DNA of 64,000 nt from assembly GCF_021729845.1 (NCBI RefSeq), contig NZ_CP063397.1, forward strand, positions 3,300,001 to 3,364,000. Reading direction: 5' to 3'. Position numbers and translations under genes: made by a program. Under the pieces are notes generated by a model that did no database searches, was not told the origin of the DNA, and was given only the letters and a program-made list of their open reading frames with translations. The DNA comes from Rhizobium sp. SL42. Lineage in GTDB: Bacteria; Pseudomonadota; Alphaproteobacteria; Rhizobiales; Rhizobiaceae. Below, in pieces: positions 1-64,000 of the stretch (position 1 is the first letter of the stretch; each line of letters starts with the position of its first letter).

Positions 1-391
1 CTCGACTTCATTGTGGAGCATGAGAGCCCGTCCCTTCCTCATTCCTGACATCCCTAGCCGAACGTCCTTACCTGGACCTGTCCGACCTTTCTCGAGGGGC
101 ATAACGGCTGAATCGGCAAGAGGTTTCAGACTATTTCGCAAGCTGTGCGATCCGTGTAAAATCATTGGAGTTTTGCCGCAGTTCCGCTTAGTTTGCCGCC
201 AATCGAATACAGTGTCGGTTCCGGTGCCGTGAATGCGCATAGAGCGATCGGCCCAGAAAGAGTGGCCAGGAACGAGTGGGAGAGCAGAAGCGGACAATTC
301 TGCCGCAGCGATCCCGGACAGCAAGCCGGCCCCTGACTGGGCAGAGCCCCGCGCATCTGCCGGAAACGGCCGGGAGGAAAGGAATGACAGC
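1..391. other. Non-coding or 5' leader region upstream of the MarR gene
   Basis: I find no convincing gene here. Short frames exist, and the MarR frame itself stays open back to an ATG at 233. The stretch translated between 233 and 391 has no recognisable domain and the ATG at 233 has no Shine-Dalgarno sequence. A TAAAAT at 157-162 could be a -10 element, but its -35 (TTTCGC at 134-139, 17-bp spacing) is weak. The window edge may cut an upstream gene or its control region. Confidence 0.4.
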
Positions 392-907
392 GTGGTACGA
401 CAGTCTGCGACAAAGGCTGCCAAGAAGGATCTTCCCGAATTGCCCGTGGTCGATGACAAGGCAATCGATTTCGAAACGATAGAGAGGCTGTTCTTCGCCT
501 ACCGCGATTTCGTCTCCGATCCCGATGCGATCCTGTCGAAATTCGGCTACGGCCGGGCCCATCACCGGGTCGTCTATTTCGTCAGCCGGCGTCCGGGCAT
601 GACGGTGGCCGATCTGCTGGCAATCCTGCAGATCACCAAGCAGAGCCTTGCCCGCGTGCTCAAGGAGCTGATCGACAGCGGCTATATCCGCCAGATGGCC
701 GGTCCGGCAGATCGCCGCCAAAGGCGCCTCTATCCGACGCTTGCGGGCCGTGAACTGGCGCTTGCCCTGTCGGAGCCGCAATCGCAACGCATTGCCAATG
801 CCATGCAGGGCCTGTCCATCGCCGAGCGCGAGGCGGTGCGCCGTTTCCTGGACGGCATGCAGAAACAGACAGTTGCAGTGAACCCGGATATCGACGGAGC
901 CGACTGA
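392..907 (+). CDS. MarR-family winged-helix transcriptional regulator
   Basis: 171-residue DNA-binding regulator predicted to act in the cytoplasm as a dimer. The central part (YFVSRRPGMTVADLLAILQITKQSLARVLKELIDSGYIRQ, followed by the wing DRRQRRLYPT) is a typical MarR winged helix. I chose the GTG at 392 because GGGAGGAAAGGA lies just upstream and the family similarity begins shortly after. The frame is open to an ATG at 233, which would add a low-complexity N-terminus. The next gene, a response regulator, starts one base after the stop, so the two are surely cotranscribed. A MarR gene directly before an OmpR-type regulator recalls the petP-petR pair of Rhodobacter capsulatus. That equivalence is inference. 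The ligand is unknown. Confidence 0.85.
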   Translation: MVRQSATKAAKKDLPELPVVDDKAIDFETIERLFFAYRDFVSDPDAILSKFGYGRAHHRVVYFVSRRPGMTVADLLAILQITKQSLARVLKELIDSGYIRQMAGPADRRQRRLYPTLAGRELALALSEPQSQRIANAMQGLSIAEREAVRRFLDGMQKQTVAVNPDIDGAD

Positions 908-908
908 C

Positions 909-1610
909 GTGGCCAAGAAGATCCTGCTTTCAGACGATGCGCCGCATCTGCTCGTCGTTGACGACGACACCCGCATCCGCGACCTGCTCCACCGCTTCCT
1001 GACAGAAAAAGGATTCCGCGTGACCGTGGCAGCAGATGCCGCGGAGGCGCGCCGCAAGCTGGAAGGCCTCAATTTCGATCTTCTCGTGCTCGACGTGATG
1101 ATGCCGGGCGAATCCGGCCTGTCGCTGACGCAGAGCCTGTCGGACGCGAAAAAGTGCCCGGTGATCCTGCTGACCGCCCGCTCGGAAGCGGATTCGCGTA
1201 TCGCCGGCCTCGAAGCCGGTGCTGACGACTACCTGGCCAAGCCCTTCGATCCGCGCGAACTGGTGCTGCGCATCAACAATATTCTCAAGCGCAACCTCAA
1301 TCCGGACGCGCCGAAGATCGAGCAGGTCATGTTCGGCCCCTATACCTTCTCCGTCTTGCGCAAGGAATTGCGCAAGGGTGCCGAAACCATTCGCCTGACC
1401 GACCGCGAGCAGGAGATCATGTTCCTCTTCGCAACACGGGCGGGCGAGACGATTGCGCGGCATGAACTGGTCGGCAATGACGCGGAAGTCGGCGAGCGCA
1501 CCATCGATGTCCAGATCAATCGCCTGCGCCGCAAGATCGAGGATGATCCGGCCAATCCTTTGTGGCTGCAAACCGTCCGCGGCATCGGCTATCGCCTGAG
1601 CATGGATTAG
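909..1610 (+). CDS. OmpR-family response regulator
   Basis: 233-residue two-component response regulator. The receiver domain spans about residues 13-125, with the acidic pair D18/D19, phospho-acceptor D62 (LLVLDVMMPGESG), T89 (LLTAR) and K111 (AKPFD). The C-terminal winged helix (about 140-231) includes the recognition-helix region ERTIDVQINRLRRKIE and the wing VRGIGYRL. It starts with GTG one base after the MarR stop and its stop abuts the kinase frame, so the three genes form a tight operon. It is expected to bind DNA when phosphorylated by the downstream kinase. Target genes cannot be read from the sequence. A homolog of PetR is possible. Confidence 0.92.
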   Translation: MAKKILLSDDAPHLLVVDDDTRIRDLLHRFLTEKGFRVTVAADAAEARRKLEGLNFDLLVLDVMMPGESGLSLTQSLSDAKKCPVILLTARSEADSRIAGLEAGADDYLAKPFDPRELVLRINNILKRNLNPDAPKIEQVMFGPYTFSVLRKELRKGAETIRLTDREQEIMFLFATRAGETIARHELVGNDAEVGERTIDVQINRLRRKIEDDPANPLWLQTVRGIGYRLSMD

Positions 1611-1658
1611 TTGGACGGCCGACAGCAAGAGGCACGAGCCGGCAAGGAAGCCAAGACA

Positions 1659-3041
1659 ATGACGCTTTTCGAGCAGATCCGCCGGGATCAGGATCGCAGT
1701 CCGGCAACGGGCTTGCGTTATCTGGCCCGTTGGCTGCGCCACCGACTGCCGACGGGTCTTTATGCCCGATCGCTGCTGATCATCATTCTGCCGATGCTGA
1801 TCCTCCAGACGGTTGTTGCCTTCGTCTTCATGGAGCGCCATTGGCAATTGGTCACCGAACGTCTCTCGTCCGCCGTTACCCGTGACATATCCGCGGTGAT
1901 CGCCCTGATCGAGGCCTATCCGAGCCCGCAGGACTATGGACAGATGGTCCAGATCGCGAAGGACCGGCTGAACCTCACCATCGCGATGGAGCCGGGCTCG
2001 GAACTGCCGCCTGCCCGCCCCCGCCCCTTCTTCTCAATCCTCGACCAGATCCTGTCCGACCAGATCGAGCGCCAGATCCGCAGGCCTTTCTGGATCGACA
2101 CCGTTGGCGATTCCGGCCTCGTCGAAATCCGGATCGTCCTTGATCAGGGCATCCTGCAGATCTTTGCCCGGCGCAACGAGGCCTACGCCTCCAATACCCA
2201 TATCTTTCTTGTCTGGATGGTCGGCACGTCGCTGGTGCTGATCATCATCTCCATCCTGTTCCTCAGGGGCCAGATCCGGCCGATCCTGGCGCTTGCCAAT
2301 GCCGCCGAGAGTTTCGGCAAGGGCCAGAGACCCCCGGAAGACTTCAGCCCCCGCGGTGCCGATGAGGTCCGCCGCGCCGGTCTCGCGTTCATCCTGATGC
2401 GCGAACGCATCGAGCGGCAGATGGAGCAGCGTACCGCCATGCTGTCAGGCGTCAGCCATGACCTGCGCACCATCCTGACCCGCTTCAAGCTTCAACTGGC
2501 GCTCGCGGGCGACGATCCGGAGCTGGACAACCTCAACCAGGATGTCGATGACATGCAGACCATGCTGGAGGGCTATCTCGATTTTGCCAAGGGCGAGGCG
2601 GAGGAAGATGTCGGCCAGATCAGGCTCGGCGACCTGTTCGAGAAACTCGCCACGGATTTTGCCCTCCACAAGAAGACACTGACATACACGATCGAAGGCG
2701 ACGAAGAGATTGCCGTCAGGCCCAATGCCTTCACGCGCCTGGTCTCCAACCTGGCCTCCAACGCAAGGCGCTACGCGAGCAATCTCGACATCGAGGCCCG
2801 CCATACCGCCAAGTGGCTCGTGGTGATCTTCGACGACGATGGTCCGGGCATTCCGCAGGCCGCGCGCGACGACGTGTTCAAGCCGTTCTTCCGGCTCGAC
2901 GAAGCGCGCAACCTCGATGCCTCCGGCACAGGTCTCGGGCTGGCGATCGCCCGCGATATCGCCCGCAGCCATGGCGGCAATGTCACGCTCGAGGACAGCC
3001 CCCTCGGCGGCCTTCGAGCCGTGATCCGCATTCCCGTCTGA
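1659..3041 (+). CDS. Membrane sensor histidine kinase (EnvZ-like)
   Basis: 460-residue inner-membrane kinase. Transmembrane segments lie at about 37-58 and 181-203 and enclose a periplasmic sensor of roughly 120 residues. A HAMP linker follows (about 203-255), then the H-box SGVSHDLRT with the phospho-acceptor His267. The ATPase domain carries the N-box NLASNARRYA, the G1 box DDDGPGIP and the G2 box GTGLGLAIARDIARSHGG. I chose the ATG at 1659, preceded by AAGGAAG, although the frame is open to a TTG at 1611 directly after the response-regulator stop. It should phosphorylate the upstream response regulator. The periplasmic ligand is unknown. Confidence 0.9.
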   Translation: MTLFEQIRRDQDRSPATGLRYLARWLRHRLPTGLYARSLLIIILPMLILQTVVAFVFMERHWQLVTERLSSAVTRDISAVIALIEAYPSPQDYGQMVQIAKDRLNLTIAMEPGSELPPARPRPFFSILDQILSDQIERQIRRPFWIDTVGDSGLVEIRIVLDQGILQIFARRNEAYASNTHIFLVWMVGTSLVLIIISILFLRGQIRPILALANAAESFGKGQRPPEDFSPRGADEVRRAGLAFILMRERIERQMEQRTAMLSGVSHDLRTILTRFKLQLALAGDDPELDNLNQDVDDMQTMLEGYLDFAKGEAEEDVGQIRLGDLFEKLATDFALHKKTLTYTIEGDEEIAVRPNAFTRLVSNLASNARRYASNLDIEARHTAKWLVVIFDDDGPGIPQAARDDVFKPFFRLDEARNLDASGTGLGLAIARDIARSHGGNVTLEDSPLGGLRAVIRIPV

Positions 3042-3059
3042 GCCGAGAAGGAAGCTGGC

Positions 3060-3668
3060 ATGACCTCGTCCCGGAACGCACCATTGAGCCCACCATGGAA
3101 CACAATGTCATGGCTCAATCCTCCGCCCTCTGCACATGTCGAAGGCAACGATCTGCTGATCGAGACCGGTCCTGAGGGTGACTTCTGGCAGACGACCTAT
3201 TACGGCTTCCGGCATGACGACGGCCACGTCCTGCATCAATCCAGGCACGGTGACTTCACGGCTGAGACCTATTTCACCGGCGCCTATGAAGAACTCTACG
3301 ATCAGGCCGGCCTGATGATCCGCCACGATGCGGACAACTGGATGAAATGCGGCATCGAATTCACCGACGGCCTATGCCATTTCAGCACCGTCGTGACGAC
3401 CCGTGGACGCTCCGACTGGTCGGCATTCGCGCTGCCCGCGCCGACGAAAACCATCGGCGTCCGGGCCAGCCGTCTCGGAGACGCGCTTTTTGTCCAGTAT
3501 CAGTTGAAAGAAGACAGCCTTTGGCAGATGGCAAGGCTTGCCTATTTTCCGCCGGACATTGAGCAGCTCTCGGTCGGCGTCACCGCTTGCTCGCCCAAAC
3601 GCAGCGGCTTCAAGGTCCGCTTTCACGGTTTCTCACTCACCGATCCCGTCAGTCGGGACATTCACTGA
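3060..3668 (+). CDS. DUF1349 domain protein, concanavalin A-like fold
   Basis: 202-residue protein of the DUF1349 family, whose members adopt a concanavalin-like beta-sandwich fold. The diagnostic stretch is GDFWQTTYYGFRHDDGH followed by YEELYDQAGLMIRHDADNWMKCGIEF and a C-terminal SPKRSGFKVRFHGFSL. No signal peptide is visible, so it is probably cytoplasmic. The start has AGAAGGAAG upstream and sits 18 bases after the kinase stop, suggesting the end of the same operon. A strong hairpin follows the stop. The function of the family in bacteria is not established; similarity to carbohydrate-binding folds does not prove sugar binding. Confidence 0.85.
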   Translation: MTSSRNAPLSPPWNTMSWLNPPPSAHVEGNDLLIETGPEGDFWQTTYYGFRHDDGHVLHQSRHGDFTAETYFTGAYEELYDQAGLMIRHDADNWMKCGIEFTDGLCHFSTVVTTRGRSDWSAFALPAPTKTIGVRASRLGDALFVQYQLKEDSLWQMARLAYFPPDIEQLSVGVTACSPKRSGFKVRFHGFSLTDPVSRDIH

Positions 3669-3671
3669 ATG

Positions 3672-3693
3672 CAAAGGCCCTTGCGGGCCTTTG
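3672..3693. terminator. Bidirectional hairpin between convergent genes
   Basis: Perfect 9-bp stem CAAAGGCCC / GGGCCTTTG with the 4-base loop TTGC, located between the stop of the DUF1349 gene on + and the stop of csaA on -. The stem ends in TTTG on one strand and AAAC/TTTG on the other, so it can serve both directions, although the U-tracts are short. Confidence 0.7.
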
Positions 3694-3694
3694 T

Positions 3695-4048
3695 TCACAT
3701 CAGTTTGCGGCCATTGGCAACAGCCTGCTCGACGGCCGCAAGGACGATCGCACCTGCATCGTCCTCGAAGCCGAGCGTCAACACCTCGGACCGGAAGGGT
3801 CCGATCTGGCGCGGCGGAAAATTGACAACCCCCAGAACCTGACGCCCGAGCAAGGTTTCCGGCGTGTAGTGCACAGTGATCTGCGCCGAGGATTTCTTGA
3901 TCCCGATCTCCGGTCCAAAATCGATCTTCAGCTTGAAGGCCGGCTTGCGTGCTTCGGGAAAGGATTCGACTTCGACGATCGTGCCGACCCGGATGTCGAC
4001 TTTCTCGAAATCGGCAAAGGTGATCTCGCTCACGCTTTTTTCGCTCAC
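3695..4048 (-). CDS. csaA: CsaA-type tRNA-binding domain protein
   Basis: 117-residue single-domain protein with the OB-fold tRNA-binding module. The characteristic N-terminal stretch is [37 protein letters not shown], then KKSSAQIT and [18 protein letters not shown]. Its length matches the CsaA family, which binds tRNA and was described as a chaperone linked to protein secretion. The ATG overlaps the proC stop by four bases, so it is translated from the proC-ybjN transcript. The physiological role in alphaproteobacteria is unclear. Confidence 0.92.
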
Positions 4049-4863
4049 TGGGCCAGTTCCTCGGCCCGCTTGCGCGCAGCTTCGATCGCCTGGTCGAACA
4101 ACGGCTGCATGCCCTCGTCAGCCATCAGCACCGACAAGGCGGCGGCTGTCGTGCCACCCGGTGAAGTGACGTTATGACGCAGTTTGGAAGCGGGGTCGGG
4201 AGACTGATGAAGCAGTTCACCAGCCCCCGCGACCGTTTCCCGCGCGAGCCGCATGGCAAGGTCCGCCGGCAGTCCGGCTTTGCGGCCTGCCTCTGCCATG
4301 CACTCGACGAGATAAAACACATAGGCCGGTCCACTGCCCGAAAGTGCGGTCACGGCATTAATTGCATCCTCGCCGTCGACCCATTCGACCGGGCCGGAAA
4401 CCTTCAGCAGGCGATGCACGATATCTCGCTGCGCTTCGCTGACGGCTGCATTGGCGTAGGCGCCGGTCACGCCGCGACCGATCATCGCCGGCGTATTCGG
4501 CATGGCGCGAACCATAGCAGCCGCACCCAGATGAGATTCCATGAAGGCAATCGTCTTGCCCGCAGCAACGGAAACGACGGCCGTGTTGTCGCCCATCAGC
4601 GAAGTCAGCTTCGGCAGGACCGCATCCATCACCTGAGGCTTCACGGCGAGAAACAGGATATCGGCAACAAGACCTTCCTGTGGGTTCACCGAATGGCTGG
4701 CGCCTGCATCGCGGATCATCGTCATCATCGTCTCGGACGGCGATGGATCAAGGACCGTCACGGACGACCCTGGAACGCCGTTTTTCAGCCAGCCGGACAG
4801 CATGGCGCCGCCCATGTTGCCGGCGCCGACAAGCACGATCTGCCCGAATGCTGACTGGCTCAT
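4045..4863 (-). CDS. proC: Pyrroline-5-carboxylate reductase
   Basis: 272-residue enzyme catalysing the last step of proline synthesis, NAD(P)H-dependent reduction of pyrroline-5-carboxylate. The N-terminal Rossmann motif is [11 protein letters not shown] (about 12-22). The C-terminal domain has the P5CR signature around [14 protein letters not shown] and [16 protein letters not shown], then [16 protein letters not shown]. Length is standard. It starts three bases from the ybjN stop and overlaps csaA, so the three genes form one operon reading leftward. Confidence 0.96.
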
Positions 4864-4865
4864 GC

Positions 4866-5366
4866 TCAGGCCTCTCCGACGGTCTCGAACAGCACCGCGT
4901 CCATGGCCGTCTTGGCATCGACGCCGGACCAGACGACGAACTGGAAGGCCTGGTAATAGGCTTCGCAGGCATCCACGGCCGACGAGAGGAGCACTTCGAC
5001 CTGTCGGTTGGTCGGCTCAGCACCACCGGCAAGCAGCAGCGACTGGCGGAAAATGACCACGTCCTCGTTACGCCACAGGTCGAAGTGACCCATCAGCACC
5101 TGGCCGTTGATGTAGGAGAGAAGCTTGATCACCTCATTGAGGCGATTTTCCGGGATTTTCAGATCGAAGGCCGATGCCAGATGCAGCGCCTCAAACTCTT
5201 CCATCCAGGAGAACGACACATGGTAATCGGTCCAGCGCCCTTCGACCGTCATTGCGATCTCGTCTTCGCCGGAACGCTCGAACGACCAATCATTGGTCGC
5301 CGCAACAAACTCGATCATATCGACCGGGTTGGACTGGCGTTCGACTTCCATTTCCATGAGGCTCAT
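4866..5366 (-). CDS. YbjN-domain protein
   Basis: 166-residue protein of the YbjN family, which has a fold like type III secretion chaperones. Recognisable parts are NPVDMIEFVAATNDWSFERSGEDEIAMTVEGRWTDYHVSFSW and the later RNEDVVIFRQSLLLAGG. There is no signal peptide or membrane segment. It is the first gene of the ybjN-proC-csaA unit. E. coli YbjN has been linked to stress tolerance and motility by expression studies; a biochemical function is not known. The neighbourhood with proC is common in rhizobia but does not explain its role. Confidence 0.85.
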   Translation of the reverse strand: MSLMEMEVERQSNPVDMIEFVAATNDWSFERSGEDEIAMTVEGRWTDYHVSFSWMEEFEALHLASAFDLKIPENRLNEVIKLLSYINGQVLMGHFDLWRNEDVVIFRQSLLLAGGAEPTNRQVEVLLSSAVDACEAYYQAFQFVVWSGVDAKTAMDAVLFETVGEA

Positions 5367-5797
5367 GCATCACCTTCTTGACCGGAATGAATGTAGGCTT
5401 TCGGCGGCATGCCGAACAACTCAAACACCAGAACCGGAAACTACACTGGAACGATTCCGAAGGACCCCAGGATAAAACACGCACCCTGTCCGAAACTTAC
5501 GCAGGCCCGTTTCGAATCATCATTTAAAATCAGTGTATAATCGCCAGAACCAAGAACCAGCCCCCAATGCCACAATTGCGTCTCGGGCCTGTGGATGGAC
5601 CTTCGGGAATCGCCTGCGCAACGTGGCATAACCGACTCTGGCCATTGGCTTTTTGCCACCTGTCCACAAGCGGCAAAATAACCGGGGATTGGCCCTGGAC
5701 CGACCATGGTCAAGGGCCTGAAAAGACAAAAAGACCCGCAACCAACAGGTTACGGGCCTTCCCGGAATTCAGGTCTTTGAACCGATTTGCGGCAAAC
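5367..5797. other. 430-bp intergenic region between ybjN and ubiK
   Basis: No credible coding frame. On the + strand a perfect TATAAT lies at 5536-5541 (best upstream hexamer TTCGAA at 5511-5516, 19-bp spacing). The opposite strand reads ATTATAC over the same bases and could be the -10 of the ybjN operon. A GACCATGGTC palindrome occurs at 5700-5709, and the ubiK terminator sits at the right end. The ybjN transcript would then have a leader of about 170 bases. A small RNA cannot be excluded. Confidence 0.45.
5721..5756 (-). terminator. Rho-independent terminator of ubiK
   Basis: Read on the minus strand: stem CCCGTAACC / GGTTGCGGG (nine pairs, one T-G wobble) with loop TGTT, followed by TCTTTTTG and a second T-run. 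The position, about 40 bases past the ubiK stop and in the right orientation, makes it the terminator of that gene. Confidence 0.75.
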
Positions 5798-6070
5798 TTA
5801 GTTTGCCGACGTGCTCGCCTTGTCCGCAAGCTGCGCTTCCAGCGCCTCGATCCGCTTCTGCAGCAGATCGTTTTCCTCGCGTGCCTTCAGCGCCATCTCG
5901 CGCACGACGTCGAACTCCTCGCGCTTGACCAGATCCATACTGTTCATCCAGCGCTCGGCCTGGGCATGAAACGCCGTTTCCACTTCGCGGCGCACACCCT
6001 GGGCAGCGCCGGCAGCATCCGTCATCAGTTTGGCAAATTCGTCCATGATACGGTTCGGCCCGGTCGACAT
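5798..6070 (-). CDS. ubiK: UbiK/YqiC-family accessory factor
   Basis: 90-residue protein of the membrane-fusogenic BMFP family, called UbiK in enterobacteria, where it assists aerobic ubiquinone synthesis by binding UbiJ. The sequence NRIMDEFAKLMTDAAGAAQGVRREVETAFHAQAERWMNSMDLVKREEFDVVREMALKAREENDLLQKRIEALEAQL shows the family pattern: an amphipathic helix, then a C-terminal coiled coil. I chose the ATG at 6070 because GAGGAG lies seven bases upstream; the frame is open to a TTG at 6088. It has its own terminator. Whether the rhizobial protein serves ubiquinone synthesis is inferred from the family. Confidence 0.85.
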   Translation of the reverse strand: MSTGPNRIMDEFAKLMTDAAGAAQGVRREVETAFHAQAERWMNSMDLVKREEFDVVREMALKAREENDLLQKRIEALEAQLADKASTSAN

Positions 6071-6261
6071 GGCATGGCTCCTCTTCAATCAAGATCCGTT
6101 CGGGATCACCCCGTTGAAGATGAGGTAGGCATTCGGCCGTGAGCTTGCAAGAAGTTTCGAACTGGTAAAGGTGGTTGACGGTGTCGCAGGCGCGCGCGAT
6201 TCCATCTTGACCGCCTCATTTAGCAACGCCATTTTCGCCCGACAAAAACGAAAGTAAGCCA

Positions 6262-7110
6262 TTGTTGTCAGTCCTGGAACTTTTCGCCGTCGTGACCTTC
6301 CCCGCGATCGATCCGATCGCATTCTCGGTCGGCCCCCTGGCGGTCCACTGGTATGGACTGGCCTATGTTGTCGGCATCCTTCTCGGCTGGCTGGTTGCCC
6401 GCGACCTGCTGCGCCGGCCGCAGCTCTGGCCCAGTGGACAGCCGCCTGTGACGATCCAGCAGGTTGACGACTTCATTCTCTGGGCCGCCATCGGCATCGT
6501 CGCCGGCGGACGGCTTGGCTACATTCTGTTCTACGATTTCGCCTCCGTCGCCGCCAATCCGATGCGCGCGATCGAGGTCTGGAACGGCGGAATGTCCTTC
6601 CACGGCGGCTTCCTGGGTGCCACGCTCGCGATGATCCTCTTTGCCCGCAAGCATGCAATCCCGCTCTGGAGCCTGTTCGACCTGGTCGCCAGCGTCGCTC
6701 CGCTCGGCCTGTTTTTCGGTCGCATTGCCAATTTCATCAATGGCGAACTCTGGGGCCGACCGGCCGACGTCGCATGGGCCATGGCTTTTCCGACAGGTGG
6801 ACCTTTTCCGCGTCACCCGAGCCAGCTGTATGAAGCGGCCCTTGAAGGGCTTCTCCTGTTCGCGCTGTTGCAGATACTGGCACGCCTCTTCAAGTCGCTG
6901 AGAAATCCTGGCCGCATTACCGGCGTCTTTGTCGTTCTCTATGCAGCCGCCCGGATCTTCGTCGAGTTCTTCCGTGAGCCCGACGCGCAGATTGGCTACC
7001 TGTTCGGCGGTTGGCTGACCATGGGCATGGTCCTGTCGCTGCCGATGGCTGCCATCGGCATCTGGGTGATCGTGTGGTCTGGTCGCGCCGGTCGGACGGA
7101 TCGAGGCTGA
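6262..7110 (+). CDS. lgt: Prolipoprotein diacylglyceryl transferase
   Basis: 282-residue integral inner-membrane enzyme that attaches diacylglycerol to the lipobox cysteine of prolipoproteins. Several hydrophobic segments are visible. Family motifs are HWYGLAYVVGILLGW near the N-terminus, HGGFLG (114-119) and the Lgt signature GRIANFINGELWGRP (153-167). The C-terminal segment RIFVEFFREPDAQIGYLFGGWLTMGMVLSLPM is also typical. The best start I see is the TTG at 6262 behind GAAAG; no in-frame ATG lies near, so the exact start is uncertain. The downstream methyltransferase starts seven bases after the stop, suggesting cotranscription. A client lipoprotein gene lies at 10400. Confidence 0.95.
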   Translation: MLSVLELFAVVTFPAIDPIAFSVGPLAVHWYGLAYVVGILLGWLVARDLLRRPQLWPSGQPPVTIQQVDDFILWAAIGIVAGGRLGYILFYDFASVAANPMRAIEVWNGGMSFHGGFLGATLAMILFARKHAIPLWSLFDLVASVAPLGLFFGRIANFINGELWGRPADVAWAMAFPTGGPFPRHPSQLYEAALEGLLLFALLQILARLFKSLRNPGRITGVFVVLYAAARIFVEFFREPDAQIGYLFGGWLTMGMVLSLPMAAIGIWVIVWSGRAGRTDRG

Positions 7111-7117
7111 GGAGGTC

Positions 7118-8224
7118 ATGCGAATGCCCACACCGCTCGCCGAAAAGATCAAGGCCCTGATCCTGGCCAATGGCCCGATCAGCATCACCGACTATTTCGC
7201 CCTCTGCCTGGCCGATCCCGAGCACGGCTACTATCGGACCCGTCATCCTTTCGGGCGCGCCGGGGACTTCGTGACGGCACCGGAAATCAGCCAGCTGTTC
7301 GGCGAGATGCTCGGCATCTTCATGATCAGCACCTGGCAACACCACGGCGAGCCGCAGGATGTTCGGCTGGTTGAAATCGGTCCTGGTCGCGGCACGATGA
7401 TGGCCGACATGCTGCGCGTCATCGCCCGCGTCGCACCCGGCCTCTATGATACGGCAACCGTGCATCTGGTTGAAACGAGTGCCTTGCTGAAGCTGACCCA
7501 GATGGAGACACTCTCCTCCCACGGCGACAAGGCGTCCTGGCACGAAAGCTTCGACGGCGTTCCCGCCGGGTTCACGTTGCTTGCCGCCAACGAACTGTTT
7601 GACGCGATCCCGATCCGGCAGTTCGTCAAGACACCAACCGGCTTTCGCGAGCGCATGGTTGGCCTCGACGAGCATGACGACCTCTGCTTCACCACCGGCG
7701 TGGCGACACTTGACGCGGCATTGCTGCCGCAACAGATGGCGCCCCCCCAGGACGGCGCGGTCTACGAAGTGGCCCCGGCACGCCAATCCGTGATGCTGAC
7801 CATCTGCGAACGCCTGCGGCAGTATCATGGAACGGCACTGGTCATCGACTATGGTCACATGGTCACCAATTTCGGCGACACATTGCAGGCCGTGCGCGCG
7901 CATGAATACGATCCGCCGCTCGCCCATCCGGGCCTCGCCGACCTGACCAGCCATGTCGATTTCGAAAACCTCGCCCGGACCTCCCTGTCCGCGGGGGTCC
8001 ACCTGAACGGCTGCATGCACCAGGGCGACTTTCTCGTCGCACTTGGAATAGAGGAGCGCGCCGCCGCCCTTGGACGCGGCAAGGACGAAAAGACCCAGCG
8101 CAATATCGTCGAAGCCGTCCAGCGCCTGGCGGGTTCAGGCAACGGCTACATGGGTGAACTATTCAAGGTCATGGCAGTGTCCAGTCCCGTCGTCCATGTC
8201 GCCCCGTTCAAGGTCAAGCATTGA
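7118..8224 (+). CDS. MidA/NDUFAF7-like SAM-dependent methyltransferase
   Basis: 368-residue class I methyltransferase of the family that includes mitochondrial NDUFAF7 (MidA), which methylates an arginine of a complex I subunit. Family features are DYFALCLADPEHGYYRTRHPFGRAGDFVTAPEISQLFGEMLG, the SAM-binding VEIGPGRGTMMADMLR (about 83-98) and LLAANELFDAIPIRQF. The ATG follows GAGGAGGTC. It lies seven bases after lgt, a linkage that recurs in alphaproteobacteria. A role in complex I assembly is inferred from the eukaryotic homolog and is not shown for bacteria. Confidence 0.88.
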   Translation: MRMPTPLAEKIKALILANGPISITDYFALCLADPEHGYYRTRHPFGRAGDFVTAPEISQLFGEMLGIFMISTWQHHGEPQDVRLVEIGPGRGTMMADMLRVIARVAPGLYDTATVHLVETSALLKLTQMETLSSHGDKASWHESFDGVPAGFTLLAANELFDAIPIRQFVKTPTGFRERMVGLDEHDDLCFTTGVATLDAALLPQQMAPPQDGAVYEVAPARQSVMLTICERLRQYHGTALVIDYGHMVTNFGDTLQAVRAHEYDPPLAHPGLADLTSHVDFENLARTSLSAGVHLNGCMHQGDFLVALGIEERAAALGRGKDEKTQRNIVEAVQRLAGSGNGYMGELFKVMAVSSPVVHVAPFKVKH

Positions 8225-8359
8225 CTTGATCCGCCTGCATTGACACCATCGCGCCGAAAATACCGCCTGCGAATGTCCTGAAAGACCAATGAATTCAGCT
8301 GTTTTCACGCAGTGGCGAATCAGGTGCGGTTGGGCGCAGTCGATGCTGGAGACAAAAAC

Positions 8360-9154
8360 ATGAGCGAAACCTCGTCGCCGCAGCCGATCATCGGCGCACG
8401 GCTTCAACAGGCAGCGGCCTCCGGTATACGCCACGGTTTCTTCACCCGTTCAGGCGGCGTGTCGGATGGCATCTATCGCGGATTGAATGTCGGCCTCGGC
8501 TCTCATGACGAACCGCAGAATGTCGAGGAGAACCGTCGCCGCGTGAGTGCCTGGTTCGGCCAGCCGCTCGATCGGCTGGCGACGGCCCACCAAATCCATT
8601 CGCCGGACGTCGTGACTGTTGGCGCGGACTATGATGGCAGCCGCCCGAAAGCCGACGCCCAGGTGACCGCGACGCCCGGGATCGTCCTTGGCGTCCTGAC
8701 CGCCGATTGCGGTCCGATCCTGTTTGCCGATCCCGAAAACCGCGTCATTGGCGCGGCCCATGCAGGCTGGAAAGGCACTCTGACCGGCGTGCTCGAAAAC
8801 ACCATCGAGGCGATGATTGCGCTTGGCGCCCGCCGCCAGTCCATCCGCGCCACGCTCGGCCCGTCGATCAGTGTCGCCAATTACGAGGTCGGACCGGAAT
8901 TCGTCGACCGTTTCGCGAACGAAGATCCGGCCTTCACAGCATTCTTCGCGCCCTCGACAAAGCCAGGGCACGCCATGTTTGACCTGCCAGGTCTGACTTT
9001 GATGCGGCTGGCCAAGGCCGGTATCGAGGTCGACACGCTGGGCCTGTGCACCTATGCCGACCCGGATGCGTTCTATTCCTACCGCCGCACGACCCACGCC
9101 GGAGAACCGGACTATGGGCGACAGATTTCAGCAATCGCGATACTGGAGGACTGA
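8360..9154 (+). CDS. pgeF: Peptidoglycan editing factor / YfiH-family laccase-domain protein
   Basis: 264-residue protein of the YfiH (PgeF) family, once annotated as polyphenol oxidase. The conserved metal-site residues are visible as H80 (AHQIHSPDV), C117 (LTADCGPILF) and H134 (AAHAGWKGT). E. coli PgeF removes wrongly inserted residues from UDP-MurNAc peptide precursors; other members act on purine nucleosides. I chose the ATG at 8360 with GGAG nine bases upstream, rather than the GTG at 8312. The following gene starts one base after the stop, so they share a transcript. Confidence 0.9.
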   Translation: MSETSSPQPIIGARLQQAAASGIRHGFFTRSGGVSDGIYRGLNVGLGSHDEPQNVEENRRRVSAWFGQPLDRLATAHQIHSPDVVTVGADYDGSRPKADAQVTATPGIVLGVLTADCGPILFADPENRVIGAAHAGWKGTLTGVLENTIEAMIALGARRQSIRATLGPSISVANYEVGPEFVDRFANEDPAFTAFFAPSTKPGHAMFDLPGLTLMRLAKAGIEVDTLGLCTYADPDAFYSYRRTTHAGEPDYGRQISAIAILED

Positions 9155-9155
9155 C

Positions 9156-10307
9156 ATGGCACTGCACTTCACCGAGAGCGAATATGCGACCCGCCTGTCC
9201 CGCCTGACCGCCCGCATGGCTGAACAGAAGCTCGATGCGGTTTTGCTCTTTGCCCAGGAAAGCATGTATTGGCTGACCGGCTACGACACCTTCGGCTACT
9301 GCTTCTTCCAGTCCCTTATCGTCAAGGCCGATGGCAGCATGACCCTGCTCACGCGGTCTGCGGACCTGCGCCAGGCAAAGCATACGTCGACAATCCAGAA
9401 CATTGTCATCTGGGTCGATCGCGTCAACGCCGACCCGACCGCGGATCTGCGCGGACTGCTTAGCGACATGGATCTGCTCGGCACGCGCATCGGCATCGAA
9501 TACGACACCCATGGCATGACCGGGCGCGTTGCCCGACTGCTTGACAACCAGATGACCAGTTTCTGCGAAATCGTCGACATCTCCTACCTTGTCAGCGAAT
9601 TGCGCTTGACCAAGAGCCCGGCCGAGATTGAATTTGCGGTCCGTGCCGCAGAATTGGCCGATGATGCACTCGATGCCGCCCTGCCGCTGATCGGCGCCGG
9701 CGCGGATGAGGCAGACATCTTGGCAGCGATGCAAGGCGCCGTGCTCAGCGGCGGCGGCGATTATCCCGCCAATGAATTCATCATCGGCTCGGGTGCGGAT
9801 GCGCTTCTGTGCCGCTACAAGTCCGGGCGCCGCAAACTATCCGACACCGACCAGTTGACGCTCGAATGGGCGGGCGCCGCAGCGCACTACCACGCCGCCA
9901 TGATGCGCACCGTGATCGTCGGCGAACCCAGCACGCGACACCGCGAACTGTATGCCGCCTGCCATGAAACCATCAAGGCGATCGAAGGCGTGCTTCGTCC
10001 CGGCAACACCTTCGGCGATGTCTTCGACACCCATGCCCGCATTCTGGACGACCGCAGCCTGACCCGGCATCGCTTGAATGCCTGCGGCTATTCGCTGGGC
10101 GCCCGCTTTTCACCGTCCTGGATGGAGCATCAGATGTTCCACGCCGGCAACACGCAGCCGATACTGCCGGACATGACCCTGTTCGTGCATATGATCATCA
10201 TGGATAGCGAGCGCGAAACGGCGATGTCGCTCGGCCATACCTATTTGACCACCGAGGATGCGCCACGTGCCCTCTCCCGCCATCCGCTCGAATTGATCAT
10301 CCGCTGA
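9156..10307 (+). CDS. M24-fold protein, Xaa-Pro peptidase-like, with altered metal site
   Basis: 383-residue protein with a creatinase-like N-terminal domain (RLSRLTARMAEQKLDAVLLFAQESMYWLTGYDTFGY) and a C-terminal pita-bread M24 domain. Active M24 peptidases use two Asp, one His and two Glu as metal ligands. The matching stretches read LTLEWAGAAAHYHAAMMRTV, NACGYSLGARFSPSWME and DMTLFVHMIIMDSE. Most ligands therefore appear replaced, as in the ectoine-hydrolase (DoeA/EutD) branch. A hydrolase of a small amide or cyclic compound, or a non-enzymatic role, is more likely than a classical aminopeptidase. The start has GGAGG upstream and lies one base after pgeF. Confidence 0.8.
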   Translation: MALHFTESEYATRLSRLTARMAEQKLDAVLLFAQESMYWLTGYDTFGYCFFQSLIVKADGSMTLLTRSADLRQAKHTSTIQNIVIWVDRVNADPTADLRGLLSDMDLLGTRIGIEYDTHGMTGRVARLLDNQMTSFCEIVDISYLVSELRLTKSPAEIEFAVRAAELADDALDAALPLIGAGADEADILAAMQGAVLSGGGDYPANEFIIGSGADALLCRYKSGRRKLSDTDQLTLEWAGAAAHYHAAMMRTVIVGEPSTRHRELYAACHETIKAIEGVLRPGNTFGDVFDTHARILDDRSLTRHRLNACGYSLGARFSPSWMEHQMFHAGNTQPILPDMTLFVHMIIMDSERETAMSLGHTYLTTEDAPRALSRHPLELIIR

Positions 10308-10399
10308 GGCGAGAAGCGATCACCATCTGTTCAGAAAATAGACAGGAAATTGCTGCTACAAACATACTCACGGGAGTGACAGGGAAGGATCAGCGATAG

Positions 10400-11203
10400 A
10401 TGAGACGTTCCGCACGGCTGGCATCGATAATCGTCCTGCTCCTGCAGCTTGGCGCCTGCAACAGTACCGAAGTCCTGACGCCCCCCGTCGATGTCGGCGA
10501 TGGCAGCCAAGGCGTCGGCGACATGGGTCAAACATCCGCCGCACCGCTTGGAGCTGTCGCCACCCAGGGCGTGCAGAGCGCCCCTCTCGGCCAGCCCGGC
10601 TATCAATATCACAACGCTCCGCAGAACACGCTGGAGGCTCAGGCGGCAGCGCTCAGTCAGGGTAATAATCCGACCGCATCCGCCCCGCTCGACGGCGCCG
10701 GATACGATAGCGGCGGGACGGACCAGGCTTTCCCCCAGCAACCGCAAGCACAGGCGACCCGGCAGCAGACGCAGCCGGCGCAGGCTACCCAACAGACGCA
10801 ACAGGCCGCTCTCGCACCGGCCGGTGCCTCGGCCGCGCGCGGTACGATCCGGTTCCTCCCCATCATCGGCGCCCCGGTTCAGGCCGTGACGCCCCTGTCG
10901 CGCCAACTGGGAGCGGAAGCACGCGCGCATGGCCTGACTATCAAGAGTGCCAATGATCCAGCCAGCGAACATATCCTGAAAGGCTATTTTTCTGCCTTTG
11001 CCGACGGCAGCAATGTGACGATCGTCTACGTCTGGGATATTCTGGACGCCAGCGGCGGCCGGCTTCACCGAATTCAGGGCCAGGAAAGCCTGCCGTCCGG
11101 GGCAAAGGATCCATGGGCCTCCGTTCCGGCCTCCGTTATGCAACAGATCGCCACCAAGAGCGTAGCGCAATATGTGGCGTGGAAAAACGCGCAAACCGGT
11201 TAG
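10400..11203 (+). CDS. Secreted lipoprotein with Gln/Ala-rich linker, function unknown
   Basis: 267-residue predicted lipoprotein. The N-terminus MRRSARLASIIVLLLQLGAC carries a lipobox with the lipidated Cys20. Residues about 100-145 are rich in Q, A, T and P and look disordered. The C-terminal part (about 148-265) has predicted beta/alpha character, with TIRFLPIIGAPVQAVTPLSRQLGAEARAHGLTI and HILKGYFSAFADGSNVTIVYVWDI. I do not recognise a named domain. The pattern (short linker, then a domain that converts an exported precursor to a soluble fold) is common in rhizobial envelope lipoproteins. It stands alone between the M24 gene and prs. Confidence 0.8.
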   Translation: MRRSARLASIIVLLLQLGACNSTEVLTPPVDVGDGSQGVGDMGQTSAAPLGAVATQGVQSAPLGQPGYQYHNAPQNTLEAQAAALSQGNNPTASAPLDGAGYDSGGTDQAFPQQPQAQATRQQTQPAQATQQTQQAALAPAGASAARGTIRFLPIIGAPVQAVTPLSRQLGAEARAHGLTIKSANDPASEHILKGYFSAFADGSNVTIVYVWDILDASGGRLHRIQGQESLPSGAKDPWASVPASVMQQIATKSVAQYVAWKNAQTG

Positions 11204-11363
11204 AGCTTGGATTTCAACGCGTCAAAGTTGCCTTATTCACCCTATCCAGAGTTAACTCACCCCGAATTGACGAAAAAGCGGGTGAACGCCGCCAAGCCTC
11301 TTGCATTCAGGGGGAAGGACGGTAAAAAGCGCGCATCTCAAGGCATGTAACAGGCGGGCCAAG

Positions 11364-12296
11364 ATGAAGGTTTTCGCAGGTAATTCGAACCGGCAGCTGG
11401 CCGAAGCGATCTGCTCCTATATCAATGTTCCACTCGGCAAGGCCAGCGTCCGCCGTTTCGCAGACCAGGAAATCTTCGTCGAAATCCAGGAAAATGTGCG
11501 TGGCGAGGACGTATTCGTCGTGCAATCGACGTCGTTTCCGACGAACGACCATCTGATGGAATTGCTGATCATGATCGACGCCATGCGGCGTTCGTCTGCG
11601 CGGCGCATCACCGCGGTTCTGCCGTATTTCGGCTATGCCCGCCAGGATCGCAAACCGGGACCGCGCACGCCGATTTCGGCCAAACTCGTGGCGAATCTGA
11701 TCACCGAAGCAGGTGCAGACCGCGTTCTGACGCTCGATCTGCATGCCGGTCAGATCCAAGGCTTCTTCGATATACCGACGGACAACCTGTATGCCGTGCC
11801 GCTCCTGGCGCGCGACATCAAGGAACACTACGACCAGAACAATGTCATGGTCGTATCGCCCGACGTCGGCGGCGTGGTTCGCGCTCGCTCGCTGGCCAAG
11901 CGCCTCGACTGTCTGCTGGCGATCGTCGACAAGCGCCGTGATCGTCCAGGTGAATCCGAAGTCATGAACGTCATCGGCGATGTGGCAGGCAAGGACTGCA
12001 TCCTGATCGACGACATCGTCGACAGCGGCGGCACGCTCTGCAATGCAGCGGAAGCCTTGCTGAAGCACGGGGCTACCAGCGTCACCGCCTACATCACCCA
12101 CGGCGTACTTTCCGGCGGCGCGGTAACCCGTGTCGCGTCTTCGAAACTGCGCGAACTGGTAATCACCGATTCCATCCAGCCCACCACGGCAGTCCAGTCG
12201 GCACACAATATTCGTGTGCTCTCGACCGCCAGCCTGCTCGGCGAAGCCATCAACCGCACCAGCGCGGAAGAGTCTGTTTCCAGCCTCTTCGACTGA
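11364..12296 (+). CDS. prs: Ribose-phosphate pyrophosphokinase
   Basis: 310-residue PRPP synthetase, which transfers pyrophosphate from ATP to ribose 5-phosphate for nucleotide, histidine and tryptophan synthesis. Motifs are [16 protein letters not shown] at the start, the ATP-binding [39 protein letters not shown] (metal and ribose contacts), [13 protein letters not shown] and the PRPP loop [19 protein letters not shown]. The ATG at 11364 gives the standard N-terminus; the frame is open further upstream without similarity. A perfect hairpin lies just after the stop. Confidence 0.97.
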
Positions 12297-12308
12297 TATT
12301 CGGCAATG

Positions 12309-12343
12309 CAGTGCAATGCGTCGCATTTGGACGCATTGCACTG
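12309..12343. repeat. Perfect 14-bp inverted repeat after prs
   Basis: Arms CAGTGCAATGCGTC (12309-12322) and GACGCATTGCACTG (12330-12343) are perfectly complementary around a 7-base loop, GCATTTG. It begins 13 bases after the prs stop. No T-run follows on + (GAATATTTAGC), so a standard Rho-independent terminator is not obvious. It may be an mRNA-stabilising 3' hairpin, an atypical terminator or a protein-binding palindrome for the gene downstream. The next 80 bases are markedly AT-rich. Confidence 0.7.
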
Positions 12344-12447
12344 GAATATTTAGCTTATTTATCTAGTTATATTGCAAAAACGTCATTCCTTGACGCAATT
12401 CCCTTAAAACAGGTCGGCTATCATGTTTATGGTTGCTGCGCCTGCAC

Positions 12448-13338
12448 ATGCTCTCGAATTACTCTCATCCGGCCATCCATCCAATGTCTCTGACAGTCGA
12501 ATTGCTGCTCCAGAATGCCGATCTGCACGAGGCAATTCGCGATCAGTCCAAAGCCCTGCTCGAAATCAACGCCGTGGCACCCAAGCTTGCAGCGGTGTTT
12601 GGCACGCAACAACGCTGGCTTCTGGCGCATCTCGCCATGTCGATCTATTTCAGCGAAGCGGCACGCGGTGCCCCGGAACCGGCAATCGTCATGGCGCGTT
12701 TCTTCGAGCAGGTAAAGAGACACGGTATTTCGAGCGTCAACACCGCCGATGCCTTCGTCAAGGAAATGCTGGTCTACGGTATCGCGGAACAGATCGCGAC
12801 GGCCGACAAGCGCAATCGCCCGGTCCGGCCGGCACCGCAGACGGTTGCTGCCGTCGGCCAATGGATGTGGATCCATCTGGCCACGCTCGACCGCCTCGAT
12901 GGCGGTAACCGCCGTGCGGCCTACCAAGCCGACCCGACCCTCATTCACCGTCTGCATCCGGAACTGACCGCGAATTTCTTTGTCTCGCCGGAAATCCGCA
13001 CGCCACCCAAGACATTCACCCTGTTCACCTGGCTGAACAATGGCGGCATCGTGATGGACTGGCTGCTGGCCGGAATCGAGCCGGCGGACGCATCGGTCGA
13101 GCGTGTCGCGACACAGGTCAGGTCCGTGCCCCAGATGGCCGAAACATTCCGCCTGTCGCGCACCCACCTTACGCGCAAGCTCCGCGAAGCCGAAGCGATC
13201 GGCAGTATCGGCTGGGAAGGCACCCGCGGACGCTCGGTCATGTGGGTTTCAAAGGAATTCCGCCGGGAATACGCCGAATCCCAATCGGCCAAGCTTGCGA
13301 TTATCGACGCCGCTTGCGAAACCTTCGGCATTCGCTGA
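12448..13338 (+). CDS. Conserved unknown with C-terminal helix-turn-helix-like segment
   Basis: 296-residue protein, cytoplasmic by appearance. I do not recognise a named family. The N-terminal two thirds are mostly helical (MSLTVELLLQNADLHEAIRDQSKALLEINAV, WLLAHLAMSIYFSE). The C-terminal part VERVATQVRSVPQMAETFRLSRTHLTRKLREAEAIGSIGWEGTRGRSVMWVSKEF looks like a winged helix-turn-helix, so a DNA-binding role is plausible. The start is uncertain: ATG at 12448 or 12484, neither with a good Shine-Dalgarno sequence. The AT-rich upstream region (12344-12420) contains no gene and probably holds its promoter. Confidence 0.6.
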   Translation: MLSNYSHPAIHPMSLTVELLLQNADLHEAIRDQSKALLEINAVAPKLAAVFGTQQRWLLAHLAMSIYFSEAARGAPEPAIVMARFFEQVKRHGISSVNTADAFVKEMLVYGIAEQIATADKRNRPVRPAPQTVAAVGQWMWIHLATLDRLDGGNRRAAYQADPTLIHRLHPELTANFFVSPEIRTPPKTFTLFTWLNNGGIVMDWLLAGIEPADASVERVATQVRSVPQMAETFRLSRTHLTRKLREAEAIGSIGWEGTRGRSVMWVSKEFRREYAESQSAKLAIIDAACETFGIR

Positions 13339-13367
13339 CCGGGCGCACTCGCTCCTTGCAGACTCGC

Positions 13368-13748
13368 TCAGCGCGACGGCAGCGGACACGCCTCGCCACC
13401 GGAAAACAACCGTGACCGAGTCAGGAACCGGCGCTCCCGACCATTGTCGAGGGAAAACATGCCCCCTCGCCCCGGCACGACGTCGATGATCAGTTGCGTG
13501 TGCTTCCAGACATCGTACTGGCTGCCGCTGATATAGAACGGCACCCCGCCGATCTCACCCAGCTTCACATCGGTCTCGCCAACCCGGTATTCATCAGCCG
13601 GATAACACATCGGCGACGACCCATCGCAACATCCACCGGACTGGTGAAAGAGAATGCTTGGGTGATCTCTCTGTATCTCGGCGAGAAACGCGAGTGCCGC
13701 CTCGGTCGCCACCACGCGTGGTTCGCCAGCATCAAGGGTCATTTCCAT
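13368..13748 (-). CDS. DUF779 protein, partner of aldehyde dehydrogenase
   Basis: 126-residue protein of the DUF779 family. The hallmark is the cysteine cluster HQSGGCCDGSSPMC followed by VGETDVKLGEIGGVPFYISGSQYDVWKHTQLIIDVVPGRGGMFSLDNGRERRFLTRSRLF. The cysteines suggest metal or cofactor binding, though the family is uncharacterised. Such genes commonly sit beside NAD-dependent aldehyde dehydrogenases, as here. The start ATG at 13748 has GGAG seven bases upstream. A 197-bp gap holding repeat sequence separates it from the dehydrogenase gene. Confidence 0.85.
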   Translation of the reverse strand: MEMTLDAGEPRVVATEAALAFLAEIQRDHPSILFHQSGGCCDGSSPMCYPADEYRVGETDVKLGEIGGVPFYISGSQYDVWKHTQLIIDVVPGRGGMFSLDNGRERRFLTRSRLFSGGEACPLPSR

Positions 13749-13767
13749 GGGTCGCTCCGTCACAGTC

Positions 13768-13793
13768 CCTTCTCCCCGCCTGCGGGGAGAAGG
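13768..13793. repeat. Palindromic rhizobial intergenic repeat
   Basis: Perfect 12-bp arms CCTTCTCCCCGC (13768-13779) and GCGGGGAGAAGG (13782-13793) around a two-base centre. Palindromes built on this core are, to my knowledge, scattered in many copies between genes of Rhizobiales. Here it sits between the DUF779 gene and the aldehyde dehydrogenase gene. Confidence 0.7.
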
Positions 13794-13945
13794 AAGGTCA
13801 CTCATAAACCTGTCGAGGTTCGTGGCTGGAGGAGGCGAAAACGGTCGTGTTCGAGAACCGGAGCAGAACGTACTTGATGTACGTGAGCACCGGAAGCGCA
13901 AAACATGAGCATTTGCAGCCCCTCCAGACACGAAGATCGGCGGGT
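13794..13945. repeat. Probable intergenic repeat with GTAC palindrome
   Basis: This stretch shows no coding signal on the strand of its neighbours. It includes CGTAC-TTGAT-GTACG near 13870-13884, flanked by CCGGAGC and GAGCACCGG, giving a second imperfect palindrome. The wording resembles a family of rhizobial dispersed elements I have seen in intergenic DNA. Confirmation needs a genome-wide copy count. Confidence 0.4.
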
Positions 13946-15460
<1,515 letters not shown>

Positions 15461-15548
15461 GTCTTATCCTCCCTGTGAACGGGCCCCTCCTCGGGCCGGT
15501 AGGAAGATGATTGACGCGATTGGCGTTGGCGTGAAGCCCACCTGGACC

Positions 15549-15583
15549 GTGTCGCACCGCACTCTGTTTCAGGAATGCGACAC
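15549..15583. promoter_or_regulatory. Candidate operator for the AcoR-like regulator
   Basis: Perfect 8-bp inverted repeat GTGTCGCA (15549-15556) and TGCGACAC (15576-15583), with centres 27 bp apart. It lies 89-123 bp upstream of the aldehyde dehydrogenase ATG and just past the stop of the regulator gene. TGT...ACA dyads of this kind are typical upstream sites of AcoR-type activators. I see no convincing -24/-12 sigma-54 promoter between the site and the gene. Confidence 0.6.
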
Positions 15584-15595
15584 TGCTGCCAGCCT

Positions 15596-16552
15596 CTATT
15601 GCGGCTGGAAGCGCTTCAGTTTCCGATGCAGTGTCGCGCGACTGATGCCGAGGATCTGGGCCGCCTGGGAGACATTTCCCTGGGTGCGCGACAGCACGCG
15701 GCGCAGCGCTGCCCGCTCGGCATCATCGAGATCGCTACCACCGTCACCGCGCGCCTCGCGAAGCACGTCGGCTGCCGGCATGCCTTGCGAAATCAGCTGA
15801 TCATCAAGCTTCAACGCCACCCGCGCCGCCTTGGTAGCGCCGAGAATAAGGTCGTCGCTATCAACAGCAAGCAGCGCCGCAATTGAGTTGGCCTGCGGCA
15901 CGACCACGATGCGTGCGCCGGGAAAAGCCTGACGGAAAAGATTGGTTTCGACCCGGGCAGCGGCATCCTTCACCGCTTGCGACAGCACGGCCAGTGTCAT
16001 GTCGTTCACGTCGTTGCGGCAGGTCGAGACATCGAGCGCTGCCATGACCCGGCCAAGATGGTCGCGGATCGGAGCAGTCGCGCAGGAAAGTCCGATATTG
16101 GCGCTCATGAAATGCTGGTCGCGGTGGATGACCACCGAGCGTTCGTCCACCAGCGCCGTTCCGATGCCGTTGGTCCCGACGCTCGCCTCGCTCCAGACAT
16201 TCTGTTGCCAGAGCCCGAGCTGGCGGAATTCCCTGTCATCGCCCGGCGCGCCTCGCCGATCGACAACGATCCCGTCGGCATCGGCCAGGATAATGCAACA
16301 GCCGGAGCGTCCGATCATTTGATAGAGCCGATCCACCTCATCGGAAGAACTGCCGATCAGCCGCTCCATGCGCTGATGTGCCTCGCGGAAGACGATATCG
16401 TCCACCTGCACGGGTTTGCGCGCCTCCTCCGGCGCAAGGTGATAAAGATTGAGACAGCGGCTCCACGACGCTGCGACCGGCGACGTCACGGCCGCCGAGG
16501 CCTTTTGCGCTGTCGAATAGACGAGCGTCGAATGGCTGGTATCCTGTCGCAT
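15596..16552 (-). CDS. AcoR-like GAF/Fis regulator lacking the AAA+ domain
   Basis: 318-residue regulator. The N-terminal part (VAASWSRCLNLYHLAPEEARKP, then a GAF domain at about 65-200 with SVGTNGIGTALVDERSVVIHRDQHF) matches the sensor half of AcoR. A PAS-like stretch (about 214-250) follows, then directly a Fis-type helix-turn-helix (about 278-316, RTQGNVSQAAQILGISRATLHRKLKRF). The sigma-54-interacting AAA+ ATPase domain of about 240 residues found in AcoR is absent, with no frame break, so this looks like a natural short form. I chose the ATG at 16552 behind GGGAGGAG. It is followed by the aldehyde dehydrogenase gene, its likely target. Confidence 0.85.
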   Translation of the reverse strand: MRQDTSHSTLVYSTAQKASAAVTSPVAASWSRCLNLYHLAPEEARKPVQVDDIVFREAHQRMERLIGSSSDEVDRLYQMIGRSGCCIILADADGIVVDRRGAPGDDREFRQLGLWQQNVWSEASVGTNGIGTALVDERSVVIHRDQHFMSANIGLSCATAPIRDHLGRVMAALDVSTCRNDVNDMTLAVLSQAVKDAAARVETNLFRQAFPGARIVVVPQANSIAALLAVDSDDLILGATKAARVALKLDDQLISQGMPAADVLREARGDGGSDLDDAERAALRRVLSRTQGNVSQAAQILGISRATLHRKLKRFQPQ

Positions 16553-16698
16553 CGGCTCCTCCCAAAGCATGATGCAGTTATGCCTCTGCATTCCGCATGT
16601 TTCAATGAGACGAAAGAAATACAAGCAACAGCGCAGAAGCGCCCGGATAAATGGCGCAGATATGCGACAGATCTACAGATGCAATGGCCAGGCAGCTG

Positions 16699-18783
16699 TC
16701 AGGCAGCACGTCCGGGCTTGCCCGGAACGGCGGACGATCCGGCGTCCGCTTCAATTTCCCGCACAAGATTGACCACATCGCTCAGCGCAGACAGCGGCAC
16801 CGGCCGACCGTAGAAATAGCCTTGCACCTGCTCGCAGCCCTCGGCCTGAAGGAACCGGACATGTGCCTCGCTTTCCACGCCTTCGGCCAGAACAGGAATG
16901 TCGAGACTGGCGGCAAGGATCAGCGTCGACCGCACGATCGCCGCTGATTGCCGGCTGCTGGCCACGCCATCGATGAAGCCGCGATCGATCTTGATCTTGT
17001 CGAACGGAAACAGTTGCAGCGTCGAAAGCGACGAATAGCCCGTTCCGTAGTCGTCCATCGCAATCTTCACGCCGATCGCCTTCAGTTGACGGATGATCTG
17101 CAGCGCATGTTGCTGGTCGGCGATGATGCCGGATTCGGTGATTTCCAGCTCCAGCCTTTCCGCCGGCAAGCCGCTTTCCTCGAGAATCTCGCGCACCCGC
17201 TCGGGCAGCCTGATATCGGCGAGCTGCTTCGGCGCGACATTGACCGCGATCCTCAGCGGATTGCTCCATTTCACTGCCGCGAGGCAGGATTGACGCAGAA
17301 CCCAATCGCCAAGTTCGAGGATGAAACCACTGCGCTCGGCAATCGGGATGAATTCGTTTGGCGAGACAAGGCCTCGCACCGGATGGTTCCAGCGTAACAG
17401 CACTTCCAGACCGATCACGTCGCCGGTCGCGGTGTCGTTCTGGCGCTGATAATACAGTTCGAACTCGCCACGCAGGAATCCGCTGCGCATATCCATCGCC
17501 AGCGCATTGCGCTCGCGCGCCGCAAGGTCCATCGAGCGGTCGTAGAAGCAGACATTGTTCGATCCGATCGCCTTGGCCCGGTACATGGCGATATCGGATT
17601 GCGCCATCAGGTCATCAATGCTCTCGGCACTCTCGGGATACATCGTGACGCCGATGCTTGTTCCGATCGACAGGGTCTCGCCCACCCATTCGACCGGGGC
17701 ACCGAGATCCTGGATGACCTTTTCGGCAAACTGCTGTGCATCCGCCTTGGTGTAGAGCCGCGACGATACGGCGACGAATTCGTCTCCGCCGATGCGGGCG
17801 ACAAACTCACCTTCGCGCAGACGGGCACTGAGCCGCTCGCCAACGGCCCGCAAAACCTGATCCCCGGCTGCATGGCCATGTACGTCGTTGATTTCCTTGA
17901 AGCGGTCGAGATCGAACGAAAACACGTAGATGCGCTCGCTGTGCGCCGATGGCATATCGATCATGTGCGTCAGACGCTCGATAAACGCCGCGCGGTTTGG
18001 CAAGCCAGTGAGCGCATCGTGCAACGACAACTGGCGATAACGCTCGACAGCCGATTTCGACGATTGCCTGTCGATCGCATAGGAGGTGGCGCCAATCGTC
18101 ATGATCATCAGGGTCACGACGACGACGACGACCGTCAGAATGCTTTCCGGCAACACGTCATACGGCAATTGCGCCTGCATGTTCGGCACGACGGTTACCG
18201 CTGTCATACCGAGAAAATGGGTGGAGGCGATGGCAAGAAGCAAGGCCGCGCCGCCGCCCAGGCGACAAAAGCGCGTCAACGGCCGCGACGCACGGTTTGT
18301 TGCGATCGCCCCGAAAAGCGCCCCGCAAATCAGCGACATCACCACATAGCTCCGGTCCCATTCGAGGTGACCCTGAACCTGGTAGCCGCTCATGCCGACA
18401 TAGTGCATCGCCGCGATGCCGAGACCGACAAGGCCGCCGCCCGCCTCGATGGCCAGGCTGCGCTGGGCGATGCCGGCAATGGCAAATCCAATACCCGTGA
18501 TGCTGACGGCCAGAATGAGCGACATCAGCGTCCGCTGTGGCTCGTAGCCCGTCACCACCCCGGCTTCGTAACCCATCATCGCAACGAAATGCGTGGTCCA
18601 TATCGAACAACCACCGATCACGCTGGTCAGTGAGATCCAGCTCGCCCGGGCCATGCCGCGCGTACCACGGATACGGCCGAACAGCCGCATCGTGAGAAAG
18701 GCACCACAGATGCATATTCCAACCGCGGCAGCCAATGAGACGGGATCATGATCGACGACAATGCAATTCACGAATTTCAGCAT
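16699..18783 (-). CDS. MHYT-GGDEF-EAL cyclic-di-GMP enzyme
   Basis: 694-residue inner-membrane protein. The N-terminal MHYT sensor (about 1-240) has its repeats THFVAMM, MHYVGM and THFLGM, proposed to bind a metal and sense gases. The GGDEF domain (about 265-425) keeps the active motif RIGGDEF but lacks a clear RxxD inhibitory site. The EAL domain (about 440-680) reads EVLLRW instead of EALLRW yet keeps the other expected residues: AVNVAPKQ, ELEITES, MDDYGTGYSS, DKIKIDRGF, AEGVES and QGYFYGRP. Both synthesis and breakdown of c-di-GMP are possible. It starts at ATG 18783, directly after an in-frame TTG, and is transcribed alone. Confidence 0.93.
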   Translation of the reverse strand: MLKFVNCIVVDHDPVSLAAAVGICICGAFLTMRLFGRIRGTRGMARASWISLTSVIGGCSIWTTHFVAMMGYEAGVVTGYEPQRTLMSLILAVSITGIGFAIAGIAQRSLAIEAGGGLVGLGIAAMHYVGMSGYQVQGHLEWDRSYVVMSLICGALFGAIATNRASRPLTRFCRLGGGAALLLAIASTHFLGMTAVTVVPNMQAQLPYDVLPESILTVVVVVVTLMIMTIGATSYAIDRQSSKSAVERYRQLSLHDALTGLPNRAAFIERLTHMIDMPSAHSERIYVFSFDLDRFKEINDVHGHAAGDQVLRAVGERLSARLREGEFVARIGGDEFVAVSSRLYTKADAQQFAEKVIQDLGAPVEWVGETLSIGTSIGVTMYPESAESIDDLMAQSDIAMYRAKAIGSNNVCFYDRSMDLAARERNALAMDMRSGFLRGEFELYYQRQNDTATGDVIGLEVLLRWNHPVRGLVSPNEFIPIAERSGFILELGDWVLRQSCLAAVKWSNPLRIAVNVAPKQLADIRLPERVREILEESGLPAERLELEITESGIIADQQHALQIIRQLKAIGVKIAMDDYGTGYSSLSTLQLFPFDKIKIDRGFIDGVASSRQSAAIVRSTLILAASLDIPVLAEGVESEAHVRFLQAEGCEQVQGYFYGRPVPLSALSDVVNLVREIEADAGSSAVPGKPGRAA

Positions 18784-19102
18784 CAAATGGGACCGTGTGT
18801 AAAATCTTGCGCATCACCCACTTAGCAGTCGTCAATTTCCAAATGCTTGGCAAAGATAGTTAGCGAGATCGCTACGCTGGCGGAAATCGCGATAAATCCG
18901 AAGTTAATCGCCAAGAACCCTTGCCGGCCAACGGTATTGTTGCAACGAAACTTGCTATTCCGGGGGGACTGGTTTATAGCGCCCCCGTCCGCGTAGACAC
19001 CCTTGGAGGCAACGCGGATGAGGCCGTCAAACGCCTCCAGTCCTGGAACGCCGCTGAAAGGCAGCCACCAGGGCTCTCCAGACAACTTGAAAGGTTAAAG
19101 CC
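18784..19102. other. Intergenic region with divergent promoters, rplY leader
   Basis: 319 bp between the divergent MHYT-GGDEF-EAL gene and rplY. The right half holds the rplY promoter and a leader of about 115 bases containing the 6-bp inverted repeat CCGCGT (18989-18994) and ACGCGG (19012-19017). The left half is AT-richer and presumably carries the promoter of the c-di-GMP gene. No gene is seen. Confidence 0.5.
18952..18980 (+). promoter_or_regulatory. Candidate rplY promoter
   Basis: TTGCTA (18952-18957), a 17-bp spacer and TATAGC (18975-18980) match the housekeeping sigma consensus in layout. Transcription from about 18987 would give a leader of some 115 bases before rplY, unusual enough to suggest regulation in the leader. 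Confidence 0.55.
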
Positions 19103-19696
19103 ATGAGCCATGCTTCATACGAGCTCAAGGCCGTAGCACGCGAACGGGTAGGTAAGGGGTCCTCCCGCGAACTTCGCCGCAACGGTTCCATCCCGGCTGT
19201 CATCTATGGTGACAAGCAGGCCCCGATTTCGATCTCGATCAACACCAACGAGATCACCAAGCGCATTCATGCCGGCGGTTTCATGACCACGATCGCCGTT
19301 ATCGAAATCAACGGCGAAAAGATCAAGGTTCTCCCTAAGGATTACCAGCTCGATCCGGTCCGCGATTTCACCATGCACATCGACTTTCTCCGCGTCTCGG
19401 CCAACAGCCAGGTCTCGGTTCAGGTTCCGGTGCATTTCGTCAACGAAGACAAGTCTGCCGTCAAGATCGGCGCAGTCCTCAACATCGTGCGTCACGACGT
19501 TGAACTGCATTGCCCGGCCGACAACATCCCGGAATTCATCACGGTTGATCTTTCCGGCGCCAAGATCGGCGACAGCATCCACATTTCGGCCGTGAAGCTG
19601 CCGACAGGCGTGACCCCGGTCATCGCTGACCGCGACTTCACCATTGCAACTCTGGTTGCACCGGCTGGTGGCGTCGAAGAAGAAGCCGAAGCCTGA
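19103..19696 (+). CDS. rplY: 50S ribosomal protein L25/general stress protein Ctc
   Basis: 197-residue long form of ribosomal protein L25 (Ctc type), which binds 5S rRNA. The N-terminal L25 domain (about 1-90) shows [40 protein letters not shown] and the C-terminal TL5-like domain includes [69 protein letters not shown] precedes the ATG. A strong terminator follows, so it does not extend into the c-di-GMP operon downstream. Confidence 0.96.
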
Positions 19697-19700
19697 TCAG

Positions 19701-19714
19701 ACCGAAATTTCGGT
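19701..19714. repeat. 14-bp perfect palindrome after rplY
   Basis: ACCGAAATTTCGGT is its own reverse complement and starts four bases past the rplY stop, ahead of the terminator hairpin. It may be a protein site or part of the 3' structure. Confidence 0.4.
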
Positions 19715-19723
19715 TAGAAAAAG

Positions 19724-19754
19724 AACCCGCCTTGGAAACAGGGTGGGTTTTTTT
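19724..19754 (+). terminator. Rho-independent terminator of rplY
   Basis: Stem AACCCGCC / GGTGGGTT (eight pairs, one G-T wobble) around a 10-base loop, followed by a run of seven T. It is the clearest terminator on + in the window. Confidence 0.85.
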
Positions 19755-19909
19755 GTATTTCAGGCCTTTATCTACATAAAACTGACAGAAATGCGCATGG
19801 CGGATTTAGCTTGATTTAACAGTTTCATGAAAGCGTGACGGCCGTATTCTCGCCACAAAGGGAGCAGCCCGAGAAACATGTCCCATCGTCAGCGGCATAA
19901 AGGAGCGAA

Positions 19910-22291
19910 ATGCCGATGACACGATCAGTCGAGAGCCGATTCCTGGCGATTGTTGCGATCACGATCTTCATTCTTGTGGTTCCGCTCTTTGCCCTGTTCC
20001 TCTCGCTCACCACCGAGCGCGCCTCCAGCGAATTGCAGCAAAACCTGGAAGTGCTGATCGCCGCCAATGGCCAGGCTCTCGCAAAACCGATGTGGGATTT
20101 CGACCGCGAGAGCGTCGAACAGATCACCGCAACGATCATCTCCAACACCACCGTCAGCCGTGTTCACGTCCGAGATCTGTCCAATGGCATCAATGTCTCG
20201 ATGCCGGCGCTGCCGAAATGGCCGAAGAACGGCCTGAGTTCGATCACCCGCGAAATCTTCTACCATGCCATCGAGGGCCCGAAACTCGTCGGCACAATCA
20301 CCATATATTATAGCCGCATCGACATGTTTTCTTCGCTCCGCCAGGCGGAGGTGATCCTGATCGGCATTTTCATGCTCGCCGTCCTTGGCGTCGTCGGCGC
20401 TGCCGTCGTCGGCAACCGCATCATGGTGATGCGACCCTTGCTCAAACTGACGGCCGCCATCGAGGCGACCCGCAGGCTGGGTTCGCGCCACCATGTCGAC
20501 TGGCAGTCAAATGACGAAATCGGCCGCCTGGCGCGCAGCTTCAACGCCATGCAGATCAAGCTTGAACGGGAAGAGCGCGAACTGAAGCTTGCCCATCAGC
20601 GCACCACCGAAATTTATAACCTGACCCCCGCCATGCTATTTTCGCTCGACGAGCAGGACCGCATCACCGGCGTCAGCGACTACTGGTTGCTCGCCACCGG
20701 CTATCAGCGCCACACGATCGTCGGCCGGCATTTTTCCGAACTCGTGCCACTCGACGCCTGGGAAAACTATCTGGAGCGCAAGCGTACCAAGGCGATTGTC
20801 GGCGTCCTCGAGGCCACCACCCGCTTCGTCTGCGCCGATGGCACGGTCATGGACGTTCTGATCGCCGAGGCAAATCGTGAGGCGCAGGAGGGCGACGAGG
20901 GCCTTTCGCTCAGCGTCATGACTGACGTCACGGCACTCAAGCAGTCCGAGGAGCGCAACCACCGTCAGGCGATCACCGACCACCTGACGGGCCTTCGCAA
21001 CCGCCAGGGCTTCGAGAACGCACTCGACGACGAGATCAAGCTGACCGACGCCACTGAACACGAACTTGCCTGCATCTTTGTCGATCTTGATCGGTTCAAA
21101 TGGATCAACGACAATCTCGGTCACCAGGCTGGCGATACAGTGCTGTGCCATTTCGTCGAACGGATGAAGGCACATTTGCCGATCGGCGCGACGGCGGCCC
21201 GACTTGGCGGAGACGAGTTTGCCATCTTGTTGCGCGCCCCGGATGCCGAGAGCGTTGCCATGGAACTGAGCCGGCAACTCTGCGACATCTTTGTCGAGCC
21301 GATCAAGATCGATGGCGCAACCGCCCGCCTGAGCGCAAGCGTCGGCATCGCCATCTATCCACGTCATGCGGCCAATGCGGCAGAACTGCTGCAGAAGTCC
21401 GACATGGCGATGTACAGCAAGAAGCGCGACGGCAAGAATGGCGCTCAGCTCTACAATCCGCTCATTCAGGACGACACGCGCCAGCGCGCCGAGATCGAAC
21501 ACGATATCGAGCAGGGATTGAGCAACGACTGGTTCGAGGCATTTTTCCAGCCCATCGTCCAGATCGAAAGCGGCAGGGTCGTCGGCTACGAGGCACTGAT
21601 GCGGCTTGTGCATCCGGAGCGCGGCATCGTGCCGCCAACCGAAATCATTCGGATCGCCGAGGAAATCGGCGCCATCGGCAAGGTCGGCGGCCGGATTCTG
21701 GAAAAGGCGCTGGAAAACCTGGTGCGCCTGAGCAAAGCAACGGATGACGACAGCACCTACCTTGCGATCAACTTCTCGCCGCTGCAGTTCGAGCCGTCGC
21801 TGCCGGTCCGGCTGGCGTCCTTGACGACAAGGCACGGCATCGCGCCCAAACGCATCGTCATCGAGATCACCGAGGCAACCCTGCTGCACGACAACCCGCA
21901 GATCCGCACCATTCTCGATGACTTCAACCGCTTCGGCTATCGTATTGCGCTTGACGACTTCGGCACGGGCTACTCGTCGCTGAGCTATCTCAACCGCTTC
22001 CCGGTCGATATAGTCAAGATCGACCAGTCCTTCATCCGCTCGCTGTCGGAAGTCGAGCCCGAACTGCGCAACAAGAGCCGCATGCTGGTCGAAGGCATCA
22101 CCGCGATCTCGCACAAGATGGAATGCAGTGTCGTCGCGGAGGGCGTTGAAACCGACGAACAGCGCCTCCTGCTCCAGGAATTCGGCGTGGATTACGGCCA
22201 GGGATATCTTTTCGCGCGACCGCAACCGGTCGCAGCCCTGATCGACGCCGCTATCACGAAAAACCGACTGCGCGAGGGTGCGGCGGGTTAG
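19910..22291 (+). CDS. Membrane PAS-GGDEF-EAL cyclic-di-GMP enzyme with periplasmic sensor
   Basis: 793-residue inner-membrane signalling enzyme. Transmembrane helices at about 10-32 and 144-166 enclose a periplasmic sensor of about 110 residues. HAMP (about 167-222, with NDEIGRLARSFNAMQ), PAS (about 232-350), GGDEF (about 365-525, ARLGGDEF, no RxxD site) and EAL (about 540-785) domains follow. The EAL domain keeps YEALMR, AINFSPLQ, EITEATL, LDDFGTGYSS, DIVKIDQSF, AEGVET and QGYLFARP, so phosphodiesterase activity is likely, and synthase activity possible. AGGAG lies just upstream of the ATG. A periplasmic binding protein is encoded 27 bases downstream, probably its ligand-sensing partner. 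Confidence 0.93.
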   Translation: MPMTRSVESRFLAIVAITIFILVVPLFALFLSLTTERASSELQQNLEVLIAANGQALAKPMWDFDRESVEQITATIISNTTVSRVHVRDLSNGINVSMPALPKWPKNGLSSITREIFYHAIEGPKLVGTITIYYSRIDMFSSLRQAEVILIGIFMLAVLGVVGAAVVGNRIMVMRPLLKLTAAIEATRRLGSRHHVDWQSNDEIGRLARSFNAMQIKLEREERELKLAHQRTTEIYNLTPAMLFSLDEQDRITGVSDYWLLATGYQRHTIVGRHFSELVPLDAWENYLERKRTKAIVGVLEATTRFVCADGTVMDVLIAEANREAQEGDEGLSLSVMTDVTALKQSEERNHRQAITDHLTGLRNRQGFENALDDEIKLTDATEHELACIFVDLDRFKWINDNLGHQAGDTVLCHFVERMKAHLPIGATAARLGGDEFAILLRAPDAESVAMELSRQLCDIFVEPIKIDGATARLSASVGIAIYPRHAANAAELLQKSDMAMYSKKRDGKNGAQLYNPLIQDDTRQRAEIEHDIEQGLSNDWFEAFFQPIVQIESGRVVGYEALMRLVHPERGIVPPTEIIRIAEEIGAIGKVGGRILEKALENLVRLSKATDDDSTYLAINFSPLQFEPSLPVRLASLTTRHGIAPKRIVIEITEATLLHDNPQIRTILDDFNRFGYRIALDDFGTGYSSLSYLNRFPVDIVKIDQSFIRSLSEVEPELRNKSRMLVEGITAISHKMECSVVAEGVETDEQRLLLQEFGVDYGQGYLFARPQPVAALIDAAITKNRLREGAAG

Positions 22292-22318
22292 AAACACCAC
22301 GAAGAGAGGCATACCGCA

Positions 22319-23059
22319 ATGAAAGTTCTTGGCATACTGCTTTCACTTGCGGCGGCCCCGGTTGCCGCCGCCGATACTGTCTACTTTACCACCGAAGACT
22401 ACCCTCCTTACAATTTCCGCGCCGGCAACGACATAAAAGGCGCGGGCTACGACCAGTTGATCGTCATCATGGAGGAGTTGAAGATCCCCTACTCCGTCGA
22501 GATGATGCCCTGGGCACGCGCCATCGCACTCGCCCAGACGGAGCCGATGCATTGCGTATTGACCACCGCCCACATCCCCGAACGCGACACGCTGTTCAAA
22601 TGGGTTGAGCCGCTGGCGATCGGCCGCAATCTGATGGTGGCCCGCAAAGGATCCGGCCTTGATGTGAAGAATACCGACGAGGCCAAGTCTTACACAGTTG
22701 GGACACAGCGCAATGATTACACTCAGACGCTGCTGGAGAATGCCGGATTTGAGAAAATCGATCTCGCCACCGATCTCAAACTGACATTGAAGAAACTGGA
22801 AAGTGGCCGCCTCGATCTGATGCCGATCGACGAACAGCATTACGTGCAACTGGTAAAGGACGGCGAACCCCTGGAGGTCAAGTTCGTTTTCACCGAGCAG
22901 AAGTTCTCGATCGCCTGCAATTCATCTTTCCCGGATGATCTGCTGGCCAGGATGCAGGGTGCGCTCGACACGATAATAGCCGATGGCCGGCAGGCCAAGA
23001 TTCTCGGAAACTATGGCCTGATCGATTCGAATGTCGAAGCACGCGCGGCAACGCCTTGA
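22319..23059 (+). CDS. Periplasmic solute-binding protein (SBP_bac_3) without transporter
   Basis: 246-residue periplasmic protein. MKVLGILLSLAAAPVAAAD is a signal peptide. The mature part starts VYFTTEDYPPYNF, the usual opening of amino-acid-type family 3 binding proteins, then GYDQLIVIMEELKIPYSVEMMPWARAIALAQ and TLKKLESGRLDLMPIDEQHYVQLV. No permease or ATPase gene is nearby. It follows the GGDEF/EAL gene by 27 bases in the same direction, so the pair is probably cotranscribed. The likely role is to bind a small ligand and signal to the periplasmic domain of that enzyme. Start has GAGAGG upstream. Confidence 0.85.
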   Translation: MKVLGILLSLAAAPVAAADTVYFTTEDYPPYNFRAGNDIKGAGYDQLIVIMEELKIPYSVEMMPWARAIALAQTEPMHCVLTTAHIPERDTLFKWVEPLAIGRNLMVARKGSGLDVKNTDEAKSYTVGTQRNDYTQTLLENAGFEKIDLATDLKLTLKKLESGRLDLMPIDEQHYVQLVKDGEPLEVKFVFTEQKFSIACNSSFPDDLLARMQGALDTIIADGRQAKILGNYGLIDSNVEARAATP

Positions 23060-23088
23060 CATTCGGCGCGTTTCGCGGTGGTGAAAGG

Positions 23089-23108
23089 CCGCGCCGCAAT
23101 CGGCGCGG
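23089..23108. terminator. GC-rich hairpin between binding protein and pth
   Basis: Perfect 8-bp stem CCGCGCCG / CGGCGCGG with loop CAAT. No T-run follows, so it is at most a weak or Rho-assisted stop for the c-di-GMP operon or a structure in the pth leader. Confidence 0.4.
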
Positions 23109-23141
23109 TCACTGACCAGTACGGCAGGAACGGACGCAGCC

Positions 23142-23894
23142 ATGATGATCCTTGCTGGGCTCGGAAACCCGGGCTCTCAATATGAGCGCAATCGCCACAA
23201 TATCGGTTTCATGGCGGTGGACGAGATCCATCGGCGCCATTCCTTTTCGCCCTGGACGAAGAAGTTCAAGGGCCTGATCGCAGAAGGCACGCTTGCCGGC
23301 GAAAAGGTGCTGCTGATCAAGCCGCAGACCTTCATGAACCTCTCCGGCGAAAGCGTCGGCGAGGCCATGCGCTTCTACAAGCTTGGACCCGAAGACATCA
23401 TCGCCATCTATGACGAGCTTGACCTGCTGCCCGGCAAGGCCCGCATCAAGACCGGCGGAGGCCATGGCGGCCACAACGGCATCAAGTCGCTCGACGCCCA
23501 TTGCGGCCTGAACTACCGTCGCCTGCGGCTCGGCATCGGCCACCCCGGCGACAAGTCGCGCGTCCATGGCCATGTGCTCGGCGATTTCGCCAAGTCGGAT
23601 GCGGAATGGCTTGAGCCATTGCTGGAAGCGCTGGCTGACAATGCCGACATGTTGATCAAGGGCGAAGATTCGCAATTGATGAACAAGCTGGCCCTCGCAA
23701 CTGGCGGCAAGGCGGACGAAGAAAAGCCTGGCCAGGCGTCAAATGCGCCGAAGCCGACAAAAGCGGCCACACCCCAGAAAACCGGCCAGTCGCATATCCA
23801 TCAGGCCCGCAACTTCAACCAGCCGAAGAAGCTGCCGGAAAGCGGTCCCATGGCCGAAATGCTGAAGCGCATGTTCGGCAAGAAGGACGACTGA
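23142..23894 (+). CDS. pth: Peptidyl-tRNA hydrolase
   Basis: 250-residue enzyme that releases peptides from peptidyl-tRNA dropped by ribosomes. The catalytic core covers about 1-190: [29 protein letters not shown] (with the active-site His), [69 protein letters not shown]. The last 60 residues form a charged, lysine-rich extension ([23 protein letters not shown]) seen in rhizobial members but not in E. coli. Usually pth follows rplY; here a c-di-GMP module lies between. Start is ATG 23142 or 23145. Confidence 0.96.
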
Positions 23895-23996
23895 CGGGGC
23901 GCGAGCCCACTTTCCGCCCGACACCGGCATTTGCGCTTGTCGTGGTCGCACCGGAACCCACGGCAGGACAAACGCGTTCACTGGCAGGAGATCGCC

Positions 23997-24908
23997 ATGA
24001 ACGTCATCCCGCACCTACCGTCGCCCCTGCTGTCCCGTCTCGATGCCTATGCGCTCAAGCTTATCATGCCACAGGACATGGCGATCGATTTCACCGCCCC
24101 GCCGGGCGAGCCGGCGCTGGTGTGGGCCGATTCCGTGTCCTGGCTGGTTTTCAAGAACCCCGTCAGCCTGTTCATCGGCGGGGTGACCGCCGTCCTGCTG
24201 GAACTTGCCGAGCCGCGTGTGCGCGACGGCGTATGGCAGCACAGCAGTTTCCGTACGGAACCTCTCAAGCGCCTGCAGCGCACCGGGCTCGCCGCGATGG
24301 TGACCGTCTACGGCGCCCGCAGCACCACCGAGGCGATGATCCGCGGCATTGTACGGCGCCATGACGTCGTGCACGGCACCACATCCGAGGGACAAGCGTA
24401 TCAGGCCAATGACCCGCTGCTTCTGAATTGGGTTCAGGCGACGGCGACCTTCGGCTTCATGCAGGCCTATCATACCTATGTCCGGCCACTTTCATCCGAG
24501 GAGCGCGACCGTCTGCTGGCCGAGGCCACGGTCGCCGCCGGTCTTTATGGCGCGACGGAGGCCCCGCGCAATCAGGCTGAACTTGACCTGTTCTTCGAGG
24601 TCATGCGCCCGCGCCTTGTCCCGTCACCGGTTATCGTCGAGTTCCTGTCGATCATGGAGAATGTCGAGGCCCTGCCGACCATGGCGCGACCGTTGCAACG
24701 CGCGCTGGTGAAGGCTGGCATTGCCCTACTGCCGGCCTGGGTGCGTGCCCGCCTCGACCTCACGGCAGCACAGTGGCAGCTTTCCACATTGGAGCGGTCG
24801 ATGGTCGGGGCCGCGGCCAGAGGTGCCGATCGCCTGATACTGCCATCCTCTCCGCCCATCCAGGCCTGCCGACGGCTGGGCCTGCCGGAGGACTATCTGT
24901 TTCGCTGA
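23997..24908 (+). CDS. MpaB-family (DUF2236) oxygenase-like protein
   Basis: 303-residue protein of the DUF2236/MpaB family, related to latex-clearing haem oxygenases. Signature segments are LVWADSVSWLVFKNPVSLFIGGVTAVLLELAEPRVRDGVWQHSSFRTEPLKRLQRTG and IVRRHDVVHGTTSEGQAYQANDPLLLNWVQATATFGFMQAYHTY, which hold the conserved histidines. Family members are suspected to bind haem b; substrate unknown. I chose the ATG at 23997 with GGAG eight bases upstream rather than an earlier in-frame codon. It stands about 100 bases after pth in the same direction. Confidence 0.85.
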   Translation: MNVIPHLPSPLLSRLDAYALKLIMPQDMAIDFTAPPGEPALVWADSVSWLVFKNPVSLFIGGVTAVLLELAEPRVRDGVWQHSSFRTEPLKRLQRTGLAAMVTVYGARSTTEAMIRGIVRRHDVVHGTTSEGQAYQANDPLLLNWVQATATFGFMQAYHTYVRPLSSEERDRLLAEATVAAGLYGATEAPRNQAELDLFFEVMRPRLVPSPVIVEFLSIMENVEALPTMARPLQRALVKAGIALLPAWVRARLDLTAAQWQLSTLERSMVGAAARGADRLILPSSPPIQACRRLGLPEDYLFR

Positions 24909-25054
24909 AACGTACGGGCTGCGGCTTTCCCGCAGGAGCGCCCAGTTGGGCCAAGCATGAATCATCCCTGCATGCCGCGGAGTTGACGAATCTGCCTGAA
25001 ACCGTATCGATGGGCAGAGATGTCGAAGCTGGCATTCTGTGGGAAACGAGCCGC

Positions 25055-25504
25055 GTGTCCAATCCATCCATCACCGTCAGGCCAGCCGAGCTAACAGACC
25101 TTTCCGATCTGCTGGCACTCTACCGGACGCTCAACGGCGACGACGAACCGCTGGATGCGCAGCATGCCGGAGAAGTCTACGGCGCGATCCTCTCCCATCC
25201 CGGCCTGCAGGTTTTCCTCGCCCTCGACGGCGCCCTGCCCGTCGCGACGGCTTCTCTCCTCATCACGCCCAACCTGACCCGCGGCGGCCGCCCTTACGCG
25301 ATCATTGAGAATGTCGTCTCTGCGCGCAGTCATCGCGGCAAGGGATATGGCCGCGCCGTCGTCCATCATGCCATCGAGGCGGCTCGGCAGGCCGGCTGCT
25401 ACAAGACCATGCTTCTAACCGGAAGGAGCGATCCGGCCGTCCATCGCTTCTATGAAACTTGTGGCTTCGTCCAAAGCAAGACCGGCTTTCAGATCCGCCA
25501 CTGA
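25055..25504 (+). CDS. GNAT-family N-acetyltransferase
   Basis: 149-residue acetyltransferase with a single GNAT domain: ITVRPAELTDLSDLLALYRTL at the start, AIIENVVSARSHRGKGYGRAVVHHAIEAARQAGCYKTMLLTG (acetyl-CoA pyrophosphate loop RGKGYG) and a final HRFYETCGFVQSKTGFQI. The GTG at 25055 gives the normal length; an ATG at 25012 and earlier starts are possible. The substrate is unknown. It converges on the membrane protein gene at 25541. Confidence 0.82.
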   Translation: MSNPSITVRPAELTDLSDLLALYRTLNGDDEPLDAQHAGEVYGAILSHPGLQVFLALDGALPVATASLLITPNLTRGGRPYAIIENVVSARSHRGKGYGRAVVHHAIEAARQAGCYKTMLLTGRSDPAVHRFYETCGFVQSKTGFQIRH

Positions 25505-25540
25505 CCATTCGCATTCGAAGATAATGCCCACGGCACCCGA

Positions 25541-25924
25541 CTACAGCAGTCGCAGGTTTTCCCAGCGGTATAGCCAGAGTTCATACAGGCTCAACAGACC
25601 GTCATCGATGACTTGGGCAACGGAAGCCGATGCGCCCGGCACCAGCAACATGCCGGCGAGACCACCGAACATGCTATAGCTGCAGGACAGCCGAAGATTT
25701 TTCAGGCTGTCCAGCCGATAGTAGCCGTTTTCGTCGTATTCGGTGCCAAACAGCCAGTCATTCCAATCGAAACCGTCACTGATCATCAGGTCCATCATCG
25801 GGCGATCGGACAGCCTGTCGGGATAGAGGTTGAACACGGCGCGCGCTACATGCGCCGCAACCCCGAGAATGAGCAACAGAAAGGCTGCGACGACATAGTG
25901 CCATGTGGCGGCATCTTGCGGCAT
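25541..25924 (-). CDS. Small membrane protein, function unknown
   Basis: 127-residue protein with a hydrophobic segment at about 9-29 (YVVAAFLLLILGVAAHVARAV) and a weaker one near 83-100 (MFGGLAGMLLVPGASASVA). The middle is rich in aromatic and acidic residues (DGFDWNDWLFGTEYDENGYYRLDSL). I do not recognise a family. The ATG at 25924 has GGGGGAG upstream. It is transcribed in the same direction as aqpZ, which lies just upstream on the minus strand, with 74 bases between. Confidence 0.65.
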   Translation of the reverse strand: MPQDAATWHYVVAAFLLLILGVAAHVARAVFNLYPDRLSDRPMMDLMISDGFDWNDWLFGTEYDENGYYRLDSLKNLRLSCSYSMFGGLAGMLLVPGASASVAQVIDDGLLSLYELWLYRWENLRLL

Positions 25925-25998
25925 GGAGCGCTCCCCCGGTTTCACCCTGCCGCAGCTGCACTAAAATTTAGTCAACGAGCCTTGTTACGGGAGAGAAC

Positions 25999-26688
25999 TC
26001 AACCCCGCTCGTCCGACATTGCTTTCCAGAGCAAGGCCCCGATCACTGCGCCGGCAATGGGCGCCACCCAGAACAGCCAGAGCTGCTGCAGCGCCCAGCC
26101 GCCGACAAACAGCGCCTGGCTGGTCGAACGCGCCGGATTGACCGAGGTATTGGTCACCGGGATGGAGATAAGGTGGATCAGCGTCAGCCCGAGCCCGATG
26201 GCGATCGGCGCAAATCCGGCGGGCGCCTTGGCACTGGTGGAGCCGAGGATGATCACCAGGAAGAAAGCCGTCAGCACAATCTCGATCACCAGCGCCGACA
26301 CGAGAGAATACCCGCCCGGCGAATGCTCGCCGTAACCATTTGCGGCAAAGCCGCCGATTTCAACCCCCGCCTTGCCGGTGACGACGATATAGAGCACCAG
26401 AGCCGCAGCTGCGGCGCCGAGCACCTGCGCTGCCACATATGGCCCAAGGTCGCCCCTGCGGAACCGCCCGGCAACAGCAAGCCCGACGGAGACTGCCGGA
26501 TTGAAATGCCCGCCGGAAATCCCGCCGACCGCATAGGCCATGGTCAGGACCGTGAGACCAAAGGCCAGCGACACGCCCAGAAGGCCAATTCCGACATCAG
26601 GAAATGCGGCCGCCAGTACGGCACTGCCGCAACCGCCGAACACCAGCCAGAACGTACCCAGAAATTCGGCAAGCAGTTTCGAACGCAT
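25999..26688 (-). CDS. aqpZ: Aquaporin Z
   Basis: 229-residue water channel with six transmembrane segments and two half-helices. Both NPA boxes are visible, [11 protein letters not shown] in the first half and [31 protein letters not shown] in the second. [27 protein letters not shown] is the standard AqpZ N-terminus, which fixes the start at 26688, behind GGAGGGG. It should mediate water flux in osmotic adaptation. Confidence 0.95.
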
Positions 26689-26948
26689 GAGCCCCCCTCC
26701 ATGCATGAACCAAGCTGTCTGGGCAAAAGGCTGCAACGTCACCGTCGTTGCCTGCACGCGCCTGAATTCCAGACGCGCTACATTAGCAAAAATTACACTA
26801 CCTGCAATTGCCGGGGTAACAGATCCGGGGTCATGGATCGAGCACGCGCGAAAGCCGCTTCTCGATCCGAACCGTTGTCCAACGGCTGCAAACTGCCCTG
26901 TCGTTCCGCAGACACATGATCAAGCCGGCTCGGGACCGAGGGCAGTTC

Positions 26949-27260
26949 CTACTCTTCCGGTTCCGTGGTGAACATCAGCGGAAATCCCGCCTCCTTGGCG
27001 AGATCGGTCGCCTCCTTGGCCTTCGTTTCGGCAATATCGCGGGTACAGACGACGACAACCGCCGAACCGAACTTGTGCGCCGTCATCATCACCCGGTTGC
27101 CGGCCTCCTCGCTCATGCGAAACACAGCTTTCAGCACGACGGTGACGAATTCGCGCGGCGTGTAATCATCGTTGAGCAGGATGACCTTGTAGAGCTTGGG
27201 CCGCTCCAGCTTCGGCTTGGATTGCAGCTTCGGCTTCAGGGAGACGTCTTTATTCGGCAT
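26949..27260 (-). CDS. clpS: ClpS adaptor for ClpAP protease (ClpS2-type)
   Basis: 103-residue adaptor that presents N-degron substrates to ClpA. The core reads KLYKVILLNDDYTPREFVTVVLKAVFRMSEEAGNRVMMTAHKFGSAVVVVCTRDIAETKAKEATDLAKEAGFPLMFTTEPEE. The N-D pair of LLNDDYT lines the N-degron pocket. Its wording is closer to the second ClpS paralog of rhizobia (ClpS2) than to the clpA-linked one, and no clpA is adjacent. I prefer the ATG at 27260 (GGAAAG upstream); a longer form from 27314 lacks a ribosome-binding site. Confidence 0.9.
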   Translation of the reverse strand: MPNKDVSLKPKLQSKPKLERPKLYKVILLNDDYTPREFVTVVLKAVFRMSEEAGNRVMMTAHKFGSAVVVVCTRDIAETKAKEATDLAKEAGFPLMFTTEPEE

Positions 27261-27397
27261 CAGGCTCTTTCCGTCGTCGATCACATTGGTCAGGAATGGC
27301 CCCTGTCCGGCCATTCAACAACAGACGTTCCTCATCCCCCACGGCTGCAACTTATCCTGCCTCAGCTTTGCGCGCGGCGCAATATCAGCCGAAACCC

Positions 27398-27426
27398 TTG
27401 ACCCGGCGCGCCCCTTCCCCCATAGG
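27398..27426 (+). promoter_or_regulatory. Candidate ychF promoter
   Basis: CTTGACC with TTGACC at 27398-27403, a 17-bp spacer, then CATAGG at 27421-27426. The -35 matches the rhizobial CTTGAC consensus well; the -10 is weak. It lies 38 bases upstream of the ychF ATG. Confidence 0.45.
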
Positions 27427-27463
27427 CAAGGCAACAAATCCCACTACGTGACGGAATGAATCC

Positions 27464-28567
27464 ATGGGCTTCAAATGCGGTATCGTCGGACTGCCGAATG
27501 TCGGCAAGTCCACTCTCTTCAACGCGCTGACAAGGACGGCCGCAGCCCAGGCTGCCAACTATCCGTTCTGCACCATTGAGCCGAACACCGGCGAAGTGGC
27601 CGTGCCGGATCCGCGCATGCAGAAGCTGGCGGCCATCGCGGGCTCCAAGGAAATCATCCCGACCCGCATCTCCTTCGTCGACATTGCCGGCCTTGTGCGC
27701 GGCGCATCGAAGGGTGAAGGCCTCGGCAACAAATTCCTCGCCAACATCCGCGAAGTCGATGCCGTCGTGCATGTGCTGCGATGTTTCGAAGATGACGACA
27801 TCACCCATGTCGAGGGCAAGATCAATCCGGTTGGCGACGCGGAGACCATCGAGACCGAACTGATGCTCGCCGACCTGGAAAGCCTGGAGCGCCGCGTCGA
27901 ACAGACCCGCAAGCGCGCGGCGTCCAAGGACAAGGAATCGCTCGCCCAGTTGCCGGTCATGGAAGCCGTCATCAAGCTTCTGAACGACGGCAAGCCTGCT
28001 CGCATCCTGTTGAAGACCCTGGCTGCCGACGAGATTGAAGTGCTGAAGGGCCTCAACCTTCTGACCTCGCATCCGGTTCTTTATGTCTGCAACGTCGCCG
28101 AAAGCGATGCCGTGGACGGCAATGTGCACACAAAGGCCGTCGCCGAAATGGCCAAGGCTCAGGGCGCGGAATGCGTGATCATCTCGGCTGCGATCGAAGC
28201 GGAAGTCGCACAGTTGCCGGACGAGGAATCGAAAGAATTCCTCTCCGCGCTTGGTCTGGAAGAAGCAGGCCTCGACCGGCTGATCCGCGCCGGCTACCAC
28301 CTGCTCGACCTGATCACCTATTTCACAGTCGGCCCCAAGGAAACCCGCGCCTGGACCATCGTGCGCGGCACCAAGGCCCCCCAGGCCGCCGGCGTCATCC
28401 ATACCGACTTCGAACGCGGCTTCATCCGCGCCTTCACCATCTCCTTCGATGACTACATCGCCTTCAAGGGTGAAGTCGGCGCCAAGGAAGCCGGCAAGGG
28501 GCGTGACGAAGGCAAGGAATATGTCGTCCACGATGGCGACGTCATCCACTTCCGCTTCAACACCTGA
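27464..28567 (+). CDS. ychF: Redox-sensitive ribosome-binding ATPase YchF
   Basis: 367-residue OBG-family P-loop protein that prefers ATP. The G1 loop is GLPNVGKSTLFN (8-19), followed by FVDIAGLVRGASKGEGLGNKFLANIREVDAVVHVLRCF and, in place of NKxD, the NVAESD-type motif. A coiled-coil insertion lies at about 130-200, and a TGS domain at the C-terminus (KETRAWTIVRGTKAPQAAGVIHTDFERGFIRAFTISFDDYIAFKG). Length is standard. In many bacteria ychF follows pth; here five genes lie between. Confidence 0.97.
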   Translation: MGFKCGIVGLPNVGKSTLFNALTRTAAAQAANYPFCTIEPNTGEVAVPDPRMQKLAAIAGSKEIIPTRISFVDIAGLVRGASKGEGLGNKFLANIREVDAVVHVLRCFEDDDITHVEGKINPVGDAETIETELMLADLESLERRVEQTRKRAASKDKESLAQLPVMEAVIKLLNDGKPARILLKTLAADEIEVLKGLNLLTSHPVLYVCNVAESDAVDGNVHTKAVAEMAKAQGAECVIISAAIEAEVAQLPDEESKEFLSALGLEEAGLDRLIRAGYHLLDLITYFTVGPKETRAWTIVRGTKAPQAAGVIHTDFERGFIRAFTISFDDYIAFKGEVGAKEAGKGRDEGKEYVVHDGDVIHFRFNT

Positions 28568-28621
28568 TCGAGTTAATTCTTCCCTACACAACCTACCCAT
28601 GGCGTGATTCGGGAGAAGACT

Positions 28622-30070
28622 ATGAATTGCAGACTGATGCTCCTATCGACGGTCGCCTTCCTGGCGGCCGTTTCTCTGTCGCCTTCCCACGCGCAATCAA
28701 CCAAGTCGGTGACCGCAGCATCGATCCAGACTAAGATCAACGCGATCTTTCCGTTTAAGGGGGAACTGTTAGGCCTCTTCCATACGATGCCGGTGGACAA
28801 TGGCTTCGACGTCGTCTTCGATACGCCACGCCTGCTGGAACTGTTGAGGGGAATTGGCCTGAGAGCCGAAGGCGCCACACCACTTACGTCACGCTTAGAG
28901 CCTCTGCCTGACGGCTCCTTCAAAATCGAACAGGAAGAAACCCTCTCCATCAAGGGAAATATCGCTAAGCCTCAAGGGCCCTTATCCTTCTATGCGCGCA
29001 TCGACTCCTTGAAGAGTTCCGCTATTGCCGAGCCAGAACTCAGGTATCTTAAGACGGCAGAATCCGAAATGACAAACCTCGTTGTGGACTTACAGACCCC
29101 CACCAAGTCAAGTCACAGGACTGCCGACAAGTGGACAATCACACAATCGACAAGCAACGTCGAGAATGGACGATTGGATCTGGTTTCAACGTCGGTGGAA
29201 CTCGGGCGCCGAGATAAAGAAAACTTGGAATCGATGGACGTCGACAGGATCGAGTCGACCACCACCATAAAGTCACTGCCCTATCGCGCGATCCAGGACC
29301 TGTTTGCCGCTTGGCTTAAGCAGGCGCAGGACGGCAAACCTCCGGCCGCCATCGCAGGCAGCCTGCGAGAAGAAATCCGTATGCTGATGCCTGTAGCGAC
29401 ACAGATCGACATGCAGGGCCGAGCGGAGAACACGCGCTTAGGGCAACCCGAGTTCAATTTCGGCATAGGGAGCATCGACTACGATGTCGTGTGGAAAGAT
29501 CTCACCCGGCTCTCCAACCTCGACATCAAGCTCAAGCTCGAGGACACGGACACGGCCGGGCAATTGCAGCCAAGTTATGCGGCGCTCATTCCCGACACGA
29601 TCACGGTTGACATGTCGGTTGGCGGGATCAACGTCCAAAATGCGTGGCGCTACTATTTCAGCACCGTCGACTTCGCGACACCGTTCCTGCTGAACACTTA
29701 TCAACGGAACCGCGCTACCTCCTACTTGGTCCCCAACGACGTGATTCCGGTCAAGGTGGAAGAACTAAAGTTCAATTCCGAACTTTACAGCGTCCGCATG
29801 TTCGGCAACGCAACCTACAGAATTGGCGACAGTTTGCCGAAATTGGAACTTCGCGTCATTACACCAAGCCTCGACCCCTTGATCACCCATTTCCAGAAAC
29901 ACGCCAAGGTCAATCCGCAACTTGGGGAGGCAGCCTTTTTCGCTCTGATGGCAAAGGGATTCGCCGGCAAAGCGGGAAACGGATGGATCTACTGGGATCT
30001 CGCGATAGCTGAGGATGGCCGTCTCACCGTCAACGGCCACGACTTCACCCCACCGCGCACCAGACCATAG
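28622..30070 (+). CDS. Secreted protein of unknown function, atypical codon use
   Basis: 482-residue protein with a signal peptide (MNCRLMLLSTVAFLAAVSLSPSHAQS). I recognise no domain. The mature part is mixed alpha/beta with repeated beta-rich stretches (ITVDMSVGGINVQNAWRYYFSTVDF, YRIGDSLPKLELRVITPSLDPLITHF). The overall look, a periplasmic protein of about 450 residues with internal similarity to DUF945-like proteins, is only a guess. The start has GGGAG six bases upstream. At least five leucines use TTA (for example in CTGTTAGGC near 28769), rare in the neighbours, and the gene is AT-richer, suggesting later arrival. Confidence 0.7.
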   Translation: MNCRLMLLSTVAFLAAVSLSPSHAQSTKSVTAASIQTKINAIFPFKGELLGLFHTMPVDNGFDVVFDTPRLLELLRGIGLRAEGATPLTSRLEPLPDGSFKIEQEETLSIKGNIAKPQGPLSFYARIDSLKSSAIAEPELRYLKTAESEMTNLVVDLQTPTKSSHRTADKWTITQSTSNVENGRLDLVSTSVELGRRDKENLESMDVDRIESTTTIKSLPYRAIQDLFAAWLKQAQDGKPPAAIAGSLREEIRMLMPVATQIDMQGRAENTRLGQPEFNFGIGSIDYDVVWKDLTRLSNLDIKLKLEDTDTAGQLQPSYAALIPDTITVDMSVGGINVQNAWRYYFSTVDFATPFLLNTYQRNRATSYLVPNDVIPVKVEELKFNSELYSVRMFGNATYRIGDSLPKLELRVITPSLDPLITHFQKHAKVNPQLGEAAFFALMAKGFAGKAGNGWIYWDLAIAEDGRLTVNGHDFTPPRTRP

Positions 30071-30150
30071 CAAGCGACCTTCGGCGATGGACCAGAAGCC
30101 GAAGACGGGCTAAAGAAACTGTACAGTCATGAACTAACGGGAAGTCATAC

Positions 30151-30621
30151 ATGCCGGACGTCAAGCTTCACTACGAGGATTTCACGCCCGGGAGGCGTTT
30201 CGACTTCGCCCCAAAGACCATTGCGGCAGATGAAATCATCGCATTCGCCCGTGAGTTCGACCCGCAGCCGATGCATCTGTCGGAAGAGGCAGGCCGCGCC
30301 AGCATTCTCGGCGGCCTCTCCGCGTCGGGATGGCACACGAGCAGTCTCTTCATGCGCATGATGATCGACAGCTACGTGCTGCGTTCGGCCTCCGAAGGTG
30401 CGCCCGGCATCGATTTGATGCAATGGCGCAAGCCGGTGCTGGCCGGAGACACGCTGAATGGCCACTCCACGGTCGAGACGGCCCGCCTGATGCGATCGCG
30501 GCCCCATCTGGGCATTGTGACCTTTCAACATGAATTGACCAACCAGCGGGGTCAGCTGGTCCTGTCGGCCAGAAATGCGATCATGTTGCGTCGTCGCCAG
30601 GTCGAAGAGGTTTCCGCATGA
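30151..30621 (+). CDS. MaoC-family dehydratase (first of pair)
   Basis: 156-residue hot-dog-fold protein of the MaoC group. The hydratase motif region is IIAFAREFDPQPMHLSEEAGRASILGGLSASGWHTSSLFMRMM, with the catalytic Asp and His pattern of R-hydratases, then WRKPVLAGDTLNGHSTV. It overlaps the second MaoC gene by four bases (ATGA). The pair and glutathione peroxidase form one operon. Substrate is probably an acyl thioester; which one is unknown. Confidence 0.88.
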   Translation: MPDVKLHYEDFTPGRRFDFAPKTIAADEIIAFAREFDPQPMHLSEEAGRASILGGLSASGWHTSSLFMRMMIDSYVLRSASEGAPGIDLMQWRKPVLAGDTLNGHSTVETARLMRSRPHLGIVTFQHELTNQRGQLVLSARNAIMLRRRQVEEVSA

Positions 30622-31106
30622 AGATGCTCGACCTCTATCCTGCCGGCACCCGCCTGGAACTCGGTTCGCTGACCTTCGCCGCCGACGATATCATCCGTTT
30701 CGCCAGCACATTCGATCCGCAGCCCTTCCATATCGACGCCGAAGCGGCGAAGTCCTATGTCTTCGGCGGCCTCTGCGCTTCGGGCTGGCACACATGCGCC
30801 GGCTGGATGAAGAACTTCGTCGCTTTCTGGGATGCCGAAACAACGCGGTTGGCGGCCGCCGGGACAGAAGCCCCCCGGCTTGGCCCCTCGCCTGGATTTT
30901 CCGAACTGCAATGGTTGAAACCGGTCTATGCCGGCGACACGGTCACCTATTTCATGACCCCGATCGAGACCCGCCGCATGCCCGGCACAAAGGGCTACAT
31001 GGTCATTTCGGCGCTCTGTGAAGGCATCAACCAGAAGGGTGAGCCTGTCCTGCGCTTCAAAAGCAATATCATTGAACTTCCGGAACCCGAGGATTTGCCA
31101 GCATGA
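30618..31106 (+). CDS. MaoC-family dehydratase (second of pair)
   Basis: 162-residue paralog of the preceding gene. It shares the motif IIRFASTFDPQPFHIDAEAAKSYVFGGLCASGWHTCAGWMKNFV and LQWLKPVYAGDTVTYFMTPIETRRMPG. The two may form a heteromeric hot-dog enzyme, since each has the full motif and they are translationally coupled. It overlaps the glutathione peroxidase start by four bases. Confidence 0.88.
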   Translation: MKMLDLYPAGTRLELGSLTFAADDIIRFASTFDPQPFHIDAEAAKSYVFGGLCASGWHTCAGWMKNFVAFWDAETTRLAAAGTEAPRLGPSPGFSELQWLKPVYAGDTVTYFMTPIETRRMPGTKGYMVISALCEGINQKGEPVLRFKSNIIELPEPEDLPA

Positions 31107-31582
31107 GCATCTACCAGTTCACCGTCCGCGACATCGAAGGCGAAGTGCGCAATCTGTCCGACTATGCCAGCAAGCTTGTCCTGATCGTCAATACCGCCAG
31201 CGCCTGTGGCCTGACGCCGCAATACAGCGGCCTGGAAGCACTGCAACAGGCCTTCAAGGATGATCTCGTCGTGCTCGGCTTCCCGTGCAACCAGTTTGGT
31301 GGCCAGGAGCCTGGAACGGAAAAGGAAATCGCTCTGTTCTGCGAGACGAGCTTTGCCGTCACGTTCCCGCTCTTCACCAAAATCGAGGTCAACGGCGAAG
31401 GTGCCGACCCGCTCTATGCCTATTTGAAAGCCGCGACCCCGGGGCAGGAACAGGGCGCCGATATTGCCTGGAACTTCGCCAAGTTCCTGATCGGTCGTGA
31501 CGGCAATCCGATCGCCCGCTTCTCGCCGCGCACCGCACCGGAAGATATCAAGGCGGATATCGCCAAGGCGCTGGCCGGCTGA
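31103..31582 (+). CDS. Glutathione peroxidase (cysteine type)
   Basis: 159-residue thiol peroxidase of the GPx/BtuE family that reduces hydroperoxides. The active-site stretch is LIVNTASACGLTPQYSGLEALQQAF with C35 in place of selenocysteine; the glutamine is in FPCNQFGGQEPG and the Trp-Asn pair in IAWNFAKFLIGRDG. No signal peptide, so cytoplasmic. It is translationally coupled to two MaoC genes, so a link to lipid or acyl-CoA oxidation stress is plausible but unproven. Confidence 0.93.
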   Translation: MSIYQFTVRDIEGEVRNLSDYASKLVLIVNTASACGLTPQYSGLEALQQAFKDDLVVLGFPCNQFGGQEPGTEKEIALFCETSFAVTFPLFTKIEVNGEGADPLYAYLKAATPGQEQGADIAWNFAKFLIGRDGNPIARFSPRTAPEDIKADIAKALAG

Positions 31583-31620
31583 GAACCAGCCGCACGCCTG
31601 CGCCGAGGCAAGGCATTCGA

Positions 31621-31642
31621 CCGACCGGATTGAGCCGGTCGG
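31621..31642. terminator. Hairpin between glutathione peroxidase and apt
   Basis: Perfect 8-bp stem CCGACCGG / CCGGTCGG with loop ATTGAG, between two convergent genes. No T-run is present on either side, so its efficiency as terminator is uncertain. Confidence 0.5.
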
Positions 31643-31652
31643 CGCTGTCACA

Positions 31653-32198
31653 TCAATGGCCGGAGAATTCGACCAGCGTGCGCACTTCGACGCCAAGTGC
31701 CTCGAGCTTCTTGCGCCCGCCAAGGTCAGGCAGGTCGATGACGAAGCAGGCCGAGACGACGTCCGCACCGATCTGGCGCAGCAGCTGTACCGCGCCGACG
31801 GCCGTTCCGCCTGTGGCGATCAGGTCGTCCACCAGGATGACCTTCTCCCCCGGCTGGATCGCGTCGCGATGGATCTCCATCTCGTCGACGCCATATTCCA
31901 GGCTATAGGCGATGCTCACCGTCTCGTGCGGCAGCTTGCCCTTCTTGCGGATCGGCACGAAACCGGCCGAAAGCTGATGCGCGACGGCGCCGCCGAGGAT
32001 GAAGCCGCGCGCCTCCATACCGGCAATCTTGTCGATCTTCAGCCCGACATATGGCTGCACCAGTTCATCGACTGCCCGGCGAAATGCCCGCGCATTGCCG
32101 AGCAATGTCGTGATGTCGCGGAACATGATGCCCGGCTTCGGATAGTCCGGGATCGAACGGATGGAATCGACGAGGTAATTCTGCACTTCGGAGCTCAT
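31653..32198 (-). CDS. apt: Adenine phosphoribosyltransferase
   Basis: 181-residue purine-salvage enzyme converting adenine and PRPP to AMP. The sequence begins [73 protein letters not shown] is the adenine-contacting part and [23 protein letters not shown] the PRPP loop. The ATG at 32198 gives standard length; the frame is open much further upstream without similarity. PRPP comes from prs at 11364. Confidence 0.95.
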
Positions 32199-32333
32199 TG
32201 GTTTCCATGGCCTGTGGGAGGTGGCGGCAAATTGGCCTTTCGAGAACGGCTTGTCCACCCCTCCAGCCGATGGGCAGAACGAGGCGAACGGCTGGCAGGC
32301 TCGTCGGGACACCATCAGGCAAACAGGCCCCAA

Positions 32334-32364
32334 CAAAAAAAGGCGGGACCGCAAGGTCCCGCCT
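32334..32364 (-). terminator. Rho-independent terminator of petABC
   Basis: Read on the minus strand: perfect 10-bp stem AGGCGGGACC / GGTCCCGCCT with loop TTGC, followed by a run of seven T and G. It lies 25 bases beyond the petC stop, the end of the operon. Confidence 0.9.
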
Positions 32365-32389
32365 GTTTCACCAGATCGTCAGCAGACGA

Positions 32390-33274
32390 TCAGTGTTCCT
32401 TGTTCGCGTAGACCGACTTCTTGGTCAGATAGATCAGGGCCGAGAAGATGAACAGGAAGATCATGACCATGAAACCCATGCGCTTGCGGTCTTCCAGATG
32501 CGGCTCGGCAGCCCACATCAGGAATGCAGCGACGTCCTGGGAGTACTGGTCGAGCGTCTGCGGCGCGCCGTCGTCATAGGTCACCTGACCATCGCTGATC
32601 GGCTGCGCCATGGCGAGCGCCTGGCCGGCGATGAAATGCGGATTGAAGTGCGTGCCTTCGGCAATCACAACGCCCTCTGGCGGCTCCTGGTAGCCGGTCA
32701 ACAGCGCATGGATGTAATCCGGGCCGCCTTCCTGGTAACCGCCGATGACCGGGATCATGTCCCAGACGAACTGCGGGAAACCACGCGTCACGCCGCGCGC
32801 CTTGGCGATCAGCGAGAAGTCCGGAGGCGCTGCACCGTTGTTGGCAGCCGCAGCCGCTTCGTGGTTCGGGAACGGCGACGGGAAGTGATCCGAAGGCACG
32901 GCCTTGCGGGTAAACATTTCACCATCGGCGTTGGGACCGTCCTGCACTTCGTAGTTCGCAGCGAAGGCTTTGACCTGTTCTTCCGAATAGCCAAGGCCCT
33001 CCAGCGTCCGGAAGGACACAAGGTTCATCGAGTGACAGGCGGCACAGACTTCGGTGTAGACCTTGAGGCCGCGCTGAAGTTGGCCCTTGTCATACTTTCC
33101 GAACGGACCAGCGAACGACCAGTCGACCTGCTCGGGCTTCAGGATAGGATAGTGACCCGACTTGGCCGCATGTTCGACCAGATGGGCAAGATCACCCTCT
33201 TCGGCGGCGAGGGCCATGCCGGAAAATCCGGCCATGGCAGCAATCAGCGCGATGCTCGTGAAAAGCTTTTTCAT
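32390..33274 (-). CDS. petC: Cytochrome c1 of the bc1 complex
   Basis: 294-residue haem-bearing subunit of complex III. A signal peptide (MKKLFTSIALIAAMAGFSGMALA) directs it to the periplasm. The haem c site is CAACH at residues 77-81. The axial methionine region is in the C-terminal half, and a transmembrane anchor sits near 263-285 (RKRMGFMVMIFLFIFSALIYLTKK). It passes electrons from the Rieske protein to soluble or membrane cytochrome c. It is the last gene of petABC and is followed by a strong terminator. Confidence 0.96.
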   Translation of the reverse strand: MKKLFTSIALIAAMAGFSGMALAAEEGDLAHLVEHAAKSGHYPILKPEQVDWSFAGPFGKYDKGQLQRGLKVYTEVCAACHSMNLVSFRTLEGLGYSEEQVKAFAANYEVQDGPNADGEMFTRKAVPSDHFPSPFPNHEAAAAANNGAAPPDFSLIAKARGVTRGFPQFVWDMIPVIGGYQEGGPDYIHALLTGYQEPPEGVVIAEGTHFNPHFIAGQALAMAQPISDGQVTYDDGAPQTLDQYSQDVAAFLMWAAEPHLEDRKRMGFMVMIFLFIFSALIYLTKKSVYANKEH

Positions 33275-33300
33275 TGTTCTACTTTCCCTCTCTCGCGCAC

Positions 33301-34569
33301 TTAGGCTTTGGCCGCGGCAGATTTGCCGCTCTTTTCGAGCACGTCTTCGGTGATCGAGTTCGGAATGCGACGCGGCGTTTCGAACAGGCCGAGCAGTGGC
33401 ATGATGACCAGGAAGAAGCCGAAGTAGTAAGCGGTGCCGATCTGCGACATGACGACATACATGCCTTCCGCCGGCATGGCGCCAAGCCAGCCGAGGACGA
33501 TCGAGTTAGCCACGAACAGCCAGAAGAACAGCTTGTACCAGGGACGGTAGACGGCCGAACGAACCTTCGACGTGTCGAGCCAGGGCAGGAAGAACAGCAC
33601 GATGATCGCGCCGAACATCACCAGAACGCCACCCAGCTTGGAATCGATCGGGCCGACATTGAAGGTGATCGCGCGAAGCATCGCGTAGAACGGCAGGAAG
33701 TACCATTCCGGAACGATGTGAGCCGGGGTCTTCAGCGCATCAGCCGGGATGTAGTTGTCCGGATGGCCGAGGAAGTTCGGCATGTAGAAGACAAACCAGG
33801 CATAGGCGATCAGGAAGACGGAAACGCCGAAGGCATCCTTGAGGGTCGCGTAAGGCGTGAACGGCACGGTATCCGTCTTCGACTTGACTTCGACGCCGGT
33901 CGGGTTGGTCTGGCCCGTCACGTGCAGCGCCCAGACGTGCAGGATGACGACGCCGACGATCATGAACGGCAGAAGGTAATGCAGCGCGAAGAAACGGTTC
34001 AGCGTCGGGTTGTCAACGGCAAAGCCGCCGAGCAGGAACTGCTGGATCCATTCGCCAACACCCGGAAACGCGGTGAAGAAGCCGGTGATGACGGTCGCGC
34101 CCCAGAAGGACATCTGGCCCCAGGGCAGGACGTAGCCCATGAAGGCGGTCGCCATCATCAGCAGGAAGATGACCACGCCGAGGATCCAAAGGATTTCGCG
34201 TGGAGCCTTGTAGGAGCCGTAATACAGACCACGGGCAATGTGCAGGTAGACGGCGATGAAGAAGAACGACGCGCCGTTGGCGTGCATGTAGCGCAACAGC
34301 CAACCGTGGTTGACGTCGCGCATGATCTTCTCGACCGACTCGAATGCCACCGAGACATGCGCGGAATAGTGCATGGCCAGAACGACACCGGTCAGGATCT
34401 GCACCACCAGCATGACGGCCAGCATCGCACCGAAGGTATAGGCATAGTTCAGATTGCGGGGAACCGGATAGGCGACGAAGCTGTCATAGACCATGCGCGG
34501 CAAAGGAAGGCGCGCATCAATCCATTTTTCGACGCCGGTCGACGGCTGGTAACTGGAAGGACCACTCAT
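33301..34569 (-). CDS. petB: Cytochrome b of the bc1 complex
   Basis: 422-residue integral subunit with eight or so transmembrane helices holding haems bL and bH. Visible features are [50 protein letters not shown] (haem-ligand histidines), [37 protein letters not shown] with the Qo-site stretch, and the conserved PEWY in [18 protein letters not shown]. It oxidises ubiquinol at Qo and reduces quinone at Qi. It lies between petA and petC on one transcript; 26 bases separate it from petC. Confidence 0.97.
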
Positions 34570-34583
34570 ATTCTCTTATCCCC

Positions 34584-35162
34584 TCAACCGATCTTGATCA
34601 CAGAATCGGACACGAATCCGAAGGTCGGAATAGCCAGATTCATCGGCGCCGGACCTTTCCGGATACGGCCCGCTGTATCGTAGTGCGAGCCGTGGCAGGG
34701 ACAGAACCATCCGCCGAAATCACCGGCCTGGCCAAGCGGCACGCAACCGAGATGGGTGCAGGAACCGATCATGACGATCCAGTTTTCCTTGCCTTCGCCT
34801 GCAGAGCGAGCAAGGTCGGTTGCGTCAGCGGCAGCATCGACATTGGCGTTACGGGCAATCGGATCCTTGAGGTCGGCAAGGGCAACCTGATTGGCTTCCT
34901 CGACTTCCTTGGCCGTGCGGTTGCGGATGAACACCGGCTTGCCGCGCCACTTCACCGTCAACGACATGCCAGGCTCAAGCGCGGCCACGTCGACCTCGAT
35001 CGAAGCGAGCGCAAGGGTGGAGGCGTCCGGACGCATCTGATCAATAAATGGCCATGCGACGGCGGCTGCACCAACCGCGCCGGCCATACCGGTCACCATG
35101 TAGAGAAAGTCACGGCGCGTAGGTTCGGCCGCATGTTGTGCATTGGTCTCGTGTTCGCTCAC
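34584..35162 (-). CDS. petA: Rieske iron-sulfur subunit of the bc1 complex
   Basis: 192-residue subunit. The N-terminus has a Tat-type motif TRRDFLYMVTGMAGAVGAAAVAWPF, which stays as membrane anchor. The 2Fe-2S ligands are in SCTHLGC (C135, H137) and FCPCHGSHYD (C154, H157), with the disulfide pair C140 and C156. I chose the GTG at 35162, which gives the typical MSEHET-like N-terminus, with GAGGAT upstream; no in-frame ATG fits. First gene of petABC. Confidence 0.95.
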   Translation of the reverse strand: MSEHETNAQHAAEPTRRDFLYMVTGMAGAVGAAAVAWPFIDQMRPDASTLALASIEVDVAALEPGMSLTVKWRGKPVFIRNRTAKEVEEANQVALADLKDPIARNANVDAAADATDLARSAGEGKENWIVMIGSCTHLGCVPLGQAGDFGGWFCPCHGSHYDTAGRIRKGPAPMNLAIPTFGFVSDSVIKIG

Positions 35163-35445
35163 GGTCAAATTATCCTCTTCGCAATCCTGCGACACACCGC
35201 ATTCTGCCCCCGCAGCGGGAATCATAAAGCAGACATAGTCCAGCCATAGATTCCCCCCAGATTGGCGCGTTCTAAGCTTGATAATCCATTCTGTCCAGTC
35301 TCCGCAGGGGGAAGGAGCCACTATGTCGCGGAATAAAATGTGACGTGTCGCCATGAGGTTGGATGAAGCGGACGGTTCTTGCAAGCCCGCCTTTTTTCGA
35401 GCATGGTCGGGTGCCTCCGGCCGAGCCCGGATGACGGGGTCGGGC

Positions 35446-36405
35446 ATGAGAGACAATATCTATTGCGTTTTTTGCGTCCTGCTGACATTGGCGCTGGCGG
35501 CGCTCGGCATGCGCTACGTGACCGAGCTTTGGTTGTTTTCCTTCTTTTTCAGCCTGCAGCTGCAGATCAGCCTGATCGTTCTTGCCGGCATCCTCCTCTG
35601 TCTCCTGGTAAAACGCGGCGCCTATGCATGGATCTTGCTGGCAAGCTGCCTCGCCCTGATCGGCCACAGCCTGTGGATGAAGCGCGAATTCATCGCCAGC
35701 CCCTTGCCGGCTGAAGCCATCGCCAACGCCCCTCGCCTGCGCATCCTCAGCTTCAACATCCTCAACGACAATGTCGAGAATGCCGCAAATATCGCCGACA
35801 TGATCCAGGGGTCGCAAGCGGATGTGGTCTACATCATGGAGGCCAATCCGCTTTTTGGCCAGCTCGACCGGCTCGGCGAAACCTACCCCTACCGCATCGG
35901 CTGCGGCATCGAGACCCCGACCTGTGACCTGATGATGCTGTCCAAGCATCCAATCCGGGCCGGCCGTTACGACGAACTCAGCGATCTGCGCGCCGACCGC
36001 TTTGCCGAAATCGAGATCGAGGTTGCCGGCCGCAAGATCAGCCTTCTCGCGGCCCACCTGTCGAAACCGTATTTCGACGATTATCACAGCATCGAACTGG
36101 ACAACCTCATCCTGGGACTGAACGACGCCAAGGGCAGTGTCATCTTGGCCGGCGATTTCAATTCGGACAGCATCGCGCCGGACATGCAACGTTTTTTGCG
36201 CCGCTCCGGCCTGCGCAAAGTCGGCCTAGAACCCGCGACCTGGCCGATCGAAGCCGGCATGGCCGGGATTGCGATCGATCACATCTTCATCGGCAAGGAG
36301 TTCGCGCCACTGTCGCTCAAGCGCCTCGACGAGAGCTATGGCTCAAACCATTTCGGCCTTGTGGCCGACGTGGCACTGATCGGTGAACCCCAGCCCGACA
36401 GCTGA
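35446..36405 (+). CDS. Membrane-anchored endonuclease/exonuclease/phosphatase-family protein
   Basis: 319-residue protein with two or three N-terminal transmembrane segments (about 1-75) and a C-terminal EEP domain. The catalytic motifs are RILSFNILNDNVENAANIADMIQGSQADVVYIMEANP, AAHLSKPYF, ILAGDFNSD and AIDHIFIG with a final SNHFGLVADV. The active domain probably faces the periplasm or outer face. Substrate, phospholipid or nucleic acid, is unknown. Start is uncertain: ATG 35446 or 35431. It diverges from petA; the 283-bp gap between should hold both promoters. Confidence 0.85.
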   Translation: MRDNIYCVFCVLLTLALAALGMRYVTELWLFSFFFSLQLQISLIVLAGILLCLLVKRGAYAWILLASCLALIGHSLWMKREFIASPLPAEAIANAPRLRILSFNILNDNVENAANIADMIQGSQADVVYIMEANPLFGQLDRLGETYPYRIGCGIETPTCDLMMLSKHPIRAGRYDELSDLRADRFAEIEIEVAGRKISLLAAHLSKPYFDDYHSIELDNLILGLNDAKGSVILAGDFNSDSIAPDMQRFLRRSGLRKVGLEPATWPIEAGMAGIAIDHIFIGKEFAPLSLKRLDESYGSNHFGLVADVALIGEPQPDS

Positions 36406-36415
36406 TCGCGACGTG

Positions 36416-36432
36416 TCGCTGCCAGCGATTTT
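36416..36432 (+). terminator. Weak terminator after the EEP gene
   Basis: Short stem TCGCT / AGCGA with loop GCC followed by TTTT, 10 bases after the EEP stop and before the convergent ABC transporter gene. Confidence 0.35.
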
Positions 36433-36459
36433 CCCCGCGCACGTTATGGCAGGCACGCA

Positions 36460-38331
36460 TCAGGCCTGCTCGACAACACCCTTGGTATCGAGGAAACCGC
36501 CGGATTGCCGTGCCCAGAGCTCCGAATAGAGCCCGCCCCGCGCAACAAGATCGGAATGTGTGCCCTGTTCGATGATCCGGCCCTTGTCCATCACGACGAG
36601 GCGATCCAGCGCGGCAATGGTCGATAGCCGGTGGGCTATGGCCAGGACCGTCTTCCCCTGCATCAGCTTGTCGAGGTTGGACTGGATCGCCGCTTCGACT
36701 TCCGAATCGAGCGCCGACGTCGCCTCGTCCAGAACGAGGATCGGTGCATCCTTCAGCATCACACGGGCAATCGCGACCCGCTGGCGCTGCCCACCCGAAA
36801 GTTTCACCCCGCGCTCGCCGACATGCGCATCGAAAGCCTTGCGTCCGCGTTGGTCCTCCAGCCGCTGGATAAAATCGAGCGCCTCGGCCCTGTCCGCTGC
36901 TTTCAGCAGCTGCTCGTCCGACGCGTCTTCGCGTCCGAATACGATATTGTCGCGGATCGAGCGGTGCAGCAGCGCCGTATCCTGCGTTACCATGCCGATC
37001 TGCGACCGCAGGCTCTCCTGCGTTACCGTCGAGATATCCTGGCCGTCGATCATGATGCGGCCGCCCTCGACGTCGTAGAAACGCAGGAGAAGATTGACGA
37101 GGGTCGACTTCCCGGCCCCGGAACGGCCGACGATGCCAACCTTTTCGCCCGGCGCAATGGTCAGCGTCAGATGATCGATCACGCCCTTCTTGCGGCCATA
37201 GTGAAAGCTCAAATCCTCGAAGCGGATCTCGGGCGACACGACCCTCAGCGCCGTAGCGCCGGCGCGGTCGGTAAGGTCGATAGGCTTGGCGATCAGCTCG
37301 GCGGAATTCTGGATCGTGCCGATATTGCGCATGATGCTGTTGAGCTGCGTCATCATCCGGCCGAGCAGCATGTTGAGCCGCAGCACGAGGCCGAGCGTGA
37401 ACGCGACCCCGCCGCCGGTGATCGCGCCGGAAAACCACAGATCGATCGAAATTGCAGCGACCATCACGATCATCACCCCGGACAGGATGGCAAGCGAGGC
37501 CCGGACGCCCGTCAGAAGTCGCGCAAAGGGCCTCAGCGTGTCCTGGAAACGATCAAAGCCCGCCTTGATATAGTGGTCGTTCTGCCGCTCCTTGCCGAAC
37601 AGCTTCAGCGTCTGGATATTGGAATAGCTGTCCACCAGACGTCCATTCAACATCGACGATGCTTCGGCCGATTCCTTGGCGTGATAACGGATGCGCGGGA
37701 CGAACAGGCGCGCAAGCACGAGGAAGATCGCGATCCAGGCGCCGATGACTGCCGACAGCCGCCAGTCGAGCTGCGCAACCAGGGCCATGGTCGAGATCGT
37801 GTAGATCACCATGAACCAGACCACCTGCAGCAGCGAGGTCAGCAGATCCCCGGTCGACTGACCTGCGGACCACACCTTGGTGACGATGCGTCCGGCAAAA
37901 TCATTCTGAAAGAACGAAAGCGATTGCCGCGCGACATGCGCATAGGCCTGCCAGCGCACCAGATTGAAGAAGTTGAGGACGATCACCTGTTCTTCTACCA
38001 GCGCACCGATCGTCACGACGATGAATCGACCGGCGAGCATGACCAGAGCCATGGCGGCAAGCTCGCCACCATGGGCCGCGATCAACCCCTCCCATCCGGC
38101 ATCCCTGGGCACGGTATCGAGCACATCGACCAACCGGCCGACAAACCAGAACAGGCCGGCCTCCAGCACTGCGATCGAACCGCCGAATACCGCCATGAGC
38201 AGGAAAGCAAGCTTCGCCTGGCTGACATAGAACCAGACGAACGCCCACGTCTTCTCCGGCGGACGCAAATTGTCCACGCGGGAAAAAGGATCGAGCCAAT
38301 TTTCGAAGAGACGAGCAACAGAATTAAACAT
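36460..38331 (-). CDS. ABC-type exporter, fused permease-ATPase (copy 1)
   Basis: 623-residue half-transporter. Six transmembrane segments (about 1-330) precede the ATPase domain. Walker A is GRSGAGKSTLVN, the ABC signature is LSGGQRQRVAIARVML, Walker B is ILVLDEATSALDSE, with H-loop IAHRLSTIAALD. The pattern is that of MsbA-like exporters working as homodimers. It is strikingly similar to the gene at 41667. The substrate could be a lipid, peptide or drug. A minus-strand terminator for the upstream chemoreceptor separates it from that gene. Confidence 0.92.
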   Translation of the reverse strand: MFNSVARLFENWLDPFSRVDNLRPPEKTWAFVWFYVSQAKLAFLLMAVFGGSIAVLEAGLFWFVGRLVDVLDTVPRDAGWEGLIAAHGGELAAMALVMLAGRFIVVTIGALVEEQVIVLNFFNLVRWQAYAHVARQSLSFFQNDFAGRIVTKVWSAGQSTGDLLTSLLQVVWFMVIYTISTMALVAQLDWRLSAVIGAWIAIFLVLARLFVPRIRYHAKESAEASSMLNGRLVDSYSNIQTLKLFGKERQNDHYIKAGFDRFQDTLRPFARLLTGVRASLAILSGVMIVMVAAISIDLWFSGAITGGGVAFTLGLVLRLNMLLGRMMTQLNSIMRNIGTIQNSAELIAKPIDLTDRAGATALRVVSPEIRFEDLSFHYGRKKGVIDHLTLTIAPGEKVGIVGRSGAGKSTLVNLLLRFYDVEGGRIMIDGQDISTVTQESLRSQIGMVTQDTALLHRSIRDNIVFGREDASDEQLLKAADRAEALDFIQRLEDQRGRKAFDAHVGERGVKLSGGQRQRVAIARVMLKDAPILVLDEATSALDSEVEAAIQSNLDKLMQGKTVLAIAHRLSTIAALDRLVVMDKGRIIEQGTHSDLVARGGLYSELWARQSGGFLDTKGVVEQA

Positions 38332-38404
38332 GCAATGCGATATAGGCGGTTTCGACCGTCAGGCAAAGCAAGCCGGCCATTACATTTGCGTAATATCGAC
38401 AGCG

Positions 38405-38434
38405 CAAAAACGGCAACGGCGGCCGAAGCCGCCG
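38405..38434 (-). terminator. Terminator of the chemoreceptor gene
   Basis: On the minus strand: 7-bp stem CGGCGGC / GCCGCCG with the stable loop TTCG, then TTGCCGTTTTTGCG. The T-run is offset by six bases from the stem. Confidence 0.5.
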
Positions 38435-38477
38435 AACCACCAGGTGTTTGCCGGGACTGCGCCCGATCAGGCGGTCG

Positions 38478-40379
38478 TCAACGCCGCCGGGCAGCCGTGG
38501 CTGCACCGCCGAAAGCAGAAGCCAGCCTATCGTTCATCGCACGCGCCGGTGAAGCAACAGGACGCGAGGCCGATGTCGCGGCATGGAGATCTGCGCGCCC
38601 CTCGCCCAGCCTGAACTGCGCCAGCAAGGCGTTGAGCGCGGCCGCCTGTGCTGCAAGGCTGTGGCTGGCGGCCGTCGTCTGTTCGACCATCGCCGCATTC
38701 TGCTGTGTACCCTGGTCCATCTCGTTCACCGACATATTGATCTCGGAAAGACCGGTCGACTGTTCGCGTGCCGATACCGCGATGGAGGCGACGTTGTTGT
38801 TGATCTGTTGAACCTCCGTCACGATCGACTGCAATGCCTTGCCGGTCTGGCCGACCAGATCGACGCCATCGCGGACCTTCTCGCCGGATGCGATGATCAA
38901 TGCCTTGATTTCCCGCGCCGCCTTTGCCGAGCGCTGGGCCAGTTCGCGCACTTCCTGCGCCACAACGGCAAAGCCCTTGCCCGCCTCGCCGGCACGAGCC
39001 GCTTCGACCCCGGCATTCAGCGCCAGAAGGTTGGTCTGGAAGGCGATATCGTCGATCACGCCGATGATGTTGCCGATCTCGCTCGACGACTTCTCGATCG
39101 CCTCCATCGCATTGACCGCCTGATCCACGATCTCACCCGAGCGCTCGGCGCCGTGGCGGGTCTGTTCCACCAGCTTGCCCGCCTCGCCGGCGCGGTTGGC
39201 TGAATCCTTCACTGCGGTGGTCACTTGCTCCAGCGCAGCGGCGGTTTCCTCGACGGACGCAGCCTGCTGCTCGGTCCGGCGGGACAGATCATTGGCGGCG
39301 GAACGGATCTCATTGGCGCCGGCATCGATCATCCGGGCATTCTCGCCGACGGACTGCAGCACAGATTGCAGTTTTGCCACCGACTCGTTGAAATTGGCAC
39401 GCAGTGGCTCAAGCTGGCCGGCAAACGGAATGTCCAGACGGAATGTCATGTCGCCATCGGACAGACCCTTCAGGCCACGCGCAATACTCTCGACAGCAAA
39501 CGAGACGTCGGCGGCGGCACGAGCATTGTGTTCCTCCCGGGCAAGGCGCTCGCTTTCGCTGATGGAGCGATTGTTTTCGGTTTCCAGTTCCAGCCGCTCG
39601 CGTGCGACGGCATTGTCGCGGAACACGGAAACGGCAGCGGCCATTTCGCCGATTTCGTCATGACGATCCGTATGCGGTATCGAAATCTCGTTATTGCCGG
39701 ACGCAAGCATGTTCATCGAGTGGGTAATCGCGCCGATCGGGCGCGTGACGCGGACGAGGCTCAGCAATGCCGCACCGGCAGCAACCACAGCAGCAAGCAC
39801 AATGGCGCCGATGGTGGTGATGTAGGCGAACTCGGCTGCAAGCGCTGCGGCCTTCTGATCGTCATGGCTCCTGGCGCCGATTTCGTTGATCATGTCCTGC
39901 ATGATAGTGCCGGCCTCGCCACCAATCGGAATCATCTCCGCGATGATGGCCTTTGCTTCATAGACGCGCGACGCCTTGAACACGGTGACGAACTTTTCGC
40001 CCAGCGCATCATACGTGGACAGGACTGCGTTCAGCTTGTCCATGCTCGCCTTCGTCGACGGGTCGGAAATCCTGTCGCTGAATGCCTTGAAAGCGTCTGC
40101 GCGCTCCGCGACCTTGCTTTGCAACTGCTCAAGCGTCCGCTTCTGGTCTGCGGCATTGCTGGCGGTCAGCGTCATCAGGTAAAGCCGGCGCACTTCGGAC
40201 AAGAGCCTGTCCAGATTTGCCGTCATCAGCGATTGCTCCATCCGGTCTCCCAGCTTCTCGGCCTGAGCGTTGAGCTCGGATACGGAGCGCATCCCCAGCA
40301 CGCCCTGCAGCAGGAGGAGAACGACGACGAGCGCAAAAAGCGCCGGTATGAGGAATTTGATTTTGACTTTGCTGAACAT
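38478..40379 (-). CDS. Methyl-accepting chemotaxis protein
   Basis: 633-residue chemoreceptor. A membrane segment at about 8-30 and another at about 188-210 flank a four-helix-bundle type periplasmic sensor ([35 protein letters not shown]...). HAMP regions follow (about 211-265 and again near 300-345). The signalling domain holds the tip hairpin [51 protein letters not shown]. There is no C-terminal CheR pentapeptide. It should feed CheA; ligand unknown. It lies between two similar ABC exporters and a YdcZ pair, and appears to be a single-gene unit. Confidence 0.95.
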
Positions 40380-40616
40380 CTGAAAACCGCAATCTGAGCT
40401 TGATGGATATCGCCCTGTCTTGGCAGCTTAAACTAAAGAAAAAATTACCTCGGATGGCGAAGTCCAGCACTGCGCAGCCACCATAAGTCATTGTAAAATT
40501 AGAATATTGCGAAAATCAAACGAGCGACGGAACTGCCTCATGCCGCTTCGGTCAGGGTGAGCCTGTGGGCCTCAAGAAGAAGAGTGCCGGGCAATCCTGC
40601 GCCGTCCAGTCTGCTC

Positions 40617-41039
40617 CTATCGCGAGAAACGCGTCAGGTAGATTCCAAGCAGGATCAGCATCACGCCGATCACCTGACCGACATGAAGACCCGATGCAAC
40701 CTGCAACTGGTCGATCAGCAGCCCGGCGATCATCTGCCCGCCGATGATCAACAGCGCCGAACGGGCAGCGCCGATGCGCGGAAACACATAGGAACTGACG
40801 GCGACAAAACCCGCCCCGATGATGCCGCCGGTAAACGCCCAGCCCGGCGCGAGTCCAAGAGTGTGGAAATTGCCGCGTTCGAACAGCAACACGAACACGG
40901 TGAGTAGCAGGAAGCCACTCAGGTGGTTCCAGAACGATGCTCTGAACGCACCGCGATCCATGCCGAGGCGGCCGTTGATCGAGCGCGACATGCCGACGAA
41001 GGCGCCGGCAGAAAGCGCGATCAAAATATAGCCGATCAT
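40617..41039 (-). CDS. YdcZ-family (DMT) small membrane transporter subunit
   Basis: 140-residue protein with about five transmembrane segments of the YdcZ/DUF606 family, part of the drug/metabolite transporter superfamily. Typical stretches are IGYILIALSAGAFVGMSRSINGRLG and IGAARSALLIIGGQMIAGLLIDQL. Its ATG overlaps the stop of the neighbouring gene by four bases. Two such five-helix subunits probably assemble as an antiparallel heterodimer. The substrate is unknown. Confidence 0.85.
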   Translation of the reverse strand: MIGYILIALSAGAFVGMSRSINGRLGMDRGAFRASFWNHLSGFLLLTVFVLLFERGNFHTLGLAPGWAFTGGIIGAGFVAVSSYVFPRIGAARSALLIIGGQMIAGLLIDQLQVASGLHVGQVIGVMLILLGIYLTRFSR

Positions 41040-41518
41040 GACGCGCCTCCCGAATAGATCACCAGCGCGCTGCCCATCGTGACGAGCAAGGCGGCCAGCA
41101 GGTCGAAACGGTTGAGCGGGCGTTTGGGGGTACCGAACCAGCCCCACAGGTCGGAAAGGAGACTGAACAGGATCTGCCCGACAAGCATCAGCGACAGTGC
41201 ACCGGCCAGGGCAAGGCTGGAATTGACCGCGATGGACCCCAGCGCAACGGCAAGCGCGCCCGGCGCTCCGCCGAAATAGGACCAGCGTGGCGGTTTGCCG
41301 GCATTGATGGCCGGGTCAGCCGGTTTCGAAGACCAGACCCGGGTAGCCTGCAAGAGCAAGACCGCCACGACTGCCCCGACGCCGTGCACGACCCAGGAGG
41401 CGATGAACGGGGTTGAATAGCTGGCAAGCCCGCTGTTCAACGTGACCATCACCGCCAGCATGCCCCCAGCAACGGCCGCCCAGATCCAGTCGAGATATTG
41501 CCGCATCGGCTTCGCCAT
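41036..41518 (-). CDS. YdcZ-family (DMT) small membrane transporter subunit
   Basis: 160-residue partner of the preceding gene, with about five transmembrane segments: WIWAAVAGGMLAVMVTLNSGLASYSTPFIASWVVHGVGAVVAVLLLQ and GALAVALGSIAVNSSLALAGALSLMLVGQILFSLL. Both share the DMT pattern, and the two genes overlap. Start at 41518; an internal ATG (MRQYLDW) five codons on is an alternative. Confidence 0.83.
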   Translation of the reverse strand: MAKPMRQYLDWIWAAVAGGMLAVMVTLNSGLASYSTPFIASWVVHGVGAVVAVLLLQATRVWSSKPADPAINAGKPPRWSYFGGAPGALAVALGSIAVNSSLALAGALSLMLVGQILFSLLSDLWGWFGTPKRPLNRFDLLAALLVTMGSALVIYSGGAS

Positions 41519-41666
41519 TTCATTGATTTCGGAGTGCGTTTAGCACCCGAATAAGCATGCGGACAGGCAATGCCAATCGACATTTCCTGATCCGGGTGCA
41601 GAAAAACTCGAACGCGCCGCCGGATGAATGGCGACGCGTTGCGGCAGTAAGGGGGAAACGGCGGTA

Positions 41667-43526
41667 TTACTCCGCCGCCTCGTCGGTTTCGTCGCCGTCC
41701 TCGGCTGCCAGGAAGCCGCCGGACTGGCGGTTCCAGAGGTCGGCATACACCCCGCCCAGCGCCACCAGTTCCTGGTGAGAACCACTTTCGATGATCCGCC
41801 CCTTGTCGAGCACGATCAGCCGATCCATCTGGGTCAGGGTCGACAGGCGATGTGCGATCGCGATCACCGTCTTGTCCTCGATCAGCTTGAACAGGCTTTC
41901 CTGGATCGCCGCCTCGACTTCCGAATCGAGCGCCGACGTCGCCTCGTCGAGCACCAGAACTGGCGCATCCTTGAGGAAGACGCGTGCGATCGCGATCCGC
42001 TGGCGCTGGCCACCGGACAGCTTCACACCGCGTTCGCCGACATGGGCATCAAGCCCTGTCCTGCCCTGCTGATCGGCCAGCGTCTGGATGAAGTCCCAGG
42101 CATTGGCGCGGCGTGCCGCATCGATCACCTCGACATCCGTGGCATCCGGCCGGCCATAGGCGATATTGTCGCGGATCGAGCGGTGCAGCAATGAGGTATC
42201 CTGGGTGACAACACCGACCAGAGACCGCAGGCTGTCTTGCGAAACCTGGGAAATATCCTGCCCGTCCACAAGGATGCGCCCCTTTTCCAGGTCGTAGAAA
42301 CGCAGCAGAAGGTTGACCAGCGTTGTCTTGCCGGCGCCGGAACGACCGACCAGGCCGACCTTTTCGCCCGCCTTGATGGTCAGAGCAAAATCCTCGATCA
42401 CGCCGTTGCGCTTGCCGTAGTGGAAACCCACGCCGTCATAGACGATCTCGCCCCTCGGAGCAGTAAGGGCCTTGGCCGACGGCACGTCGACAATGTCATG
42501 CGCCGTGGTCATCATGCCCATGCCGTCATAGACGGTGCCGATGTTTTCAAACAGCGCCGCCACTTCCCACATGATCCATTGCGACATGCCGTTGATGCGC
42601 ATGGCAAGGCCGATGGCGATCGCGATCGCCCCGACCGACACCACGCCGTCGAGCCAGAACCAGATGCTGAGCGCCGAGATCGAAAACAGCACAAAGGCAT
42701 TGTTGATGTCGACGGCGACGTTGAGCAGCGTGATCTGCCGCATCTGGCGATGCACGGTATCGAGAAAGGCATTCATGCCTTCCTTGGCATAGCTCTCCTC
42801 GCGGCCGGCATGGGAAAACAGCTTTACCGTCGCAATATTGGTATAGCTGTCGACGATCCGGCCAGTCATCATCGAGCGCGCATCCGCCTGTTCGCTGGAC
42901 AGTTTGCGCAGCTTCGGGATGAAGAAGCGCAGGATCAGCACGTAGATGACGATCCACGCGGCGAGCGGCAGAACCAGGCGCCAGTCGACGGCCGCCACGA
43001 GGGCCAGCATCGAGACGAAGAAGCTGGTGGCATAGACGAAGACGTCGATGACCTTCATCGTCGATTCCCGGATCGACAAGGCCGTCTGCATCACCTTGGT
43101 CGAGACCCGTCCGGCAAACTCGTTGGCGAAGAAGGTCATCGAATGACGCAGCAGGAAGCGGTGCATCTGCCAGCGCGCGATCATCGGGAAATTGCCCGCC
43201 AGAACCTGGTGCATCGTGATCGAGTGGATAATGCCGACGAGCGGCAAGCCGACCAGCACCAGCGCGCCCATGGCGATCAGCCGCGAACCCTCGTTTTCAA
43301 GGAACGTCGTGCGGTCGGCATTCGACAGCCAGTCGACGATATTGCCGAGGAACTGGTAGAGGAACACTTCGCCCACCGCGATCAGCAGCGAACAAAGCCC
43401 AAGGAGCAGCAGCCAAGGCCATGCGGGCTTGGTGTAGTGCCAGCAAAAGGCAAACAGCCCCTTCGGCGGCAATGACGGCGCATCCGAAGGATAGGCATTC
43501 AAGCGGTTTTCAAACCACGAGAACAT
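41667..43526 (-). CDS. ABC-type exporter, fused permease-ATPase (copy 2)
   Basis: 619-residue half-transporter of the same build as the gene at 36460. Walker A GRSGAGKTTLVN, signature LSGGQRQRIAIARVFL, Walker B VLVLDEATSALDSE and H-loop IAHRLSTLTQMD are intact. The C-terminal ends nearly match (LWNRQSGGFL and LWARQSGGFL). They may be duplicates or form a heterodimer. I chose the ATG at 43526 because GGAG lies six bases upstream; the frame is open to 43565. Confidence 0.92.
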   Translation of the reverse strand: MFSWFENRLNAYPSDAPSLPPKGLFAFCWHYTKPAWPWLLLLGLCSLLIAVGEVFLYQFLGNIVDWLSNADRTTFLENEGSRLIAMGALVLVGLPLVGIIHSITMHQVLAGNFPMIARWQMHRFLLRHSMTFFANEFAGRVSTKVMQTALSIRESTMKVIDVFVYATSFFVSMLALVAAVDWRLVLPLAAWIVIYVLILRFFIPKLRKLSSEQADARSMMTGRIVDSYTNIATVKLFSHAGREESYAKEGMNAFLDTVHRQMRQITLLNVAVDINNAFVLFSISALSIWFWLDGVVSVGAIAIAIGLAMRINGMSQWIMWEVAALFENIGTVYDGMGMMTTAHDIVDVPSAKALTAPRGEIVYDGVGFHYGKRNGVIEDFALTIKAGEKVGLVGRSGAGKTTLVNLLLRFYDLEKGRILVDGQDISQVSQDSLRSLVGVVTQDTSLLHRSIRDNIAYGRPDATDVEVIDAARRANAWDFIQTLADQQGRTGLDAHVGERGVKLSGGQRQRIAIARVFLKDAPVLVLDEATSALDSEVEAAIQESLFKLIEDKTVIAIAHRLSTLTQMDRLIVLDKGRIIESGSHQELVALGGVYADLWNRQSGGFLAAEDGDETDEAAE

Positions 43527-43911
43527 GAGAAACTCCATGAAGAGCCGCGCGAGCGGACATGTCATCGGGACGTGTCGCGACTGTGCGAAATGTCAATGTT
43601 TGAGGCCACATAGGGCCGCAAGATGAATCAGTTTGGGAAATTCGATGGCGAAGGTTTCGCCGTCACGCAGGTCTGCCGGGGTTGGCAAGCAGGTGGGGCA
43701 CTGGCTTCAAACCGAAAAAATCCATCGATGGCCCTCCCTTGTGCGTGTTTCAGATGATCTTGTTGTAATCACCTCCGACACGCTTGCAAAGCGTCGAATG
43801 ACACTTGCCAGGGCATTCCGCTACAACTGTTGCAGACCGACAACAACCAGAGGGTTGAAGCGTGTCAACTGCTGCTTGAAGGCCATCATGGGCTGGCGTA
43901 GAACCCGCGTC
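43527..43911. other. Intergenic region between the ABC exporter and trmL
   Basis: 385 bp between divergent genes. I see no gene. A hairpin ACGCTT-GCA-AAGCGT occurs at about 43779-43793. The promoters of both flanking genes should lie here, but no element is clear enough to call. Confidence 0.4.
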
Positions 43912-44370
43912 ATGACAGCGCTCCGCATCGCCCTTTTCCAACCGGACATCCCCGGCAATACCGGCACAATCCTGCGCCTTGCCGCCTGCCTGGGATTGAA
44001 AGTCGACATCATCGAGCCGGCCGGCTTCGTGCTGTCGGACAAGAACCTGAAACGCGCCGGCATGGACTATCTCGCCAGCGTCGCCATGACGCGGCACGTC
44101 AACTGGGAGCAGTTCGACCAGTGGCGACGCAGCGAAAACCGCCGCCTCGTGCTTGCATCGACCAGGGCCGCGGAAGCCTATACCGGCTTTTCCTACCAGC
44201 CGGACGACATATTGCTGTTCGGTCGAGAAAGTGCCGGCGTGCCGGATCACGTTCACGACATGGCGGATGCACGTGTCATCATCCCCATGGTCGAGGGCCA
44301 GCGCTCCATCAATGTTGCCATGTCGGCGGCAATGATTACTGGCGAAGCTTTGCGCCAGATCGCGCTTTAG
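43912..44370 (+). CDS. trmL: tRNA (cytidine(34)-2'-O)-methyltransferase
   Basis: 152-residue SPOUT-fold enzyme that methylates the wobble ribose of certain leucine tRNAs. Signature parts are RIALFQPDIPGNTGTILRLAACLGLKVDIIEPAGF, the SAM-binding LLFGRESAGVPDHVHDMADARVIIPM, and the knot region VEGQRSINVAMSAAMITGEALRQ. Length is standard. The ATG at 43912 matches the family start; the frame is open upstream to 43633. Confidence 0.93.
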   Translation: MTALRIALFQPDIPGNTGTILRLAACLGLKVDIIEPAGFVLSDKNLKRAGMDYLASVAMTRHVNWEQFDQWRRSENRRLVLASTRAAEAYTGFSYQPDDILLFGRESAGVPDHVHDMADARVIIPMVEGQRSINVAMSAAMITGEALRQIAL

Positions 44371-44463
44371 GAGCGGGAAAAGGCAATCGTCAAGGAACCC
44401 GCCGTCCCGATCCGCTAGCTTCGATCCGGAAGAAAGCGATGGCGCGCAGCAATACAACTGCAA

Positions 44464-44492
44464 TTGCTAATTCATCTGAAACGGTCTATGTT
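44464..44492 (+). promoter_or_regulatory. Candidate promoter of the hydrolase-like gene
   Basis: TTGCTA (44464-44469), 17-bp spacer, TATGTT (44487-44492). It lies 28 bases upstream of the ATG at 44520, which is preceded by GGGAG. If real, it rules out the more upstream start at 44439. Confidence 0.5.
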
Positions 44493-44519
44493 GCAGCGCA
44501 GCAAAAACGGGAGATGGAA

Positions 44520-45881
44520 ATGTTCGAGACAGCATTCGCCCTGAGTTTGACCCAGTTCGCCCGAACCTTCAGCACGCCGGAACGGCTGCAGCGCCGGCCG
44601 GCGCGCAATGCAGCGCTGGAGCCCTGGCGCATGCGCAACACCGGGCTCGACGCATTGTTCTACGACGTCAAGTCGCTGTCAGCCGAGGAGACCTTCTATA
44701 TCAGCGATGCGCTGGCCTCCGAAGGCCTGATCATGATCGTGCCACCGGCCGATCAGGGCATGCTGACAATTTGCGACAGCGTCGAGGAATACCGCCTGCG
44801 CGGCGGCCGTAACGTTCACGCGCTTGCCGTCGCCGGCATTGGCGGTTCCGCGATCGGCGCCGCCGCCTTTGCCCGCAACGTTGCCAACGCGATCGATGCA
44901 CCGGTAGCCGCCGTCGTTTCTGGCTATGGCCTTGGCGACATCGTCAACGAGGCGATCGGCGGCGCTTTCTTCTTCGGTTGGCTCGGCCACGTCCGCAGCA
45001 ATCTCGAAGTCATTGACGATCTTGTCGGCCGGCCGAAACTCGGCGCCTATGGCAAACGCGATGCGGACACAGAAAGCGTCCGCAGTACCGGATTGGACAC
45101 CGACACGGTAGCCACGTTGCTGGCCGACCCGGAATTTTCGTTCAGCCTGCTCGCCGGTCACTCGCGCGGCAATCGCGTTCTGGCCGACGCACTCCAGTCC
45201 ATGACCGAGACGGCACCGGCGCGACTGGAAACGCTTGCCAACAAGGCGCGCATCGTCACCTTTGGCGGTCGCATCAAGATGCCGGAGATCTTCACCGACG
45301 TGGTCGACGTGGTGGGCGAACTGGATTGGTTTGGCGAGATCAATTCGAGGCCGAAGATCAAGACCGACATTCGCGTTCCGCTCTGCGGCCATTCGACCAA
45401 TACAGATATCGCCGGAGCCCTGCAGGTCACGAAAGTTCTGAAAGACATCCTCGGCGCGGCTTCGCCCTCGGCTGCTGAACTGAAGGAGATCGAGCCGCAG
45501 GTGGTCGAGGCTGAGACGCAGGCGGCGCCTGCCGTACCAGACGACGAACCCGCTCCGATCGAACTTGCGCCACTGGCGTCCGCCGAGACAGCGCCGACCG
45601 TAGCACTCATGCCCGATGTGCAAGCGGACGACGACGTGCCGCACGCGCTTGCCTACGCCGAACCGCCGTTCCCGGTTGTCAGCGAAGCCGGTCCCGTACC
45701 GATGGAACCGGAAACGAGCCCGGTATTGGCAACACCAGTGATGGTAACGCCAGAGATCGTAAAGACGGAGATCGCAACGCCAGCGAAAGCCACCAACCCG
45801 GCACCGACCGCCAAACCGACGGCACCGGCAAGGATTTCATCAGCACGGACAAAATCGAAGCGCTCGCCACCGAAGCACTGA
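44520..45881 (+). CDS. Alpha/beta-hydrolase-like protein with Pro/Ala-rich tail
   Basis: 453-residue protein. Around residue 215 it has FSFSLLAGHSRGNRVLADAL, a GxSxG nucleophile elbow like lipases. A hydrophobic glycine-rich region (about 102-157, LAVAGIGGSAIGAAAFARNVANAI ... AIGGAFFFGWLGH) precedes it. The last 120 residues are a low-complexity P/A/E/T tail ending in basic KSKRSPPKH. No signal peptide. I prefer the ATG at 44520 (GGGAG six bases before and a promoter at 44464), but 44439 is possible. I do not recognise a named family; some rhizobial homologs may be polyhydroxyalkanoate- or lipid-related, which is a guess. Confidence 0.65.
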   Translation: MFETAFALSLTQFARTFSTPERLQRRPARNAALEPWRMRNTGLDALFYDVKSLSAEETFYISDALASEGLIMIVPPADQGMLTICDSVEEYRLRGGRNVHALAVAGIGGSAIGAAAFARNVANAIDAPVAAVVSGYGLGDIVNEAIGGAFFFGWLGHVRSNLEVIDDLVGRPKLGAYGKRDADTESVRSTGLDTDTVATLLADPEFSFSLLAGHSRGNRVLADALQSMTETAPARLETLANKARIVTFGGRIKMPEIFTDVVDVVGELDWFGEINSRPKIKTDIRVPLCGHSTNTDIAGALQVTKVLKDILGAASPSAAELKEIEPQVVEAETQAAPAVPDDEPAPIELAPLASAETAPTVALMPDVQADDDVPHALAYAEPPFPVVSEAGPVPMEPETSPVLATPVMVTPEIVKTEIATPAKATNPAPTAKPTAPARISSARTKSKRSPPKH

Positions 45882-45895
45882 GACCATCATCGCAT

Positions 45896-45923
45896 CAACA
45901 GCCCGCCGTACAGCGGGCTGTTG
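45896..45923. terminator. Hairpin between the hydrolase-like gene and flagellin
   Basis: Perfect 11-bp stem CAACAGCCCGC / GCGGGCTGTTG with loop CGTACA, between convergent genes. T-tracts are poor on both sides. Confidence 0.65.
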
Positions 45924-45944
45924 TCGTCTCAGGTCCTTGCGAGG

Positions 45945-46907
45945 TCAGAGAAACAGCTTCAGCGAATTCCCCATGGAATTGTTGGCAATGTTGAGCGAGG
46001 TTGTTTGAAGCTGCTGAGCCGCCAACTGCGCCGCCAGCAACACAGACTGCTCATTCAGGTCCGCATCGACCAGACGACCGATCCCGCTCTGCGTGACATC
46101 CTGTAGATCCTGCATGAAATCCATGTTGGCGGAAACGCGATTGCGCGTTGTGCCGATCTCGGCGCCCGCGCTGACCATATCGGCCATGACCCGGTTCAGC
46201 GTGGAGACCATGCCCTCCAGCTCCGCAAAACTCGTCTGGCTATCGAGCCTGATTTCTTTCGAGGTCGCAGCATTGGGCACGACTGAATTCGCATCCAGCA
46301 GATGATAGTCGTAGAGAGCACCGGATCTAGTCATGCCGGAATAGGAACGGGTCAGCGTTCCATCGGCGGCATTCTCGCCAGAGATCAGCGTTGATTTTGC
46401 GGTATCGAAGTCGATCATGTTGATCGACAGGTCTCCCTGGCCGCCGGTGCCCGTCACCGATGCCACCATGGAGGAAACCTTAGGCTGAGCCCCCGCCTCC
46501 ACCTTCAGCCAGTTCTGGCCGTTGAAGGCACTGCTTTCGACAACCGTGGTCAACTGGTCCTTCAACTGGCTGATTTCGGAATTGATTGCTTGCTTGTTCG
46601 ATCCGACGGCGGTGGCGAGCACCAGCTTCGACTGGATCTGCGCGACAAGACTGGTGGCTTCACTGATACCGACGGCTGCCGTATCCGTCAGGGCGGCCGC
46701 CAGACCGTTCGCGTCCTCGACGCTAGACATCGAGAGGCTGCTCGCCTTCATCGTCGTGGCGATGGACCAATATGCGGCATTGTCTGCCGCCTCCCCGACT
46801 TCCCGCCCGTTCGCCGCCTGACGTTGCGTGCGCTCAAGCGCGGATGTCGAACCAGTCAACATCGCAAGCGCACTTGCGGATGTGGAATTGAAGGATACCG
46901 AAGTCAT
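45945..46907 (-). CDS. Flagellin, isolated copy
   Basis: 320-residue flagellin. The N-terminal D0/D1 region shows ERTQRQAANGREVGEAADNAAYWSIATTMKASSLSMSSVEDANGLAAAL, where GxEVGxAADNAAYWSIATTM is the rhizobial flagellin hallmark. The C-terminal D0 reads LLAAQLAAQQLQTTSLNIANNSMGNSLKLFL. The first 20 residues (MTSVSFNSTSASALAMLTGS) are divergent from common Fla proteins. No other flagellar gene lies nearby. It may be a minor filament subunit or a specialised one. Three small palindromes lie upstream. Confidence 0.92.
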   Translation of the reverse strand: MTSVSFNSTSASALAMLTGSTSALERTQRQAANGREVGEAADNAAYWSIATTMKASSLSMSSVEDANGLAAALTDTAAVGISEATSLVAQIQSKLVLATAVGSNKQAINSEISQLKDQLTTVVESSAFNGQNWLKVEAGAQPKVSSMVASVTGTGGQGDLSINMIDFDTAKSTLISGENAADGTLTRSYSGMTRSGALYDYHLLDANSVVPNAATSKEIRLDSQTSFAELEGMVSTLNRVMADMVSAGAEIGTTRNRVSANMDFMQDLQDVTQSGIGRLVDADLNEQSVLLAAQLAAQQLQTTSLNIANNSMGNSLKLFL

Positions 46908-46946
46908 CGAGAAACCTTGTGTCGCATATCATGTCGAACCGGGCCG

Positions 46947-47036
46947 CGTGCATCATGCACGGCCGTCCTCACGACACAGGATGCCAACAAGGGCTTGTTG
47001 TTCGATTGAGCCAATCATTAGAATTCGAGCGAATTC
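46947..47036. repeat. Three small palindromes upstream of flagellin
   Basis: CGTGCAT-C-ATGCACG (46947-46961), CAACAAG-GG-CTTGTTG (46985-47000) and GAATTCG-AG-CGAATTC (47021-47036) each have perfect 7-bp arms. Their centres are about 38 and 36 bp apart. They lie in the flagellin promoter region and may be regulatory. Confidence 0.45.
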
Positions 47037-47058
47037 TCAAATTCCGCGCAGCATGCCG

Positions 47059-47319
47059 CTAATCGGCAGATGGCAGCCGGCGCATGGTGAACTCGATCTG
47101 GTCGCCGTCGAGCTGGCGCCAGCTTTCCACTTCGGTCCAGTAGGCAGCCTTGGGGAAGGCATCGAACCATTCGCGCGCCTTGGCGCGGGCTTCGTCACGG
47201 GTGAGGCAAAAGGTCTCGCGGACGAAATGTCCGCTCCTGCCACCAGAAACCACGGAACGATGGTCGGCGATGCGTTTTTTCAGGCCGTTAAACGGTGGCG
47301 GACCGGGTATTCTCGTCAT
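47059..47319 (-). CDS. Small conserved protein of unknown function
   Basis: 86-residue soluble protein beginning MTRIPGPPPFNGLKKRIADHRSVVSGG, with VRETFCLTRDEARAKAREWFDAFPKAAYWTEVESWRQLDGDQIEFTMRRLPSAD. Mostly helical with two W-containing stretches. I do not recognise a family. The ATG at 47319 has GAGG six bases upstream. It lies between the flagellin gene and the divergent hemF. Confidence 0.65.
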   Translation of the reverse strand: MTRIPGPPPFNGLKKRIADHRSVVSGGRSGHFVRETFCLTRDEARAKAREWFDAFPKAAYWTEVESWRQLDGDQIEFTMRRLPSAD

Positions 47320-47456
47320 GACATACCTCGCATGACATGACATTAGTGCGCCACAGGGCGATTGGCGAGTCGATTTTCCGGGGACGGTTCCGCATCAATA
47401 TGGTCGGTCCTATCTGGAACTGCTAATCGACGCATGAGCACGCAACGAGGAAAATC

Positions 47457-48371
47457 ATGGAGCGACCGGACCTGCCGAAAGGCCTTCCAGCCGACATCGA
47501 GGACAAAAAGATTGTGGCCCGCGCCTGGTTCGAAAGCCTGCGCGATACGATCTGTTCGTCCTTCGAGGCGATTGAAGACGAGTTGGCCGGTCCGCTATCC
47601 GATAGAAAGCCTGGCCGCTTTGCGCCCAAGGACTGGCTGCGCGAAAATGGCGAGGGCGGCGGTGGCCGCATGTCGATGATGGAAGGCCGTGTCTTCGAGA
47701 AGGTCGGCGTCCACACATCCACCGTCCATGGCGAGTTCTCGCCCGAGTTCCGCAAGCAGATGCCAGGCGCAGAAGAGGATCCGCGGTTCTGGGCCTCCGG
47801 GATTTCGTTGATTGCCCACCCGGTCAATCCGAATGTGCCGGCGGTGCACATGAATACCCGGATGGTTGTGACCTCCAGCCAATGGTTCGGCGGCGGTGCC
47901 GACCTGACGCCGGTGCTTGACCGTCGACGCACGCAGGAAGACCCGGACACCCGCCTCTTCCACCGGGCGATGGAAATCGCCTGCCATCGCCACTCCGATA
48001 TTGCCGACTATGAAGCCTACAAGGCGTGGTGTGACGAATACTTTTTCCTCAAGCATCGCAACGAACCACGCGGCGTCGGCGGCATCTTCTTCGACTGGCT
48101 CTATCCGCAGGACCAAAAGGGCGGCTGGGATGCGAACTTCGCCTTTGTCCAAGATGTCGGCCGCGCCTTCAACCTTGTCTACCCCAAGATCGTCCGCGGC
48201 AATTTCAATACGCCTTGGACGGAAGAGGACCGCGACGAGCAGCTGATCCGCAGGGGACGTTACGTGGAGTTCAACCTGCTCCACGATCGCGGCACGATCT
48301 TCGGCCTGAAAACCGGCGGCAATGTCGAATCGATTCTTTCGTCCATGCCACCGGTGGTCCGCTGGCCATAG
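47457..48371 (+). CDS. hemF: Oxygen-dependent coproporphyrinogen III oxidase
   Basis: 304-residue enzyme that uses O2 to convert coproporphyrinogen III to protoporphyrinogen IX in haem synthesis. Characteristic segments are [74 protein letters not shown] and [38 protein letters not shown]. Length is standard. Haem feeds the cytochrome bc1 genes at 32.4-35.2 kb. A perfect hairpin with DnaA-box-like arms lies 30 bases after the stop. Confidence 0.97.
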
Positions 48372-48401
48372 CAAGAACGCAATGGCAAGCCCGGATACAG
48401 G

Positions 48402-48434
48402 TTATCCACTGCTCCTGTCGGCAGCAGTGGATAA
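48402..48434. repeat. 12-bp inverted repeat with DnaA-box-like arms
   Basis: TTATCCACTGCT (48402-48413) and AGCAGTGGATAA (48423-48434) are perfect complements around a 9-base loop. Each arm begins with TTATCCAC, the core of a DnaA box. Located 30 bases after hemF; no T-run, so a simple terminator role is doubtful. Confidence 0.6.
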
Positions 48435-48555
48435 AGAATATGCTAAAATAACGGAAGCTTAGCGCAAGCACCGCGAATGCTTGACGGAAATCATTGCATT
48501 CAACCGCATCCTTGCTCATTCTGCGGCCTCACGCAGTTTCGAGGAGGAGAATGCG

Positions 48556-48831
48556 ATGGCCCAGTCAGGTACTGCAACCATTCCCGCAGTGAGTGAAACC
48601 GCCGCCCGTGCAATTGACGCGCCCGAGTTGATCGACCGCCTGGCGGAACGCCTGCGAGCATCAAGCGATGTCGATCTTCCACATTCCTATTTCGTCGAAC
48701 AGGTCCGACTTGGTCTGGGCGGCATCGATCTGGCGGATCAGATGATCGCCAACGATATCGAGAGTGCCGGTCGCAAGCAGCAGAAAACTGCTGCGCAATC
48801 GGTTTTTCATGCCTGGGCGATGCCCGACTGA
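48556..48831 (+). CDS. Small conserved protein of unknown function
   Basis: 91-residue soluble protein (MAQSGTATIPAVSETAARAIDAPELIDRLAERLRASSDVDLPHSYFVEQVRLGLGGIDLADQMIANDIESAGRKQQKTAAQSVFHAWAMPD). Predicted mainly helical. No family recognised. Start is ATG 48556 with GAGGAGGAG upstream. TTGACG at 48481-48486 with a weak -10 about 17 bases on may be its promoter. A strong terminator follows. Confidence 0.7.
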   Translation: MAQSGTATIPAVSETAARAIDAPELIDRLAERLRASSDVDLPHSYFVEQVRLGLGGIDLADQMIANDIESAGRKQQKTAAQSVFHAWAMPD

Positions 48832-48891
48832 CACAGCGGCACAACCTGCACACAGAAAATAACGGACGATCCACCAACCACCGCCTGCATC

Positions 48892-48920
48892 CCGCCCGTG
48901 CTCGACACGGGCGGCTTTTT
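48892..48920 (+). terminator. Rho-independent terminator of the small gene
   Basis: Perfect 9-bp stem CCGCCCGTG / CACGGGCGG with loop CTCGA, followed by CTTTTTA on +. Confidence 0.85.
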
Positions 48921-49018
48921 ATCATCTGGCATGAACAAACGACCGGCTTGGTCGTTACACCTCAATTGGCTGGAATCATCGGGCTGAGGCGCCCTGGCCA
49001 AAAACGGAGGAGGCAACC

Positions 49019-49207
49019 ATGAAAAGCTTTGAGTGTGGAACCCTGGTCCCGGGCTGCAATTGGCATACCCGGGCAGAAGAAGACGCTGAAGTGGTGCGCC
49101 GTGCCGTCGAGCACCTGCGCGCAGCACATGGCGAGGACGTCATACGTCCCGCCATGATCGACAACATCAAGGCACGCATCCGCGCGGAACATAAGGTCGA
49201 CAGCTGA
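49019..49207 (+). CDS. DUF1059 small protein
   Basis: 62-residue protein of the DUF1059 family: MKSFECGTLVPGCNWHTRAEEDAEVVRRAVEHLRAAHGEDVIRPAMIDNIKARIRAEHKVDS. The family is defined by a Cys pair and His (ECGTLVPGCNWH), suggesting metal binding. Function unknown. GGAGGAGG lies just upstream of the ATG. It is a single-gene unit converging on cca. Confidence 0.85.
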   Translation: MKSFECGTLVPGCNWHTRAEEDAEVVRRAVEHLRAAHGEDVIRPAMIDNIKARIRAEHKVDS

Positions 49208-49234
49208 GAGAATGATATGCTGGGCCGACGGAAC

Positions 49235-49253
49235 GCTGACCGGGAGGGTCAGC
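49235..49253. terminator. Hairpin between DUF1059 gene and cca
   Basis: 7-bp stem GCTGACC / GGTCAGC with loop GGGAG; the right arm overlaps the cca stop codon. On + it is followed by CTTTCG. Weak bidirectional terminator. Confidence 0.45.
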
Positions 49254-50505
49254 CTTTCGTAAGCTCGGCTATGCGGGCAAGCAGTTTTTCGCGGTCCAGG
49301 GTGAAGTTGGAAGCAATCCAACCGGCCTCGACTTTGGCGAGGATCTCACCGACAGCTGGACCGGGGGGAACCTGCGCTGCAAGTACGTCGCTGCCCTTCA
49401 CCGGCAGGACGGGTCTCGAAAAGCGCTCGGCGCGCTGCAGGAGCGCCGAGAGGCGTCCGGTTCGCGCCATCGCTTTTGCATCGCCATCGGCCTGCATGCG
49501 AGCCGCTGCTAGTTCAAGCTTCAGCATGGCGATCATGCCTTCCTTGCCGAAATGGTAGAGGTCTCGATCAAAAGCCACATCGGTCGTCGTCTCCGACGGT
49601 TTCGGCGCCTTGGCGAAACGCTCCAGAACCTGAGCCTCCGCGTTGGATAGCTTCAGCCGCTCTGCCATGGATGCGATCCGCGCTGCATCCTTCGGCACGA
49701 TCGCAGACAGGCGCAGCAGCGGATCGATTGTCCAGCCCAATGCCTGCTCGGCGGCAATCAGACCGGGAATGGCGTCGATGCCCCATTTTTCCGTTTCCGG
49801 CAGGATCTCCCCCAATACCCCAGACTGGCGCATCCACAAAAGCGCCCTGCCCGGATCCCGCGCCGAAAGCAGCTTCTTCGTCTCGCTCCAGACCCGCTCG
49901 GCCGACAACGTCTTCAGTTTGTCGCGCGCCCTGGCGCAGGCTTTCAGCCCCGCCGCATCGGGACGGCCATGGCCGTAATAGGCAAAGAAGCGGAAGAACC
50001 GCAGCACGCGCAGATAGTCTTCCGCGATCCGCTGCTCTGCGTCGCCAATGAAGCGGACTGTGCGCGTCTCGATATCGGCAAGCCCGCCGACCAGGTCGAT
50101 GACCTGCCCGTCCGCCCCTGCATAGAGCCCGTTGATCGTCAGGTCGCGGCGCTCGGCATCTTCCTGCCAGTCGGCTCCGAAGGCGACCTGCGCCCGCCGT
50201 CCGTCCGTCTCGACGTCCCGCCGCAGCGTCGTCACCTCGTAGCCCTTGCCGTCGATGACCAGTGTCACCGTCCCATGCTCGATGCCCGTCGGAACAGCCT
50301 TGATGCCCGCGGCATTGGCGCGAGCAACCACCTCTTCCGGCTGAAGCGTCGTCGCCAGATCGATATCGCTGACCGGCAGTCCGAGCAGGCCGTTGCGCAC
50401 GGCTCCGCCTGCAACCCGAACCTCGCCGCCATCGGCATTCAGCAAACCGAACAGCCGCCCGAGCGCCGGTGTCCGGAACCAGTCCTGCTGTGAAAGATCG
50501 GTCAT
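49249..50505 (-). CDS. cca: CCA tRNA nucleotidyltransferase
   Basis: 418-residue class II nucleotidyltransferase adding or repairing the 3' CCA of tRNA. The head domain shows VRVAGGAVRNGLLGLPVSDIDLATTL with the catalytic DxD, EVTTLRRDVETDGR and RDLTINGLYAGADGQVIDLVGGLADIETRTVRFIG, then EDYLRVLRFFRFFAYYG. No HD domain is visible. The ATG overlaps the NUDIX stop by four bases, so it is cotranscribed with the two genes upstream. Confidence 0.95.
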   Translation of the reverse strand: MTDLSQQDWFRTPALGRLFGLLNADGGEVRVAGGAVRNGLLGLPVSDIDLATTLQPEEVVARANAAGIKAVPTGIEHGTVTLVIDGKGYEVTTLRRDVETDGRRAQVAFGADWQEDAERRDLTINGLYAGADGQVIDLVGGLADIETRTVRFIGDAEQRIAEDYLRVLRFFRFFAYYGHGRPDAAGLKACARARDKLKTLSAERVWSETKKLLSARDPGRALLWMRQSGVLGEILPETEKWGIDAIPGLIAAEQALGWTIDPLLRLSAIVPKDAARIASMAERLKLSNAEAQVLERFAKAPKPSETTTDVAFDRDLYHFGKEGMIAMLKLELAAARMQADGDAKAMARTGRLSALLQRAERFSRPVLPVKGSDVLAAQVPPGPAVGEILAKVEAGWIASNFTLDREKLLARIAELTKG

Positions 50506-51134
50506 GCATAAAGCCTTTCGTATAGCGTCCGGATGATACCGGCGGTAATGCCCCAGATCTGGCGTTCGCCATAGGGCATCACGTAAAAATGGCGGACGGC
50601 GCCCTGCCAGACCCGGCTGTCTTGGCGATGATTTTGCGGGTTCATCAGGAACGACAACGGCACTTCGAAAACGCTGTCGACTTCCGCGGGATTGGGGGTA
50701 ATCGTGAAGCCGGGCTGCACCACCGCCAACACCGGCACGATGCGAAATCCGGTGCCGGCCAGATATTGCGGCAGCCGACCGACGGTTTCGACATAACGCG
50801 GCTCGAGCCCGATCTCCTCATGCGCCTCGCGAACCGCCGCCTGTTCCGGGGAAATGTCGGTCTCGTCGATACCGCCACCTGGAAAAGCGATCTGTCCGGC
50901 ATGCTTGCGCAGCTTCGTCGTGCGTTTTGTCAGGATCAGCCGCGCCTCGTCACCATCGTCGATGATCGGCACCAGGACCGCGGCATCCTTGAGCTTCAGG
51001 CTTTCGATCTCGATGACGCTGGCAAGGTTCAGCACATGGTCGCCGTGATCGCGCCATGCCTGATCGACCGGCCCGCCGGCCTGGTTCAGCGCCCGGCGGC
51101 GGAAATCCGCGGCCGAAAATTCGAACCCGTTCAT
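50502..51134 (-). CDS. CoA-pyrophosphatase-type NUDIX hydrolase
   Basis: 210-residue NUDIX enzyme of the NudL/CoAse type. The NUDIX box is GGGIDETDISPEQAAVREAHEEIGL (about 97-121), with the upstream UPF0035 region RTTKLRKHAGQIAFPGG. These enzymes cleave CoA and acyl-CoA to adenosine-3',5'-bisphosphate and phosphopantetheine. It overlaps both neighbours by four bases (cca and the DUF1285 gene). Confidence 0.88.
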   Translation of the reverse strand: MNGFEFSAADFRRRALNQAGGPVDQAWRDHGDHVLNLASVIEIESLKLKDAAVLVPIIDDGDEARLILTKRTTKLRKHAGQIAFPGGGIDETDISPEQAAVREAHEEIGLEPRYVETVGRLPQYLAGTGFRIVPVLAVVQPGFTITPNPAEVDSVFEVPLSFLMNPQNHRQDSRVWQGAVRHFYVMPYGERQIWGITAGIIRTLYERLYA

Positions 51135-51754
51135 CGCGACAACCGTTCGAGTTCATCCGCCGGCATCACCGGAAAGACAGCCCCACCGGAGCAGATCACG
51201 AACATCGCGCGTCCATCGATTTCGCGCACTTCGCCCATTTCCACCAGCTCATACATCACCGCGCGCGACACCAGGGCTTCGAGCCTCCCTCGGACATGCA
51301 GGTAAGGTTTCAATTCGTGGTTCTCGCCATGGATCACGAACCGCAACGGCTGTTCGACCCCAGCTTCGACAACATCGCCGACATTGGTGCGAAACGTCAG
51401 CACCTGCGCACCGTCGTTTTCGGTGACACTCATCTCTACGGCGACAAAATGTGCGTCCTGGATGCGGATCCCAACTTTTTCCACAGGCGTGACAAGATAG
51501 GTTTTCCCATCCTCGTCCTTACGCAGAACCGTGGAAAACAGCCGCACAAGAGGCGCCCTGCCGATCGGTGTGCCCATGTAGTACCAGGTCCCATCGGCGC
51601 GGATTTCCATATCGAGATCGCCGCAAAACGGCGGTTCCCAACGTTCGACCGGCGGCAAAGCGTCTTTCCCGCCCTCGGTTTGCGCCGCCGCGCGCGAAAT
51701 CAGCGCAGCCAAGCCCGCCGCATCCGTCGTCGCATTCAGCGTTTCGCTTGCCAT
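51131..51754 (-). CDS. DUF1285 protein
   Basis: 207-residue cytoplasmic protein of the DUF1285 family. Recognisable parts: PPVERWEPPFCGDLDMEIRADGTWYYMGTPIGRAPLVRLFSTVLRKDEDGKTYLVTPVEKVGIRIQDAHFVAVEM, with a C-terminal half NELKPYLHVRGRLEALVSRAVMYELVEMGEV. A structure of a related protein shows two similar beta-rich lobes, but activity is unknown. It leads the DUF1285-NUDIX-cca operon and diverges from the MoxR gene. Confidence 0.85.
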   Translation of the reverse strand: MASETLNATTDAAGLAALISRAAAQTEGGKDALPPVERWEPPFCGDLDMEIRADGTWYYMGTPIGRAPLVRLFSTVLRKDEDGKTYLVTPVEKVGIRIQDAHFVAVEMSVTENDGAQVLTFRTNVGDVVEAGVEQPLRFVIHGENHELKPYLHVRGRLEALVSRAVMYELVEMGEVREIDGRAMFVICSGGAVFPVMPADELERLSR

Positions 51755-51912
51755 AATCGCGTCCCGGTTTCGTCTCTAAGCTATCACAGTCACGAGATAG
51801 TCATTCGGAACGTGCTTGTCAGCCGCTTGTTCGCTAATAAGTTAGTTTCAGACGCTGCGGATCGCGTTCGCACCCGATTCGCCGGAATAGGCCGAACCAA
51901 TTGGAGCTAACC

Positions 51913-52926
51913 ATGGGCATGATGCCAAATCCGGATGCCGCACTGGACGACAAGGCGATGGTCGAAGCCGCCGAAAGGGCGCTTGCCGACATCGCCAATA
52001 TCCGCGCCGAAGTCGGCAAGGTCATCTTCGGCCAGGAAAAGGTTGTCGAGAATACGCTCCTCGCCATCCTGTCCGGCGGCCATGCCCTGCTCGTCGGTGT
52101 GCCGGGCCTCGCAAAGACAAAGCTGGTCAATACGCTCGGCACCGTTCTTGGCCTCAACGGCAACCGCATCCAGTTCACCCCCGACCTGATGCCCTCCGAC
52201 ATCCTCGGCACGGAAGTCATGGACCAGGACGAGAACGGCCGTCGCTCCTTCCGCTTCGTCAAGGGACCGGTATTCGCCCAGTTGCTGATGGCAGACGAGA
52301 TCAATCGCGCCAGCCCGCGCACCCAGTCGGCCCTGCTGCAGTCGATGCAGGAATATCACGTGACCATTGCCGGCCAGGAATATCCGCTGCCGGCGCCCTT
52401 CCACGTTCTGGCCACCCAGAATCCGCTGGAGCAGGAGGGTACCTATCCCCTACCGGAAGCTCAGCTCGACCGCTTCCTCCTGCAGGTCGATGTCCTCTAT
52501 CCGGAGCTTGCCGCCGAGCGTCAGATCCTGCTGGAGACTACAGGCGTCAGCGAAAACCGCGCCGCCAGCGTCGTCGATAGCGCGCGACTGCTGGAAATCC
52601 AGAAGCTCATCCGCCAGATGCCGGTGTCCGATACTGTCGTCGATGCCATCCTGTCCCTGGTGCGCTCAGCTCGCCCGGGCCACGGCAATACGGAAACCGA
52701 CAAGAACGTTGCCTGGGGGCCGGGTCCGCGCGCCGGCCAGTCCTTGATGCTCTGCGCCCGCGCCCGCGCCCTCTATGAAGGCCGCCTCGCCCCGTCCATC
52801 GATGACGTACATGCGCTGGCGGAGCCGGTGCTCGAACACCGCATGGCGTTGACATTCGCCGCCCGCGCCGAGGGCATGACGGTGCGCGACGTGATCGACG
52901 GCCTCGTCAAAAGCCTTCGGGCATAA
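51913..52926 (+). CDS. MoxR-family AAA+ ATPase
   Basis: 337-residue AAA+ chaperone-like ATPase. Walker A is GGHALLVGVPGLAKTKLVNTLG, Walker B LLMADEINRASPRTQSALLQSMQE, sensor 1 FHVLATQNPLEQEGTYPLPEAQLDRF, and an arginine finger region follows. MoxR ATPases remodel partner protein complexes with vWA proteins. It leads the operon MoxR-DUF58-DUF4159-membrane protein. I chose the ATG at 51913 with GGAG seven bases upstream. Confidence 0.93.
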   Translation: MGMMPNPDAALDDKAMVEAAERALADIANIRAEVGKVIFGQEKVVENTLLAILSGGHALLVGVPGLAKTKLVNTLGTVLGLNGNRIQFTPDLMPSDILGTEVMDQDENGRRSFRFVKGPVFAQLLMADEINRASPRTQSALLQSMQEYHVTIAGQEYPLPAPFHVLATQNPLEQEGTYPLPEAQLDRFLLQVDVLYPELAAERQILLETTGVSENRAASVVDSARLLEIQKLIRQMPVSDTVVDAILSLVRSARPGHGNTETDKNVAWGPGPRAGQSLMLCARARALYEGRLAPSIDDVHALAEPVLEHRMALTFAARAEGMTVRDVIDGLVKSLRA

Positions 52927-52941
52927 GGAGGCATCGCCAAG

Positions 52942-53862
52942 GTGGCATCGATCGGCCAGATCGTCGAGCAGACCCCAGGCAGCGAAGTGCTGAAACGCGC
53001 GCGCCAGCGTGCCGTTCTGGTGCCCGATTGCATGGTCGAGGCAAAACGCATCGCCAACACGGTAATTGCCGGCTGGCATGGTCGCCGCAAACGCGGCATC
53101 GGCGAAAACTTCTGGCAGTTCCGGCCGTATTCCGACGGTGAGAGCTTCGCCCGTATCGACTGGCGCCGCTCGGCCCGCGACGACCATACCTATATCCGTG
53201 ACCGCGAATGGGAAGCCGCCCATACCGTCTGGCTCTGGGCCGACATGTCGCCGTCGATGATGTACAAGTCGAGCTTTGCCTCGGTGTCCAAGGAAAGCAG
53301 GGCCGTCGTCCTGATGCTCGCTTTAGCCGAGATCCTGGCGCGCTCCGGCGAGCGCATCGGATGTCCGGGCATCATGGAGCCGATTTCCGCCCGCAATGCC
53401 GCCGAACGCCTGGCGACCGCAATCATGCACGCACCGCTGACCAGCGGCTTGCCCGACACCCGCATGATCCGCGGTGCCAGCGACATCGTCCTGATCGGCG
53501 ACTTCCTCGATGACGCAGACCGCGTCATGGAGCGCATCACACCGCTTGCCCGCCGCGGCCTGCGCGGCCATGTCGTCGAGATCGCCGATCCCGCCGAGGA
53601 AACCTTCCCCTATACCGGACGCACCGAATTCACCGATCCCGAAACCGGAGAAAAGCTGGTATCCGGCCGCGCCGAAAGCCTGGGCGAAGACTATCGCCGC
53701 GCCTATATCGCCCGCCGCGAAAGCATCAGCGACCAATTGCGCCGCATGGGCTGGAGCTTCGTTCACAACCGCACGGACCGGCTCGCTTCGGAGGCGCTGG
53801 TCGCCATCCACATGCATCTGTCGGGCATGACTCCTGCGGTGGCCCGGAGTGCCGGTCCATGA
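52942..53862 (+). CDS. DUF58 (vWA-like) protein
   Basis: 306-residue protein of the DUF58 family, the usual partner of MoxR. Features are RIANTVIAGWHGRRKRGIGENFWQFRPYSDGESFARIDWRRSARDDHTYIRDREWEAAHTVWLWADMSPSMMY, the last part (DMSPSM) a MIDAS-like vWA motif. It begins with GTG 15 bases after the MoxR stop and overlaps the next gene by four bases. Confidence 0.9.
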   Translation: MASIGQIVEQTPGSEVLKRARQRAVLVPDCMVEAKRIANTVIAGWHGRRKRGIGENFWQFRPYSDGESFARIDWRRSARDDHTYIRDREWEAAHTVWLWADMSPSMMYKSSFASVSKESRAVVLMLALAEILARSGERIGCPGIMEPISARNAAERLATAIMHAPLTSGLPDTRMIRGASDIVLIGDFLDDADRVMERITPLARRGLRGHVVEIADPAEETFPYTGRTEFTDPETGEKLVSGRAESLGEDYRRAYIARRESISDQLRRMGWSFVHNRTDRLASEALVAIHMHLSGMTPAVARSAGP

Positions 53863-56675
53863 ACGCCCTCCCGCTCGCCTTCGGCGCTCCCGCAATCCTG
53901 ATGGCGCTTGCCGCCCTGCCGCTGATCTGGTGGCTGCTCAAGCTGACGCCGCCGCGTCCGAAGGCGGAAGTGTTTCCGCCGCTGAAGATCCTCGCCGGCG
54001 TGCTGAAGCGCGAGGAAACGCCATCGAAGAGCCCATGGTGGCTGACGCTGCTGCGCATGATGATCGCAGCGCTTGTCATCTTTGCGCTGGCCGATCCCGT
54101 GCTCAATCCGCGCAATGCCTCGCTGTCGTCCGATGGCCCGCTGGTGCTTGTCATCGACAACGGATGGGCGACAACCGCAGACTGGGATCGCCGTGTCGAA
54201 ACGGCAACCGCCCTGATTGGTGACGCAGGCGAAGGCAGCATTCCGGTGTCGATCGTCTTCACCGCCGACCAGACGCATGACGCAGTACCCGGCACCTCCG
54301 CCGCCGCGCTGGAAAAGCTTGGCGCAGCGGCTCCCCGTCCTTTGCGCCCGGAAAGGACCCGCGCGATCGACGCCCTGCGCACGGCCCTGGCCGATCAGCG
54401 CGCCGGCACGCTGGCCTATGTTTCAGATGGTGTTGCCCTGCGTGATGACGATCCTTTTCTGGGCGATCTCGCATCTCTTTCACCGGTTGAGTTTCGCCTG
54501 ATCGAGGGATCCGGTCTCGCAACAGTCGCCATCACCGGCGCCAACAACGGCGCCGATGCCTTGTCCGTCAGCCTCTCACGCCTGAAAGGCGCCGAGGCCC
54601 AGAGCCTGATCGTCGACGCGCAGGACCGCCAAGGCCGCATCATCGCCTCAGGCCCGGTCAGCTTCGCAGCCGGCGCGACCGAAGCCAGCGGCGATATCTC
54701 TGCACCTTTCGAATTGCGCAATGATTTCGCTCGCCTGTCGATATCAGGCATTGCCAGCGCTGGCGCCACCCATCTGCTCGATGACGGCTTCCGCCGCCGC
54801 AAGGTGGCACTGATTTCCGGTGACAGTGGCGACGGCTTCCAGCCGCTTCTTTCCCCGCTTTATTATATCGAGCGCGCACTCGGCCCCTATGCCGATCTGG
54901 TCAAGCCGGGCATGACCGACCTTGCGGTCTCGATCCCGGAAATCCTCAAACAGAACCCCTCTGCCATCGTGCTCGCCGATGTCGGGCGCCTGCCGGCCGA
55001 TGTCTATGAACCCATCGAGCGGTGGATTGCCCGCGGTGGCACACTCATCCGCTTTGCCGGAGCACGCCTGGCCGCGGCACCGAGCGGCGATCCGCTCGTG
55101 CCGGTGATCCTGCGCCAGGGCGAGCGAGCCCTCGGCGGCGCCCTGTCCTGGGCCGAACCGCAACCACTCGCAGACTTCCCCAGCTTCGGCCCCTTTGCCG
55201 GCATGGCGCAGGCAGACGGCATCCTGGTCAAACGACAGGTTCTGGCCGAGCCAACCCCCGACCTTGCCGAACGCACCTGGGCAAGCCTTGCCGATGGCAC
55301 ACCGCTGGTCACAGTCAAGGAAAGCGGCGCCGGCCGCGTCGTGCTCTTCCATATCAGCGCCGAGGCAACCTGGTCGGATCTGCCGATTTCCGGCACTTTC
55401 GTCGAAATGCTGCGTCGGATCGTGCAATTGACCCGCGTCGGCGCCGCAGAAGCCCAGCCCGGCCAGGCGACCGCCCCGACGCTTGCGCCGTACCGCCTGC
55501 TGACCGAGCGCGGTGCACTGACCGCCGACGCCGGTAATGCAAAGCCGCTCGATCTCGGCCCGGCGCGACCTGAGGCCGCGACTTTCGACAACCCGCCCGG
55601 TCTTTATGGGACCGAGGACGGTTTTGTCGCCCTCAACCTTCTGCCTGCCGACGCGACGATCAGGCCGCTCCCAGGGTCGGCCGGGTTGACCGTGACGCGC
55701 GAGCCCATGGCGGGCACGCAGGCAACACTGCTGAAACCCAGTCTTCTGATTACCGCCTTCCTGCTGCTGGTGATCGACAGCTTTGTCGTCCTGTTCATGG
55801 GCGGGGCATTCTCGCGTATGCCGCGCCGCGCCGCACCATCTGCGACAATCGCCGCCTTTGCCGCTATGCTGCTCTTTGCCCCCGTGTCGTTGCGACAATC
55901 GGAAGCCGCCGATGCCAAGCCCGGCGACGAGCAGATCCTCGCAAGGCTGGACAATACCCATCTCGCCTACGTCGTCACCGGCGAAAGCGATGTCGACCGG
56001 CTGTCCGAACAGGGTCTTGCCGGCCTCACCGACTTCCTCACCTATCGCACCACGCTCGAACCGGAGCCTCCGGTCGGCGTCGACATCGCCAAGGATGAAC
56101 TGTCCTTCTACCCGATCATCTTCTGGCCGATCTCGGCTACGGCTCCAATGCCGTCGGCTGCGGCCATCAGCCGGATCGATGCCTATATGCGTGCGGGAGG
56201 CACTGTACTCTTCGATACGCGCGACCAGTTTTCATCATTGGGTGACGAATCCGGCCCGAGTGCCAATGGCGAGCGGCTGCAGGCCATTCTTGCCAATATC
56301 GACATTCCGCCGCTCGAGCCCGTGCCCTCCGACCATGTGTTGACCAGGTCCTTTTATTTACTGAATGGCTTTCCCGGCCGCTACAATGGCAGTCCGCTCT
56401 GGGTCGAAGCGCGCCAGGAGGCGCAGTCGTCATCTAGCGGCGTTGCCTCGTCCGGCGACGGCGTCACCCCGATCATGATCACTGCCAATGACATGCTCGG
56501 CGCCTGGGCAATCGACACCAACGGCGCCAGCGTCATGCCCATGGTTCCGGCTGACGAATTGCAGCGCGAAATGTCCTTCCGCTCCGGCGTCAACATCATG
56601 ATGTATATGCTGACCGGCAACTACAAGGCCGATCAGGTGCATGTGCCGGCCCTGCTCGAACGGCTGGGGCAATGA
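53859..56675 (+). CDS. DUF4159 protein with BatA-like N-terminus
   Basis: 938-residue membrane protein. The N-terminal part (about 1-75: FGAPAILMALAALPLIWWLLKLTPPRPKAEVFPPLKILAGVLKREETPSKSPWWLTLLRMMIAALVIFALADPVL) is the aerotolerance-regulator N-terminal region seen in BatA. A vWA-like domain follows (LVLVIDNGWATTADW), then a long region, a transmembrane segment (about 630-650) and the DUF4159 domain (about 685-930), ELSFYPIIFWPIS and GGTVLFDTRDQFS. DUF4159 has a class-I-glutamine-amidotransferase-like fold. Presumed to act with the MoxR ATPase in envelope maintenance. Confidence 0.88.
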   Translation: MNALPLAFGAPAILMALAALPLIWWLLKLTPPRPKAEVFPPLKILAGVLKREETPSKSPWWLTLLRMMIAALVIFALADPVLNPRNASLSSDGPLVLVIDNGWATTADWDRRVETATALIGDAGEGSIPVSIVFTADQTHDAVPGTSAAALEKLGAAAPRPLRPERTRAIDALRTALADQRAGTLAYVSDGVALRDDDPFLGDLASLSPVEFRLIEGSGLATVAITGANNGADALSVSLSRLKGAEAQSLIVDAQDRQGRIIASGPVSFAAGATEASGDISAPFELRNDFARLSISGIASAGATHLLDDGFRRRKVALISGDSGDGFQPLLSPLYYIERALGPYADLVKPGMTDLAVSIPEILKQNPSAIVLADVGRLPADVYEPIERWIARGGTLIRFAGARLAAAPSGDPLVPVILRQGERALGGALSWAEPQPLADFPSFGPFAGMAQADGILVKRQVLAEPTPDLAERTWASLADGTPLVTVKESGAGRVVLFHISAEATWSDLPISGTFVEMLRRIVQLTRVGAAEAQPGQATAPTLAPYRLLTERGALTADAGNAKPLDLGPARPEAATFDNPPGLYGTEDGFVALNLLPADATIRPLPGSAGLTVTREPMAGTQATLLKPSLLITAFLLLVIDSFVVLFMGGAFSRMPRRAAPSATIAAFAAMLLFAPVSLRQSEAADAKPGDEQILARLDNTHLAYVVTGESDVDRLSEQGLAGLTDFLTYRTTLEPEPPVGVDIAKDELSFYPIIFWPISATAPMPSAAAISRIDAYMRAGGTVLFDTRDQFSSLGDESGPSANGERLQAILANIDIPPLEPVPSDHVLTRSFYLLNGFPGRYNGSPLWVEARQEAQSSSSGVASSGDGVTPIMITANDMLGAWAIDTNGASVMPMVPADELQREMSFRSGVNIMMYMLTGNYKADQVHVPALLERLGQ

Positions 56676-56676
56676 C

Positions 56677-58746
56677 ATGACAATCGAGTTCGCCCCCTTC
56701 ATCCCCTGGCTTGCCATCGGCGTGCTCGCCGTCCTGGCTCTGGCGCTGTCAATCCTTGGCATGGTCCGCCATGTTCGTGGTACGCTTATCCGCTTTGCCG
56801 CGTCGGCGGCCGTGCTGGCAGCGCTCGCCAACCCGTTGCTGATGCAGGAAGACCGTGAAGCGCTCAGCACCGTCGTGCCCGTGATCGTCGACCGCAGCCA
56901 GAGCCAGCAGATCGCCGGACGAGCCGAGCAGACCGACCGGGCGCTTGAAGGCCTGCGCGACCGTCTGTCCCGTTTCGGCAATATAGAACCGCGCATCGTC
57001 GAGGTGACTGATCCGGCGACATCCGACGCCCCCTCGACCAAGCTCTTCGAAGCGCTGAATGCCGCAATCACGGATATACCGCCTGCCCGTATCGGCGGGG
57101 CGATCTTCCTCACGGACGGTCAGGTGCATGACATCCCCGGCGAGAACCAGCCCCTGCCCTTCAATGCGCCGGTCCACGGCCTCGTCACCGGCAAGGCCGA
57201 CGAGTTCGACCGCCGCATCGAGATCCTGCGCGCCCCGCGCTTCGGCATCGTCAACGAGGAACAGGAACTGACCTTCCGCGTCTTTGATGACGGCAAGGCG
57301 TCCGACCAGCCGGCCGACGTGGCCGTCAAGATGAACGGCGAGGATATCGGCACACTGACTGCAGTCCCGGGCAACGAGACGCCGTTCGCCTTCAAGGTTC
57401 CGCGCGGCGGCAACAACGTGCTGGAATTCTCGGTCGCCGGCACACCGGGCGAAGTCACCGACGTCAACAACCGCGCCATCCATCTGATCGAGGGCATCCG
57501 CGAAAACCTGCGCGTATTGCTGGTGTCCGGCGAGCCACACGCCGGCGAGCGCGCCTGGCGCAACCTGTTGAAATCCGACGCTTCGGTGGATCTGGTGCAT
57601 TTCACCATCCTGCGCCCGCCGGAAAAACAGGATGGCACCCCGATCAACGAACTGTCGCTGATCGCATTTCCGACCCGCGAACTCTTCGTCGAGAAGATCA
57701 ACGATTTCGACCTGATCATCTTCGACCGCTACCAGCATCGCGGCGTTCTGCCGATCCTCTACTACGACTACATTGCCGAATATGTCCGCAATGGCGGCGC
57801 CCTGCTGATTGCCGCGGGTCCCGAACATGCCGGCGAGGATTCGATCGCGCTGACTCCGCTCGCCACCGTCCTGCCTGCCTCCCCAACCGGCGACGTCCAC
57901 CAGGCCGGTTTCTATCCGCGCCTGTCCGAACAGGGCAAGCGCCATCCGGTCACCCGCGGCCTTGACGGCTCAGCGGTCGAACCGCCGCAATGGGGCCGCT
58001 GGTTCCGCAGCGTCGATGTCGGCCAGACGACCGGCGAAACCGTGATGACCGCCGACGACGGCCGCCCGCTGCTGGTGCTCAACCGGGCCAATGAAGGTCG
58101 GGTCGCCATGTTGCTGTCGGACCAGGGCTGGCTTTGGGCACGCGGCTTCGAAGGCGGTGGCCCGCATGTCTCGCTCTATCGCCGCATCGCCCACTGGCTG
58201 ATGAAGGAGCCGGAACTCGAGGAAGAGGCGTTGAAGGCGCGCGCCACCGGCCGCACCATGGAGGTCACGCGCCAGACCATTGGCGACGCGCCGGGTCCGG
58301 CCACCATCACCACGCCCTCCGGCCAAACTGAAAGCTTGAATCTGACCGAGATCCAGCCAGGCCTCTATCGCGGCGAACGCCGGATGACCGAGACCGGCCT
58401 GTTCACCGTGACCAATGGCGACTTCTCGACACTGGTGCATGTCGGTGCCGTCGATTCACCCGAGTTCCGCGCCATGGTCTCGACCACGGATACGCTTGCC
58501 GGCGTGACCGGTAAAAGCCGCGGTCTGCTCGCCCGGCTCGATGATGGTGAAGGTGGATTGCGTATCCCCGATATTCTGCCGGTGCGTGGCGATATCCGCA
58601 CCGCCGACAACCGCCGCCTCATGATCCGGCTGACCGACGAAACGGTGCTCAAGGGCGTCAATACGCTGCCACTGTTTGCAGGCTTTGCCGGGCTTGGCAT
58701 CCTGCTGCTGGCCGTGTCTGCCATGTGGTGGCGCGAGGGGCGCTGA
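56677..58746 (+). CDS. Large membrane protein of the MoxR operon (GATase-like)
   Basis: 689-residue inner-membrane protein. Two N-terminal helices (FIPWLAIGVLAVLALALSILG and RFAASAAVLAALANPLL) and one C-terminal helix (LFAGFAGLGILLLAVSAMWW) anchor a large periplasmic or cytoplasmic body. The central part (IIFDRYQHRGVLPILYYDYIAEYVRNGGALLIAAGPEHAGEDSIALTPLATVLPA) has the flavodoxin/GATase-like fold seen in this group. Start ATG at 56677 one base after the DUF4159 stop. It completes the MoxR operon. The role is unknown. Confidence 0.85.
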   Translation: MTIEFAPFIPWLAIGVLAVLALALSILGMVRHVRGTLIRFAASAAVLAALANPLLMQEDREALSTVVPVIVDRSQSQQIAGRAEQTDRALEGLRDRLSRFGNIEPRIVEVTDPATSDAPSTKLFEALNAAITDIPPARIGGAIFLTDGQVHDIPGENQPLPFNAPVHGLVTGKADEFDRRIEILRAPRFGIVNEEQELTFRVFDDGKASDQPADVAVKMNGEDIGTLTAVPGNETPFAFKVPRGGNNVLEFSVAGTPGEVTDVNNRAIHLIEGIRENLRVLLVSGEPHAGERAWRNLLKSDASVDLVHFTILRPPEKQDGTPINELSLIAFPTRELFVEKINDFDLIIFDRYQHRGVLPILYYDYIAEYVRNGGALLIAAGPEHAGEDSIALTPLATVLPASPTGDVHQAGFYPRLSEQGKRHPVTRGLDGSAVEPPQWGRWFRSVDVGQTTGETVMTADDGRPLLVLNRANEGRVAMLLSDQGWLWARGFEGGGPHVSLYRRIAHWLMKEPELEEEALKARATGRTMEVTRQTIGDAPGPATITTPSGQTESLNLTEIQPGLYRGERRMTETGLFTVTNGDFSTLVHVGAVDSPEFRAMVSTTDTLAGVTGKSRGLLARLDDGEGGLRIPDILPVRGDIRTADNRRLMIRLTDETVLKGVNTLPLFAGFAGLGILLLAVSAMWWREGR

Positions 58747-58750
58747 ACGG

Positions 58751-59167
58751 ATGGACGAACTGGAGCTGTCCGACAGCGTTCCGGCTGATGCCGAGGCCAC
58801 GATATTGGCCAGTCTCAAGGCGCATAACGACGCCATGCTCGGCAAGACGGACCGCAGGAACCTGTTCATTCCATTGACCGACGACCACGGTCATATCGAC
58901 GGCGGCCTCGTCGGCTATACTGGCCGTGGCTGGTTGTATGTGGAAATGCTCTTTGTCCCCGAGCGTCTGCGGCGACAGGGCATCGCCGGCAAGCTGTTGC
59001 AATGCGCAGAGCACAAAGCGCGCGCCCGGGGCTGTATCGGCGCCTATATCGACACGATCAATCCCGACGCCCGCCGCGCCTACGAGCGGCAAGGCTACGA
59101 GGTTTTCGGCCGGATCGACGACTTCACCAGGGGTTTCGATATCTGCTGGATGATCAAGCGGTTCTGA
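58751..59167 (+). CDS. GNAT-family N-acetyltransferase
   Basis: 138-residue acetyltransferase. The GNAT fold is shown by GWLYVEMLFVPERLRRQGIAGKLLQCAEHKARARGCIGAYIDTINPDARRAYERQGYEVFGRIDDFTRGFDICWMIKRF. The acetyl-CoA loop is RRQGIAG. Its ATG lies four bases after the MoxR-operon stop, so it is likely cotranscribed. Function in that context is unclear. Confidence 0.85.
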   Translation: MDELELSDSVPADAEATILASLKAHNDAMLGKTDRRNLFIPLTDDHGHIDGGLVGYTGRGWLYVEMLFVPERLRRQGIAGKLLQCAEHKARARGCIGAYIDTINPDARRAYERQGYEVFGRIDDFTRGFDICWMIKRF

Positions 59168-59174
59168 ATTGAGA

Positions 59175-60125
59175 TCAAGGCTGGCTCCGCGCCTGCGCAG
59201 CCTCGAAATAACGCTTCGTGATCCGGTGCTTATGCCACTTTGTTATATTGATCAGATGGTGCGACAGGACGCTCCGGATACTGGCAAAAAGCGAGGGCGT
59301 GGCGCAAAAACCGGCCCATGCAGTGCCGGCCAGTTCAGTCTTGTAGAACCGGTGGGCATCACGATGCATCCATTGCACCCGCGCATGCCAGGGCTTTTTA
59401 GGGCCGGTGAAATGCAGGATTGCCGGGCGCGGGACGAAGGCAAGAATACCCGTCTGCGCATTCCACCTCGGATCAAGAGGCAGCCACTGATGCTCGGTAA
59501 CCACGTTCAACGCATCCTGATCGGGGCAGTCGTAGCGATTGGAATCTCGCAAGAACAGCTCCCGCGCATCCTTCAGGAAGTTTCGCCTTGCAAGTCCAAC
59601 CCAATCAATCAGCAGAACGCCGGAATTGAAGTAGCGGCTTTCCGCTGCCATCCCGATCTGCGCGAGGCGCACGCCCATATTGCGCGGAAAGGCCATCAGG
59701 AAATCGTCGACAGCCGCCAATGGCTTGCCGTGAAGATCAATATCGAAAAGACCATCGAGCGCTGACACCACGAGCGTATCAGCGTCCAGATACAACAGGC
59801 GACCGATGTCAGAGGGCAGTTGCTCGTCCATGTAGAGCCTGGCGATCGCCGAAGCCGGCCATCGGCCCAGCGCCTGTCGCTCGAAGGAAGGCGACACGAA
59901 ATCAACCACTTCGATGTCGAACCCGTGCATCTGGGCGAAAGTCTTGATCTGCCCGCGACTGCTATCGTCCAAGTCGATGGCAAGCAGGAAAAAGCGCACC
60001 GATAGTCGCTCAACATGCCGTTTTGCCGACAACAGTGCGCAGCACGCAGCCGGCAGCATGCGCGTGTCCGAGCAGGTGATGACACCATGGGACGCAGTCT
60101 CCCCATGAGACGGGACAGCAGGCAT
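59175..60125 (-). CDS. Glycosyltransferase family 8 protein
   Basis: 316-residue glycosyltransferase like LpsA and RfaJ. The metal-binding DxD is in GRLLYLDADTLVVSALDGLF, FNSGVLLIDW is the GT8 motif and LHFTGPKKPWH the C-terminal sugar-phosphate contact. Likely transfers a hexose to a lipopolysaccharide or glycan acceptor. Start 60125 behind GAGG. It converges tightly on the GNAT gene at 58751 and is isolated from any visible polysaccharide cluster. Confidence 0.9.
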   Translation of the reverse strand: MPAVPSHGETASHGVITCSDTRMLPAACCALLSAKRHVERLSVRFFLLAIDLDDSSRGQIKTFAQMHGFDIEVVDFVSPSFERQALGRWPASAIARLYMDEQLPSDIGRLLYLDADTLVVSALDGLFDIDLHGKPLAAVDDFLMAFPRNMGVRLAQIGMAAESRYFNSGVLLIDWVGLARRNFLKDARELFLRDSNRYDCPDQDALNVVTEHQWLPLDPRWNAQTGILAFVPRPAILHFTGPKKPWHARVQWMHRDAHRFYKTELAGTAWAGFCATPSLFASIRSVLSHHLINITKWHKHRITKRYFEAAQARSQP

Positions 60126-60163
60126 GTCGGAACCTCACCCAAGTTTCGGTTTGTCGCCGGGGA

Positions 60164-60754
60164 TCAGCTCCCGACCTTCTGCAGACGTTCGCTCGTCTCC
60201 CATGACCCCTTTGAGCTGTCAAGCTGGGCGGATTCCACCGAACCTACAGCCTTCGCCGCGCGCCATTCGATGGCACCCCTCAGCCGTGCGTGCACGTCGG
60301 TGCCGATCGGCACGACCAACACCCGGTTGGCATCGACGGGGCCCGGAAATTCCAGGGCCTTGTAGCTGACCTTCTCGAATCCCAGCGGCATGTAATAGGG
60401 CGGGTCGCCGACGAGGATCACGGCTTCAGAGCCCTTGCGCCGGGCGGCCTCGATGGCAATCCGGACCAGTTCCCGGCCAATACCCATGCTCTTGTGCGAC
60501 GGCCTGACTGCAAGCGGTCCGAGCAGATGGCCTTTGACCGAACCGGCCATCACCGGGGTCATGCGCACCGACGCAATCGTTTCGCCATGATCGGCACAGA
60601 TGAACGACAAAGACCGGTCATGCGGCCCCTGCTCGCGAATGCGCGCAGCAGCCCTTGTGTGCCGGCCAGGGCCAAAAGCTTCTTCGTTGATGAGTTCGAT
60701 GGCAGCGTCGTGCGACGCATCCTCGGTGAGGTAGATAAGCCCAGAAATGTTCAT
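60164..60754 (-). CDS. GNAT-family N-acetyltransferase
   Basis: 196-residue acetyltransferase of the YhbS-like group: AAIELINEEAFGPGRHTRAAARIREQGPHDRSLSFICADHGETIASVRMTPV, then GPLAVRPSHKSMGIGRELVRIAIEAARRKGSEAVILVGDPPYYMPLGFEKVS. The start ATG at 60754 is my choice; a weak ribosome-binding site makes it uncertain. It is followed by the GT8 gene in the same direction, 38 bases on. Confidence 0.85.
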   Translation of the reverse strand: MNISGLIYLTEDASHDAAIELINEEAFGPGRHTRAAARIREQGPHDRSLSFICADHGETIASVRMTPVMAGSVKGHLLGPLAVRPSHKSMGIGRELVRIAIEAARRKGSEAVILVGDPPYYMPLGFEKVSYKALEFPGPVDANRVLVVPIGTDVHARLRGAIEWRAAKAVGSVESAQLDSSKGSWETSERLQKVGS

Positions 60755-61003
60755 GGATGACCGAAACCCGCAGATAGACAGCAACAATGTTCGCGATGAC
60801 GCCTCGTGGCGTTCGTGAGCATCAGCGTCGTCGCAGGGTCCGTACTACAGTCATCGGGGGCTTTCTCATTTCTTGCGGAATGTCCGATAGCAGCAAAACT
60901 ATTTTGCGTCCAATGGAAAAACGCAGTGTTCAATCATACTGCCCTCGCAATCTGTGCGAGACGCCGTATTTTCCCAACAGCTGAAGAAACAAGGATATCA
61001 CCC

Positions 61004-61987
61004 ATGGGCATGCTGGTAGATGGCGTCTGGCAGGACGTTTGGTACGACACGAAATCGACCTCCGGCCATTTCAAACGCGGCACATCGACATTCCGCAACT
61101 GGGTTACCGCCGACGGCTCGGCAGGTCCGACGGGCACTGGCGGCTTCAAGGCTGAAGCCGGCCGTTACCATCTCTATGTCTCTTACGCCTGTCCCTGGGC
61201 GCACCGCACCCTTATTTTCCGCAGGCTGAAGAAGCTTGCAGACCTGATCAGCGTTTCAGTCGTCGATCCGCTGATGTTGTCGAACGGCTGGGAGTTTCAC
61301 GACCGCGACGGTGCGACCGCCGACCACCTGTTCGGCGCCGATTTCCTCTGGCAGGTTTACACTCGCGCCGACCCCAAGTTCAGCGGCCGCGTCACGGTCC
61401 CGGTTCTCTGGGACAAGCAAACGAACACGATCGTGTCGAACGAATCCGCCGATATCATCCGCATGTTCAACAAGGCTTTCGACCACTTGACCGGCTCGAC
61501 CCTGAACCTGCATCCGTCGGACCTCTACGAGGAGATCGATACGGTCAATGCCCGTGTCTACGACAACGTCAACAACGGCGTCTACAAGGCAGGCTTTGCC
61601 ACCACCCAGGAAGCCTACGAAAGCGCAGTCTATCCGCTGTTTGAAACACTGGACTGGCTGGAGCAGCGTCTGACCGGCCAGCGCTATCTGTTCGGCAAGC
61701 GTATGACAGAGGCCGACTGGCGCCTGTTCACCACGCTCGTGCGCTTTGACCCGGTCTATGTCGGCCATTTCAAATGCAATATTCGGCGCATCGCCGACTA
61801 TCCGGCGCTCTATGCCTATCTGCGCGACCTCTACCAGACCCCTGGCGTCGCCGACACCGTCGAGATGCGCCATATCAAGCACCACTACTACCGCAGCCAT
61901 CTGATGATAAACCCGACCGGCGTGGTTCCGGTCGGACCGGAACTGGATCTGGAGTTGCAGCACGGCCGGGAACAGCTGGCCGCGTGA
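61004..61987 (+). CDS. Glutathionyl-hydroquinone reductase / Xi-class GST
   Basis: 327-residue enzyme of the YqjG/PcpF group. The catalytic cysteine is C63 in YVSYACPWAHRTLIFRRLKKL. The N-terminal WYDTKSTSGHFKRGTSTFRNWVT and the C-terminal all-helical domain (DTVNARVYDNVNNGVYKAGFATTQEAYESAVYPLFETLDWLEQRLTGQRYLFGKRMTEADWRLFTTLVRFDPVYVGHFKCN) are typical. It reduces glutathionyl-hydroquinones with glutathione. The ATG at 61004 has AAGGA upstream; the open frame to 60806 has no similarity. It converges on a NUDIX gene four bases away. Confidence 0.92.
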   Translation: MGMLVDGVWQDVWYDTKSTSGHFKRGTSTFRNWVTADGSAGPTGTGGFKAEAGRYHLYVSYACPWAHRTLIFRRLKKLADLISVSVVDPLMLSNGWEFHDRDGATADHLFGADFLWQVYTRADPKFSGRVTVPVLWDKQTNTIVSNESADIIRMFNKAFDHLTGSTLNLHPSDLYEEIDTVNARVYDNVNNGVYKAGFATTQEAYESAVYPLFETLDWLEQRLTGQRYLFGKRMTEADWRLFTTLVRFDPVYVGHFKCNIRRIADYPALYAYLRDLYQTPGVADTVEMRHIKHHYYRSHLMINPTGVVPVGPELDLELQHGREQLAA

Positions 61988-61990
61988 GGT

Positions 61991-62482
61991 TTACCAATGG
62001 TGAGACGGCGGCACTTCGCCGCCAAGTTCCCCCAGCCGCCGCAGAGTGGCGGCAGTGGTGCCCTGCGGCAGGGCCAGCGGATCAAAGAATCGAGCCTCGA
62101 CGATCTCGCGATCGGCAAGGCGCGGCGCGGTCTGGCGAACGTTCACACGGTAAAGCACGACATGGTCGCGCCGGCTGATGCTGCGATTGAAGTAAACGTG
62201 GAACAGGCTGGTTGGCCCGATGATTTCCAGATTGCCCTCTTCCCGCAATTCTTTCGCCAGGGCATCCATCACCGTTTCACCACGCTCCACGCCGCCACCT
62301 GGCAAATGCCAGCCCGGCACATAGGAGTGGCGCACGAGAAATACCCGCCCCGCTTCGTCGTAGCAGGCCGCGCGCACGCCAAGTGTCATGCCCCGGCTGA
62401 GGGCAAAATAGACATGCAGCAACCGCACGAGGAACTTCTTGGCCCGACCGGGAATTTCGGAGCTATCATCCGCTGGCGTCAT
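61991..62482 (-). CDS. NUDIX hydrolase
   Basis: 163-residue NUDIX protein. The box reads GGGVERGETVMDALAKELREEGNLEI. The canonical REUxEExGU part is altered (KELREEGNL), so activity may differ from typical members. MTLGVRAACYDEAGRVFLVRHSYVPGWHLPGGGVERGE is the fold core. Divergent from the metallophosphoesterase gene only 41 bases away. Confidence 0.87.
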   Translation of the reverse strand: MTPADDSSEIPGRAKKFLVRLLHVYFALSRGMTLGVRAACYDEAGRVFLVRHSYVPGWHLPGGGVERGETVMDALAKELREEGNLEIIGPTSLFHVYFNRSISRRDHVVLYRVNVRQTAPRLADREIVEARFFDPLALPQGTTAATLRRLGELGGEVPPSHHW

Positions 62483-62523
62483 TTTCCTTGCCCCTCAATG
62501 CCCGCGCCTTTAAGAGAGACGCC

Positions 62524-63435
62524 ATGTTCAAGCTCGCGCATATTTCCGACGTCCATCTTGGCCCCTTGCCGAACCTGACGATCCGGGAACTCGCATCCAA
62601 GCGGATTACGGGCTATGTGAACTGGCACCGCAACCGGCGCAAGCACCTTTTCCCCAATGCCTTGGAGATGGTTCTCGAAAGCCTGCGCCAGCATCAGCCC
62701 GATCACCTGGCAATCACCGGCGATCTGGTCAATCTCGCCTCCCGGCTCGAGATCCGCCTCGTCGCGGAATGGCTTCAGCAGGCCGGCGCGCCCCTCGACA
62801 CATCTGTCGTCCCCGGCAACCACGATGCCTATGTGCCCGGCGCGCATGACCGCTCCGTCCAGGCCTGGTACGATTATATTCGCGGCGACGACGATCCGCT
62901 GATCTGGCAGCACGATCACAAGATCTTTCCCTACATCCGCCGTCGCGGCCCGGTGGCGCTGATCGGGTGCTCCACCTCGATTGCCACCCCACCGTTTTCC
63001 GCCCAGGGTTATTTCAGCGGCCGCCAGGCGCGGGAAACAGCGCAGTTGCTGAAAGCTGCCGGCGAAGAGGGTCTGTTTCGCGTGGTGATGATCCATCACC
63101 CGCCGATCCGCGGCGCGGCCTCGCAGCACAAGCGGCTGATCGGCATCCGTCGCTTTGCCGCCGCCATCCGCACCGGCGGCGCCGAACTGGTGCTACACGG
63201 CCATACCCATCTCAACACCCTGTATTGGCTTGATAATCACGGCCGCAAGGTTCCCGTCGTCGGCATCGCGTCGGCGAGCCAGGGCCCGGGCGGCAAGAAG
63301 CCAGCCGCGGGCTACAATCTCTTTTCCGTCGAGGGAACGGCCGGAAACTGGCAGGTCGAGTGGGAACGCTACCGGATCGACAGCGACAATGCACCGCTTG
63401 CGCTCGATCACCGAGAGATGCTGATCGGCGGCTGA
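62524..63435 (+). CDS. Metallophosphoesterase
   Basis: 303-residue calcineurin-like phosphoesterase. All signature motifs are present: HISDVHLG (metal ligands), AITGDLVN, VVPGNHDAYVPG, MIHHPPI and LHGHTHLNT. Length fits cyclic nucleotide phosphodiesterases or UDP-diacylglucosamine-pyrophosphatase relatives, but the substrate is not defined. I chose the ATG at 62524, which begins MFKLAHISDVH. It diverges from the NUDIX gene. Confidence 0.9.
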   Translation: MFKLAHISDVHLGPLPNLTIRELASKRITGYVNWHRNRRKHLFPNALEMVLESLRQHQPDHLAITGDLVNLASRLEIRLVAEWLQQAGAPLDTSVVPGNHDAYVPGAHDRSVQAWYDYIRGDDDPLIWQHDHKIFPYIRRRGPVALIGCSTSIATPPFSAQGYFSGRQARETAQLLKAAGEEGLFRVVMIHHPPIRGAASQHKRLIGIRRFAAAIRTGGAELVLHGHTHLNTLYWLDNHGRKVPVVGIASASQGPGGKKPAAGYNLFSVEGTAGNWQVEWERYRIDSDNAPLALDHREMLIGG

Positions 63436-63454
63436 CCGCCGCTTGTGATGCAAG

Positions 63455-63486
63455 GTCATGCTCGGGACAGGCCCGAGCACGATGAC
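63455..63486. repeat. REP-like palindrome after the phosphoesterase gene
   Basis: TGCTCGGG (63459-63466) and CCCGAGCA (63472-63479) form a perfect 8-bp stem; flanking GTCAT and ATGAC (63482-63486) extend it with a bulge. It lies between convergent genes and resembles common rhizobial dispersed palindromes. It may also stop transcription. Confidence 0.55.
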
Positions 63487-63533
63487 TGAATGCGATCACG
63501 GGACCACTTCCATGGCCCCGCAATGACACGGGC

Positions 63534-64000
63534 CTATTTCTGTTCCGCCAGCACGCGGTTGGCGGCCGATACGATCGCCTCCAGTGAAGCGGTGACGATG
63601 TTGGTGTTGATCCCCACGCCAAACAGCTTGCCGCCGGCATGCGCCATCTCGACATAGGCAATGGCCGCCGCATTTGACCCGTGCTGCAACGAATGCTCTG
63701 AATAGTCTTCAACCGAGAGATCGATGCCCAGATAGGTCGACAACGCATTGACGAAACCATCGATCGGCCCGGTGCCCTTGCCCTCGATGCGCCTGGTTTC
63801 GCCGCCATCGGTGATCTCGGCGGCCACGACACGGATACCCTTCTGATCGGAACCCGCCGGATAGGTATGGTGGTCGACGAACTTGATCCGAGCCTTGGGC
63901 TGATCGACATAGCGTTCGATGAAGCGTGCATGTATCCGCTTCGATGGCAGTTCGATGCCCTCTTCATCCGTGATGCGCTGGATGTCCTCGCGGAACTCGA
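63534..64000 (-). CDS. leuA: 2-isopropylmalate synthase, C-terminal part (cut by window edge)
   Basis: The last 155 codons of leuA. The frame runs out of the window on the right. The visible sequence REDIQRITDEEGIELPSKRIHARFIERYVDQPKARIKFVDHHTYPAGSDQKGIRVVAAEITDGGETRRIEGKGTGPIDGFVNALSTYLGIDLSVEDYSEHSLQHGSNAAAIAYVEM is the LeuA linker and the regulatory (leucine-binding) domain. The enzyme makes 2-isopropylmalate from ketoisovalerate and acetyl-CoA. Start and catalytic domain lie outside. Confidence 0.93.
   Translation of the reverse strand, partial: EFREDIQRITDEEGIELPSKRIHARFIERYVDQPKARIKFVDHHTYPAGSDQKGIRVVAAEITDGGETRRIEGKGTGPIDGFVNALSTYLGIDLSVEDYSEHSLQHGSNAAAIAYVEMAHAGGKLFGVGINTNIVTASLEAIVSAANRVLAEQK

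Follow-up and report, generated by a model that had tools for sequence, protein, structure and literature searches.

A transporter-less solute-binding protein as the probable periplasmic co-receptor of a membrane GGDEF-EAL enzyme in Rhizobium sp. SL42

Results

We analysed a 64 kb stretch of DNA from Rhizobium sp. SL42 (the window), in which the gene of a membrane c-di-GMP enzyme (19910..22291, + strand, 793 aa; Pfam, hydropathy) is followed by that of a secreted family 3 solute-binding protein (SBP; 22319..23059, + strand, 246 aa; SBP_bac_3), the proposed co-receptor. Both genes have the same strand and frame. The enzyme gene ends with a TAG stop codon, and the 27 bases separating it from the SBP gene (22292..22318, + strand) contain a purine-rich stretch of the ribosome-binding type; the median gap among 94 orthologous pairs was also 27 nt. 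The original prediction had described a 793-residue PAS-GGDEF-EAL enzyme and, after a 27-base gap, a signal-bearing family 3 SBP; its coordinates, lengths and strand were confirmed.

The upstream limit of the enzyme-SBP unit is the rplY terminator (19719..19754, + strand), which folds with a minimum free energy of -23.8 kcal/mol (z -5.9). To this extent the pair is its own unit behind rplY, as had been proposed. The downstream side, a point absent from that proposal, is open: pth starts 82 bases past the SBP stop, and a pattern scan found no + strand terminator in the interval, the rplY terminator being likewise missed by the scan.

An ABC permease match was not found in the window when one permease of the same genome was used as query. 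A search with a single ATPase from that genome gave its match closest to the pair at 36463 (start), ~13 kb away. This agrees with the earlier claim that no transporter genes lie near the pair.

Pfam assigned HAMP (residues 173-219), PAS_9 (242-342), GGDEF (354-510) and EAL (532-771) domains to the enzyme. By hydropathy, hydrophobic segments at residues 5-38 and 140-174 flank a periplasmic loop, with the sensor at ~33-146. The sensor region (19910..20425, + strand, residues 1-172), which histidine kinases and class III cyclases elsewhere have in common with the enzyme, comprises TM1, the periplasmic domain and TM2. The catalytic-type residues, i.e. the D of GGDEF and ten residues in the EAL domain, are intact and were invariant in 89/89 aligned orthologs. 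An RxxD I-site was not seen on reading the SL42 enzyme sequence. In an AlphaFold2 model of residues 1-235, residues 41-100 had block pLDDT values of 86-90 and residues 111-130 a value of 91. CHASE5 (PF17149) gave no row up to E 5 for residues 1-343 of the SL42 enzyme and 17.2 bits for the Ensifer ortholog, which is below the Pfam cut-off of 27. A kinase (L254) reached 45.6 bits for CHASE5 and matched the sensor profile only weakly (38 bits). Searched against solved structures, the sensor sequence produced chance-level matches only (best: 4u64 at E 0.33).

The binding protein scored 41.7 bits for SBP_bac_3 (gathering cut-off 26.4), its sole Pfam family at E 0.001, and hydropathy indicated a hydrophobic signal-type segment at its N-terminus. 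Its matches among solved chains were mostly amino-acid and glutamine binding proteins, and its AlphaFold2 model (mean pLDDT 90.4) consists of alternating helices and strands. In usual family 3 proteins, a conserved Arg presumably binds the carboxylate and an Asp the amino group of the ligand. The equivalent Arg was invariant in the aligned sequences. The amino-group position, however, was Asp in only 1/39 sequences (that of SL42) and Ser in 25/39, which makes the amino-acid-type ligand originally suggested uncertain.

Within the genus, the SBP was present in 33 of 36 genomes (E below 1e-70). Thirty loci were fetched, and the enzyme gene was directly upstream of the SBP gene in 29 of them; the remaining locus was at a contig end, and its enzyme was found on a separate contig. 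The three genus genomes without the SBP also had no enzyme at E 1e-100 (co-loss 3/3). A survey of co-occurrence across the family, suggested along with the original prediction, detected the SBP in 59/297 genomes and 21/109 genera, and the enzyme in 59/59 of the SBP genomes. The two genes adjoined at every one of the 59 family loci opened (56 genomes). At these family loci, SBP homologs were not found beside ABC permeases, with 0/59 giving a permease match; as a control, the permease search was positive at 5/6 own-genome SBP_bac_3 loci (4/5 without the query's own locus). The SBP was rejected as an ABC component on these counts and on the lack of permease matches in the window. The data support the view that the two genes evolve as one unit with no adjoining transporter. 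The two genomic outcomes named with the original prediction as refuting it, SBP homologs mostly beside ABC permeases and a lack of co-occurrence, were not seen.

The order rplY-enzyme-SBP-pth was kept in 56/59 family loci, and part of the enzyme-SBP adjacency is therefore vertical synteny. This would fit an SBP that serves a distantly encoded ABC transporter and adjoins the enzyme only through frozen gene order. Orphan SBPs can serve distant permeases, 15 further SBP_bac_3 matches occur elsewhere in the SL42 genome, and at two loci (L240, L241) the SBP beside such a receptor is part of an ABC importer. Relocated copies, however, travel as a pair: in the SBP tree as in the enzyme tree, L051 was the relative with which the second copies in Sinorhizobium clustered (support 0.98). 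Moreover, pairs from other families (L189-L194, L101) had no rplY or pth matches in the fetched stretch. A distant transporter also sits poorly with a partner that swaps its output yet retains the sensor and the SBP neighbour, as described below. We consider this explanation unlikely.

The two trees conflicted in the placement of one genus (g39), whose enzymes formed a single basal clade, whereas 4/5 of its SBPs beside the enzyme fell near the relocated copies and the fifth was basal. SBP and sensor distances were correlated (r 0.64, 0/5000 permutations; 16 pairs outside the rplY-pth type). Mirror-tree analysis was rejected as proof of SBP-sensor contact, since the test was not specific: GGDEF (partial correlation with the SBP 0.49) did as well as the periplasmic domain (0.50).

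A reciprocal sensor search in 397 genomes of the order gave 34 matches. The best 22 of the 34 adjoined an SBP_bac_3-type gene; among the 12 weaker matches, the fetched stretch contained no SBP in 10 cases, and in one an SBP lay ~800 bp away. The outputs found in other families on the sensor beside an SBP_bac_3 gene were GGDEF-EAL, histidine kinase, class III cyclase and, weakly, chemoreceptor. The sensor profile without HAMP matched a kinase at E 1.6e-34, this sequence being among the profile's own 102 rows; sequences outside these rows were matched at 7.5e-22 (cyclase) and 8.8e-19 (kinase). The L187 kinase and the L238 cyclase shared 47% identity in their sensors. At 40 further, distant SBP loci (L198-L237), a receptor-type ORF lay at <=300 bp in 11 and farther off in 5, with none in 24. 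We lean towards the view that SBP_bac_3 and a short CHASE5-like periplasmic domain form a two-gene input module of Hyphomicrobiales that is portable and has become attached to c-di-GMP enzymes, to histidine kinases and to class III nucleotide cyclases, perhaps also to chemoreceptors. The importer SBP of L240 and L241 might then represent the ancestral state, in which one protein serves uptake and signalling.

Alternatively, the enzyme could sense the ligand directly, and the SBP would be an accessory that scavenges or buffers this ligand. Consistent with this, the enzyme survives without the SBP in 3/62 family genomes with a strong enzyme match (L184-L186), and no part of the enzyme evolves faster than its periplasmic domain (mean distance 1.30), which would also be expected of a ligand pocket. 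An SBP remnant was not found in these three genomes, nor was relaxed constraint on the sensor seen. For L184 and L185, most of the five sensor identities to nearest relatives shown were in the range of paired orthologs, with 2/5 under the 5% quantile in L184; L186 was within that range. Direct sensing, however, leaves unexplained why this sensor is accompanied by an SBP with each of three clearly distinct outputs and why both genes were lost in 3/3 genus genomes, and it likewise appears improbable. It is highly implausible that the two neighbours are functionally unlinked: no linking experiment was found in the literature searched, but the co-occurrence and adjacency counts, and order-level adjacency in other gene neighbourhoods, argue otherwise.

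In S. fredii CCBAU 45436, SFb47640 and SFc23720 are functional HAMP-PAS diguanylate cyclases, and SFb47640 as an individual protein raised c-di-GMP in E. coli (PMC8546604). HAMP and GGDEF matches occur together in just one ORF of pSF45436b; this ORF is our candidate for SFb47640, and it lies directly upstream of an SBP homolog. Judging from sequence, we infer that SFb47640 is probably the megaplasmid copy (ortholog) of the SL42-type enzyme. The terms substrate-binding and solute-binding are absent from the main text of that paper, and a published description of the enzyme-SBP pair was not found in the literature searched.

Discussion

Our findings make it likely that the transporter-less SBP is a periplasmic co-receptor which switches the bifunctional c-di-GMP enzyme, with a function like that of NspS-MbaA or ScrB-ScrC. 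Against this reading stand the three family genomes that have the enzyme but no SBP, and the distant SBP loci, of which the majority had no receptor close by. In the mechanism we infer, the SBP would bind a small carboxylate-bearing ligand in the periplasm and dock on the CHASE5-like periplasmic domain of the neighbouring enzyme. The resulting change would be relayed via TM2, HAMP and PAS and would alter how synthesis by the intact GGDEF domain is balanced against degradation by the intact EAL domain. As to the direction, our guess is that the enzyme without SBP leans to synthesis and that the SBP drives it toward degradation. The reason for this guess is the rise of c-di-GMP in E. coli when the probable ortholog from S. 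fredii was expressed by itself.

C-di-GMP is a bacterial signal for settling down, and to our knowledge few of the extracellular cues by which rhizobia switch it have been described. The pair offers a soluble receptor that is amenable to ligand screening and occurs in 21 of the 109 family genera sampled, and the probable S. fredii ortholog of its enzyme is an already published cyclase. With the output-swapped relatives, it can be asked whether one input architecture drives different second messengers.

In SBP-activated receptors in general, the gene of the SBP accompanies that of a receptor, a feature that the SL42 pair shares. In Agrobacterium tumefaciens, a member of the same bacterial family, the periplasmic protein PruR reports to the GGDEF-EAL enzyme DcpA; the ligand of PruR is a pterin, and its fold is not that of SBP_bac_3. 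In Salmonella, STM1987 is a diguanylate cyclase only, and ArtI is part of an arginine transporter. The response of STM1987, a membrane c-di-GMP protein with a dCACHE_1 sensor, requires ArtI as periplasmic arginine-binding protein (PMC8846402). In V. parahaemolyticus, the periplasmic binding protein ScrB switches the dual-function c-di-GMP enzyme ScrC, encoded in one operon (PMC10269520). This operon also encodes ScrA, which makes the ligand, whereas the rplY-pth interval of SL42 has no gene of this kind. Likened by description, the SL42 pair may resemble ScrB-ScrC no less than NspS-MbaA.

In NspS-MbaA (Vibrio cholerae; S. meliloti smc00991-smc00992), a periplasmic SBP gene likewise adjoins a membrane GGDEF-EAL gene. 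MbaA and the SL42 enzyme share an N-terminal periplasmic domain and HAMP, and the SL42 enzyme has a PAS domain besides; the cited passage names no PAS for MbaA, which carries the motif SGDEF and, like the SL42 enzyme, no RxxD I-site (PMC9993111). The periplasmic part of MbaA spans residues 24-256 (PMC9993111), compared with ~110 residues in the SL42 enzyme. NspS is PotD/PotF-like and reports polyamines, and nspS lies upstream of mbaA with the genes overlapping (PMC9993111), whereas the SL42 SBP belongs to family 3 and is encoded downstream of the enzyme after a 27 nt gap. We rejected membership of the SL42 pair in the NspS-MbaA lineage because its binding protein is of another family and its genes stand in another order. 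The analogy drawn in the original prediction works as such: because its SBP is of family 3 and lies 3' of the enzyme, the SL42 pair is an analogue of NspS-MbaA and not a member of the NspS lineage.

Conservation of the gene pair

In the window, the gene order is rplY, the enzyme gene (19910-22291, plus strand), the gene of the solute-binding protein (SBP; 22319-23059, plus strand) and pth. The enzyme has the layout TM-periplasmic loop-TM-HAMP-PAS-GGDEF-EAL; the binding protein belongs to SBP_bac_3 and has a signal-type N-terminus. Rhizobium sp. 18065 and PDO1-076 are the nearest named relatives (SBP, 96%). No NCBIfam equivalog reached its cut-off among the best 25 of 35 matches of the enzyme or among all three matches of the SBP. 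The original prediction had set the pair off behind the rplY terminator, which is strong and does form the upstream boundary of the unit. Beyond rplY, in divergent orientation, lies the gene of another c-di-GMP protein (MHYT-GGDEF-EAL; 16699-18786, minus strand), so that the ribosomal protein gene is flanked by two c-di-GMP enzymes; many of the loci have a homolog of it in the corresponding position.

The SBP was found (E < 1e-70) in 33 of 36 genomes of the genus, the window counted. Of the 33, we examined 30 loci together with 1.5 kb on either side: the enzyme gene was immediately upstream in 29, the remaining locus being cut by a contig end, and pth followed the SBP gene in all 30. The enzyme (E 1e-100) was present in 7/7 SBP-positive genus genomes searched versus 0/3 without SBP. 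Among 297 genomes sampled from the GTDB family, the SBP (E 1e-20) occurred in 59, representing 21 of 109 genera, and the enzyme N-terminus (E 1e-20) in 64. All 59 SBP-bearing genomes also had the enzyme, in line with the co-occurrence across Rhizobiaceae that the original prediction called for, and it adjoined the SBP at every one of 59 opened family loci (L042-L100; 56 genomes, separate from the 30 genus loci), 56 times between rplY and pth and three times elsewhere. Five family genomes matched the enzyme only. Two of these matches were weak and to different proteins with 29% identity (G144, which is the kinase locus L187, and G146, with no SBP match nearby); the other three genomes (G316, G151 and G219; L184-L186) carry enzyme orthologs between rplY and pth from which the SBP gene has gone, with no remnant detectable at these loci. 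Over 94 pairs, the intergenic gap had a median of 27 nt (-4 to 324), always on the same strand; the value of -741 at L148 is spurious, being caused by an in-frame stop. In five loci of genus g39 (L053, L054, L056, L058, L076), two tandem SBP genes stand behind a single enzyme gene, possibly giving one receptor two ligand specificities.

Absence of transporter genes

With a permease and an ATPase from the window's genome as queries (one of each), we found no permease match across the 64-kb window, and at the 59 family loci no permease and one ATPase (flanks of ~7 kb, shorter at contig ends). As a control, six other SBP_bac_3 loci of that genome were searched with the same queries, and five gave a permease match; one of the five is the query's own locus, which leaves 4/5 independently. 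Permeases were also absent from 40 further SBP loci (L198-L237; one from the family, the rest from other families). At the loci opened, the claim that no permease accompanies the pair thus holds, and homologs of the SBP are not mostly found with ABC permeases. We conclude that the conserved, transporter-less pair of SBP and c-di-GMP enzyme is real.

The same 40 loci also set a limit to the claim. A receptor-type ORF lay within 300 bp of the SBP at 11 of them (three GGDEF-EAL proteins with the sensor, five MCPs, two kinases and one GGDEF protein) and farther off at five; 24 had none, so that the wider SBP subfamily is often orphan. An SBP neighbour is instead predicted by the presence of the sensor. 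SBPs of this PWxRA type are numerous in some Alphaproteobacteria, with permease matches absent nearby (L213, L218, L221, L223, L225, L228 and L234 in G918; L206 in G693, with five in a row). Roseibium hamelinense (L169/L199, G691) has a solitary SBP 48% identical to that of the window, near MgtC and LysR genes, and additionally a true pair (L201); a congener likewise has a solitary SBP (L200).

Reuse of the sensor with other outputs

The most interesting part of our results, and one beyond the original prediction, is the reuse of the input pair with other outputs. The neighbour of distant SBP relatives is a HAMP-MCP protein at L101, a class III cyclase at L192 and a kinase-receiver hybrid at L189; L190 has a HAMP protein, truncated by the contig end, that matches CHASE5 weakly. 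A further kinase-receiver hybrid, in the window's own family, was reached by the enzyme search (L187), and the SBP-like ORF before it scored 64 bits in our custom profile versus only 12.4 bits in Pfam. A profile of the sensor, the pre-HAMP part alone (172 residues, 102 rows), matched kinase L187 at E 1.6e-34 (itself among the rows) and, outside the rows, cyclase L192 at 7.5e-22 and kinase L189 at 8.8e-19, whereas chemoreceptors L101 and L210 were matched only at 5e-5 and 4e-4. These E-values argue firmly for a sensor shared with kinases and class III cyclases and weakly for one shared with chemoreceptors.

A reciprocal sensor search of 397 genomes of the order gave 34 matches in 32 genomes. 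The 22 strongest, with E-values up to 3.2e-17, adjoin an SBP_bac_3-type gene, at nine loci of the family and 13 of other families. Eight of these 13 (L189-L194, L201, L202) are rows of the sensor alignment, found via the SBP; the independent test is provided by the five loci outside it (L238-L242), all with an SBP. By our own estimate, the chance of an SBP_bac_3 neighbour for a random gene is <1% (16 matches in the window's genome). Among the 12 remaining matches, ten had no SBP in the fetched stretch and L249 had one ~800 bp away; the last, kinase L254, clearly has a CHASE5 domain, and its gene adjoins or overlaps an SBP gene. Family f35 (L243-L246, L248) has a sensor-GGDEF-EAL protein and no SBP within the fetched stretch.

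At L240 and L241, an ABC-importer SBP (158.9 bits in Pfam at L240) and permeases are divergent from the GGDEF-EAL protein bearing the sensor, possibly the ancestral arrangement. The SBPs of L187, L238-L242 and L254 scored 56-74 bits in the custom profile versus 28-47 for ABC SBPs of the window's genome, and so may be other SBP_bac_3 subfamilies. Within the pair, the sensor is the more stable partner. SBP distances correlated with sensor distances (r 0.69 for 25 pairs, r 0.64 for the 16 pairs outside rplY-pth; 0/5000 permutations in both cases), for which shared descent alone would suffice.

Relocated copies and an S. fredii enzyme

Three genomes of genus g70, which we infer to be Sinorhizobium, carry an additional copy that is not next to rplY (L044, L047, L048). 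Ten megaplasmid records of Sinorhizobium have SBP matches; for one of the named records, that of S. fredii CCBAU 45436 (L255), the enzyme was confirmed beside the SBP. Separate SBP and enzyme trees agree (supports 0.95-1.0) in placing the relocated copies used, L047, L048 and L255, in a clade whose sister is L051, and in grouping the native copies with Ensifer-type loci. SBP and enzyme move together. The trees conflict for g39, where the five enzymes form one clade and the enzyme-proximal SBPs lie near the relocated copies in four cases and are basal in one. The relocated enzyme of L044 (7001-10073) is split between two frames beside an intact SBP, being either a pseudogene or a sequencing error. 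On a plasmid labelled R. leguminosarum (L256, NZ_CP022567.1) we found the rplY-enzyme-SBP-pth-clpS-ychF block, chromosomal elsewhere; this reflects either assembly naming or real translocation.

PMC8546604 lists two HAMP-PAS diguanylate cyclases from S. fredii CCBAU 45436, SFb47640 and SFc23720; in E. coli, both raised c-di-GMP as well as Congo red binding. Plasmid pSF45436b has seven GGDEF and 14 HAMP matches, and one ORF with both (792 aa, near 127-128 kb) lies directly upstream of an SBP homolog. GGDEF matches at 127, 635 and 1362 kb agree with the spacing of tags SFb47640, SFb52570 and SFb59510, counted at ten to a gene. Because the plasmid record is without annotation, we infer, rather than read off, that SFb47640 is this ORF. 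If so, the enzyme overproduced without its SBP makes c-di-GMP, which would point to the SBP as a brake or a switch to degradation, as with ScrC.

Putative catalytic and ligand-binding residues

The GGDEF aspartate and ten EAL-domain residues, which we take to be catalytic, are invariant in 89/89 aligned orthologs, so both activities are likely present. The periplasmic domain (mean distance 1.30) and the SBP (0.91) evolve fastest, versus 0.55 for GGDEF and 0.56 for EAL; this is consistent with changing ligands. In 39 SBP sequences, Arg89, Glu26, Trp65, Arg67 and Trp95 are invariant. Cys79 and Cys200 are jointly present in 35 and jointly absent in four, which suggests a disulphide. At position 171, where amino-acid SBPs usually carry the Asp that binds the amino group, 25 sequences have Ser, and the window's SBP is the sole one with Asp. 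From these residues we would expect a carboxylate-bearing ligand, possibly but not necessarily of the predicted amino-acid type. AlphaFold2 modelled the SBP confidently (pLDDT 90.4), as well as most of the periplasmic domain (model pLDDT 75.4 overall).

Comparison with known systems

SBP-activated chemoreceptors, kinases and c-di-GMP enzymes are established; for SBP and kinase, 10 of the 11 pairs characterised had linked genes (PMC11113362). According to the review PMC8846402, SBP_bac_3 was the sole PBP-clan domain of c-di-GMP proteins to have been studied, in RmcA. Our search of the open-access literature, outside which most subscription papers lie, found no description of the present pair. 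The likeness to V. cholerae NspS-MbaA put forward in the original prediction stands as an analogy and does not extend to protein type or gene order: in this system, which S. meliloti also has, NspS is PotD-type and encoded first (PMC9993111), whereas the SBP of the window is of the SBP_bac_3 type and encoded after the enzyme.
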